This document shows, piece after piece, positions 1-37,262 of a stretch of 37,262 nt of DNA (position 1 is its first letter; each line of letters begins with the position of its first letter). The notes under the pieces were generated by a model that was not told where the DNA came from, made no database searches, and worked only from the letters and a program-made list of their open reading frames with translations. The DNA is from Phycisphaerae bacterium (GTDB lineage: Bacteria; Planctomycetota; Phycisphaerae; Sedimentisphaerales; Anaerobacaceae): NCBI GenBank assembly GCA_030619925.1, contig JAUXAL010000040.1, positions 1-37,262 of the forward strand, written 5' to 3'. A program made the translations under genes and the position numbers.

Positions 1-997
1 CCGCATGCACAGACTCACCTATTGCCCATACTCGAAAGGCTTGCGCCATTGCTTCATCATAAGATTTACCTTTTAATTTAACAAGAGGATCCTTAGTCAC
101 CAACCTCTTAGCTTTTTCGAAACATGTTTCCAATATTTCCTTGTTGCCACCAGAATTGTCTTTTAAAAGGTCTTCAAGGCTTTTCCAGTCGATCACACCT
201 TTTTTGACTCCATCTTCAAGGTCAACTACAGAAAAAACTATATCATCAGCAGCTTCGACGATAAATGTTACTGGATTCTTCGCTTCGCCGGATCCTGTCT
301 CATTTCGCACTAAATCTATAATGAGTTCCTCTGAAGCGAAATAACCAACTTTCCTCTTTTCATGAAGTCCTTTATTAATTTTGTCAGATGGAACTGTATA
401 TTTACACGCGGCAGACATAGTCGCGCAGGTAAAGTTTAGACCGTAAAGGTCTGACAATATCTGCAACTTCGAAACAAGGCGTATGGTCTGCGCATTTCCT
501 TCAAACTTCAGGAAATCGTTTTTGAGTTGATCTTCTCTACTTCCGACACTACCGAAATTCCAAAAATCTCCTTTTCTTTCTTTGAAATCCTTTTCTTTTT
601 CTTTAAACCATTCTGCAATAGCTTCTTCACCTGCATGGCCAAAGGGGGGATTACCCAAGTCGTGTATCAGACCGCAGGTAGCAGCTATGGTTTCAAGAGC
701 TTTAGCTTGTTTTTCATCTATTTCTTTCTTATCTTTATCAAGCCAACTACCAATAACGCGTGCCATATCTCGTGCAACTGTAGAAACTTCTAATGAATGA
801 GTCAGACGTGTTCTTACCGAATCGTTTGGTTCAAGGGGAAATACTTGGGCTTTGTCGTGCATGCGTCTAACTGGTGTGCTAAATATCGCTCGGTCGTAAT
901 CCCTCTCGAATTCCGTGCGATTGTTCTTCTCTCTTGGTTTTGGCTCAACAAAAAAAGCTCTTACTCGCTTGTCAGATAATAATTTATCCCATTCCAT
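1..997 (-). CDS. dgt: dGTPase / HD-domain deoxynucleotide triphosphohydrolase, 3' end missing
   Basis: Hydrolyses dGTP (or other dNTPs) to the nucleoside plus triphosphate, controlling dNTP pools in the cytoplasm. The reverse strand translates as one open frame from ATG at 997 (MEWDKLLSDKRVRAFF) to the left edge, so the C-terminus is outside the window. The HD-superfamily metal ligands are visible in order: RTRLTHSLEVS, LIHDLGNPPFGHAGE and, later, EAADDIVFSVVDLEDG. FEGNAQTIRLVSKLQ is the usual dGTPase segment after the HD motif. A GAGG Shine-Dalgarno lies 6-7 nt before the ATG. About 332 residues are present; full-length family members are usually 380-500. The gene heads a run of minus-strand genes but is separated from the next one by over 500 bp of repeat-rich DNA, so it is probably transcribed alone. 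Family call is firm; exact substrate is not. Confidence 0.9.
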   Translation of the reverse strand, partial: MEWDKLLSDKRVRAFFVEPKPREKNNRTEFERDYDRAIFSTPVRRMHDKAQVFPLEPNDSVRTRLTHSLEVSTVARDMARVIGSWLDKDKKEIDEKQAKALETIAATCGLIHDLGNPPFGHAGEEAIAEWFKEKEKDFKERKGDFWNFGSVGSREDQLKNDFLKFEGNAQTIRLVSKLQILSDLYGLNFTCATMSAACKYTVPSDKINKGLHEKRKVGYFASEELIIDLVRNETGSGEAKNPVTFIVEAADDIVFSVVDLEDGVKKGVIDWKSLEDLLKDNSGGNKEILETCFEKAKRLVTKDPLVKLKGKSYDEAMAQAFRVWAIGESVHA

Positions 998-1236
998 TTT
1001 GACCTCGTATTGAAACCAAAATCAACAAATACACATTTCTTTGTCCACCCACATGAAAAACGTAAATATTCACCGTCAAATCCTGCACCAAAAAACCGCA
1101 ATTCCCGACACTTAAATTCGTAATTCGTATCTCGTATTTCGCTTCAAGTTGTCCGTATCACGCCTTTATGGAAGTAAAATAACACAAAAGAATTGAAAAG
1201 GCAAGAGAAAAAAGACAGCGTTTAGCGTGTAGGGGG

Positions 1237-1303
1237 TGTTTATTAGGTTATCAGGTGAACAGGAAATCAGGTGGCAGGCTATCAGGACAGCAGGGTATCA
1301 GGT
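1237..1303. repeat. Degenerate ATCAGG array
   Basis: The hexamer ATCAGG recurs five times (TTATCAGGTGAACAGG, AAATCAGGTGGCAGG, CTATCAGGACAGCAGGG, TATCAGGT) with AGG/CAGG triplets between the copies. It is imperfect and has no spacer/repeat structure like CRISPR. Confidence 0.6.
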
Positions 1304-1388
1304 AAAAGAATAGAAGGCGGACGATGGAAGAAGTGAATTGGTGAATTAGTGAATTAGTGATTAGTGATTGGTTAAATTCGTGTTAATT

Positions 1389-1503
1389 CGTGGCTTTAAT
1401 TCGTATTTCGTATCTCGTATGTCGTATCTCGCAATTCCCGCCAAACTTGTTCTGTGCAATCAGTGTAATCCGTGGCTTTAATTCGTATCTCGTATGTCGT
1501 ATA
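1389..1503. repeat. Period-7 TCGTAT arrays with an 18-bp direct repeat
   Basis: Two blocks begin with the same 18 bases (1389-1406 and 1471-1488) and continue as heptads ending in CGTAT (ATTCGTA, TTTCGTA, TCTCGTA, TGTCGTA). The blocks are about 82 bp apart. A related block lies at 1116-1142. Words such as AATCAGTGTAATCCGTGGC between them resemble intergenic sequences I remember from unrelated bacteria, but I cannot check that here. Confidence 0.7.
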
Positions 1504-1560
1504 TGAAAAACCCACCAGATAAATCCGGGGGCTGAAGGTTTGTGATGACACCGAGAAGTG

Positions 1561-2196
1561 TCATTTTAGTTCTACGGACCAGTAGGCGTGGTCGAGGAAC
1601 TGCTTCCAGCTTCGGTAACGTTGGTGGCCGAGATGAACGTGAACGAGCGGATTGTGCTTCGGCTTGATGGGCTTCTGAATCAGCTTCATCCCGGCGTGCT
1701 TTGGGGTTCGGCCGCCTTTTTTAACATTGCAGTCTGCGCAGGCACAAACTATGTTTTCCCAGATTGATTTGCCGCCCATGCTCCTTGGGATTAGGTGGTC
1801 GAGCGATAATTCGCTGGTTGGATAACGTTTGCCGCAATACTGACATCTGTTTTTATCGCGGGCGAAGATGTTTCGGCGATTGAACTTTACTTCGTTTCGC
1901 GGCAGACGGTCGAAGAATAACAGCCGAATGATTCGCGGCACGGCGATATGGAAGTTTACGGTGGAGACCCAATCGTGTCCATCGGGCTCGAAATTACGCC
2001 TGAGCTGGCTTACATCGCACCAGCTCTGGAAATCATAGTTGGAATATCGGCCTTCCTCGAGCGAGACGACCTCGGCAAGCTCGCGAAATAGCAAAGAAAA
2101 CGCCCGCCTGGCTCCTACAATACGGATGGCCATATAATGCTTGTTAAGCACAAGAACATTGCAGTCCAGACCGGATTTGAACTCGCCGGCAATCAT
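1561..2196 (-). CDS. HNH endonuclease family protein
   Basis: A 211-residue protein with a C-terminal HNH nuclease domain. RCQYCG and CACADC give the two zinc-knuckle CxxC pairs; LSLDHLIPRSMGG supplies the catalytic DH and the following region ENIVCACADCN the N and second H-equivalent. The N-terminal ~90 residues (MIAGEFKSGLDCNVLVLNKH onward) are the domain usually attached to this widespread group of bacterial HNH proteins. Its biological role is not established; it is often annotated as 'HNH endonuclease' or 5-methylcytosine restriction-like, and I see no methylase or restriction partner nearby. Start at ATG 2196 is chosen because the family begins close to the VLVLNKxxxxI motif; there is no clear Shine-Dalgarno. 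Confidence 0.85.
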   Translation of the reverse strand: MIAGEFKSGLDCNVLVLNKHYMAIRIVGARRAFSLLFRELAEVVSLEEGRYSNYDFQSWCDVSQLRRNFEPDGHDWVSTVNFHIAVPRIIRLLFFDRLPRNEVKFNRRNIFARDKNRCQYCGKRYPTSELSLDHLIPRSMGGKSIWENIVCACADCNVKKGGRTPKHAGMKLIQKPIKPKHNPLVHVHLGHQRYRSWKQFLDHAYWSVELK

Positions 2197-2228
2197 AATG
2201 TCGTATATCGTGTTGCGTGTCTCGACGG

Positions 2229-2247
2229 TGAGCGGCCTAACCGCTCA
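2229..2247. other. Perfect 7-bp hairpin upstream of the HNH gene
   Basis: TGAGCGG and CCGCTCA are separated by CCTAA. It lies between the cold-shock gene and the HNH gene, just before the latter's start. There is no T-run on either side, so it is not a normal intrinsic terminator; an operator or a Rho-dependent pause site is possible. Confidence 0.4.
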
Positions 2248-2365
2248 AGCTACGCGTCTACCATAACTGCTATTACCGCTTCTTTAGGATTAAATCAGGC
2301 AATTAGGCAATGAAAAAACAAGACCCGTTTATAACCTCCTCTCGGGGCCAAGATACAAAGTGGCT

Positions 2366-2593
2366 TTACGACTCTTTTTCACTTTCTGAGGCTGATTCGA
2401 CAACTACATTCTCAGCCCTTAGACCCTTCTCACCCTCGACAATATCGAAAGTAACTGGATCGCCTTCAGCAAGAGCTCTGTATCCATCACCTGAAATACT
2501 TGAGTAGTGGACGAAAATATCACGGCCATCGGAGGTAGCGATAAATCCGTAACCCTTTCTTGGGTTGAACCACTTAACGTTTCCGTCTGACAT
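2366..2593 (-). CDS. csp: Cold-shock domain protein (Csp family)
   Basis: A 75-residue single cold-shock (OB-fold) domain that binds single-stranded RNA/DNA and acts as an RNA chaperone. RNP1 is KGYGFI (residues 13-18) and RNP2 is IFVHY (26-30); the N-terminal GNVKWFNPRKGYGFI segment is diagnostic. The start at 2593 is set by a strong AAAGGAG about 6 nt upstream and by the family N-terminus (MSDGNVKWF); a longer frame starting at 2650 would add unrelated residues. A short acidic/serine tail (ESASESEKES) follows the domain. It lies 146 bp downstream of the HU gene on the same strand; the long 5' leader would suit the RNA-level control common for this family, though no thermosensor structure is proven. 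Confidence 0.95.
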   Translation of the reverse strand: MSDGNVKWFNPRKGYGFIATSDGRDIFVHYSSISGDGYRALAEGDPVTFDIVEGEKGLRAENVVVESASESEKES

Positions 2594-2739
2594 AAAACGC
2601 TCCTTTTGAACAACTTTGCCGACACAGACTATTCTTTGCGCTTGCCACAACGTGTTATAGCTGATAGTTCATAAGTGAAACTTGCTGCCTTGTGTTGTGG
2701 AAGGCGGCTTCTTATTGGATTCGGTCCCATTCAAAACAA

Positions 2740-3051
2740 TTATTTGGTTTCGGTGGATTCTACAGCGGCGGCACAAAGATTTTCTCTCATGAGTCGGCCC
2801 ATCTTAAATTTCACCGTTCGCTTTGCAGGGACCTCAACACGCTCGAGAGTTTTGGGATTCTGTGCAATTCTCGCGGCTCTCGTCTTGGTCTCGAAGACAC
2901 CAAAGTCTCGGAATTCCAAACGGTTATTCTCACACAGTTCCGCTGTTATTTCGTCAAGGAACGCCTGGATGATGCACTTGACTATTACTCTTTTTGCTTG
3001 TGTGCGTTCTGCAATCCGGTCGATAAGTTCTTTTTTTGTAATCGTTGCCAT
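2740..3051 (-). CDS. hup: HU/IHF-family DNA-binding protein
   Basis: A 103-residue histone-like protein that bends and compacts DNA in the nucleoid. It begins TITKKELIDRIAERT (helix 1 of HU) and contains RLEFRDFGVFETKTRAARIAQNPKT, the beta-arm with the family's G-F and RxxRxxxNPxT signature (here RAARIAQNPKT). PAKRTVKFKMGRLMREN is the final beta-strand/helix. Length is about 10 residues over the usual ~90 because of a C-terminal AAAVESTETK tail. Start at 3051 is supported by GAGGTGG 5-6 nt upstream. Upstream there are about 900 bp without a convincing gene. Confidence 0.95.
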   Translation of the reverse strand: MATITKKELIDRIAERTQAKRVIVKCIIQAFLDEITAELCENNRLEFRDFGVFETKTRAARIAQNPKTLERVEVPAKRTVKFKMGRLMRENLCAAAVESTETK

Positions 3052-3958
3052 AAGCCACCTCGTTTTCAGGAAAGAGCAATTTAGAAACTGGATTCTGTTT
3101 ACATTAAAAAAAAGCTGCTGTATAACGAATTACCACTCTTGGTTATCCAACAGCTCATCACACGCATACCTCTCTAAACTTTACGACCCAGGAGCAGCCG
3201 CTTTGGCGGTGTTTTGCAGTATAAGATTTTTTTTTGTCTGCTGCAAACTCACCGGCAAAGTGAAAACTCTCAAATACCACAACGTACTATACAATAAAGA
3301 CTTCTATACGGCAAGCAATTTTTGCACAGAATTTTTCAGATTCTAAAAAAAAATTCTAACACCACCTCAGGCCCGGAGGAAAATCTGAGCATACTTACAC
3401 CGCCACCGCTGTTATAGGGCCCCCTTAAATAAAGACGCTCAGCGACAAATTTGGAGGACGTGAAGCGTTGACAAATAAACTTTTGGCAAAACAATTGGAC
3501 GCTAACTCCTTTGTTCGCAAGATGTTATGTAAATACAGCCTTTGTTTTATCCCGCCGATGTGTTCAAAAACTACGTTTCTGTATCATAGCTTAAAGCCGG
3601 GTCAAAAGATTCGCCTCCGCGGCGGGACACAAAAAAAGCCCGTATTGGAGCTTTTCGTGAGCTTTTTGGGAGTGCTCGTGTATGGTGTTGCCGGCCGGCT
3701 TTCATTGCCGATTATTTGCAAAATGGTCTCAAGACAAAATAGTTTATTGACCCGCTAAGGATTTGTCGGCATAATTAGCGTTTCTATATCTGCTTGGCTG
3801 ATTTACAGTGAGTCTGTAAAGTGTGACTCAGATACTATTTTTGCAGGGTAAATGGTCATTTGTAATGTTCTGGTTAGACTTTTTTGAAATAGCGAACACA
3901 GAGTTTACCCCCCTGCTTTCTTGCGAAAGCACGAAGGGGGGCGGCAGGGTTGGTATTT
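3052..3958. other. Long intergenic region before lepB
   Basis: About 900 bp between divergent HU and lepB. It is AT-rich near HU, with T- and A-runs around 3226-3235 and 3344-3353. A 96-codon plus-strand frame (3468-3758, TTG start) is present but matches no family I know. I looked for tmRNA, RNase P and SRP RNA hallmarks and saw none. The hairpin before lepB is listed separately. Confidence 0.6.
3908..3941. promoter_or_regulatory. Strong hairpin in the lepB leader
   Basis: An outer CCCCCC/GGGGGG stem (3908-3913 with 3936-3941) encloses a perfect 7-bp stem TGCTTTC/GAAAGCA with loop TTGC (3914-3931) and a short CGAA bulge. It ends 17 nt before the lepB ATG. No U-tract follows, so it is not a classical terminator; it may be a palindromic repeat or a translation/transcription control structure. 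Confidence 0.55.
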
Positions 3959-5548
3959 ATGGCTGTAAGTAAGACCGAGAAAAGCAGCTCCAGTAAGCCA
4001 CCTCAAAAAAAGAGAGATAGAGCGGCTGATATTGCAAACACCTTTGAATGGCTGATAACGGCTTTCATATTGGCCTTTGTCTTCAGGGCATTTGTAATGG
4101 AGGCATTCCGCATACCTACCGGCAGTATGGCCGATACCCTTAAAGGGGCCCATTTTCGGCTGCGATGCCGGCAATGCGGATATAGATACGAGTATGGCTT
4201 TGTGCCGCAAAATTATGGATTTCCGGAGGATTACGTTCCACCGCCCGGAAATCTGAAATCATATTCCTCTCGTTGTCCAAGCTGTGGTTATTACCAGGCG
4301 ACCGGCGGAGCAATGTCGGTGGCAAACGGTGATCGGATACTTGTCTTGAAATGCCTCTATCAGTTCTTCGGACCCAAGCGGTGGGACGTTATAGTGTTCA
4401 AAAATCCCCTTGATCCTCGAATAAATTACATCAAACGGCTCGTGGGTCTACCGGAAGAAAAATTGGAAATAATCGACGGTGATGTCTATATCAACGGGAA
4501 AATCGCCCGAAAACCGCCTAAAGTCCAGAACGAGCTGTGGATGCCGGTCTATGACAATGATTACCAGCCTGTTATTCCCTACGCACCGGCTTTTAACCAC
4601 CACCAATGGGCCCAGCCCTTTAAGGCCGGAAGTTTATGGGAAATTGACGAAGCCAGCCCCACATTATTCCGTTTGGACAGCTCGGCCGACCAAATCAATA
4701 GTATGGTTTATAGTACCTCAATCGGCAATGATTTCAGAGCCACCTACGCTTACGACGATGTTAGAGATTATAAACGTCTGCCGTATTGCAGCGACCTGAT
4801 GGTACGTTTTTACGCAAATCCGCATGAATCAGAGGGACGTATAGGCATAGAACTGAGCAAATACGAAACCCATTACAAAGCCTGGGTCGATTTAACAGGT
4901 GAAATGTTCATCACAAAAAATGAGAAAAATGGAAAAATCACGGAATTAGCTCGAGAGTCAATCGAGCCACCGACAATAAATAAATCGGCTCTGGTTAAAT
5001 TCGCCAATGTTGACCATCAATTGGTTTTTCAATTCGGCAGCGAAAAATTAACTTGGGATTTAGGGCTCTCACCCGAAGCCGCCGGACCCAGAAAAACAAA
5101 GATCGAGCCGCAAGTGAGGATATTCGGCTCCGGCAGACTAACGCTCTCACACGTGGCCATTTTCAGGGATATCCACTACACCGCACCGAACGGTCTCGGA
5201 CAGGGCAGAGCAGCAGAGGACAACCCTTTTACCCTTGGAAAAGATGAGTTTTTCGTACTGGGTGACAATAGCCCCAACAGTCAGGACAGCAGATGGTGGA
5301 ACAGACCGGGCAAGGCAAATAACGGTCTGTCGTACCGCGAGGGTATTGTCCCGCGTGACTATCTGGTGGGCAAGGCACTGTTTGTTTACTGGCCCAGCGG
5401 ATTCGAATTTCCCTGGCCGGAGAGCTTGAGAACGGTTCTTAGCCGACACAGCCGTCTAAGCCGGGTAATGTATTGGATTGTCTCGTTGGACTGTATCCCC
5501 AATATCGAGCAGCGTTTTATCTATGGCGGCTCAAACGAAAGTGAGTAA
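3959..5548 (+). CDS. lepB: Signal peptidase I with zinc-ribbon and large beta-rich insert
   Basis: Cleaves signal peptides from exported proteins at the cytoplasmic membrane (family S26A). One N-terminal membrane segment (about residues 30-47) precedes RIPTGSMADTL, giving the catalytic Ser at ~56. The general-base Lys is in INYIKRLVGLPEEK (~159), and the conserved box GDNSPNSQDSRWW lies near residue 434. At 529 residues it is far longer than typical (about 200-330). Two insertions explain this: CRQCGYRY...CPSCGYY (Cys 70, 73, 106, 109), a zinc-ribbon placed between Ser and Lys, and about 200 residues (roughly 215-420) between the Lys region and the GDN box that look like a beta-sandwich. Start at ATG 3959 is preferred over TTG 3950; neither has a strong Shine-Dalgarno. 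It appears monocistronic. Confidence 0.93.
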   Translation: MAVSKTEKSSSSKPPQKKRDRAADIANTFEWLITAFILAFVFRAFVMEAFRIPTGSMADTLKGAHFRLRCRQCGYRYEYGFVPQNYGFPEDYVPPPGNLKSYSSRCPSCGYYQATGGAMSVANGDRILVLKCLYQFFGPKRWDVIVFKNPLDPRINYIKRLVGLPEEKLEIIDGDVYINGKIARKPPKVQNELWMPVYDNDYQPVIPYAPAFNHHQWAQPFKAGSLWEIDEASPTLFRLDSSADQINSMVYSTSIGNDFRATYAYDDVRDYKRLPYCSDLMVRFYANPHESEGRIGIELSKYETHYKAWVDLTGEMFITKNEKNGKITELARESIEPPTINKSALVKFANVDHQLVFQFGSEKLTWDLGLSPEAAGPRKTKIEPQVRIFGSGRLTLSHVAIFRDIHYTAPNGLGQGRAAEDNPFTLGKDEFFVLGDNSPNSQDSRWWNRPGKANNGLSYREGIVPRDYLVGKALFVYWPSGFEFPWPESLRTVLSRHSRLSRVMYWIVSLDCIPNIEQRFIYGGSNESE

Positions 5549-5603
5549 CTGCCGGGGTCGTTTCGCTGCGCTTCGGAGTTCATATCGAAAAGCTCTATCG
5601 ACC

Positions 5604-5624
5604 ATTGATTATTGACTATTTCAC
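5604..5624. repeat. Short period-7 array
   Basis: Heptads TTGATTA and TTGACTA followed by TTTCACT lie between lepB and the next convergent gene. It is one of several intergenic arrays with this period. Confidence 0.4.
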
Positions 5625-5631
5625 TTCGTTT

Positions 5632-6432
5632 TTATCCATCATTTAGCTCGTGACAGAGCATTAGTCTGGCCAATATTTCTCTCTCGTTTGCTGATTCTAT
5701 TTGATAAACTTTTCCGCCTGCTTTCTTATATTCCTCGCAAAAGCTACTCGAGCTTTCCTTATATTTCTCGTAAAAGAGTCTTTTGTATTCCGGCTGCTGG
5801 GCTAAAGATTGTATTTCCTCCGGGTTCCAGTATTTTATAATTATATTTTTGTCCTCAAGCAGGAAGTCAACACTCACTGTTTTGTTATCTATTTTTAGAA
5901 ATCTATTCGTTTTGAAATCTATGTTTTTGCTTTTCAGATATCTGCAGATTATTTCCTCTCGGCCTTTTTGTCTGGTCATATTTATTTTTCTTCTGTCTCG
6001 TTTTGACTTTTCTACTATCGCCCTACGAGCTTTTAGCTTTTCATTGTGGGTCTTTTTCATCCTACCAGGCGGGTTCAAGGGATTATGACGAAAAGCATAA
6101 GAAGAGCGATGAGCGTCACAATCAACCAAACCAGAATGGATGTAATATAAAACATGATGGGGGGAGTAGGAGCCATGGTCAGAAATCAAACCAGAAGAAT
6201 GTTTGTAACTAAAAGCATAAGGAGAGTAACGGACATCGTCGGAAACTAAACCGGAATGGCCGTATTTGTAAGCATAGGGTGAGTAGTGAACGTCACCAGA
6301 GATCAGACCATGAACGTACGGAGACCAACGAGTACGGTAACGGATAGAAGAAACGTAACTACAATAATAGCCCTTAGTCACACTGGGCACAATTGTCAAC
6401 ATTGCTATTGCTAACATTGAAATCCGTTTCAT
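5632..6432 (-). CDS. Secreted protein with YSPYA tandem repeats and nuclease-like C-terminal domain
   Basis: A 266-residue protein that I cannot assign to a named family. Residues 1-21 form a signal peptide (MKRISMLAIAMLTIVPSVTKG). Residues 42-117 hold four tandem 17-20-residue units of the type GL[IV]SxDVxYSPYAxxYxHS, rich in Tyr, His and Ser. A basic linker (about 124-160) leads to a C-terminal domain (160-262) with the pattern EEIICRYLK...VDFLLEDKNIIIKYW, then a helical segment and KAGGKVYQI. That order resembles the Vsr/DUF559-type PD-(D/E)xK fold, but where an acid is expected after the second strand (IIxE) this protein has IIIKYW, so catalysis is doubtful. A GGGAG Shine-Dalgarno precedes ATG 6432. 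Likely periplasmic or surface-exposed; function unknown. Confidence 0.75.
   Translation of the reverse strand: MKRISMLAIAMLTIVPSVTKGYYCSYVSSIRYRTRWSPYVHGLISGDVHYSPYAYKYGHSGLVSDDVRYSPYAFSYKHSSGLISDHGSYSPHHVLYYIHSGLVDCDAHRSSYAFRHNPLNPPGRMKKTHNEKLKARRAIVEKSKRDRRKINMTRQKGREEIICRYLKSKNIDFKTNRFLKIDNKTVSVDFLLEDKNIIIKYWNPEEIQSLAQQPEYKRLFYEKYKESSSSFCEEYKKAGGKVYQIESANEREILARLMLCHELNDG
6082..6309 (-). repeat. Four ~57-60-bp tandem coding repeats (YSPYA units)
   Basis: The DNA encoding residues 42-117 of the secreted protein repeats with a period of about 57-60 bp. Copies differ at many positions; the last (GLVDCDAHRSSYAF) is the most divergent, suggesting an old array. Confidence 0.7.
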
Positions 6433-6608
6433 TTTATTCTCCCTTCTTTTCAGACTTTTTTCCTGTTACACCTCCTCTCTAAAAACTTTACCGTTTGTTC
6501 ATACCAACGACATTTGGGCGTTGTATATCTTCAGCGAGATTGGCAGTTTTCTCCTTATTTTCAAAGGAGCTTTAGCCCTGCAATTTCACCCTCCGTACCT
6601 TTCCGGCC

Positions 6609-7040
6609 CTATTCCGAGCCGACGTTACGGTTTCTCATTTCATATCTTTCTCCTCCAAAAGTGTTAATATTTTTAGGTCTAATCGGGCAGTTCCAAGTTT
6701 CCTTAAAAAGGCGCTCTGTAACCGCCCGAACTGGTAAAGAGATTTGGTTTAAGAAATGGTCTTTAATCCAGCTTGCTATGAAAAGATTTGATGCGCGAAT
6801 CTTTAGGCGTCCGTCAGCGAATGTGAGTGTGGCGGGGTTGTTAAACCATGTCCGATACTTTGGCGGCCCCACCTTTTCGGCAAGCGCTTCATCAGTGTTT
6901 ACCCCGTTAGAGACTTGACTGGCATTAGAATTAGAGTCTTGACTCGGATTGGAGCCAGGCGCGCTGGGGTCTCTAACGGGGTCGGGGTTTATTTCGGCCC
7001 GCGGGGCGCGGGAACACTCATCCTTGATTGTGTCCTGCAT
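6609..7040 (-). CDS. Stand-alone DnaA N-terminal (domain I) protein
   Basis: A 143-residue protein containing only the DnaA domain-I-like fold: KYRTWFNNPATLTFADG, LKIRASNLFIASWIKDHF and LNQISLPVRAVTERL (about residues 63-115) match the W/F-DG-L-I-N-F-WI-F pattern of DnaA_N. In DnaA this domain binds DnaB helicase and self-associates. No AAA+ or DNA-binding domain follows; translation stops at 6609, with no continuation downstream. The start at 7040 is chosen from GAGGAGAG about 9-10 nt upstream; the frame stays open to 7115. Residues ~18-50 are a Ser/Asn/Pro-rich segment created by an 80-bp palindromic element (see repeat). It could be a replication-linked regulator that competes for DnaA or DnaB, or just a divergent domain reuse; this is inference. 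Confidence 0.75.
   Translation of the reverse strand: MQDTIKDECSRAPRAEINPDPVRDPSAPGSNPSQDSNSNASQVSNGVNTDEALAEKVGPPKYRTWFNNPATLTFADGRLKIRASNLFIASWIKDHFLNQISLPVRAVTERLFKETWNCPIRPKNINTFGGERYEMRNRNVGSE
6902..6981 (-). repeat. 80-bp in-frame palindromic element, copy A
   Basis: Perfect 13-bp inverted ends: CCCCGTTAGAGAC (6902-6914) and GTCTCTAACGGGG (6969-6981), with a 54-bp spacer. On the minus strand it is read in frame inside the DnaA-domain-I gene as PVRD...VSNGV. The spacer holds a degenerate 24-bp duplication (TTAGAGACTTGACTGG / TTAGAGTCTTGACTCGG). Ends, spacer length and reading frame all match the copy at 10067-10146. Confidence 0.85.
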
Positions 7041-7955
7041 GGATGTTCTCTCCTCTAAAGAACACCCTCCATTCCATTGCAGTCGGGAACCCCGCAAAAC
7101 GAGGTCCCGAGCCAATCCATTAGTGGTTATTATCGGACTATTATGGGAGAAATCAAATTTTTTTTGCTGGATTTTTTTGCGACTTTACAGAAGTCAATGC
7201 TACTATTGACCTTGCGCCTCAAATTTTTTTTGTTTTCAACCGGTTTTACACATCGTAAGTTCACTTTGTGGTAGAGCGGTGGACTATATTTCCAAATTTT
7301 CTCAGCCGGCATCCCGGCGGCACTGGTTGGACTACTTCGTGTTGAACATTTACTCTATTGATGTTTGCAAAATAAATGAAACTATCTGGCTACGGCGTGC
7401 TCCGCCACGACGAGTTGTGAGAACGAGACTCGCGCTTCGTAGCTGCTTCGCTCTGCTCCGCACTGCATAGCTTCAGCAGAGCAGTGTCGCCACAGCCTTG
7501 AAGCGTCGGCGACTTCGCAGAGTAGCAAGCACACTTGTACCTGCGGTTACGCCTGCTGCCACGACTTGCGTCGTGCGACGCAGAGGCACGCAAGTGCAGG
7601 CAAAAGGATTATTTTCAACACCCGCAAACAAGTTTGTACTACTCTGCAAAGCACAAGCTGGTGGCACCGGAGTGTTGCTTTAATAACGCATAGTCAGGAC
7701 GATTCGCTATTAAATTCCGCAGCGTTTCCGCAGAAATCCTATGATTTTCCACAAGTCCCGTAATTTTCCCTCGCTATCTTTCTGTCAATATGATATATTA
7801 AATTTGGATCAGGTGTGATGAGACGGCTTTTTTTGTTTCCTGCCAAGCTTTCTTCACAAAAAAGCCGGCAGTTTTCTAATTTAAACGCCGCAAAGTTCTG
7901 GACAAACAGTCGCATTTCGCTGAGAGAGGACGGGACGTATGGTGGAGGAAGGAAA
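7041..7955. other. Gene-free region with a structured GC-rich segment
   Basis: Between the DnaA-domain-I gene and the M28 peptidase. The first part is AT-rich with T-runs (7157-7240). Positions about 7395-7680 are markedly GC-richer and full of short inverted repeats: GCTCTGCT/AGCAGAGC (7450-7457, 7475-7482), ACTTGCGT/ACGCAAGT (7564-7571, 7588-7595) and GCGTCG-TG-CGACGC (7568-7581). Open frames on both strands here overlap one another and look like translated repeat, not genes. Confidence 0.55.
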
Positions 7956-9704
7956 ATGAGAAAACAAGCTGCTTTTGTGTTGGCGATAGCAGTTCTGTTT
8001 GTAGTTACCCCTTGGGCTTCAGAATCGGCCTTTGCTGAGTTGCTCGCTGCCCAACCGCAAGACATTGTCAACCAAGTCAGCCAGACAATGTACAGGCATT
8101 ACCTTGATGATGTGCTCTATACCCATTTGGGCGATGACAGGCAGTGGGGACCTGAACACGACCTGGCCCAGAGCAACATATACGCGGAATTTGAAAGCTT
8201 TGGATTGAACACCAGCCTTCATCCCTTTGAGTACGAGGGCGGTACCTATTATAATGTTGTCGGGGTTCATTACGGTACGGTTCGGCCTGATGATATTTAC
8301 ATCCTTGGCGCACACTACGACTCGAAGAATGGTCCCGGCGCCGACGACAATGCCAGCGGCACTGCCGGAGTAATGGAAGCCGCCCGCGTGCTGTCGCAAT
8401 ACCAATTCGAAGCAACCTTAGTTTTTATTGCTTTTGACAGAGAGGAACAAGAACGCAACGGCAGCAGAGCTTACGCTCAAGAGCATAAGGACGATGACAT
8501 TCTTGGTATGATTTCGTTGGATATGATTGCCTATAACGGCAGCGGTTTAAACACAGCGGTAATCTATGGTCGGGACAGTTCGGCGCCGCTCAAGCAGGCG
8601 CTGGCGGAGGCCATATCCCTCTATGGTAACGGCCTTTCGTCAATAGACATAGACTCAAGTATAATTGGTTATATAATTGGTGATGTAGATGTAAGCGACC
8701 ATGACTCGTTCGAGCGCGAAGGTTTCCAAGCTTGCTTGCTAATTGAGTTCGATGTGTTGTTCAATCCCTATTACCACAGCCCGCTGGATTCCGTAGATAT
8801 GCCTAATTATATCGACTATGCTTTCGCCACCAATATGGTCCGCTCTGCGGTGGGGTTTCTTGCCACTTCTGCAGTGCTGATACCCGAGCTGGCGACGTTC
8901 TTACTGCCTGACTTTAACGCAGACGGAAAGGTGGACCTGAAAGATTTCTCCAAACTTGCTGAGTACTGGCTGCAGGATGAATCATCGGTTGACATTTCTC
9001 CACCACCTAATGGTGATGGTATAGTGGATATTCAGGACTTAGCTATTTTTGCTGAATATTGGCTCAAAGATTTTCGCCTGACAGCACACTGGAAGCTGGA
9101 CGAAACAGAAGGCACCATTGGTTATGACAACATTGGCGATAACGATGGCACCCTCAACGGTAATCCACTCTGGCAGCCTATTGGTGGCAAGGTAGATGGT
9201 GCGCTGGAGTTCGACGGGATAGACGATTACGTTAGCATCGACTTTGTCTTGAACCCAGCGGAAGGGGCATTCAGCGTATTTGCCTGGATTAAAGGCGGTG
9301 CCCCAGGGCAAGTCATTATATCTCAGAGGGATACTACTATTGGCGGTACTACTCACCCGGGAAGCGCGTGGCTCTGTGCGGGTGCATCAGATGGCAGAGT
9401 TATGACTGGGTTAATGGACACCGTGTTCAGCCCACTGGTGTCAGAATCCGTAATCACAGATGGGCAGTGGCACCACATCGGCCTTGTGTACGATTTCGAT
9501 GGGTTGTATAGGTACCTATATGTGGATGGAGCAGAAGTTGCTGAGGATACCAATGTTGTGGGCGGGGTACATTCGGATGGTGGTCTGTACTTTGGTGCGG
9601 GAAAATACCTTGCTGCAACCGATTTCTGGTCCGGCCTGATTGATGACGTTCGCATCTACAACCGGGTGCTGAGCGCAGAGGACATCGAGGCACTGGCGCG
9701 TTAA
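7956..9704 (+). CDS. Secreted M28 metallopeptidase with dockerin repeats and LamG domain
   Basis: A 582-residue exported zinc peptidase, probably an aminopeptidase acting on extracellular peptides. Residues 1-27 are a signal peptide ending ESAFA. The M28 catalytic domain shows LGAHYDSKNGPGADDNASG (His120, Asp122, Asp130/131), FDREEQERNGS (Glu163/164), MISLDMIAYNG (Asp189) and PYYHSPLDSVD (His274), the full two-zinc ligand set. Two type-I dockerin-like repeats follow (DFNADGKVDLKDFSKLAEYW and PNGDGIVDIQDLAIFAEYW), then a LamG/concanavalin-like domain starting AHWKLDETEG and ending GLIDDVRIYNRVLS. Start at 7956 is set by GGAGGAAGG directly upstream; a longer frame from 7815 lacks this. The dockerin-LamG tail is shared with the PD40 protein at 14997-16658, suggesting a common surface-anchoring or carbohydrate-targeting module. 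Confidence 0.93.
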   Translation: MRKQAAFVLAIAVLFVVTPWASESAFAELLAAQPQDIVNQVSQTMYRHYLDDVLYTHLGDDRQWGPEHDLAQSNIYAEFESFGLNTSLHPFEYEGGTYYNVVGVHYGTVRPDDIYILGAHYDSKNGPGADDNASGTAGVMEAARVLSQYQFEATLVFIAFDREEQERNGSRAYAQEHKDDDILGMISLDMIAYNGSGLNTAVIYGRDSSAPLKQALAEAISLYGNGLSSIDIDSSIIGYIIGDVDVSDHDSFEREGFQACLLIEFDVLFNPYYHSPLDSVDMPNYIDYAFATNMVRSAVGFLATSAVLIPELATFLLPDFNADGKVDLKDFSKLAEYWLQDESSVDISPPPNGDGIVDIQDLAIFAEYWLKDFRLTAHWKLDETEGTIGYDNIGDNDGTLNGNPLWQPIGGKVDGALEFDGIDDYVSIDFVLNPAEGAFSVFAWIKGGAPGQVIISQRDTTIGGTTHPGSAWLCAGASDGRVMTGLMDTVFSPLVSESVITDGQWHHIGLVYDFDGLYRYLYVDGAEVAEDTNVVGGVHSDGGLYFGAGKYLAATDFWSGLIDDVRIYNRVLSAEDIEALAR

Positions 9705-10061
9705 GGCACGTCAGAAAGAAGCTACTTTAGCCATAGTAATACGCATGGTTCCGCTTTCGGCTTGTATTGCTGTGATTGCCGAACTCACTACACTGGTACT
9801 GCTTAGGTCTGGCTGCGGTGATAGTGAGGAGCAAATGCAGTTGAAGTTCCCCATTGTTTCTCATAGAACCCCATGGTGCAGCCTTGGACCCATTGATTCG
9901 CAACTAAGAGGGGGAGACAGCCCATCAGCAGGGCAGTCACAGAGCAACAGTAAAAACTGTTCAAAATCATCGGTGTTTCTTGACTTTTTGCCCGGTTGCA
10001 GGTAACCTAACTACAAATATCGGACAGACAGTACGATACCCGAAATACGAGATACTAAGAT
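9705..10061. other. Intergenic region upstream of gyrA
   Basis: About 360 bp with no supportable gene. An 86-codon frame (9745-10005) has no recognisable motif or Shine-Dalgarno. No clear promoter or riboswitch was recognised. Confidence 0.5.
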
Positions 10062-10066
10062 ATGAA

Positions 10067-10146
10067 CCCCGTTAGAAATTCTATAACGGGGAATAATATA
10101 ACACAAAAAGGGCAAATGATGCAAAAACGGAAAATTTCTAACGGGG
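10067..10146 (+). repeat. 80-bp in-frame palindromic element, copy B
   Basis: Perfect 13-bp inverted ends: CCCCGTTAGAAAT (10067-10079) and ATTTCTAACGGGG (10134-10146), with a 54-bp spacer. An extra internal half-copy TAACGGGG (10084-10091) can pair with the left end as an 8-bp hairpin. In the gyrA frame it reads PVRNSI...ISNGV. It contains the candidate gyrA start codons at 10116 and 10119. It has the same ends, spacer length and frame as the copy at 6902-6981. Confidence 0.85.
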
Positions 10147-12860
10147 TGAAGGAAGTCAAGAAGCCACAGGAGCGATTCGAGGATAGGCACATCCTTGATG
10201 AGCTCAAGAATTCATACCTCAACTACGCGATGAGCGTCATTGTTTCGCGTGCCCTGCCGGACGTTCGCGATGGTCTGAAACCTTCTCAAAGACGGATACT
10301 CGTTGCGATGAACGATTTGAATCTCGGCCCGCGAAGCAGGCACCGCAAGTGTGCCAAAATCGTCGGCGATACCAGCGGCAACTACCACCCTCACGGCGAC
10401 CAGGCCACCTACGGAACATTGGTGCGCCTGGGCCAGGAGTGGAACATGCGTTATCCGCTGATCGACCCTCAGGGCAACTTCGGCAGTATCGATTCCGACC
10501 CACCGGCTGCCATGCGATATACCGAGGCAAGAATGGCTGCGCCGGCTATGGAAATCCTCGAAGATATTAACCACGACACCATCGATTTTGTGCCGAACTA
10601 TGACGAGACCCGGCAGGAGCCGACAGTTTTGCCTTCAAAGTTTCCGAATCTGCTGGTCAACGGCTCTACCGGAATCGCCGTGGGAATGGCGACCAACATC
10701 CCGCCGCACAATATTGCCGAGGTCTGCGACGCCTTGCTGCTGGTCATTGAAGACCCGAATTGCGGCTTCAAGGATATTATCAAGCGTCTGCCCGGCCCGG
10801 ACTTCCCAACGGGTGGAATCATTTGCGGCAAAAAGGGCATTATGGATGCTTACACTACCGGTCGCGGCCATTTGACGGTCCGAGGCAAAGTAGATATCGA
10901 AGTAACCAAAAGAGGCAGGGAAAGAATCGTAATAACTGAAATACCATATATGGTTGTCAAGACCACGATTGTCTCTAAAATCGCAGGTTGTGTCCAAAAT
11001 GGTACAATTGGCGAAATTGCCGACATCAGAGACGAATCAGACCGTCACGGATTGCGAATTGTCGTGGACCTGAGAAGGGACACCGATACCGAAGTCGTTT
11101 TGAACAAGCTGTACCGTTACAGTCTTTTGCAGAGCACTTTTGCTATTGCTAATATCGCTCTGGTTAATAATAGGCCTGAAGCCCTCAATATCAGGGAGAT
11201 GCTCGATTGCTTCATTGACCATCGCAAAACCGTCGTCCGCAGGCGAACCGGGTTCCTGCTGAAAAGGTGCAGAAACAGGGCCCATATTCTCGAAGGCCTT
11301 ATTCTGGCGGTTAGTGACATTGATGAAATTATCGAATTGATAAAAAAGTCGCCTGATACTCCCGCCGCGAAGCTGAACCTGATGGCCAAGCCGCTGCAAT
11401 TAGTTGAGCTGGCCACACTGAAGAAAATCCTGCCTAAAGCCTTTGTTAAGGAAAAAAGCCGAGGCAAACATTTCCTCACCGGTCCGCAGGCCGATGCAAT
11501 CTTGACAATGCAGCTGCAAAGACTGACAGGTCTGGAGATGGAAAAGCTCGCCAAAGAGTACGCCGAGCTTACCGAGCAGATAGAGGGCTATGAAGCGATA
11601 TTGGCCAGTGACCGGGTCCTGCTGGATATCATTCGCGAGGACATCTACGAAATAAAGGAAAAATACGGCGATGCCAGGCGGACGAAGATCACAACCAGGG
11701 CCGAGCAGTTTGCTGTCGAAGATTTGATTGCCGAAGAGGAGGTTATTGTTACGGTAAGTCACAGCGGATACGTTAAACGAATGCCGATTGATACATACCG
11801 CAGGCAGGGTAGAGGCGGCAGAGGAATCATCGGCTCAGTTACAAAAGAAGGCGATTTTATAGAGCATCTCTTCGTCGCCTTTACACACGATTACCTGCTT
11901 ATCTTTACCAATCGCGGCAAATGTTACTGGCTGAAGGTCTATGACGTCCCGAGTATGTCGAGACAGAGCAAGGGCAGAAATATCGTCAACCTGCTGAAGC
12001 TGAGCAGCCAACAAATAGCATCAATAATCAACGTCAGTACTTTTGACGGCGAAGGCGAGCAAGACTCACAGCAGCGACAGCTCATTATGGCCACAAAAAA
12101 TGGCCTTGTGAAAAAGACGAAACTGTCCGCTTACAGCAACCCGAGAACGACCGGCGTCATCGCCATCAATCTCGACCCTAACGATGATTTGATTGGTGTT
12201 GCGCTAACCGTAGGCAGTGACCATATTGTACTGGGTACGCGAGACGGTATGACGATACGTTTTGACGAGGGCCAGGTTCGTTCGATGGGCCGTGCCTCAA
12301 GAGGTGTCAGAGGTATTAAGTTGCGCCCCGGTGACACGGTGGTCGATATGGTGATTGTTGAGAAAAAAGCCGCTCTGTTCACGGTCTGTGAAAACGGATA
12401 CGGCAAGCGGACGGGTCTTGAAAATTATCGACCGCAGAGCCGGGGTGGAGTGGGTCTGAAAAACATTAAAACAACCGCCCGAAACGGCAAAGTGGTTGCA
12501 CTCAAGGCCGTCCAGAACAAGGATGATTTGGTGATGATAACCGCCAATGGAATGATTATTCGCACCGGGCTTGACCAGATCCGCTCGATTGGCAGAAACA
12601 CACAGGGCGTGCGCTTAATCAAGCTCAAGGGCGGCGATAAACTCGTTGCCGCTGAAAAGATAACGGCCGAAGATGCAAACAACAATGCGAAGGACAAGTC
12701 CGGTAGCAATCAGAAATCGCAGCCGGCGTCAGAGGCTAAAGCTGAGCCGAAACCGAAACCTAAACCGAAGCCGCGGTCGAAATCTAAATCAAAACCTAAA
12801 GCTAAGCCAAAATCTAAACCTAAACGCCGAATAAGTAAAAAAGCAAAAAGGCGAAAGTAA
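10119..12860 (+). CDS. gyrA: DNA gyrase subunit A
   Basis: Type II topoisomerase breakage-reunion subunit. LKNSYLNYAMSVIVSRALPD opens the winged-helix domain; AAMRYTEARM carries the catalytic Tyr (~134). The C-terminal beta-pinwheel includes QGRGGRGIIG, matching the GyrA-box and favouring GyrA over ParC. In the quinolone-binding segment HPHGDQATYGTLVR the positions equal to E. coli Ser83 and Asp87 are Gln and Gly. The last ~45 residues are a Lys/Pro/Ser-rich tail (KPKPKPKPRSKSKSK type), unusual for GyrA. Start is uncertain: the frame is open to ATG 10062, but AAAAGGG sits 6 nt before ATG 10119; both lie in or beside the palindromic element. No gyrB is adjacent; holA follows 73 bp downstream. 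Confidence 0.93.
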   Translation: MQKRKISNGVKEVKKPQERFEDRHILDELKNSYLNYAMSVIVSRALPDVRDGLKPSQRRILVAMNDLNLGPRSRHRKCAKIVGDTSGNYHPHGDQATYGTLVRLGQEWNMRYPLIDPQGNFGSIDSDPPAAMRYTEARMAAPAMEILEDINHDTIDFVPNYDETRQEPTVLPSKFPNLLVNGSTGIAVGMATNIPPHNIAEVCDALLLVIEDPNCGFKDIIKRLPGPDFPTGGIICGKKGIMDAYTTGRGHLTVRGKVDIEVTKRGRERIVITEIPYMVVKTTIVSKIAGCVQNGTIGEIADIRDESDRHGLRIVVDLRRDTDTEVVLNKLYRYSLLQSTFAIANIALVNNRPEALNIREMLDCFIDHRKTVVRRRTGFLLKRCRNRAHILEGLILAVSDIDEIIELIKKSPDTPAAKLNLMAKPLQLVELATLKKILPKAFVKEKSRGKHFLTGPQADAILTMQLQRLTGLEMEKLAKEYAELTEQIEGYEAILASDRVLLDIIREDIYEIKEKYGDARRTKITTRAEQFAVEDLIAEEEVIVTVSHSGYVKRMPIDTYRRQGRGGRGIIGSVTKEGDFIEHLFVAFTHDYLLIFTNRGKCYWLKVYDVPSMSRQSKGRNIVNLLKLSSQQIASIINVSTFDGEGEQDSQQRQLIMATKNGLVKKTKLSAYSNPRTTGVIAINLDPNDDLIGVALTVGSDHIVLGTRDGMTIRFDEGQVRSMGRASRGVRGIKLRPGDTVVDMVIVEKKAALFTVCENGYGKRTGLENYRPQSRGGVGLKNIKTTARNGKVVALKAVQNKDDLVMITANGMIIRTGLDQIRSIGRNTQGVRLIKLKGGDKLVAAEKITAEDANNNAKDKSGSNQKSQPASEAKAEPKPKPKPKPRSKSKSKPKAKPKSKPKRRISKKAKRRK

Positions 12861-12899
12861 AAGGGACGAAGAGTGAGCTAAAGTTAAAATAATCCATAA

Positions 12900-12931
12900 C
12901 TTTAGGCACTTTACACTTTAGGCACTTTACA
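12900..12931. repeat. Two perfect 16-bp tandem copies abutting the holA start
   Basis: CTTTAGGCACTTTACA is repeated exactly at 12900-12915 and 12916-12931; the holA ATG begins 2 nt later. Each unit is itself nearly two 8-mers (CTTTAGGC/ACTTTACA). It replaces the place where a Shine-Dalgarno would be. Confidence 0.85.
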
Positions 12932-12933
12932 CT

Positions 12934-13923
12934 ATGCACGAGCCCATTTATGTAATCGCGGGCAAAGAAGATTCCCTTGTAAACGCTCAGGGCCGGGAAC
13001 TTCTCGACCGTTTATTGGAGCCATCGCAGAGAACGACCGGGCTTTTTGACGCCGACCCAGCTTCGGTCTCGGCCTCCGAGGTGCTGGATGAGCTGCGAAC
13101 CGTACCATTTTTGACCGACAAGCGGGTTGTTTTTGTAAAAGGTGCAGACGATTTCATATCTAAAAACCGCCAGCTGCTTGAGAAGTATTTCGATAATCCC
13201 TGCCCCACCGGCATACTCGTATTGACCGTAAGCAGCTGGCAGGGACAGACCAAGTTGGCCAGGAAGTTATCCAAGGTGGGCAAACTTATCAAGGTAACAC
13301 AACCTAAGCCGTGGCAGCTTCCTGCGCGTCTGTCTAAATATGCCGGCGACGCACACGATAAAAAATTAACTAAGGACGCGGCCGAGCTTCTAATCGAGCT
13401 GGTTGGTGATGAGCTGACGCGGCTGTATAGTGAAATCGACAAGCTGGCTTTGTTCGCAGATACCGCCAAGAGCATAACGCCCAGGCATATTGAATTGCTT
13501 ATCGGCCATAATCGCTTGTTCAATACTTTTGCAGTGATTGATGCCGTTATCGTCGGCCGTGCGGCCCAGGCGGTAGAGCGGCTGAGAAGAATGTTCGCAG
13601 GGGACAAATCAACGGAGTACACCGTTGTCGGTGCTTTTGCATTTCATTTCCGCAGGATGTTCAACGCCAAAGTCCTGCTTGAAAAAGGCGTTCGACGTGA
13701 TGAAGTTGCAAGCAGAGTTCGAATATGGAGTAACAAAGAGAACTTTTTTGCACAACTTCGGCAGATGTCCTTGAAACAAATCGGCGGATACTTACAGCAG
13801 TTAGGCGAAACCGATTACGCCATAAAGACCGGCCGAGCAAAAGCAAAAGTAGCGATGGAACAATTGGTCCTCAAATTGGCCGCTGACTCTACCGTACGTA
13901 GAAGTGCGGTAGGAAGCACATAG
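12934..13923 (+). CDS. holA: DNA polymerase III delta subunit
   Basis: Clamp-loader subunit that opens the beta sliding clamp during replication. The 329-residue length fits the family (about 330-345). Visible signatures are YVIAGKEDSLVNAQGRELLD at the N-terminus, LDELRTVPFLTDKRVVFVKG, and GDELTRLYSEIDKLALFAD, which matches the conserved delta 'GxDLxxLxxElxKL' segment; RRMFNAKVLLEKG and YLQQLGETDYAIKTGRA belong to the C-terminal collar domain. There is no Shine-Dalgarno: ATG 12934 directly follows the tandem 16-bp repeat, so translation may be leader-independent or coupled to gyrA. The C-terminal DSTVRRSAVGST is encoded by DNA containing a CTACCG/CGGTAG inverted repeat and may be an acquired tail. 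Confidence 0.92.
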   Translation: MHEPIYVIAGKEDSLVNAQGRELLDRLLEPSQRTTGLFDADPASVSASEVLDELRTVPFLTDKRVVFVKGADDFISKNRQLLEKYFDNPCPTGILVLTVSSWQGQTKLARKLSKVGKLIKVTQPKPWQLPARLSKYAGDAHDKKLTKDAAELLIELVGDELTRLYSEIDKLALFADTAKSITPRHIELLIGHNRLFNTFAVIDAVIVGRAAQAVERLRRMFAGDKSTEYTVVGAFAFHFRRMFNAKVLLEKGVRRDEVASRVRIWSNKENFFAQLRQMSLKQIGGYLQQLGETDYAIKTGRAKAKVAMEQLVLKLAADSTVRRSAVGST

Positions 13924-13962
13924 GATTGGCTTGGGGGCTATCCCATCACGATACAGCAATTG

Positions 13963-14925
13963 TCAAAACAATTTCAGTTGTTCATGACCTTTTTCTGTTC
14001 TGCCATTTTGAACTTCTTCGAGCCATCTGTCTGATTCGGATTTGCTGTAGCCCAAAAAGGCGCTTGTCTTGTCGTGACTGCTAAAGGCGTTGTAGGCCTT
14101 ATGCTTGTTTGCATTTGCATAGCAGTAGACACAGCCGTGCGGACAGGTGTCATACGCTCCAATGTCGGTGCTTTCCGTGCAGCCGCATTGGTTCCTTGTA
14201 GGTTTTTGGCAGTATTGCAGTCCTTCTGGGAAGAACAGGCTCTCGATAATACCGCCGTCGATACAGTGGGCTTTTTTGACTTTTTCTCCAACTAAATAAT
14301 CGCCGCAGCATGAAAACATCTCAATCCCGAAACGCTCTGCGATAGCTGCCAGCTCATTTGCCAATTCGATTTTGAAATCGTCACCGCAATTCGTAATTTT
14401 AAGGCCTATTGTCTTTTCAAGCTCTTCAAAATTGCGTTTTACTTTGTTGTATTCGGTGACAAAACTGAAATAACAACGTTTCACATATCCGGCCAGCTCG
14501 GACGCAAGGTCCTCAAAGGCCCTGATGTAGAAGTCGCGGTCACAAATAGTTGAAATAATAATTGGGTCGAAGCGCCAATTTATATGTCGCGGCGAATACG
14601 TCCTGCTTAAGAGCTTCAAGGTTTCGATGGCCGATTGTTTTTCTACATTGCTTTCAAAAACAGACGGCAGGCCGGTAACGGTGTAGTTGAAATAGAATTT
14701 GTACCCCAGGCTATCAATGATTTTCAGGTTCTCAAGAAAAGGGCTGAAGTTCTTGGACCAGAACACAAAACAAACAACGTCTTCGGGTTTGAGCGACACA
14801 ATATATTTTCGTCCGCCGAACGGATTGACTACTCCGGCAAAGCCTTCCTTTAGCCGGCGCATAAACCAGTCACCGTAAAAGGCCGGAATATCTGTTCTGC
14901 GCGATACTGAAATAATCCGCTTCAT
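13963..14925 (-). CDS. DUF1848 family protein (Cys-rich, radical-SAM-like)
   Basis: A 320-residue cytoplasmic protein with the diagnostic N-terminus IISVSRRTDIPAFYGDWFM, then VVNPFGGRKYIVSL, FVFWSKNFSPFLENL, INWRFDPIIIS and a C-terminal cysteine cluster CGCTESTDIGAYDTCPHGCVYCYAN. The CxxxCxxC-like spacing (CPHGCVYC) suggests an iron-sulfur centre, and the fold is thought related to radical-SAM/TIM barrels, but the reaction is unknown. The length is typical for the family. It is convergent with holA (40 bp apart) and shows no operon partner. The start at 14925 is set by the family N-terminus. The family call is firm; function is not. Confidence 0.88.
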   Translation of the reverse strand: MKRIISVSRRTDIPAFYGDWFMRRLKEGFAGVVNPFGGRKYIVSLKPEDVVCFVFWSKNFSPFLENLKIIDSLGYKFYFNYTVTGLPSVFESNVEKQSAIETLKLLSRTYSPRHINWRFDPIIISTICDRDFYIRAFEDLASELAGYVKRCYFSFVTEYNKVKRNFEELEKTIGLKITNCGDDFKIELANELAAIAERFGIEMFSCCGDYLVGEKVKKAHCIDGGIIESLFFPEGLQYCQKPTRNQCGCTESTDIGAYDTCPHGCVYCYANANKHKAYNAFSSHDKTSAFLGYSKSESDRWLEEVQNGRTEKGHEQLKLF

Positions 14926-14996
14926 TCTTTTAGCAGAAGTTCGAATGCGTCAGCCCCGCCCTTATTGCAAAGGGCGAGGGCCGGTGACCGGGTCGT

Positions 14997-16658
14997 CTAT
15001 GGAGTTATCGCCCGGTCGTAGATGCGAACGTCGTCAATCAGGCCGGAGAAGAAACTGGCTGGGTCAAGGTCTTTTCCAGCACCAAAGTACAGACCACCAT
15101 ACGCAGCTTCCAAATATGCTTGCGGCTGTGTGTCTTTGGCAACTTCAGTGCCATCAATGTACAGGGTTCTATAGGAACCATCCCACACAAAGCCGATACG
15201 GTGCCAGTGGCCATCAGTGATTACGGATTCAGACATCAGTGGCAAGCTGGACCGGCCAGTAACCTGTAGCTCCGTCATCAATTTGCCCTCTGCTGGATCG
15301 GCCAAAAGCCAATTCGCACCGCCTGTTTGAGATATGATGACTTGCCCTGGGCCGCCATCTTTGATCCAGGTAAAGACGCTGAATGCCCCATCCGCGGGGT
15401 CCAGGATAAACGGCGTGCTGACATAATCATCAATACCGTCGAATTGAAGCGCTCCATCTATCTGGCCGCCGGCAGGCTGCCAGACAGCATCACCAAACAC
15501 AACGGCATCGTTATCAGCGGCGCTATCGTAGGCGATGTCGCCTTCTGTCTCGTCAAGCTTCCAGTAGGCCATAGCGCCAGGATAGGTTAACAAATGTTCA
15601 GCCAGGACGATCAGGTCCTGCACATCCACTATGCCGTCTCCGAGAGGTGTTGGGCCAATATCGCACAAGGAATAGTTTTCGCCCCAGTGGTCAACCATGA
15701 TGCACATGTCGGCAGAGTCAACGATTCCATCGACGTTAAAGTCAACGACTGGGCTGATTGACACCTGCCATAGGTCGTAGCCACCGATTCCGCCGGGCCG
15801 TGTGGAGCCGAAGTAGAGGGTAGAACCGTCGCGAGAGATGTCGGGATGAAATTCGTGAGCCGAACTGTTGACGGTTGACCCAAGATTCACCGATGTGCCC
15901 CAGTTGTCGTCTGTTGTTGCCCGTGTCGACACCCATATGTCCTCACCACCTGACCCACCTGGCCGATTGGAGTGAAAGAAGAGCCACAGACCGTCATCTG
16001 AGATCGTCGGCTGCCTTTCCGCAGACGAGCTGTTGACAGTTGAGCCAAGGTGCACCGGCGTGCCCCAGTTAGCGTTTTTTGTTGTCCGTGTCGTAACCCA
16101 GAAGTCCGTATCCCCATATCCACCAGGCCGATTGGAAACGAAATAGAGCGTAAGGTCGTCAGCAGAGATGTCTGGGTTGCGGTCGTTAGCCGAGCTGTTG
16201 ACAGGTGGCCCAAGATTCACCGGTGTGCCCCAGTCATCCTCTGTCGTTGCCCGCGTCGTCATCCATATATCGAAACTGCCGTGCCCACCCGGCCGGTCGG
16301 AATAAAAGAAAAGGGAGAGGCCGTCGGCTGAGATGCTCGGGCCCTTCTCGCCAGCCGAACTGTTGACAGTTGAGCCAAGGTGAACCGGCGTGCCCCATTC
16401 AGCGTTTTTTGTTATCCGTGTCGTAACCCATAGGTCCCAATCACCATACCCGCCGGGCCGACGGGACTTAAAGTAGAGCGACAGGCCGTCGGCCGAGATG
16501 CTCGGCCCACCGTCGTTAGCCGAAGTGTTGACAGGTGGCCCAAGATTAGTGGGAGTGCCGAAGGTGAAATCTGCCTTCGCAATGCCACCGCCAAGCACAA
16601 CAGCGGCAATAAACCCAACCAACAACAACCTAATTCTGTAACCTTCAAACCATTTCAT
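14997..16658 (-). CDS. Secreted PD40 beta-propeller protein with dockerin repeats and LamG domain
   Basis: A 553-residue exported protein. Residues ~8-29 form a signal peptide (LLLVGFIAAVVLGGGIAKA). Five 55-residue PD40/WD40-like units follow, each with SISADGLSLYFxSxRPGG(Y/H)GxxDxWVTTR and ending WGTPVxLG; together they would form a (partial) beta-propeller, commonly a protein-binding or sugar-binding surface. Then come dockerin-like repeats (DFNVDGIVDSADMCIMVDHW and LGDGIVDVQDLIVLAEHLL) and a LamG domain (AYWKLDETEGDIAYDS to GLIDDVRIYDRAIT). Units alternate in sequence (TKN.WGT versus TT[ED]D.WGT), showing a 110-residue higher-order duplication. A GGATGG Shine-Dalgarno precedes ATG 16658. 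It has the same C-terminal modules as the M28 peptidase. Likely cell-surface or extracellular; the ligand is unknown. Confidence 0.9.
   Translation of the reverse strand: MKWFEGYRIRLLLVGFIAAVVLGGGIAKADFTFGTPTNLGPPVNTSANDGGPSISADGLSLYFKSRRPGGYGDWDLWVTTRITKNAEWGTPVHLGSTVNSSAGEKGPSISADGLSLFFYSDRPGGHGSFDIWMTTRATTEDDWGTPVNLGPPVNSSANDRNPDISADDLTLYFVSNRPGGYGDTDFWVTTRTTKNANWGTPVHLGSTVNSSSAERQPTISDDGLWLFFHSNRPGGSGGEDIWVSTRATTDDNWGTSVNLGSTVNSSAHEFHPDISRDGSTLYFGSTRPGGIGGYDLWQVSISPVVDFNVDGIVDSADMCIMVDHWGENYSLCDIGPTPLGDGIVDVQDLIVLAEHLLTYPGAMAYWKLDETEGDIAYDSAADNDAVVFGDAVWQPAGGQIDGALQFDGIDDYVSTPFILDPADGAFSVFTWIKDGGPGQVIISQTGGANWLLADPAEGKLMTELQVTGRSSLPLMSESVITDGHWHRIGFVWDGSYRTLYIDGTEVAKDTQPQAYLEAAYGGLYFGAGKDLDPASFFSGLIDDVRIYDRAITP
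15880..16560 (-). repeat. Tandem 165-bp units duplicated as 330-bp pairs
   Basis: The PD40-coding DNA repeats at 165 bp, with stronger identity at 330 bp: the string CTGTTGACAGTTGAGCCAAG starts at 16030 and again at 16360, exactly 330 bp apart, and the flanking bases also match closely. Confidence 0.8.
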
Positions 16659-17014
16659 GTTACACCATCCTTTCTGGCGTCAGGGCAAAATAGCGTCACA
16701 CAGCCGTTTTGACCCGGACAGAGGCTGTGCACACGGTTGCCGGCACCAGTGCCGACCTTGCCATAGAAATTATGAAGCTGCTCAGCCGTATTCTTGTTAT
16801 ATCAATTTACGTAGGGGCTCCTCAAATAAGAATATACCGTATTATTGTGACATAAGCAAGAAAATATGGAAAGTTTTTCACTACTTGGAAATATGAGCCG
16901 GTCCCACGCATTTTTGCAGCTTGACGGCTGCAACGTGTGCGGTTAAACTGTTCAAGGTATCTGTTTAAAGGAGCGATTTGGAAAATTCATCTTGTACTAC
17001 TGAAAGGGAAAGCC
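16659..17014. other. Divergent intergenic region
   Basis: Separates the PD40 gene (minus) from the GH172 gene (plus). It contains a perfect hairpin CGGCAC-CA-GTGCCG (16741-16754) in the PD40 leader and an AT-rich stretch at 16795-16890 where promoters for both directions could lie. I compared the leader with the c-di-GMP and cobalamin riboswitch cores I know and saw no match. Confidence 0.5.
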
Positions 17015-18112
17015 ATGGTTAGACGAAGCGTATTGGGAAAATTGTTATGTTTTGTTTTAGCGGTTTTGCTGTTGGGCTGCGCGTCACCGCAGCAAACGCC
17101 GGATATTGTCGCCGAGCCGTATCTGCTTGATACCGGGCTGGTTTCGCGTTCGATTTCGTTTGAGAATCGCACCGGCGCGCCGGGCGAGAGCGGCAAAGCA
17201 GCCAGCAGGCTCGGTGTGGGACGAAAAGGCTCACCGATGATAACATTGAAGTCCGGCCAGGATGTTGAGCTTTGCGACATCCAGGGCATCGGCACCATAC
17301 GGCATATCTGGATGACCACCAGGAACAACCCGGCCAACCTGCGGAGCTTAGTGATACGCGCCTGGTGGGATGAGCAGGAAAATCCGAGCATTGAGTGTCC
17401 GATTGGTGATTTTATGGGCTTTGCACATGGCAAGGTGATGCCGCATTACTCGGCGGTGCATTCGTTAGGCACGAACGCCGGCATGAATATCTGGCTGCCC
17501 ATGCCGTTTGTCAAACGCGCAAAGATTACGCTGACAAACGAAGGCGAAAAGAATGTGCCGTTGTATTATCAGATTGACTACACGACCGAAGATAAGCATC
17601 CGAATGACGTCGGCCGGCTGCATGTGCTGTTTCGCAGGGAAAATCCCACGACAATGAAGGAGGATTTCGTAATGCTGCCGCAGCGGAAGAACAAGGGCCG
17701 CTTCATGGGTGCAGTCATCGGCGTGCGCAATCTGACGCCCGGCCAATGGTGGGGCGAAGGTGAAATCAAGATTTACATGGACGGCGATACAGACTTTCCT
17801 ACCATTTGCGGGACGGGAAGTGAGGATTACGTCTGCCTGTCTTATGGCATGCAGCAGACGCCGTACCTTTATAACGGCTGCAGTTTGAATGAGAACAACT
17901 TCGTCTCGATGTATCGCTGGCACCTGCCTGACCCGATTTCGTGGCGGGAGGAATGCCGCATCACAATCCAGCAGATTGCGTGGAAAAAAGGTCTGATAGA
18001 GACTCAGGACGACTGGTCGTGTGCGACGTTCTGGTATGAGCCGGTTCCGAGCGCTGCTCTGCCGGAGATGCCGGACGTCGAAGCGCGTACAGCCGACATA
18101 TGGCAGGATTAG
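17015..18112 (+). CDS. DUF2961 / GH172 family lipoprotein
   Basis: A 365-residue putative glycoside hydrolase of the DUF2961 (GH172) family, whose characterised members act on fructofuranosyl or arabinofuranosyl linkages. The signal peptide ends in a lipobox LLGC (Cys22), so it is predicted to be membrane-anchored. Family segments are SRSISFENRTGAPGESGKAA, IRHIWMTTRNNPANLRSLVI (strands of the first jelly roll), the acidic motif ICGTGSEDYVCLSYG, and YRWHLPDPISW. The start at 17015 is set by AAAGGGA upstream and by the signal peptide; the frame is open to 16937. The DUF1080 gene follows 53 bp downstream, so the two probably form a polysaccharide-utilisation operon. The substrate cannot be read from the sequence. 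Confidence 0.88.
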   Translation: MVRRSVLGKLLCFVLAVLLLGCASPQQTPDIVAEPYLLDTGLVSRSISFENRTGAPGESGKAASRLGVGRKGSPMITLKSGQDVELCDIQGIGTIRHIWMTTRNNPANLRSLVIRAWWDEQENPSIECPIGDFMGFAHGKVMPHYSAVHSLGTNAGMNIWLPMPFVKRAKITLTNEGEKNVPLYYQIDYTTEDKHPNDVGRLHVLFRRENPTTMKEDFVMLPQRKNKGRFMGAVIGVRNLTPGQWWGEGEIKIYMDGDTDFPTICGTGSEDYVCLSYGMQQTPYLYNGCSLNENNFVSMYRWHLPDPISWREECRITIQQIAWKKGLIETQDDWSCATFWYEPVPSAALPEMPDVEARTADIWQD

Positions 18113-18165
18113 ACGGGCGAAGTCCTCTTCGCAGAACTGGTTTTTCAGCAAAACAAAAGGAGAAA

Positions 18166-18807
18166 ATGATGTTGCGCAAATTCATTGCTGCCGGATGTAT
18201 GATAATATTGATTTTATCAACGGGTTGTCGCAAGGCCGTTGAAGATGAAAAAGTGGCCGCAGATCGGACCGAAGCAGAATTTATTCAAATCTTTAATGGC
18301 AGGGACCTGACCGGCTGGGAGACGAGCGGCGGTGCCAGATGGGTCGTTGAAGACGGCCTCCTTGTAGGAACCCAAGGAGAGAACAACGCTCCCGGTGACC
18401 TGTTTACAACAGATACGTACGGGGATTTCCTGGTGACCGTTACCTACCGGGTCGAGTGGCCCTGTAACAGCGGCCTCTGGTTCCGGTACCAGTCACCCCA
18501 GAAGGCTTACCAGGCCGACATCCTCGAATATAAGAATCCGGTGTGTTATTCGGGCACGCTGTACTGTCCCGGCAAGATGTTTCTTGCTATGAATGAGGAC
18601 AAGACGCTCGTGGACCGTGAAGGCTGGAACACGATAAAGGTTCGTGCCGAAGGGGACCATCTTCAGGTATGGATTAACGACCACAAAGTCGCTGATGTAC
18701 ACGACGACACTACTGATTCGGGCAAGATTGGCTTTCAGGTCCACCCGGGAGAGCAGTTCGGTCCGATGAAGATTGTGGTTCGAGAGCTTCTGCTCAAAGA
18801 ACTTTAA
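18166..18807 (+). CDS. DUF1080 (3-keto-disaccharide hydrolase-like) lipoprotein
   Basis: A 213-residue lipoprotein with lipobox STGC (Cys21). The mature part is a single concanavalin-like jelly roll: FIQIFNGRDLTGWETSGGARWVVEDGLLVG is the classic DUF1080 opening, followed by YGDFLVTVTYRVEWPCNSGLWFRYQ, WNTIKVRAEGDHLQVWINDHKVAD and GKIGFQVH. Some DUF1080 proteins cleave 3-keto-glycosides; others may only bind sugars. The start at 18166 is supported by AAAAGGAG directly upstream. It lies downstream of the GH172 gene in the same direction, fitting joint glycan degradation. DUF1080 genes are abundant in planctomycetes, which supports the taxonomic guess. Confidence 0.9.
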   Translation: MMLRKFIAAGCMIILILSTGCRKAVEDEKVAADRTEAEFIQIFNGRDLTGWETSGGARWVVEDGLLVGTQGENNAPGDLFTTDTYGDFLVTVTYRVEWPCNSGLWFRYQSPQKAYQADILEYKNPVCYSGTLYCPGKMFLAMNEDKTLVDREGWNTIKVRAEGDHLQVWINDHKVADVHDDTTDSGKIGFQVHPGEQFGPMKIVVRELLLKEL

Positions 18808-18855
18808 TCAATTACATCGCCGTTCCGGCGACTGCTAAACAATGCACCGGTTCAA

Positions 18856-20208
18856 TCAAGACTGTGTGGGTGCTTCATCCTGGATGTAGTCTTTCACTTT
18901 GTAGCGACCGGCGACGGGGATAAAGACGACCGCTGTCACCAGCATCACACCGACAAAGAACCAGTAGTAACTGGCTCCGGGGAGCTTACTTGTGCCATCT
19001 TCGTTCTGGATGAACTTGTTCACTGCGGCGGTGAAGACGTTTCCGAGCGTTATGGACAAAAAGAATACGGCCATGATGAAGGACTTCATCTTCTTTGGGG
19101 CCTGTGTGTATGAAAACTCCAGGCAGGTTATCGAGACCATCACTTCAGCAGAGGTCAGAATCAGATAAGCAAAGATCAACCAGACAATGCTGGGCGTTGC
19201 CCCGGCGGTTATGCGTGTCTCGATCAAGGCGGGAACGACAAAAGACAAGGCTGCTACAAAAAGACCGATGCCGATTTTCCGAAGTGCCGTGAGGGGAAAG
19301 ACTTTGTTTATCGCTGGATAGATAACATACGAAAAAACGGGGATAAGGAGCATTATCATCAAGGGGTTGGCGGCCACGATCTGTGTGGGATGCAGCTTGA
19401 AGAACAGCAACTGACGGTTCATCTTCTCAGCCTGAAGCATCCAGGACGAGTCGATCTGATCGAACAGAGACCAAAATGGCGCAACAAATATGTAAATAAC
19501 CGAGAGTTTGGCCAGAGCTTTGAGTCCCTCGCCGCTGAAGCATTCCTTGACGAACTCTATGCCGCCGCGGGGGATGTGTACGAATTTCTTACGTCCGGCC
19601 CAAAAGGCCGCTGTCGCCAGGACCATAAACCCGCACGGTGTACCGAAAGCGACGGTGGGCCCATATCGCTTCAGCAGCTCAGGAACAAGTGCATTGGAAA
19701 TGAAAGCGCCCAAGTTTATGGCAAAATAGAACCAGATGTAAATCTTGGCCATGAGATGCTGATTGGTTTTTCCGAACTGGTCACCAACGTTGGCAGAGAC
19801 GCACGGCTTTATTATGCCTGAGCCTACGGCGATAAGGACCAAACCGGCGCCGAGACCCAAGCGCGTATGATCAACGGTCAGAGCAAAGAACCCAAAGCAG
19901 TAGATGATCGAGAAAAGAATAATGGTTCTGTATTTGGCCAGCCAAATGTCGGAAATCAGCGCACCGATAAGCGGTGTGAAGTACACAGCCGAGACGAACA
20001 GGTGAAACCAGAATTTGCTTTGCTCCGGGTTCATCGGGTCAAGCTGACCACCGGCGCTTTTCAAAAGGTGGGTCATGAAGAAGACCAGGATACATCGGTT
20101 TCCGTAGAAGCTGAAGCGCTCCGCTGCCTCATTGGTGAGAATATAGGGAGTTCCTGCGGGCATTTTTTCCGATGGGATTGGTGCCGTCAGATACTTGCTC
20201 TTAGCCAT
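18856..20208 (-). CDS. POT-family proton-coupled di/tripeptide transporter
   Basis: A roughly 450-residue inner-membrane major-facilitator protein of the POT/PTR2 family, importing di- and tripeptides with protons. The family motif is clear near the N-terminus: NEAAERFSFYGNRCILVFFM (ExxERFxFYG). About a dozen hydrophobic segments follow, with FYFAINLGAFISNALVPEL in the region corresponding to the PTR2 signature. GSGIIKPCVSANVGDQF is also typical. The ATG at 20208 (MAKSKYLT) is preferred to GTG 20232 because the family N-terminus is short; neither has a clear Shine-Dalgarno, and a TATAAT (20212-20217, minus strand) sits just upstream. It is divergent from a metallopeptidase gene and near two OPT transporters, so it probably forms part of a peptide-uptake block. 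Confidence 0.9.
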   Translation of the reverse strand: MAKSKYLTAPIPSEKMPAGTPYILTNEAAERFSFYGNRCILVFFMTHLLKSAGGQLDPMNPEQSKFWFHLFVSAVYFTPLIGALISDIWLAKYRTIILFSIIYCFGFFALTVDHTRLGLGAGLVLIAVGSGIIKPCVSANVGDQFGKTNQHLMAKIYIWFYFAINLGAFISNALVPELLKRYGPTVAFGTPCGFMVLATAAFWAGRKKFVHIPRGGIEFVKECFSGEGLKALAKLSVIYIFVAPFWSLFDQIDSSWMLQAEKMNRQLLFFKLHPTQIVAANPLMIMLLIPVFSYVIYPAINKVFPLTALRKIGIGLFVAALSFVVPALIETRITAGATPSIVWLIFAYLILTSAEVMVSITCLEFSYTQAPKKMKSFIMAVFFLSITLGNVFTAAVNKFIQNEDGTSKLPGASYYWFFVGVMLVTAVVFIPVAGRYKVKDYIQDEAPTQS

Positions 20209-20292
20209 AACATTATATAGTATTCGTGTCACCGCCCGAGTTCAAAGAAGAAATGGCTGAATGTGAAAAATAACAGGGGCGCTCTCAAACGC

Positions 20293-20325
20293 AATAACAA
20301 GGTCTTTGGCCGGCCCTTTGTTATT
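20293..20325. promoter_or_regulatory. Inverted repeat between divergent POT and peptidase genes
   Basis: AATAACAA (20293-20300) and TTGTTATT (20318-20325) form a perfect 8-bp stem, extendable by CC/GG with one bulge, around a loop containing GGCCGGCC. Position between divergent genes suits an operator, but no regulator is nearby. Confidence 0.35.
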
Positions 20326-20460
20326 TGTGGTCATCCAAAATCTGCTTGATTTCAATGTTTAGAGGCGATAATATCCTTCAGCCGTAAGCTATTTTCTAAA
20401 AAACAAAGAGGAAGAATCTAAGCTGGTAACAGGAGATTTATTTGAAGGGAGTATAAAGTT

Positions 20461-22140
20461 ATGAAAACTTTATCGACCTTAATTGTGACGCTGGCGGTAA
20501 GCGTTATTGTTTTTGATTGTGCGCCTAATGCAAGGGAAAGCCAATTACAGAAGTTCATTACAGCGCACGTTGAAAAAGTCAAACCTATGCAGAAAGAGGC
20601 GAATCTTGCTTACTGGGGCGCGGCGGTTACCGGCAAGTCCGCCGATTATGATAAATATAGCAAATTGGTGCTGGAGATTCGCCAGGTTTACAGCGACCCT
20701 CAGGAGTTTGCCTTTCTTGAAGATATGAAAGAATCCGGGGAGGTGAAGAAAGCAAAACTGGCACGGCAATTGGATGCGTTGTACAACGGCTATCTTGAGA
20801 ACCAGATAGAGCCGGAGCTGTTGAAAAGAATCGTTGACCTTGGCACGGAAATTGAAAAGAACTTCAGTACTTTTCGCGGCACCATTGAAGGAGAAAAGGT
20901 CACCGATAATGAGATTAAGGAAATTCTAAAAACAGAGACGGATTCAGCCGGGAGAAAGCAAGCGTGGCTGGCCAGCAAGCAGGTAGGAGCCGAGGTTGCG
21001 GATGACCTGGTCCAGTTAGTGAAGTTGCGGAACCGGGCGGCCCGGAAACTTGGCTTTGACAATTATCATACTCTTTCTCTGACAACTGCTGAGCAGGATG
21101 TCGAGGAGCTGGACAAGATTTTCAATGAATTGTACGAATTGACCAATGAGCCTTTTGCCGAGTTAAAGGCTGATTTGGACCGGATGTTGGCGGCTAAGTG
21201 TGGCGTTGCCGTTACGGAACTTATGCTCTGGCATTACCACGACCCGTTCTTTCAGGAAACCCCGATGGTATATGAGCTGGATTTAGACGCTTATTATAAA
21301 GATAAAGATGTCAAAGAATTGGGGGCAAGATTTTACTCTGGTGTTGGCCTGCCGGTGGAATCTATCCTTGCCAACAGCGACCTGTATGAGCGCGAGGGCA
21401 AAAATCCCCACGCTTTCTGCACGGATATAGACCGGCAAGGCGATGTGCGCATTCTGTGCAATCTTAAAAATAACGAATACTGGATGGAGGTGACACTGCA
21501 CGAATTAGGCCACGCCGTTTACGATAAATACCATGACCCAAAAGTGCCTTACCTGCTTAGAGAGCCGGCGCACATTTTCACCACCGAAGCGATTGCCATG
21601 TTCTTCGGCCGATTGAGCCGCAATCCCAACTGGATGCAGCAAATGCTGGAGATGTCAGACCGGCAGCGGGCCGAAATCGAAAAAGTAAGCGGTAAATACG
21701 CACGGCTCAAACAAATCATCTTCGCTCGTTGGGATATGGTGATGTATAATTTCGAAAAGCAGCTTTATGCAGACCCCGACCAGGACCTGAAATCGCTCTG
21801 GTGGGACACTGTTGAAAAATATCAGCTTGTGAAGAGGCCGCCAGGCCGTGATGAGCCGGATTGGGCCGCCAAAATCCATTTCACCATTGCGCCCTGTTAT
21901 TATCACAACTATATGCTTGGTGAGTTACTGGCGTCTCAGCTGCATCATCATATCGTTCACAATATTCTTAGACTTGAATCAGACGAGAACGTCAGCTATG
22001 TTGGTCAGAAAAAGGTCGGAGATTTTCTGTCCGAAAAAGTCTTCGAGGCCGGCGCAGTCTACCATTGGAACGAGATGATTGAAAGGGCTACGGGTGAGCC
22101 TCTGACGCCGAAATACTTTGTCGCCCAGTTCGTGAAATAA
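20461..22140 (+). CDS. M2/M3-type zinc metallopeptidase (dipeptidyl carboxypeptidase-like)
   Basis: A 559-residue mostly helical zinc peptidase. LHELGHAVYDKY carries the HExxH zinc site (His347, Glu348, His351); the third ligand is Glu376 in HIFTTEAIAMFFG, about 25 residues on, as in clan MA(E) families M2 (ACE) and M3. The order of LLREPAHIFTTEA resembles the ACE 'LREGAN..FHEA' region, so I lean to M2. The N-terminus (MKTLSTLIVTLAVSVIVFDC) is an export signal; the FDC could be a weak lipobox. GAAGGGAG provides a good Shine-Dalgarno before ATG 20461. The OPT transporter starts 59 bp downstream, so peptides trimmed by this enzyme may be imported by it; this is inference from gene order. Confidence 0.87.
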   Translation: MKTLSTLIVTLAVSVIVFDCAPNARESQLQKFITAHVEKVKPMQKEANLAYWGAAVTGKSADYDKYSKLVLEIRQVYSDPQEFAFLEDMKESGEVKKAKLARQLDALYNGYLENQIEPELLKRIVDLGTEIEKNFSTFRGTIEGEKVTDNEIKEILKTETDSAGRKQAWLASKQVGAEVADDLVQLVKLRNRAARKLGFDNYHTLSLTTAEQDVEELDKIFNELYELTNEPFAELKADLDRMLAAKCGVAVTELMLWHYHDPFFQETPMVYELDLDAYYKDKDVKELGARFYSGVGLPVESILANSDLYEREGKNPHAFCTDIDRQGDVRILCNLKNNEYWMEVTLHELGHAVYDKYHDPKVPYLLREPAHIFTTEAIAMFFGRLSRNPNWMQQMLEMSDRQRAEIEKVSGKYARLKQIIFARWDMVMYNFEKQLYADPDQDLKSLWWDTVEKYQLVKRPPGRDEPDWAAKIHFTIAPCYYHNYMLGELLASQLHHHIVHNILRLESDENVSYVGQKKVGDFLSEKVFEAGAVYHWNEMIERATGEPLTPKYFVAQFVK

Positions 22141-22142
22141 TT

Positions 22143-22181
22143 AGTTATTGGTTATTGGTAATTCGCCATTTACCATTTACA
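22143..22181. repeat. Period-7 array before the OPT gene
   Basis: Heptads AGTTATTGG/TTATTGG followed by CCATTTA/CCATTTA occupy most of the short gap between the peptidase and OPT genes. Same period as other intergenic arrays in the window. Confidence 0.55.
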
Positions 22182-22199
22182 GTCTGGAACAGGTGAGCT

Positions 22200-24116
22200 A
22201 TGAATCTTGAAGAACAGTCATTAGCGGAAATCACGGTTAAGGCAGTTGTTTTGGGTGTGGTTCTTTCGGTTGTGCTGGCGGCGGCCAATGCCTATCTCGG
22301 GCTGTTCGCGGGGATAACTGTCTCGGCGTCGATACCGGCGGCGGTTGTTTCGATGGGTGTGCTGAGACTGTTTCGGCGGAGCAATATCCTGGAGAACAAC
22401 ATCGTTCAGACGGCGGCGTCGGCGGGCGAGTCGCTGGCGGCAGGCGTTATATTCACGCTGCCGGCGCTGGTGATTATGGGCACGTGGGACAGCTTCAGCT
22501 TCAAGTGGGTTGCGATAATCGCCGGATTCGGTGGGGTATTGGGGGTGCTGTTTACGATACCACTGCGGCGGTCGCTGATTGTTGAAGGCAAGCTCAAGTT
22601 CCCGGAAGGTATAGCGACGGCTGAGGTCCTCGAGACTGGACAGGAAGGCGGCAAGGGTGTTTTGTGTATCGCCAAGGCGGCGATTGCGAGCGGGCTTTTT
22701 AAGGTCGGGGCAGGTGCGCTGGGGCTTTGGCCTGAGGCGGTTGAGGGTGCAAAGGCGATTGGGGGTAGCATAGCGTATTTCGGGTCGAACCTCAGCCCGG
22801 CACTGCTTTCGGTCGGATACATAGTGGGCTTGAATATCGCCGTGTTGATATTCATAGGCGGATTCTGTAACTGGCTGATTGCAATACCGATTTGCGCGGC
22901 ACTGCAGGGTCGACCGGCGGAGGCCGAGACTGTGGTTGAATGGGCACACCAGATATGGTCCTCTCAGACGCGGTATATAGGAGTCGGGGGGATGCTCGTC
23001 GGCGGGCTCTGGACGATCTTTCATATGCGGACGTCACTATTGAGCGGGATAACCAGCGGGCTAAAGGCGTATCGTGATATGGCCGGCGGGCAAACTGACA
23101 TCGCCAGGACGGAAAAAGATATGCCGATGAAGTGGATTCTGATCCTTATAATCGGCTCTGTTGTGCCTTTGTATTTGCTGTATCAGGTGTTTGTCCAGCA
23201 GGTATATGTATCGCTGACGATGGCGGCGATAATGTTAGTGACGGGATTTGTGTTCTCTGCAGTGGCCGGTTATATGGCCGGTCTCGTGGGCTCGTCGAAC
23301 AATCCGATATCGGGAGTGACTATTGCGACGGTTCTGGTTTCTTCGCTGCTTTTGGTTGTGTTGATGGGCTCGGACGCCAAGAACGGCCCCGCAGCGGCTA
23401 TCATCATCGGCAGCGTGGTTTGCTGTGCGGCGGCGATAGCGGGGGACAATATGCAGGACTTAAAGGCCGGGTATATTGTCAAGGCGACGCCGTGGAAGCA
23501 GCAGGTCATGCAGTTGGTCGGGACGGTATCGGCGGCTCTGGTGCTGGCGCCGGTGATGATGCTTTTGCAGGAGGCCTACGGTTTTGCCGGCCAGGCCGAT
23601 GCCGGTCCGAAGGCACTGCCGGCACCGCAGGCGAATTTGATGGCTTCGGTTGCGAAAGGCGTCTTTGAGGGCGGGCTTCCGTGGAATTATGTTTATCTGG
23701 GGATGGTGGTTGCGGCAGGCGTGATAGCGCTGGATTTGTACCTGCAGAAAAAGGGCAGCTCGTTTCGGACGCCGGTGCTCGCGGTGGCGATTGGGTTTTA
23801 TCTGCCGTTCGAGCTGTCGGTGCCGATTTTTGCCGGCGGGTTGATACACCAGGCCCTCAAGAGCTACAACAAAAAGCGAAACAGCCATACCGAAGAGGTC
23901 GAGGGCTCGAGTCGAAGCGGGCTGCTGTTTGCTTCGGGGCTGATTACGGGCGAGGCGCTGATGGGTATCCTGATGGCGATACCGATTGTGATTCTGGCCA
24001 AGAAGGATATATCTCTGCCGCTGTGGGAAATGCCGATGGGCTCGCTTGTGGGTATCGTTTTGCTTGTGGGTGTAGCGTACTGGCTGTATCGCACCGCGCG
24101 GGGAAAAGCGCAATAA
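22200..24116 (+). CDS. OPT-family oligopeptide transporter (first copy)
   Basis: A 638-residue polytopic inner-membrane protein of the OPT superfamily. AANAYLGLFAGITVSASIPAA and ILENNIVQTAASAGESLAAG match the conserved N-terminal repeat of prokaryotic OPT transporters, and IIGSVVCCAAAIAGDNMQDLKAGYIVKATPWKQQ matches the mid-protein OPT motif (D-x-K-x-GY..GA/AT-P-x-xQQ). About 14-16 hydrophobic segments can be counted. The prokaryotic members are presumed to carry oligopeptides or metal-chelates. The start ATG 22200 has CAGGTGAG upstream. The gene is high in GC and in alanine/glycine codons. It is convergent with a second OPT gene and co-directional with the peptidase, consistent with peptide scavenging. 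Confidence 0.92.
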   Translation: MNLEEQSLAEITVKAVVLGVVLSVVLAAANAYLGLFAGITVSASIPAAVVSMGVLRLFRRSNILENNIVQTAASAGESLAAGVIFTLPALVIMGTWDSFSFKWVAIIAGFGGVLGVLFTIPLRRSLIVEGKLKFPEGIATAEVLETGQEGGKGVLCIAKAAIASGLFKVGAGALGLWPEAVEGAKAIGGSIAYFGSNLSPALLSVGYIVGLNIAVLIFIGGFCNWLIAIPICAALQGRPAEAETVVEWAHQIWSSQTRYIGVGGMLVGGLWTIFHMRTSLLSGITSGLKAYRDMAGGQTDIARTEKDMPMKWILILIIGSVVPLYLLYQVFVQQVYVSLTMAAIMLVTGFVFSAVAGYMAGLVGSSNNPISGVTIATVLVSSLLLVVLMGSDAKNGPAAAIIIGSVVCCAAAIAGDNMQDLKAGYIVKATPWKQQVMQLVGTVSAALVLAPVMMLLQEAYGFAGQADAGPKALPAPQANLMASVAKGVFEGGLPWNYVYLGMVVAAGVIALDLYLQKKGSSFRTPVLAVAIGFYLPFELSVPIFAGGLIHQALKSYNKKRNSHTEEVEGSSRSGLLFASGLITGEALMGILMAIPIVILAKKDISLPLWEMPMGSLVGIVLLVGVAYWLYRTARGKAQ

Positions 24117-24165
24117 GCGAAAAGCCAAAAAATGCCCGGGGTGAGGCAGGCTTGCAGAGGTGATT

Positions 24166-24705
24166 TCACGCAACTTGTCCGGCCAGCTGACGAATCTTCT
24201 CAAGGCTCTCGGCGAATTGTACCTGGGCCCTATCCAGATAGGTATTGACCTCGTCGATATACCCGTCGACCGAGGCTGACCAGACGCGGTTGAGATACCG
24301 TTCGGCCGCTGCAAAATTGCTCATCACGTCGGCGTACGCGCTTAGCCCGTGTACATGGGCGATGCTCTGGCGGGCCTCGACGAAGGTCGTCAGGTCCTCA
24401 GCAAAGAGTTCGTCGATGCGGTGGCGCACGTCGTACGTGTTGATGGATTGTTTCTCCGAATTGAGCCGGGTCATATTCTCGACAATGCGGCTGAGGCTGG
24501 CTTCAACAGACTGGATGTTTGAAGCCAGTTTTCCTTCGGCCCGGCTTTCCTTCCGTTCACCGGAGCGGACCAGCGCAATACCCACGGCACCGGCAAGCAG
24601 CGCAGCTATGTAATAGCCCCATGGCACCTTCTGTTGGTCTACTGTTGCTGCCAGAGCACCGGCGAGGAAGCCAATGGTTATCAGTAAATATCCGAGTTTT
24701 CTCAT
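24166..24705 (-). CDS. Small membrane protein with helical C-terminal domain
   Basis: A 179-residue protein of unknown function. Two N-terminal membrane segments (LGYLLITIGFLAGALAA and YYIAALLAGAVGIALV) are followed by a hydrophilic, helix-forming region (about 55-179) rich in Glu/Gln/Ser heptads, with ASNIQSVEASLSRIVENMTRL as a likely coiled coil. It starts 12 bp after the stop of the second OPT gene on the same strand, so the two are almost certainly co-transcribed. A weak Shine-Dalgarno (AAGAGAC) lies about 6 nt before ATG 24705. A partner or accessory role for the transporter is inference only. Confidence 0.75.
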   Translation of the reverse strand: MRKLGYLLITIGFLAGALAATVDQQKVPWGYYIAALLAGAVGIALVRSGERKESRAEGKLASNIQSVEASLSRIVENMTRLNSEKQSINTYDVRHRIDELFAEDLTTFVEARQSIAHVHGLSAYADVMSNFAAAERYLNRVWSASVDGYIDEVNTYLDRAQVQFAESLEKIRQLAGQVA

Positions 24706-24717
24706 AAGCGTCTCTTC

Positions 24718-26466
24718 TTATTTGCCCATCGCACCGGCGATAACGTAATATAAAGCGAAGCCGACCCCGACCAGCGCTTCACCGACGATGAAGCCGGCGG
24801 CAACGGGAATCCCCACCTCTTCGCTGAATTGCAGACCCTTTTTCCAGTCTGTCAAAACCCGCAGCAGCGTTCCGATGCTGTAGGTCAGTACGATACTGAA
24901 CGGCAGATAGAAGCCCAGGCCGACAAGAATACCAAGGCCGCCGATTCCGCTTGCGCTGAGCAAGGCGCCGAGGCCGGCACCGGCTATATATTTGTGCACG
25001 GGAACCTCTCCTCCGAGGATACCCTGTATCATACTGGCCAGTGCCTGACCCTGGGGTGCCGAAAGCCGTTCGCTGCCCAATTCATAGGCCCTATGGAGAA
25101 TAAAGATCAGGGGCATAATTACGATGGGCCCCAGCCAGGTGGCGAGAAACTGCCCTATTTGCTGCTTCCTCGGCGAAGCCCCCACCAGGTAGCCGGTCTT
25201 AAGGTCGAGCATAAGGTCTGTTGCCTGGGCCATTGCCACACATGCAGCCGCCCCGACCATAATCGACGAGACAATCGCTGCGGTGTCGCCGAGCCCTTTG
25301 CTTATGACGATGAGCATAGTAACTGCAATAAGGGTCATTCCGCTCAGCGGCGACCAGTTTGTCCGGCCGATACATTCAGAGAGAATCACGCCTGCAACCC
25401 AAATCCAGATGGTGCCGAGCAGGGCCATCAGTCCTCCTCGAAGGATGCCCATCTCCTTTACAGAGGCAATGGAAATGACGAAAAGCAGGATTGTCGCACC
25501 GGCGATACCGATATAAAGCAGGCGAATCGGCATTTCGTCTTTTGAGAGCGATGTCTTCATTTTCGCCGCGTTTTGCATGCTGCCAACGGCACTGACGATA
25601 AGCGGCAGCGCCAGGACGATGCCGGCCAGAGCTCCGCCGATGAGCATACCAATACCGACCGGCCTGAATAAGTTCAATCTCATATATTCGGGCATTGTCT
25701 GCTCAAGGCTTACAAGTGTCTCGGACGCGGGCAATAGGTCATAGCCCGCCATGACCGGGCCCAAAATCCAGTAGCAGACGAAACCGCCGATGACGAAGTA
25801 GAAACCTCCTTTTCCCGCGATGAAGCCGACACCGATTGTCATCAGAGACACATACCAGATACCGTTCATGTGTTCAGGCATTCCGATATATTTGCCCAGA
25901 TTCCAGTACTCGAACCCAACAAGCTGGCTTACAAAGTAAATGACGCCGCTCAAAGCCATCCCCGAGAGCAGGAGCAAGGCTTTGCGGACACCTGCGCCGG
26001 GAGATTTTAGAATCGTGGCAACGGCGACGCCGCCGGGATAGGTAAGCCGTTCGAAGTCAATCATCTGTTTGCGAAGCGGGATAATAAAGGCGATACCCAA
26101 AATTCCGCCGGCAATGCAGGCGAAGACCAACAGAATGGGGTTGAATTCTGTTTCTCCCAGAATAAAAAGGGCCGGGACAGAAAACATCATCCCTGCCGAA
26201 GCACCGTTGACGGCGCTGGCGATAGTCTGGTTGATGTTGTTCTCGACAATGCTGCTTCGGCCCATCAGGCCCCGCAAAATGCCGAATCCCAGAATGGCAG
26301 CCAGCTCTGAGCCTTCAATGGAAAAACCGAGTATCAAGCTGGCGTAACCGATGCTAAGGGCAATGAGAACCCCCAGTCCGTAGCCTACGAGCACCGCGGT
26401 CAGCGTGAGCTCCGGATAAGGTCCGGTGCGGATGATCCTTCTTTCGCGGGCTTTTGCCTTTGTCAC
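24718..26466 (-). CDS. OPT-family oligopeptide transporter (second copy)
   Basis: A 582-residue OPT-superfamily membrane protein. SIVENNINQTIASAVNGASAGMMF and CVAMAQATDLMLDLKTGYLVGASPRKQQIGQF are the matching conserved blocks of the first OPT protein (IVQTAASAG.., LKAGYIVKATPWKQQ), but overall the two are clearly divergent, so they are not a recent duplication. A GTG start at 26466 is preferred, with AAGGAG 8 nt upstream; the TTG at 26472 would be too close to it. Its C-terminus has VGIPVAAGFIVGEALVGV, the usual OPT end. It is followed directly by the small membrane protein gene. Confidence 0.92.
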   Translation of the reverse strand: MTKAKARERRIIRTGPYPELTLTAVLVGYGLGVLIALSIGYASLILGFSIEGSELAAILGFGILRGLMGRSSIVENNINQTIASAVNGASAGMMFSVPALFILGETEFNPILLVFACIAGGILGIAFIIPLRKQMIDFERLTYPGGVAVATILKSPGAGVRKALLLLSGMALSGVIYFVSQLVGFEYWNLGKYIGMPEHMNGIWYVSLMTIGVGFIAGKGGFYFVIGGFVCYWILGPVMAGYDLLPASETLVSLEQTMPEYMRLNLFRPVGIGMLIGGALAGIVLALPLIVSAVGSMQNAAKMKTSLSKDEMPIRLLYIGIAGATILLFVISIASVKEMGILRGGLMALLGTIWIWVAGVILSECIGRTNWSPLSGMTLIAVTMLIVISKGLGDTAAIVSSIMVGAAACVAMAQATDLMLDLKTGYLVGASPRKQQIGQFLATWLGPIVIMPLIFILHRAYELGSERLSAPQGQALASMIQGILGGEVPVHKYIAGAGLGALLSASGIGGLGILVGLGFYLPFSIVLTYSIGTLLRVLTDWKKGLQFSEEVGIPVAAGFIVGEALVGVGFALYYVIAGAMGK

Positions 26467-26562
26467 TATCAACTCTCCTTAGTAGCTGCGCAAAACTTTA
26501 CTGCACAGAGACCGATAGCGTTTGGTCTTTCTTCGGCGCTACCTGCCGTCCCTACAGCAAAT

Positions 26563-26650
26563 CGGAGAGGGCGGGATTCGAACCCGCGGTAGGGACAAGC
26601 CCTACACAGCCTTTCCAAGGCTGCTCGATAAGCCACTCCGACACCTCTCC
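26563..26650 (-). tRNA. tRNA-Ser (GGA)
   Basis: The minus strand folds as a type II tRNA of about 88 nt: acceptor GGAGAGG/CCTCTCC, anticodon loop TTGGAAA (GGA), a long variable arm (TAGGGCTTGTCCCTA) and a T-loop GGTTCGAATCC. CCA is not encoded. Confidence 0.95.
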
Positions 26651-26689
26651 TATTCAATTTACAATTTATTATTTACTATTTACTATTGC
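26651..26689. repeat. Period-7 A/T array
   Basis: CAATTTA CAATTTA-like and ATTTACT ATTTACT ATTGCTA heptads lie immediately before the tRNA-Ser 5' end. Confidence 0.55.
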
Positions 26690-26795
26690 TATATAGTTCG
26701 GCTTTGTGAGCATTATAGCAGCAGAAAAAGGGGGCTGCAATTGCAATCCGCCGCAGGGACGGGGGTTTGTCGGAGGGAGATTTTTTCAGAAAAAA

Positions 26796-26984
26796 ATGAA
26801 CCGCGCGGCAGAAAAGACAGACTATCATATAGATGTAAAATTGGCTCAAGACGTTGCAATGTTTTTTGCTCTCATCATAGCCAAAATAATACCTGACATA
26901 ATGGATTTATGTATCTGGTGGTTTGTAGGATTATTGATAATATGTGCAATAAAACCATGTTACGTGTTTTTTATTAAGGAATAG
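26796..26984 (+). CDS. Possible small membrane protein
   Basis: A 62-residue frame from ATG 26796: MNRAAEKTDYHIDVKLAQ followed by two hydrophobic stretches (VAMFFALIIAKIIPDIMDL and IWWFVGLLIICAIKPCYVFF). GGAGGGAG lies about 17 nt upstream, which is too far to be a normal Shine-Dalgarno. The hydrophobicity pattern is convincing for a membrane peptide but I recognise no family. It could be non-coding. Confidence 0.35.
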   Translation: MNRAAEKTDYHIDVKLAQDVAMFFALIIAKIIPDIMDLCIWWFVGLLIICAIKPCYVFFIKE

Positions 26985-27113
26985 TATTTTTTCTTCTGGC
27001 TTTAGTTTATGTTTCAGAGCGTATAAAATACCTGACAACTCAATCCAGCGAACCCTGACTTGCCAACGTTTGCCAGAGTCGCTGATTTGGGATGTTAGCT
27101 GAGAAGGAATGTG

Positions 27114-27131
27114 TTCCCGCGTGCGCGGGAA
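27114..27131. repeat. Small palindromic repeat TTCCCGCG-TG-CGCGGGAA
   Basis: A perfect 8-bp inverted repeat with a 2-nt loop, followed by TGACAA. It resembles the widespread GGGAATGACA-type repeats (e.g. the ATTCCC-N8-GGGAAT element of Neisseria). Read in frame upstream of the next gene it gives CVPACAGMT, a string typical of translated repeats. Confidence 0.65.
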
Positions 27132-27172
27132 TGACAATTTTGGATGTTAATCGTCTAAGGAAAGGAGAAACT

Positions 27173-27730
27173 ATGAAAGTAATTCGACAAATTGGCTCGT
27201 TGGCGTTTGTGATTGGTCTGTTCGTTTGCATTTTTGCAGGCGTGCCGTGGCACGTGGTCGTTGCCGATGACCCGGTCGTGCCATGGTGGCTGCGGATAAC
27301 GATTTTCTGCCTTTTAGGCGGTTTCCTTGTGGTTCTGGTAACACTGGCCTTGGAACAATTGAAAATCAAGCCATCAGTTGAGGTGCCACCGGCTGCAGAG
27401 ACCGACCGCAGTGTCTTGCTGCTCAACTCCGACACAGTACCCGGCCGAGAGACGCGTGAGATTCTCGGTCTCGTCCAGGGCCATACGGTATTTGCTATCT
27501 GGCTGGGCAAAGACCTGTCGGCCATAGTCAGACTGATTCTTGGCGGTGAGCTGACTGAATACACAGAGATGATGGGAAGGGCTCGGACAGTAGCTACTAA
27601 CAGGATGATGGCGCAGGCGGCACAGATGGGAGCCGATGCAATAATCAATGCCCGCTATATGACAACGAGTGTTGTTGGAAGTGCCGCCGAACTTTTAGTT
27701 TACGGCACGGCTGTCAAGCTCGGCGGATAG
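27173..27730 (+). CDS. YbjQ-type (heavy-metal-binding domain) protein with N-terminal membrane domain
   Basis: A 185-residue protein. Two membrane segments (IGSLAFVIGLFVCIFAGV and ITIFCLLGGFLVVLVTL) precede a C-terminal YbjQ/UPF0145 domain: NSDTVPGRETREILGLVQGH, IVRLILGGELTEYTEMMGRARTVATNRMM, AQMGADAIINARYMTT and ELLVYGTAVKL. YbjQ proteins form pentamers and are often annotated as heavy-metal binding, but the role is unproven. The membrane fusion is less common than the free domain. The start at 27173 follows AAGGAAAGGAGAAACT; a longer frame starts inside the palindromic repeat and is rejected. It is convergent with tadA. Confidence 0.88.
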   Translation: MKVIRQIGSLAFVIGLFVCIFAGVPWHVVVADDPVVPWWLRITIFCLLGGFLVVLVTLALEQLKIKPSVEVPPAAETDRSVLLLNSDTVPGRETREILGLVQGHTVFAIWLGKDLSAIVRLILGGELTEYTEMMGRARTVATNRMMAQAAQMGADAIINARYMTTSVVGSAAELLVYGTAVKLGG

Positions 27731-27737
27731 GGCGCTG

Positions 27738-28217
27738 TTATTGATTGTTCTTGTTCTCTTGGCGTCGCCGGCCAAAGAATTCCTGTAGCTGCTGGCGGCA
27801 TTGCTCTTCCAGAACGCCGCTTGTAACTTCGAGCTTATGGTTGAGTCTTTCATCTTGTACAATGTTGTAAAGACTTTTGCAAGCACCTGTCTTTGGGTCA
27901 TCACATCCATAGACTAACCTGTCCAATCTACCCAACACCAGCGCCCCTGCACACATTGGGCACGGCTCCAACGTAACGTACATCGTACAGCCGTTCAAGT
28001 GCCAGTTTTCCATAAATGCCGCCGCCTGCGTCAAAGCGATTATTTCAGCGTGTGCGGTAGGGTCCTGAAGCTGCTGCCTTTGGTTGTACGCTTTGCCGAT
28101 TATTTGCTCTTGATAAACAATGACCGCCCCTATGGGAACATCACCATTTTCCTCCGCAATCTGCGCCTGCTCGATGGCAAGTCTCATTAACTGTTCGTTT
28201 TCTTTGCTGCTACTCAT
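27738..28217 (-). CDS. tadA: tRNA(adenine-34) deaminase
   Basis: Converts A34 to inosine in tRNA-Arg(ACG). The 159-residue length is typical. Zinc ligands and catalytic Glu are clear: TAHAEI (His56, Glu58) and LEPCPMCAGA (Cys86, Cys89), after GDVPIGAVIVYQ. KTGACKSLYNIVQDERLNHKLEV matches the bacterial TadA C-terminal half. The start is put at ATG 28217 (MSSSKENEQLM); an upstream in-frame ATG at 28262 would add hydrophobic residues encoded by a period-7 repeat. The Shine-Dalgarno is weak (GAGCG). It ends only 8 bp from the convergent YbjQ gene. Confidence 0.94.
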   Translation of the reverse strand: MSSSKENEQLMRLAIEQAQIAEENGDVPIGAVIVYQEQIIGKAYNQRQQLQDPTAHAEIIALTQAAAFMENWHLNGCTMYVTLEPCPMCAGALVLGRLDRLVYGCDDPKTGACKSLYNIVQDERLNHKLEVTSGVLEEQCRQQLQEFFGRRRQENKNNQ

Positions 28218-28252
28218 CGCTCGAGGGCGAAACAGAAAAAATAGAAAATAGT

Positions 28253-28276
28253 CAATAATCAATAATCAATAAAAAA
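28253..28276. repeat. Period-7 CAATAAT array
   Basis: CAATAAT CAATAAT CAATAAA lies between tadA and the tRNA-Glu 3' end. Confidence 0.6.
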
Positions 28277-28349
28277 TACCCCCAAGGGGAGTCGAACCCC
28301 TGTCTCCAGGATGAGAACCTGATATCCTAAGCCACTAGACGATGGGGGC
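28277..28349 (-). tRNA. tRNA-Glu (CTC)
   Basis: A 73-nt cloverleaf on the minus strand: acceptor GCCCCCA/TGGGGGT (one G-T), D-arm CGTCTAGTGGCTTAGGATA typical of tRNA-Glu, anticodon loop TTCTCAT (CTC), T-arm AGGGGTTCGACTCCCCT. No encoded CCA. Confidence 0.95.
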
Positions 28350-28356
28350 GAAAGAA

Positions 28357-28390
28357 CTTAAAACTAAAAGCTCAAAATTGAAAACTATCA
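28357..28390. repeat. Period-7 array between two tRNA genes
   Basis: CTTAAAA CTAAAAG CTCAAAA TTGAAAA CTA: seven-base periodicity with drifting sequence, filling the spacer between tRNA-Glu and tRNA-Met. Confidence 0.6.
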
Positions 28391-28392
28391 AT

Positions 28393-28466
28393 AGCGGCGG
28401 TTGGATTCGAACCAACGACCCTGGGCTTATGAATCCCATGCTCTAACCAACTGAGCTACGCCGCCA
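28393..28466 (-). tRNA. tRNA-Met (CAT), elongator type
   Basis: A 74-nt cloverleaf: acceptor GGCGGCG/CGCCGCT (G1-T72 wobble), D-arm GCTCAGTTGGTTAGAGC, anticodon loop TTCATAA (CAT), T-arm GTTGGTTCGAATCCAAC. The C1-A72 feature of initiators is absent. The last anticodon-stem pair is A31-G39, a mismatch. A CAT anticodon could also be the lysidine-modified tRNA-Ile; Met is favoured by overall similarity. Confidence 0.88.
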
Positions 28467-28615
28467 AAACACTGGTAATTTACGCAAATTTTCTCCGCAT
28501 TGCAAGGAAATTCGCGCAATTTGAAAATCTCTGCTCGACACCGAAGTCGCCGGGGGCGCCCCTGGGCGGGGTTTGCTTACGCCGGCTCTGATTATGCAGA
28601 TTATCCGCAGGAGTC

Positions 28616-28643
28616 AATTTTTCAATTTTTAATTTTTAATTTA
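28616..28643. repeat. Period-7 AATTTTT array upstream of cobO
   Basis: ATTTTTC AATTTTT AATTTTT AATTTA ends 26 nt before the cobO start codon. Confidence 0.6.
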
Positions 28644-28668
28644 TCCCTCGTTCTTTTAATATACCGCT

Positions 28669-29211
28669 ATGTTGGAAAAAGGGCTTGTCCAGATTTATAC
28701 CGGAGACGGCAAAGGCAAAACCACCGCTGCGTTTGGCTTGGGCTTGCGTGCCGCCGGCCAGGGAAACAAGGTCCTGATTTATCAATTTTTGAAGCCGCCG
28801 TCTCTTGATATTGGTGAGCGTTTCGCACTGCAATTGGGCGCTGTCAGGGTCAGGGTCGAAGCGCTTGATACGCCCTGGGATATGCCTAAATCCTTGGAAG
28901 ACGAAAAAGCCGTCACCAAGATGCAGGCTGCAATCAGCGAAGCCCTTGAGAGAATCGCCCAAACCGCAGAGAAAAGATTTTACGATGTGCTGATACTCGA
29001 TGAGATTGTATTTTGCCTTTCAAAAGGCCTGGCCAAGTTGGAAGATGTCAAAAATATCATCGACAGAAGAGACCCTGCTGTCGAAATTGTCCTGACCGGC
29101 CGAGGTGCAACCGAAGAATTGATAGAGCTGGCTGATTTGGTGACGGAAATGAAAAGTATCAAGCATCCGTTTGATAAAGGTCTGCCCGCCAGACGAGGCA
29201 TTGAATATTAG
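28669..29211 (+). CDS. cobO: Cob(I)alamin adenosyltransferase (CobO/BtuR type)
   Basis: Transfers the adenosyl group of ATP to cob(I)alamin or corrinoid precursors. A 180-residue RecA-like P-loop protein: IYTGDGKGKTTAAFGLGLRAAG is the Walker A and CobO signature (GDGKGKTT, residues 12-19); YDVLILDEIVFCLSKGL is the Walker B region; VLTGRGATEELIELADLVTEM is the usual C-terminal block ending in HPFDKGLPARRGIEY. No Shine-Dalgarno is seen before ATG 28669. No cobalamin riboswitch was recognised upstream and no other B12 genes lie nearby. It precedes ispD in the same direction, but the composite hairpin element between them may separate transcription. Confidence 0.94.
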   Translation: MLEKGLVQIYTGDGKGKTTAAFGLGLRAAGQGNKVLIYQFLKPPSLDIGERFALQLGAVRVRVEALDTPWDMPKSLEDEKAVTKMQAAISEALERIAQTAEKRFYDVLILDEIVFCLSKGLAKLEDVKNIIDRRDPAVEIVLTGRGATEELIELADLVTEMKSIKHPFDKGLPARRGIEY

Positions 29212-29336
29212 CCACAAAGCCACGAAGGCACGAAGAAAGAAAGATACCACACATGTAAATGTGTGGAGGAGAAAAAAGAAAGAGACCCCACACTTACGTG
29301 TGGGGAATATATCTTGGTGTCTTTGTGTCTTGGTGG
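29212..29336. repeat. Mirror-image composite element: period-8 arms around two hairpins
   Basis: Left arm 29212-29235 (three units of type CCACNAAG) and right arm 29313-29336 are imperfect inverted copies (19 of 24 positions match; mismatches fall every fourth or eighth base). Between them lie two perfect hairpins: CCACACAT-GTAA-ATGTGTGG (29247-29266) and CCCCACAC-TTAC-GTGTGGGG (29286-29305). The loops are reverse complements of each other (GTAA/TTAC). Confidence 0.85.
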
Positions 29337-29358
29337 TAAAACAACAGGAGTTCTCGCT

Positions 29359-30099
29359 ATGAGTCAGAGTGTTGCTGCAATTATTTGTGCCGCTGGGGCC
29401 AGCAGCCGGTTCGGCGGGAAAAGAAAGAAGGCATTCGTTAATGTGGCCGGCCGCGCGGTCTTTCTGCGAAGCGTCGAGCTTTTCGACAACCGCGACGACG
29501 TAAAACAGGTATTGTTGGGCATTGCGCCCGAGGACGAGGAGCTGGTGAACGTCAAATGGGGGCCTAACCTGAAGTTTTTTGGCGTAAAAATCTTTTTCGG
29601 TGGCCATGCGCGTTTTGACACCGTCAGTAAAGGCCTCGAACTGGTCAAAGATGGTATCGACCTTATTGCCGTCCACGACGCCTCCCGATGCTGTGTAACA
29701 GCGGAATTGATTGACAAGGTGGTTGCCGCCGCTGCCAAGAGCGGTGCAGCCATGCCGGCCTGCCCGGTTGCGGCAACCATAAAACAGGTGAAGGATAATA
29801 TAATAATCAGAACAGTTGACAGAGCAGGTCTCTACGAGGCTCAGACCCCGCAGGTCTTCGAAGCCTCGCTGCTCAGGAAGGCATACGAAAACCTCAAGAA
29901 TCTGGACCAAAGCAAAATCAGCGATGATTCCCAGCTCATCGAAGCGTTGGGTCATAAAGTATCAATTGTGGAAGCAGACTCTTCGAATATAAAAATTACC
30001 CGACAAAGTGACATTGCAGTTGCAGAAGCCATTCTCAAGTCCCGGCCAAAGCCCAGGCCGGAAGGCCCCACAGGGCCTTACGTTGAGGCCCAATGGTAA
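29359..30099 (+). CDS. ispD: 2-C-methyl-D-erythritol 4-phosphate cytidylyltransferase
   Basis: Third step of the non-mevalonate isoprenoid pathway: CTP + MEP to CDP-methylerythritol. AAGASSRFGGKRKKAF is the nucleotide-binding loop, IAVHDASRCCVTAELID the metal/ribose segment, YEAQTPQVFEASLL and ISDDSQLIEALGHKVSIVEADSSNIKITRQSDI the C-terminal family blocks. 246 residues against about 230 usual; the surplus is a C-terminal tail (KPRPEGPTGPYVEAQW) whose DNA contains a perfect hairpin. Start at ATG 29359 follows CAGGAG by 8 nt; the longer frame from 29263 runs through the hairpin element and is rejected. The usual ispF partner is not adjacent. Confidence 0.95.
   Translation: MSQSVAAIICAAGASSRFGGKRKKAFVNVAGRAVFLRSVELFDNRDDVKQVLLGIAPEDEELVNVKWGPNLKFFGVKIFFGGHARFDTVSKGLELVKDGIDLIAVHDASRCCVTAELIDKVVAAAAKSGAAMPACPVAATIKQVKDNIIIRTVDRAGLYEAQTPQVFEASLLRKAYENLKNLDQSKISDDSQLIEALGHKVSIVEADSSNIKITRQSDIAVAEAILKSRPKPRPEGPTGPYVEAQW
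30062..30079. repeat. Hairpin in the last codons of ispD
   Basis: AAGGCCC-CACA-GGGCCTT, a perfect 7-bp stem, is followed by another GAGGCCC. It encodes EGPTGPY in the ispD tail, beyond the conserved domain. No T-run follows. Confidence 0.6.
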
Positions 30100-30152
30100 T
30101 TTCTCAAATAATCGCACCTGACTCAAAGAAATTGTGGAAGAACTTAAAAGGC

Positions 30153-31112
30153 TTAGGGCACTACGCTCATTACCTTTGAGAAGTTTACGAAGATGTAATA
30201 AATCATCAAAAGACAAACGAGGCAGTAGATCAGGCGTGGCAGCCAGCGTGCAAACTCGTTGAACCAGAACTCGGCGGCTTCGGCGTTGTCGTCGGCAAGG
30301 CGTTTTGTAACATCGTCGAGCTTGCCGGTTTCTTCGCCAACCCGCCAAATTTCCAGAAAATCCGCCGGTAGTTTCGATGGAAATCCGTCGGAGACGGACC
30401 TGCCGGCCTTTGCACTTGCGGCAGCGGGTTTGACCAGGTCGGTTACAACGGCATTGGCGGCGGCCGAGGTCGCCCTTTCGGCGCAATCGGTAATGGGAAC
30501 GCCGGCCTTTGTGAGCATGTGGAACACCCAGCAGTAACGGCTGAGGGCGAGCTTGTAAACAGCGCGGCCCAGGAGCGGTATTCTTAGCGTCAGGCGGTCG
30601 AGCAGTCTGCGAAAGAGGCCGGTCTTCGGTGTCATACGGAGAATAATAAAGATTATCGCCGCTGGTATGTAAAACAGTAAAAGGATTGTTACTGCGGAGA
30701 TAAGATAGGGTCCTATTTGCCAGTCGCCCAGGACAAAACCCGGAAACGGGGCGATAAACGCGGTCGCATGAATTAGAAGAATGGGCAGAAACATTCCTGA
30801 GAGCATCTTTTTTCTGATACGGCCGGAGAATTCGTGCCATTGGGATAAGAGTTTGAATGATTCGGGCAGGCTGCCGGATGTTTCAGCAGCCTGGATGAGC
30901 ATTACGTCCAGCGGGTCAAATATGTTGGGGCTTTTGGTCATTGTCTCTGCCAGGGTATTGCCTTTCGAAACGGAGTCGGCCAGTCTAAGAAATGCCGCTC
31001 GCATGCGCGGGTTTAAGCCCGAGCTGAGGGTATTGAGTGAACGCAGTAGCGGTACGCCGGCATCGAGCATAATCGAAAGATTGTGATAGGCCAAAGCAAG
31101 ACTATTTGACAC
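30153..31112 (-). CDS. Type II secretion / type IV pilus inner-membrane protein (GspF/PilC family)
   Basis: A 319-residue polytopic platform protein. It holds two copies of the T2SSF domain: residues ~5-115 (LSIMLDAGVPLLRSLNTLSSG, LAETMTKSPNIFDPLDVMLIQAAETSGSLPESFKLL) and ~190-310 (HMLTKAGVPITDCAERATSAA, LPADFLEIWRVGEETGKLDDVTKRLA), separated by hydrophobic segments. The 'LxxGVPLxxALxxx...vGExsGxLdexLxxla' pattern is unmistakable. GTG 31112 is preferred as start, with AAGGA 7 nt upstream; the TTG at 31118 is too near it. No GspE, pilin or secretin gene lies in the window, so it is an orphan here. Length is a little short of the usual ~400, because the N-terminal cytosolic extension is missing. 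Confidence 0.9.
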   Translation of the reverse strand: MSNSLALAYHNLSIMLDAGVPLLRSLNTLSSGLNPRMRAAFLRLADSVSKGNTLAETMTKSPNIFDPLDVMLIQAAETSGSLPESFKLLSQWHEFSGRIRKKMLSGMFLPILLIHATAFIAPFPGFVLGDWQIGPYLISAVTILLLFYIPAAIIFIILRMTPKTGLFRRLLDRLTLRIPLLGRAVYKLALSRYCWVFHMLTKAGVPITDCAERATSAAANAVVTDLVKPAAASAKAGRSVSDGFPSKLPADFLEIWRVGEETGKLDDVTKRLADDNAEAAEFWFNEFARWLPRLIYCLVCLLMIYYIFVNFSKVMSVVP

Positions 31113-31421
31113 TGTCAATTCCTTTTAGATTATTTTGCAAAAGTCAGCTCCCGGCAAGGTGAAGGTCAGGTTTTGTAATCTTAAGAATAGCCGAATTAGC
31201 CGATAACAGCAAGGTGCATTTGTTTTGCGTTGAGTATTAGCGTTTAGCGGATCGCAGTGGCAAGGGATTTTTTGATTTATGATTTGCACTTTGTAGGTAG
31301 CCCGTAGCTTTTTCAGGCACAAGGTGCACAGAAATGATTATTGATTATTTGAGACTGACAGCGTATAGTAAATAACAAACAGGAAAGCTGACAGGCAGCA
31401 GAATCTAATTGGAGGTGCCGG
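31113..31421. other. Divergent spacer between the GspF-like gene and purD
   Basis: About 310 bp with no supportable gene. It includes TTGAGTATTAGCGTTTAGCG and a GATTATTGATTATTTGA period-7 run (31335-31351). No purine riboswitch core was recognised ahead of purD. Confidence 0.5.
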
Positions 31422-32702
31422 ATGAATGTACTGTTAATTGGTAGCGGCGGACGCGAGCACGCAATCGCCTGGAAATTGGCTCAATCGGAAAGCTTAGGCC
31501 AACTCTATATCGCGCCGGGTAATCCCGGTACAGCCAAATGTGGGCGGAATATTGCTATTAGCGCCGATGATACCGACAAGCTTCTGGACTTTGCACGTCA
31601 GAATGATGTGGGCTTTGTAATAGTCGGACCGGAGGCCCCGCTTGCAGCGGGAGTGGTTGATGTGTTTGAAGCCGCCGGTATAAAGGCATTCGGGCCAAGC
31701 GCCGATGCCGCACAGCTTGAGGCGGACAAGGCATTTGCAAAGCAGCTGATGCGCTCAAGCGCGGTCTCCACCGCTGAGGGCAGAATCTTCGATAGATTCA
31801 GCGATGCCAAAGCGTACATCGCAAGCAGGGACGAAGCGGTGGTGGTAAAGGCCGCAGGTCTTGCGAAGGGCAAAGGTGTCTTTGTCTGCGATGACCCAGC
31901 CGATGGGATTTTAGCGGCTGAAAAAATAATGTGCGGCAAAATATTCGGCTCAGCAGGCAACAAAGTCATCGTTGAAGACAAACTGCTCGGCGAAGAAGCC
32001 TCGATACTGGCCTTTGTGGACGGGCGAAATATCTATGTTATGGAATCGTCGCAGGACCACAAGCCCATCGGCGATGGTGACACGGGCCCCAACACCGGCG
32101 GAATGGGCGCTTACAGTCCCGCGCCGGTGGTTACCGACGATTTGATGAATCAGATTGTGCGTGAAATTCTTGTGCCGGTGGTCGATGGTATGAATCGCAA
32201 CGATACACCGTATAAAGGTGTACTGTACGCGGGGGTTATGATTACCGGCGGCGGGCCGAGGGTCCTGGAATTTAACGTCCGCTTTGGCGACCCTGAGACC
32301 CAGCCGGTTCTTATGCGCCTAAAAAGCGATTTGCTGCAAGTTTGTCTGGCGGCCTGTGACGGCACGTTGGACCAAATTTCGCTCGAATGGGACCCGCGGC
32401 CGGCGGTTTGTGTGGTGATGGCTTCCGGCGGTTACCCGGGCGATTATGAAAAGGGCAGGAAGATAACCGGCCTGGAAGAAGCCGACGGAATGCAGGATGT
32501 TGTTGTGTTCCACGCAGGCACAAAAGGTAATGACCGGGATATTGTTACCAACGGCGGCAGAGTGCTGGGCGTCACTGCACTGGGCCAGACAATCGACGAC
32601 GCAAAAGCAAGAGCGTATAGAGCTGTGGACAAAATAAAATTCGACGGTGCTTATTGCCGCCGAGACATTGCGGATAAGGCGATAGAAAAGTGTAAAACGT
32701 AA
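31422..32702 (+). CDS. purD: Phosphoribosylamine-glycine ligase (GAR synthetase)
   Basis: ATP-grasp ligase for the second step of purine synthesis: phosphoribosylamine + glycine to GAR. 426 residues, as usual. N-domain: MNVLLIGSGGREHAIAWKLA and APGNPGTAKCGRNI. ATP-grasp: AVVVKAAGLAKGKGVFVCDD, GEEASILAFVDG and the near-invariant QDHKPIGDGDTGPNTGGMGAYSPAP. Metal-binding block: RVLEFNVRFGDPETQPVLMRL. C-domain: VCVVMASGGYPGDYEKG and GGRVLGVTALG. GGAGGTG supports ATG 31422. Other pur genes are not adjacent. The next gene begins 51 bp downstream across a period-7 array. Confidence 0.97.
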   Translation: MNVLLIGSGGREHAIAWKLAQSESLGQLYIAPGNPGTAKCGRNIAISADDTDKLLDFARQNDVGFVIVGPEAPLAAGVVDVFEAAGIKAFGPSADAAQLEADKAFAKQLMRSSAVSTAEGRIFDRFSDAKAYIASRDEAVVVKAAGLAKGKGVFVCDDPADGILAAEKIMCGKIFGSAGNKVIVEDKLLGEEASILAFVDGRNIYVMESSQDHKPIGDGDTGPNTGGMGAYSPAPVVTDDLMNQIVREILVPVVDGMNRNDTPYKGVLYAGVMITGGGPRVLEFNVRFGDPETQPVLMRLKSDLLQVCLAACDGTLDQISLEWDPRPAVCVVMASGGYPGDYEKGRKITGLEEADGMQDVVVFHAGTKGNDRDIVTNGGRVLGVTALGQTIDDAKARAYRAVDKIKFDGAYCRRDIADKAIEKCKT

Positions 32703-32713
32703 ATCTTACTTAT

Positions 32714-32748
32714 GGTTTTTTAGTTTTTAGCTTTTGGTTTTTAGTTTG
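32714..32748. repeat. Period-7 TTTTTAG array
   Basis: TTTTTTAG TTTTTAG CTTTTGG TTTTTAG TTTG fills the short gap between purD and the AsmA-like gene. Confidence 0.65.
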
Positions 32749-32753
32749 ATGGG

Positions 32754-35700
32754 ATGTCGATAAATTTAAACAAATCTTTCATAGTCGCAAGTGCCAAAAG
32801 AATTTCCCGCTGGTTTCTCGCAGGTTTGATTTTGGCTGCCGTTTTATGGTTCGTTTTGATCCTGGCAGGCCGGGGTCTGTGCCACATCGCCATAGGACAG
32901 CTTGCTGAGCTGACCAACACGAGGATAAAAGCCGAATCGGTTGATTACCACGCTAACGGCTCAGTCTTCATCGAAAATCTTGTAATCAGCCCATACAAAA
33001 AGCAAAGCGACGATGACACCATACTCGAGGCCGAAACGGTATATGCACGCTTTAGTCTAAGCAGCTTATTGTTACTGCGGCCCCAGCTAAAAGAGATAGA
33101 TGTCAATGATTTTGTTTTCAATGCCCAATACGATTTGGACACCAGCTCGTGGAATTTATCTGCGCTTAAAATCATGCTTCCTAAAGGCACTTCCGGCAGG
33201 ATGCCCCGTGTTCACCTCAAAGCGGGAACGCTGCGATATAGTAAGATATCAAATGGACAGGTAAAAGTTGCTCTTTCAGTACCTCTTAATGCGAGATTTG
33301 AATTCGATGAGAAAACACAGGAGGGCTACCGCTTCAGTATGACCACAGCTACGATGGTCCGCGGTTTTGGCAAGAGCTACTTGACCGGATTTTGGAAACC
33401 GGGCCGGGTTACGGTCGCAGGAGGAATTGCGTCCATGGATGTCCCTGAGCTTGAGATGGCATGGATAATAGATGTCTTGGCCGCCGAGTTGAAGTATGAC
33501 CAGGGCAACACTTTTTCACTGAAGCTAAGGGCGAAGGATTTGCACTCTAAACGCAGTCCCGCGCTGGATAAATTCGCATTAGTCGGGCCTGCTTTCTTGG
33601 AAAAGTCCAGCCCGTTTGCCGCTTTGCAAAGATTTTTCAACCGATATCGCCCACGGGGGCGGATAGATATTGACCTTGAGGCATCCGGCAATTTGAACCA
33701 ACTAAACGAAAGTACGTTGGGCGGCAAAGTTTATTGTAAGGATGTTGCGTTTTGCGACTACAAGTTCCAATACGCGATAGAGAATGTGGTTGGCGAGATA
33801 GATTTTGCCAAAAATAGTGTGGAACTGAACAATCTGAGCGGTAAGCACGGCGACGTCAAACTTTTCTTTAACGGCTGGTCGAGAGACTTCGGCCCAGATT
33901 GGAAATACCGAATCCGAATTACAAGTGACAACATGGCTTTGGATAATGACCTGTATAATGCGCTAAGCACACAACGGAAAGAATCCTGGTCTGCTTTCTC
34001 CCCGGCCGGGCGGGCAGCGATAGATTACCAGTTCGACCGGCGGTCACAAACGGACAAGGGAAAAAAATTGGCGGTTGAACTGCGCGGTGCCGAAGCTATA
34101 TACCGAAATTTTCCTTATCCGTTGAAAAATCTCACCGGCAAACTCTCTTTCGATAGCGATGGAGTAATCCTTTCGGATGTGGTTTCGCAGGTGAACGAGC
34201 GTAAAATCACCTTGAATGGTGAAATAAGGGCCCCCGGCACCGATAGCTCGACGCATGATATCTCAATCAAGGTAAATAATATCCCTCTGGATTCGACACT
34301 CCGGGCGGCATTGCCGGACAGGCAAAGGGATTTATACAATCAATTTCACCCTGCCGGCCTGGCTGATGGTCGGATAAAGGTTGCAGGTCAGAGTTCTGCC
34401 CCCATAAGTTTTACGGCCGATTTGTCTTTTAAAAAAGCTTCTTTAAAGTTAGACGAATTTCCATTGCCTATCTCTAATATATCGGCAAACGCTGTTTTTA
34501 CCCCTGATTTGGTAACTGTCGAAAACTTTACCGGTCATTGTCCCCACGGTTTGGTTTCCCTGACCGGCCGAATATGGCTAAGCCAGCAGCGCCAGCAGTC
34601 TCGCTATCGCTTGTCGCTGAATTTCCAGGACGCCCGGTTGAACGATGATTTGTTTAATCTGTTGCCGGAGTCATCGAAGAAAATCGTCTCCGAATTGAAA
34701 CCGGAAGGTAAAGTAAATCTCAGTGCCGATTTAAACAAAGAGAGCCTCACAGACCCTCCTGATTACAGGATAACTGTGGACTGTCTGGGTAACAGTGTCA
34801 CTTTCCCGCAATTTCCCTATCGGCTAAAAGACATTACCGGCACCTTAACGATAGACGAGAATAGTATCACGTTTAAGGATATGGCTGCAACCACAGGTGA
34901 CAGTGTCCCGGCGGCAGGAAACACTTCGACTATAAAACTAAACGGCCAAATAGACTTGGCTGATAATGTTTTCACCGGCGCCCTGTTAGAGCTCTCAGCC
35001 ATCGACATTTTCTTCGACGACCAGCTCGCCCAGGCCTTGCCTGAAGAAATTAAGCCCTTATACGACGGGCTCTCGCCTGCTGGCCGATTTGATCTGGATT
35101 TCGAGAGTATCCGGATCTGGCCCACAGATGATGGCCGAAAGCAGATTGATTTCGACGGTGCCGTCATACTCAAAAACTGTGCTTTCAAAGTATCTGATGC
35201 CGAAACCGAATGGGATGCAATATTGAAAACAAGAGGTCTGTACAAAACCGGCGACGGTTTCAGTAATGGCCAGGCTAATCTTTTTGCGGACAATCTCAGC
35301 ATTCAGGGCAAATCTTTCACTAACTTAAAAGCAGATATCTATTATGATCCTAACCTGCGAAATTGGTCCACCGAAGATTTAATTGCCGATTGTTACGGCG
35401 GAAAATTGACAGGAAAATTCGAATTCAGACAGCCCGCTGAGCAGCTCCGGTACCCATTGAACTGGGGCTCACGCCTGGGTTCGGGACCGGACCCCCATTC
35501 GCCAGAGAACGCGAATGGGACCCAACCGGGTTTGCGAAATACTGCAAACCGGAGCCCTTCTCGTTTTGCGACTTCTTTGCAAAATGGGGGCCCACTAACC
35601 GGTGCCGGAGAGTATCTGCTGCAGGTAGGTTTTGACAATATTGACTTAAAACAATTTCTCTCGGACACAAAGCTCAAAGAGACTCCTGACAACGGCTATA

Positions 35701-36185
35701 CGACCGGGAAAATGAGCGGCTCTTTGAGCATCAATGCCCGGATTGGCGATAATTCTTCACGTATCGGCATATTCAGACTCGCAATAAGCGATATGCAGGC
35801 CGGTGAGCTTTCGCCACTGGCCAAGCTCTTGCAGGTACTGCAACTAACAGAGCCGAAGGACTTCGCTTTTGACCAGATGCTCATTGATTCATACATCAAG
35901 CGCAACGTCCTGTTCGTTAAGAAGCTCGATTTATCCGGTGATAGCATCGCCTTTAACGGCTCAGGCTCGATGGATTTACAAACCCGAAATGTCGATTTGA
36001 TTCTCACCGCCCGAGGCCGGCGTCTCGCCACTGCCGATCCTTCCATTTTACAATCTCTTACCGAAGGTCTTGGCCAGGCTGTTGTGCGAGTAGAGGTAAC
36101 CGGCGATTTTTACGACCCACAGGTGACAACCAGAACCCTGCCGCTCATCAAGGACTCACTGCAAATCCTCGGAACACCCCCCTAA
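32754..36185 (+). CDS. AsmA/TamB-like envelope protein
   Basis: A 1143-residue protein with one N-terminal membrane anchor (about residues 18-42, WFLAGLILAAVLWFVLILAG) and a very long periplasmic region rich in short beta-strands. Recurrent blocks such as YPLKNLTGKLSFDSDGVILSD, PYRLKDITGTLTIDENSITFKD and LPISNISANAVFTPDLVTVEN have the AsmA-like repeat pattern, and the C-terminus (LSPLAKLLQVLQLT, DLSGDSIAFNGSGSMDLQTRNVDLILTARG) matches the AsmA-2/YhdP-type end. Such proteins are bridge-like lipid-transfer proteins between inner and outer membranes. Residues ~900-946 (LNWGSRLGSGPDPHSPENAN onward) are Pro/Gly/Asn-rich, break the beta pattern and coincide with clustered hairpins. Start ATG 32754 has no good Shine-Dalgarno. 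It is probably co-transcribed with purD. Confidence 0.85.
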   Translation: MSINLNKSFIVASAKRISRWFLAGLILAAVLWFVLILAGRGLCHIAIGQLAELTNTRIKAESVDYHANGSVFIENLVISPYKKQSDDDTILEAETVYARFSLSSLLLLRPQLKEIDVNDFVFNAQYDLDTSSWNLSALKIMLPKGTSGRMPRVHLKAGTLRYSKISNGQVKVALSVPLNARFEFDEKTQEGYRFSMTTATMVRGFGKSYLTGFWKPGRVTVAGGIASMDVPELEMAWIIDVLAAELKYDQGNTFSLKLRAKDLHSKRSPALDKFALVGPAFLEKSSPFAALQRFFNRYRPRGRIDIDLEASGNLNQLNESTLGGKVYCKDVAFCDYKFQYAIENVVGEIDFAKNSVELNNLSGKHGDVKLFFNGWSRDFGPDWKYRIRITSDNMALDNDLYNALSTQRKESWSAFSPAGRAAIDYQFDRRSQTDKGKKLAVELRGAEAIYRNFPYPLKNLTGKLSFDSDGVILSDVVSQVNERKITLNGEIRAPGTDSSTHDISIKVNNIPLDSTLRAALPDRQRDLYNQFHPAGLADGRIKVAGQSSAPISFTADLSFKKASLKLDEFPLPISNISANAVFTPDLVTVENFTGHCPHGLVSLTGRIWLSQQRQQSRYRLSLNFQDARLNDDLFNLLPESSKKIVSELKPEGKVNLSADLNKESLTDPPDYRITVDCLGNSVTFPQFPYRLKDITGTLTIDENSITFKDMAATTGDSVPAAGNTSTIKLNGQIDLADNVFTGALLELSAIDIFFDDQLAQALPEEIKPLYDGLSPAGRFDLDFESIRIWPTDDGRKQIDFDGAVILKNCAFKVSDAETEWDAILKTRGLYKTGDGFSNGQANLFADNLSIQGKSFTNLKADIYYDPNLRNWSTEDLIADCYGGKLTGKFEFRQPAEQLRYPLNWGSRLGSGPDPHSPENANGTQPGLRNTANRSPSRFATSLQNGGPLTGAGEYLLQVGFDNIDLKQFLSDTKLKETPDNGYTTGKMSGSLSINARIGDNSSRIGIFRLAISDMQAGELSPLAKLLQVLQLTEPKDFAFDQMLIDSYIKRNVLFVKKLDLSGDSIAFNGSGSMDLQTRNVDLILTARGRRLATADPSILQSLTEGLGQAVVRVEVTGDFYDPQVTTRTLPLIKDSLQILGTPP
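35494..35584. repeat. Cluster of three hairpins inside the AsmA-like gene
   Basis: CCCATTCGC/GCGAATGGG (35494-35502, 35511-35519), CCGG-G-TTTGC/GCAAACCGG (35526-35535, 35544-35552) and TTTTGC/GCAAAA (35564-35569, 35579-35584) follow one another in frame. Confidence 0.7.
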
Positions 36186-36249
36186 AAATCTTTTCTTATT
36201 TCTAACGGCGCACAAAACCAGTAAAAAGGCCGGTATCGTATTTATCTTC

Positions 36250-36975
36250 TTATGATATTTCTATTTTTTCTCCCGTTTTTATATGCAATTTGTCATTTGC
36301 ATTTCCATTTTTCAAGCTAATCTCTAACGTACTGTTTGAGCCTTCGAGCAGGAATAATTCGTTGTCTTTTGCTGTATAATAATTCGGATAGTAATTCATC
36401 ACATATTTCTTCTCGCCTATAGCCACGGAATACTTATCCTTCTCTTGCTTTGCCAGATTGGTTATGATATTTCCGAATCCGTCGATTCGAACAACCATTC
36501 CCTCTCTTTCTTCTTTGTGAAGTTCCAATTTCTTTATCTCTTTGATTGTTTTACCTATTGTCTTGAAATTACCTATATCAATATTGGCCGCCGCTTTTGC
36601 AAATACGTCTCTGCCGTGAAATGTGCGGCTCGCATCTCCGGGAATGGGAATTTGTCTTATATCAATTATGCCCTGTTCTTTAAGTGTTTCCCAGAGCAGT
36701 CCGTTATCCGGCCCGACAAAATAATAACTATTTGTTTTCACGCCTATTGCTTTTCTTTCTGTTCCCACGCCAGGGTCAACTACACAACAAAATGTTGCGC
36801 CTTCTGGAAAGTATTTGTAATTATTTTTGAGTATCCACGAAGCTTCTATTGTTTTTTGAGGCGAGATGCTATGGCACAAATCAACTATTTTTGCATCGCA
36901 GGCAATACTGTAAACCACTGCTTTCATCACGCCTACGTATTCACTTTGCCCGAAGTCCGTCAATAAAACTATCAT
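36250..36975 (-). CDS. SAM hydrolase (SAM hydroxide adenosyltransferase, DUF62 family)
   Basis: A 241-residue member of the family that includes fluorinase/chlorinase; most members hydrolyse S-adenosylmethionine to adenosine and methionine. Key segments: IVLLTDFGQSEYVGVMKAVV (Asp near the N-terminus), VDLCHSISPQKTIEASWIL, FCCVVDPGVGTERKAIGVK, YYFVGPDNGLL, RTFHGRDVFAKAAANI and VVRIDGFGNIITN. The FHGRDVF and DGFGNIITN motifs fit the hydrolase group, and no extra halide loop is apparent. Shine-Dalgarno TAGGAG lies about 6 nt before ATG 36975. It is convergent with the AsmA-like gene (64 bp apart). The cytoplasmic role, SAM pool control or adenosine salvage, is uncertain in the whole family. Confidence 0.92.
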   Translation of the reverse strand: MIVLLTDFGQSEYVGVMKAVVYSIACDAKIVDLCHSISPQKTIEASWILKNNYKYFPEGATFCCVVDPGVGTERKAIGVKTNSYYFVGPDNGLLWETLKEQGIIDIRQIPIPGDASRTFHGRDVFAKAAANIDIGNFKTIGKTIKEIKKLELHKEEREGMVVRIDGFGNIITNLAKQEKDKYSVAIGEKKYVMNYYPNYYTAKDNELFLLEGSNSTLEISLKNGNANDKLHIKTGEKIEIS

Positions 36976-36994
36976 ACTAAGCTCCTAACTCGCC

Positions 36995-37262
36995 GGCCTT
37001 GATTTTCGACATTGGCTTTGTTTGGCTTTGTTTTCCGGGAGCCCGAAGGCGTGGTTTATTTTCATAATACTTTGTTGAATAGATGTTTACGTCCATTTTG
37101 GCTCTTTTTAAATTGGGTTTGAATTGGGTTTGTTTTTTTGGACTGCGAAATCATCGTATTTTCTGTAATCCTTTGTTATAAGTGAGTTTACATTCATTTG
37201 GGCTTTTTGGAAATTGGCTTTGTTTGGGTTTGAATTGGGTTTGTTTTCACCAAGTGTCCAAT
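36995..37262. repeat. TTGGCTTTG / AATTGGGTTTG repeat block running off the right edge
   Basis: Two diverged ~110-bp units (roughly 37059-37133 and 37168-37246) share the order CTTTGTT..., TTTAC(G)TCATTT-like, TTGGGCTTTTT, then AATTGGGTTTGAATTGGGTTTG. Short words TTGGCTTTG and AATTGGGTTTG are tandemly repeated with period about 11. No gene is visible; the block continues beyond the window. Confidence 0.75.

Follow-up and report, generated by a model that had tools for sequence, protein, structure and literature searches.

The window, which is the whole stretch of 37,262 nucleotides analyzed here, contains two copies of a palindromic repeat that is probably a small non-autonomous mobile element, similar to a MITE, inserted by a trans-acting protein with duplication of a 4-bp target. 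Copies of this repeat have a 13-bp inverted arm in common and a dispersed distribution; many are flanked by 4-bp direct repeats of the form YNNR, and copies are found within genes whose counterparts in relatives have no such interruption. An earlier note on this DNA had proposed a mobile, protein-tolerated palindromic family, and the dispersal of the copies, the bias in their reading frame and the presence of empty sites support that proposal.

Copies in the window and in its genome

The features around the two copies are as follows.

6609..7040, minus strand: host gene with a DnaA N-terminal domain (PF11638, E = 2.5e-9), likely ATG start at 7040 after AGGAG
6898..6901, no strand: flank TTTA, against TCGG at 6982-6985; no target duplication, though both are YNNR
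6902..6981, minus strand: palindromic element (the finding), 80 bp, with perfect 13-bp inverted arms at 6902-6914 and 6969-6981
10062..12860, plus strand: gyrA ORF, 932 aa (PF00521, E = 1.5e-154; PF03989, E = 6.2e-78)
10063..10066, no strand: left copy of the target duplication TGAA, overlapping the gyrA ATG (10062-10064)
10067..10146, plus strand: second 80-bp element, at the start of gyrA, with the peptide PVRNSITGNNITQKGQMMQKRKISNGV
10147..10150, no strand: right copy of the target duplication TGAA, forming an in-frame GTG with the last G of the element

The element at 6902-6981 reads CCCCGTTAGAGAC...(54 bp)...GTCTCTAACGGGG and that at 10067-10146 reads CCCCGTTAGAAAT...(54 bp)...ATTTCTAACGGGG, each of 80 bp. 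Because AGGAG precedes the ATG at 7040, the former lies inside the DnaA_N gene, at approximately codons 20-47 (a longer ORF, from a TTG, reaches 7115), where it encodes the in-frame peptide PVRDPSAPGSNPSQDSNSNASQVSNGV. The peptides of the two copies follow the patterns PVRD-x18-VSNGV (6902) and PVRN-x18-ISNGV (gyrA), with 27 residues each in the same phase. We thus recovered, with their coordinates and peptides, the two 80-bp elements with a 54-bp spacer and a common frame that the earlier note had described. When the gyrA flanks are joined without the element, they read ...AAGATATGAAGGAAGTC..., and therefore the start codon was the insertion point; the ATG was kept, and an in-frame GTG was created behind the element. 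The duplication missing from the 6902 copy was either lost, or this copy is recombinant. Both copies fold mainly through their outer stem (z = -4.1 and -4.0). Elsewhere in the window, positions 7370-7600 form an intergenic region with many short imperfect inverted motifs (GCTTCG, CACGACTTGCGTCGTG and others) and no clear gene.

We scanned the Phycisphaerae genome to which the window belongs (4,018,566 bases, or 4.0 Mb, in 141 contigs). The arms of the family are CCCCGTTAGA...TCTAACGGGG, with the ends CCCC/GGGG. The exact right arm TCTAACGGGG occurred 47 times on the plus strand and 52 times on the minus strand, 99 in total, compared with 8 and 3 (11) for the reversed control, and the paired-arm pattern matched 20 times, compared with none for the control. 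The suggestion that the two copies represent a family was thus borne out, and the possibility that they were the only two was ruled out by the further copies. A chance palindrome was likewise ruled out by the arm and pair counts relative to the controls and by permutations. We analyzed 64 stretches around the arms of this genome together with the window. Copy lengths recurred, for example at 29, 35, 53, 59, 62, 65, 77 and 80 bp; the equal length of 80 bp therefore held for both window copies, but not as a trait of the family, in which it is one of several recurrent lengths. As a separate observation, a second palindrome, CTTGTCTGACGACAGTCAAG, is nested whole or in part inside five elements of this genome (L027, L045, L051, L053 and L058) and may represent another small repeat family.

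Target duplications, empty sites and reading frame

We examined the sequences flanking 172 exact, deduplicated copies and found 4-bp direct repeats of the form YNNR around 96 of them, compared with a mean of 11.0 and a maximum of 21 in 1000 permutations; the remaining 76, including the 6902 copy, lacked an exact duplication. Among 49 non-nested copies of the window's genome with at most one mismatch per arm, an exact 4-bp repeat was present in 28, a repeat of length 2 or 5 in one each and a repeat of length 3, 6, 7 or 8 in none; among those with exact arms, 16 of 26 had the 4-bp repeat. For 144 exact copies from other genomes, the repeat length was 4 in 78, 2 in 11, 3 in 4 and 5 in 5. In a wider set of 205 copies, the exact duplications numbered 109 and were without exception YNNR (pyrimidine first, purine last), most commonly TTTA (24) and TAAA (15). 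Such 4-bp direct repeats are the mark of staggered-cut insertion. DDE-type transposases cut target strands with a stagger of this kind, and known transposition chemistry thus points to a DDE-type integrase in general: the enzyme would cut the two target strands 4 bp apart and insert the element, and repair would duplicate the 4 bp.

Copies also occur head to tail. When two such copies were less than 31 bp apart, the gap was exactly 4 bp in three of six cases, plus one in genome G214. Pairs with an exact 4-bp linker are located at L095:2942-3105, L158:2083-2204 and G214:C42:3969-4120. In the L158 pair, flank and linker are both TAAA, as if one copy had been inserted into the duplication made by the other, and in the L095 pair the linker CTCA is unlike either flank.

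The earlier note had asked for empty sites in related genomes, and these were found. In thiC of the window's genome, a 20-aa insert (56 bp + 4 bp) stands ahead of the C-terminal cysteine motif, and exactly these residues were absent in all 15 relatives aligned, out of 38 with a match. In hypE, a 22-aa insert precedes KFMRDPTRGG; among the relatives aligned, out of 34 with a match, it was common to G023, a genome of the same GTDB family, and absent in the 14 others. One of these 14, L229, contains a shorter insert that is unrelated. The insert in gyrB sits in a length-variable linker, and in a PolX-type gene the element precedes the ORF's first start codon. Hosts in this genome are both of a replication type (gyrA, gyrB, the polX-like gene and the DnaA_N gene) and of other types (thiC, hypE and genes for a thymidylate-synthase-like protein, an ABC transporter ATPase, a sulfatase and prepilins).

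The preference of the lengths for one frame, which the earlier note had anticipated, was confirmed: copy length was 2 mod 3 in 22 of the 26 exact copies of the window's genome and in 114 of all 172 exact copies (binomial P = 1e-18), so that the element plus 4 bp was usually a multiple of three. Of the three phases of the arms, only one contains a stop codon. Owing to these two properties, many copies lie in frame. In the window's genome, 24 of 24 copies had open frames, compared with 18.8 expected, but outside genes the excess was slight (15 of 20, compared with 13.2 expected). A frame-keeping, stop-free insertion would be tolerated as a short extra peptide and would survive selection.

For 185 copies with flanks of 600 bp or more, the coding status of the site was judged from the empty allele. 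A length of 2 mod 3 was found in 84 of 108 copies whose empty-allele ORF had at least 150 aa, compared with 24 of 42 whose ORF had fewer than 80 aa (Fisher's exact test, P = 0.015). The lean toward this length outside genes may reflect a founder effect or descent from gene-borne copies. The 91 copies that were in frame and open were read in the PVR phase in 58 cases and in the PLE phase in 33. In hosts with an empty-allele ORF of at least 250 aa, 17 of 73 copies had a frame-breaking length, and 29 of 73 were not read through in frame by the rule used; some of the latter were nested or at gene edges, or the wrong ORF had been chosen. Copies were under-represented in these long ORFs (73 of 185, compared with 1020 of 1500 random positions), and genes as a whole are tolerated, not sought, by the element.

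Prepilin genes provided a particular kind of site. Among 222 copies with at most one mismatch per arm, 11 were located directly before an FTLIE-type prepilin N-terminal segment, compared with 11 of 3000 positions drawn at random from the loci of these copies (Fisher's exact test, P = 5e-8); a twelfth motif match, on the opposite strand of L029, was spurious and was removed, the loci had been chosen for holding elements, and the copies are not all independent, since the two in L095 are nearly identical. They come from the window's genome (L010, L029), its relatives (L090 and, from G023, L122), another Phycisphaerae MAG (L148), Jorgensenbacteria (L095, two copies), Omnitrophica/Omnitrophota (L132, two copies, and L193) and Riflebacteria (L158). 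Nine of the 11 were in the PLE...LTG phase and ended exactly at the processing site. For example, L148 reads MKKRRKNQIRKGFT[PLE...LLLTG]FTMVEL, and its joined flanks read MKKRRKNQIRKGFTMVEL. TTTA was present on both sides in 6 of 11 and on the right in 9 of 11, where it encodes Phe-Thr. As read from these sequences, the insert is followed by a second, rebuilt processing site, Gly|Phe-Thr, with the glycine supplied by the element and Phe-Thr by the duplication. If the peptidase uses this second site, cleavage would remove the inserted peptide together with the leader. The prepilin leader would then be the clearest haven for the element, and these sites suggest how a mobile element could remain concealed within a gene, its peptide being removed by host processing.

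Fold, covariation and distribution across bacteria

We next considered the pairing of the arms. Positions 1-10 were fixed by the search pattern, and the informative positions 11, 12 and 13 paired in 166, 147 and 130 of 172 copies, compared with 86, 96 and 64 after permutation. The covariation that keeps the ends complementary, which had been noticed from the window copies, is thus real. Position 14 showed no excess of pairing, position 15 was below the permuted mean, and position 16 was slightly above it, within the permuted range. A few copies carry two-sided changes in the outer bases (TCCC...GGGA in L165 and L168; GTTACAAAT...ATTTGTAAC in L093).

The best-preserved copies contain two inner hairpins in the outer stem, that is, a three-way junction, which is clearest at 65 bp with the layout 13 + 1 + 17 + 3 + 17 + 1 + 13 or 13 + 1 + 17 + 1 + 20 + 13. 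Two perfect inner hairpins of at least 5 bp were found in 13 of 92 copies of 59-68 bp, compared with a mean of 0.3 and a maximum of 2 in 40 shuffles; with 79 of the 92 lacking them, the three-way junction is a minority form. The mean interior z-score was -2.7 at 65 bp, approximately -1 at 62, 77 and 80 bp and nil at 53, 59 and 79 bp. We aligned seven 65-mers from Terrybacteria, Nitrospirae, Phycisphaerae, Omnitrophica/Omnitrophota and Riflebacteria, picked for length and fold, which favors the result, and found 96.4% of cells paired and 14 pairs with two-sided changes, a value as high as which occurred in 0 of 500 shuffles. The number of pair types in this alignment was unremarkable (108 of 500 shuffles were as high). 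The sequences of the inner hairpins differ between copies and across phyla. These results suggest that the 65-bp junction is the active design and that most other copies are decayed or reduced forms.

Two readings of this covariation can be considered, both of which we regard as tentative. Under the first, the elements form a class of mobile DNA that spans phyla, and their transposition complex reads the three-way-junction shape instead of a long fixed end, with only the ten outer bases fixed and the rest of the sequence free if it folds; the design would be compatible with coding, and the enzyme would be a new type of transposase or a host protein. As part of this reading, the length of 65 + 4 = 69, the two stop-free phases, the LTG-reading ends and the preferred TTTA target that encodes Phe-Thr would together enable the element to live inside genes, above all in prepilin leaders. 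Under the second, the covariation is a by-product in which template switching or the repair of hairpin mismatches perfects the palindromes of elements that are still mobile, with no selection for shape. The hypE element common to two genomes is consistent with this second reading: 8 of its 62 bases differ between them (1 of 26 in the arms and 7 of 36 in the interior, where pairs break), compared with 98 of 600 flanking bases, and it has kept its frame and changed at approximately the same pace as its gene. The plain hairpins of 29-38 bp that occur among copies of the window's genome also fit it. A by-product, however, leaves unexplained the recurrence in several phyla of two inner hairpins with fixed spacing and different sequences. 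The mobilizing protein, which would act in trans, might recognize the folded shape and the ten fixed outer bases, or a folded intermediate might be mended against itself.

An exact-pair scan of a collection of 84,980 species genomes yielded at least 116 stretches; for genomes other than that of the window, the pattern allowed 53-83 bp only, and the copies are not independent. The matches listed included Patescibacteria groups, Omnitrophota, Phycisphaerae and other Planctomycetota, Cloacimonadota, Nitrospirae, Nitrospinae, Deltaproteobacteria, Bacteroidetes, Riflebacteria, Elusimicrobia, KSB1 and Stahlbacteria/WOR-3, among others; nearly all of these genomes are MAGs, and some contigs may be misbinned. 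None of the 116 stretches listed had a Rickettsiales title, and the window's own genome belongs to Phycisphaerae. The elements of G023, from the same GTDB family, agree in sequence and in contig position with those of a Phycisphaerae MAG (L105, L122). An Omnitrophica genome, UBA1562 (G043), had 85 + 81 arms in 1.4 Mb, with many 53-bp copies among the arms listed. The exact pair of 53-83 bp was also present in six IMG/VR viral contigs. A comparison with one plasmid and one phage gave no match, which says little, since the interiors vary. The interiors were mostly unrelated, with 46 matching pairs among 201; some of these matches cross phyla, which suggests transfer.

Within the nearer lineages, the exact pair was found in 12 of 41 genomes of a set of relatives and in 10 of 392 drawn across the phylum, the window's genome being counted in both. 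This patchy occurrence argues against the idea that the host benefits from the elements, for instance through regulatory hairpins or useful peptide inserts. One HypE copy is common to two genera, as such a benefit might predict, but the peptides are unrelated and so are the hosts, and we consider this idea highly improbable.

Search for a mobilizing enzyme and relation to known systems

We searched for an autonomous copy with a transposase between such arms, and none was found in approximately 1.2 Mb of partly overlapping loci. The arm lists of four genomes likewise contained no autonomous parent with the same ends (for G042 and G043, among the arms listed). Ten arm pairs 131-5000 bp apart had equal 4-bp flanks, and in all ten at least one arm belonged to a short element. 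Thirteen ORFs in or across seven of these intervals (three below 220 bp were left out) gave Pfam matches to ribosomal proteins, ABC transporter parts, RelA/SpoT, ParB and prepilin-like proteins; no transposase was named, and one ORF had no match. Around 20 unpaired exact arms, the 11 nearby ORFs scanned were ordinary genes, with no transposase. The counts of the four enzyme families searched, Y1_Tnp, DDE_Tnp_1, DDE_Tnp_1_4 and RVT_1, do not track the number of elements: DDE_Tnp_1 was missing in three of five element-rich genomes, and DDE_Tnp_1_4 was above the cut-off in none of eight.

The earlier note had suggested searching for a RAYT-like transposase. In such a system, a Y1 (HUH) transposase cuts and pastes a folded single strand, and the palindromes would be REP-like. 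An enzyme acting on single strands fits both the hairpin shape and the covariation of the arms, and Y1 proteins occur in the window's genome (four weak matches) and in G041, G042 and G043 (two each); three of those scanned resembled the model of the REP-associated tyrosine transposase, below its cut-off, and one was of the IS200 type. In Kaiserbacteria, one unpaired arm is located just beyond a RAYT-like gene (L285). REPs within ORFs have also been published for other bacteria (excerpt of PMC3733652). However, the 16 Y1 loci inspected (L263-L272 and L281-L286) contained an arm with at most one mismatch in only three cases (L265, L283 and L285), and in none was the gene bracketed by a left and a right arm. 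G019 had 12 pairs and no Y1 match (this genome is 74% complete), whereas G020 had nine Y1 matches and no pair. Furthermore, the target duplication is unlike insertion of the IS200/IS605 type, whose enzymes are not known to insert with duplication of a variable target sequence. Neither GTAG nor CGTC was seen at the element ends, which are CCCC/GGGG with variable YNNR flanks. A RAYT-like mobilizer is thus unsupported, and we judge a system of this type to be unlikely.

As a separate observation on the Kaiserbacteria locus, an ORF for a group-II-like reverse transcriptase, the unpaired arm and the RAYT-like gene are neighbors (L285:1-717 and 1247-1953). A reverse transcriptase gene near an arm is what would be expected if the element were RNA-borne, that is, a bacterial SINE in which a structured RNA is reverse-transcribed and inserted at a nick with a 4-bp stagger, and compensatory changes across the three-way junction are likewise expected of a conserved RNA fold. 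Against this, RVT_1 had no match in the element-rich genomes G000 (that of the window), G003, G019 and G023 and one weak match in G010, and nothing but tRNA exceeded the Rfam gathering score in 11 sources, so that no known structured RNA family was matched. An RNA-borne origin therefore seems very improbable.

Insertion of a MITE-like element in trans, which we favor, agrees with the 13-bp terminal inverted repeats, the target duplication (96 of 172) and the short length without a transposase gene of its own. Classical MITEs (Correia/NEMIS, RUP, ERIC) are similarly short and non-autonomous, with terminal inverted repeats and target duplication; in contrast to them, no parent IS was found here in the loci and arm lists examined, arm positions 11-13 are variable yet complementary, and the length is compatible with coding. 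REP/BIME repeats with RAYT, and CGTC REPs, are also short hairpins, some of which lie in ORFs, including those of replication and repair genes (excerpt of PMC3733652), whereas the present elements have no GTAG/CGTC end tag, show target duplication and in some copies contain two inner hairpins in one outer stem. PARCELs are palindromic, protein-coding and thought to have spread by transfer, but they are tandem 75-nt repeats that form a protein domain (excerpt of PMC2996958), and the elements described here are mostly single inserts in unrelated proteins.

Rickettsia palindromic elements (RPEs) have been described from Rickettsiales, and coding palindromes are known mainly from these intracellular bacteria. 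Like RPEs and Wolbachia palindromic elements, the present family is palindromic and dispersed, between genes and inside them, and in frame in conserved genes. The likeness to RPEs put forward in the earlier note therefore holds for behavior, a dispersed palindrome being found here in frame in unrelated protein genes. According to an excerpt of the source, RPEs are 105-146 bp long, with the target duplication marked '?' (PMC2229807). The copies in the window's genome, by comparison, range from 29 bp up, and the family has a clear 4-bp YNNR duplication, includes some three-way junctions and occurs in many phyla. The relation was judged by behavior and description, not by RPE sequences, and we do not file the family as RPE, because the hosts differ. 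No RPE domain was named in Pfam scans of 20 host ORFs of the window's genome, the presence of such a domain in the library being uncertain. A 2024 review of MITEs describes RPEs as unusually frequent in-frame insertions and considers that other prokaryotes may have a comparable mechanism (PMC10969869). Among the matches listed from open PMC text, a scope that excludes subscription papers and preprints, the family was without a description, and the arm sequences used as a query of that text returned only papers with unrelated titles.

The same coding-palindrome behavior is thus now seen in environmental lineages of many phyla, together with target duplication and empty sites, and it raises the question of what enzyme mobilizes an element that is defined for the most part by how it folds. 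The in-frame peptide inserts in conserved enzymes constitute a set for testing how well proteins tolerate insertions. Many sequences in protein databases probably contain PVR...SNGV stretches that are inserts and not domains of the host protein. As a minor observation, an ORF that is 1130 codons long and has no Pfam match contains two similar 47-bp copies, each with TTTA on both sides (L167:1666-1712 and 2971-3017).
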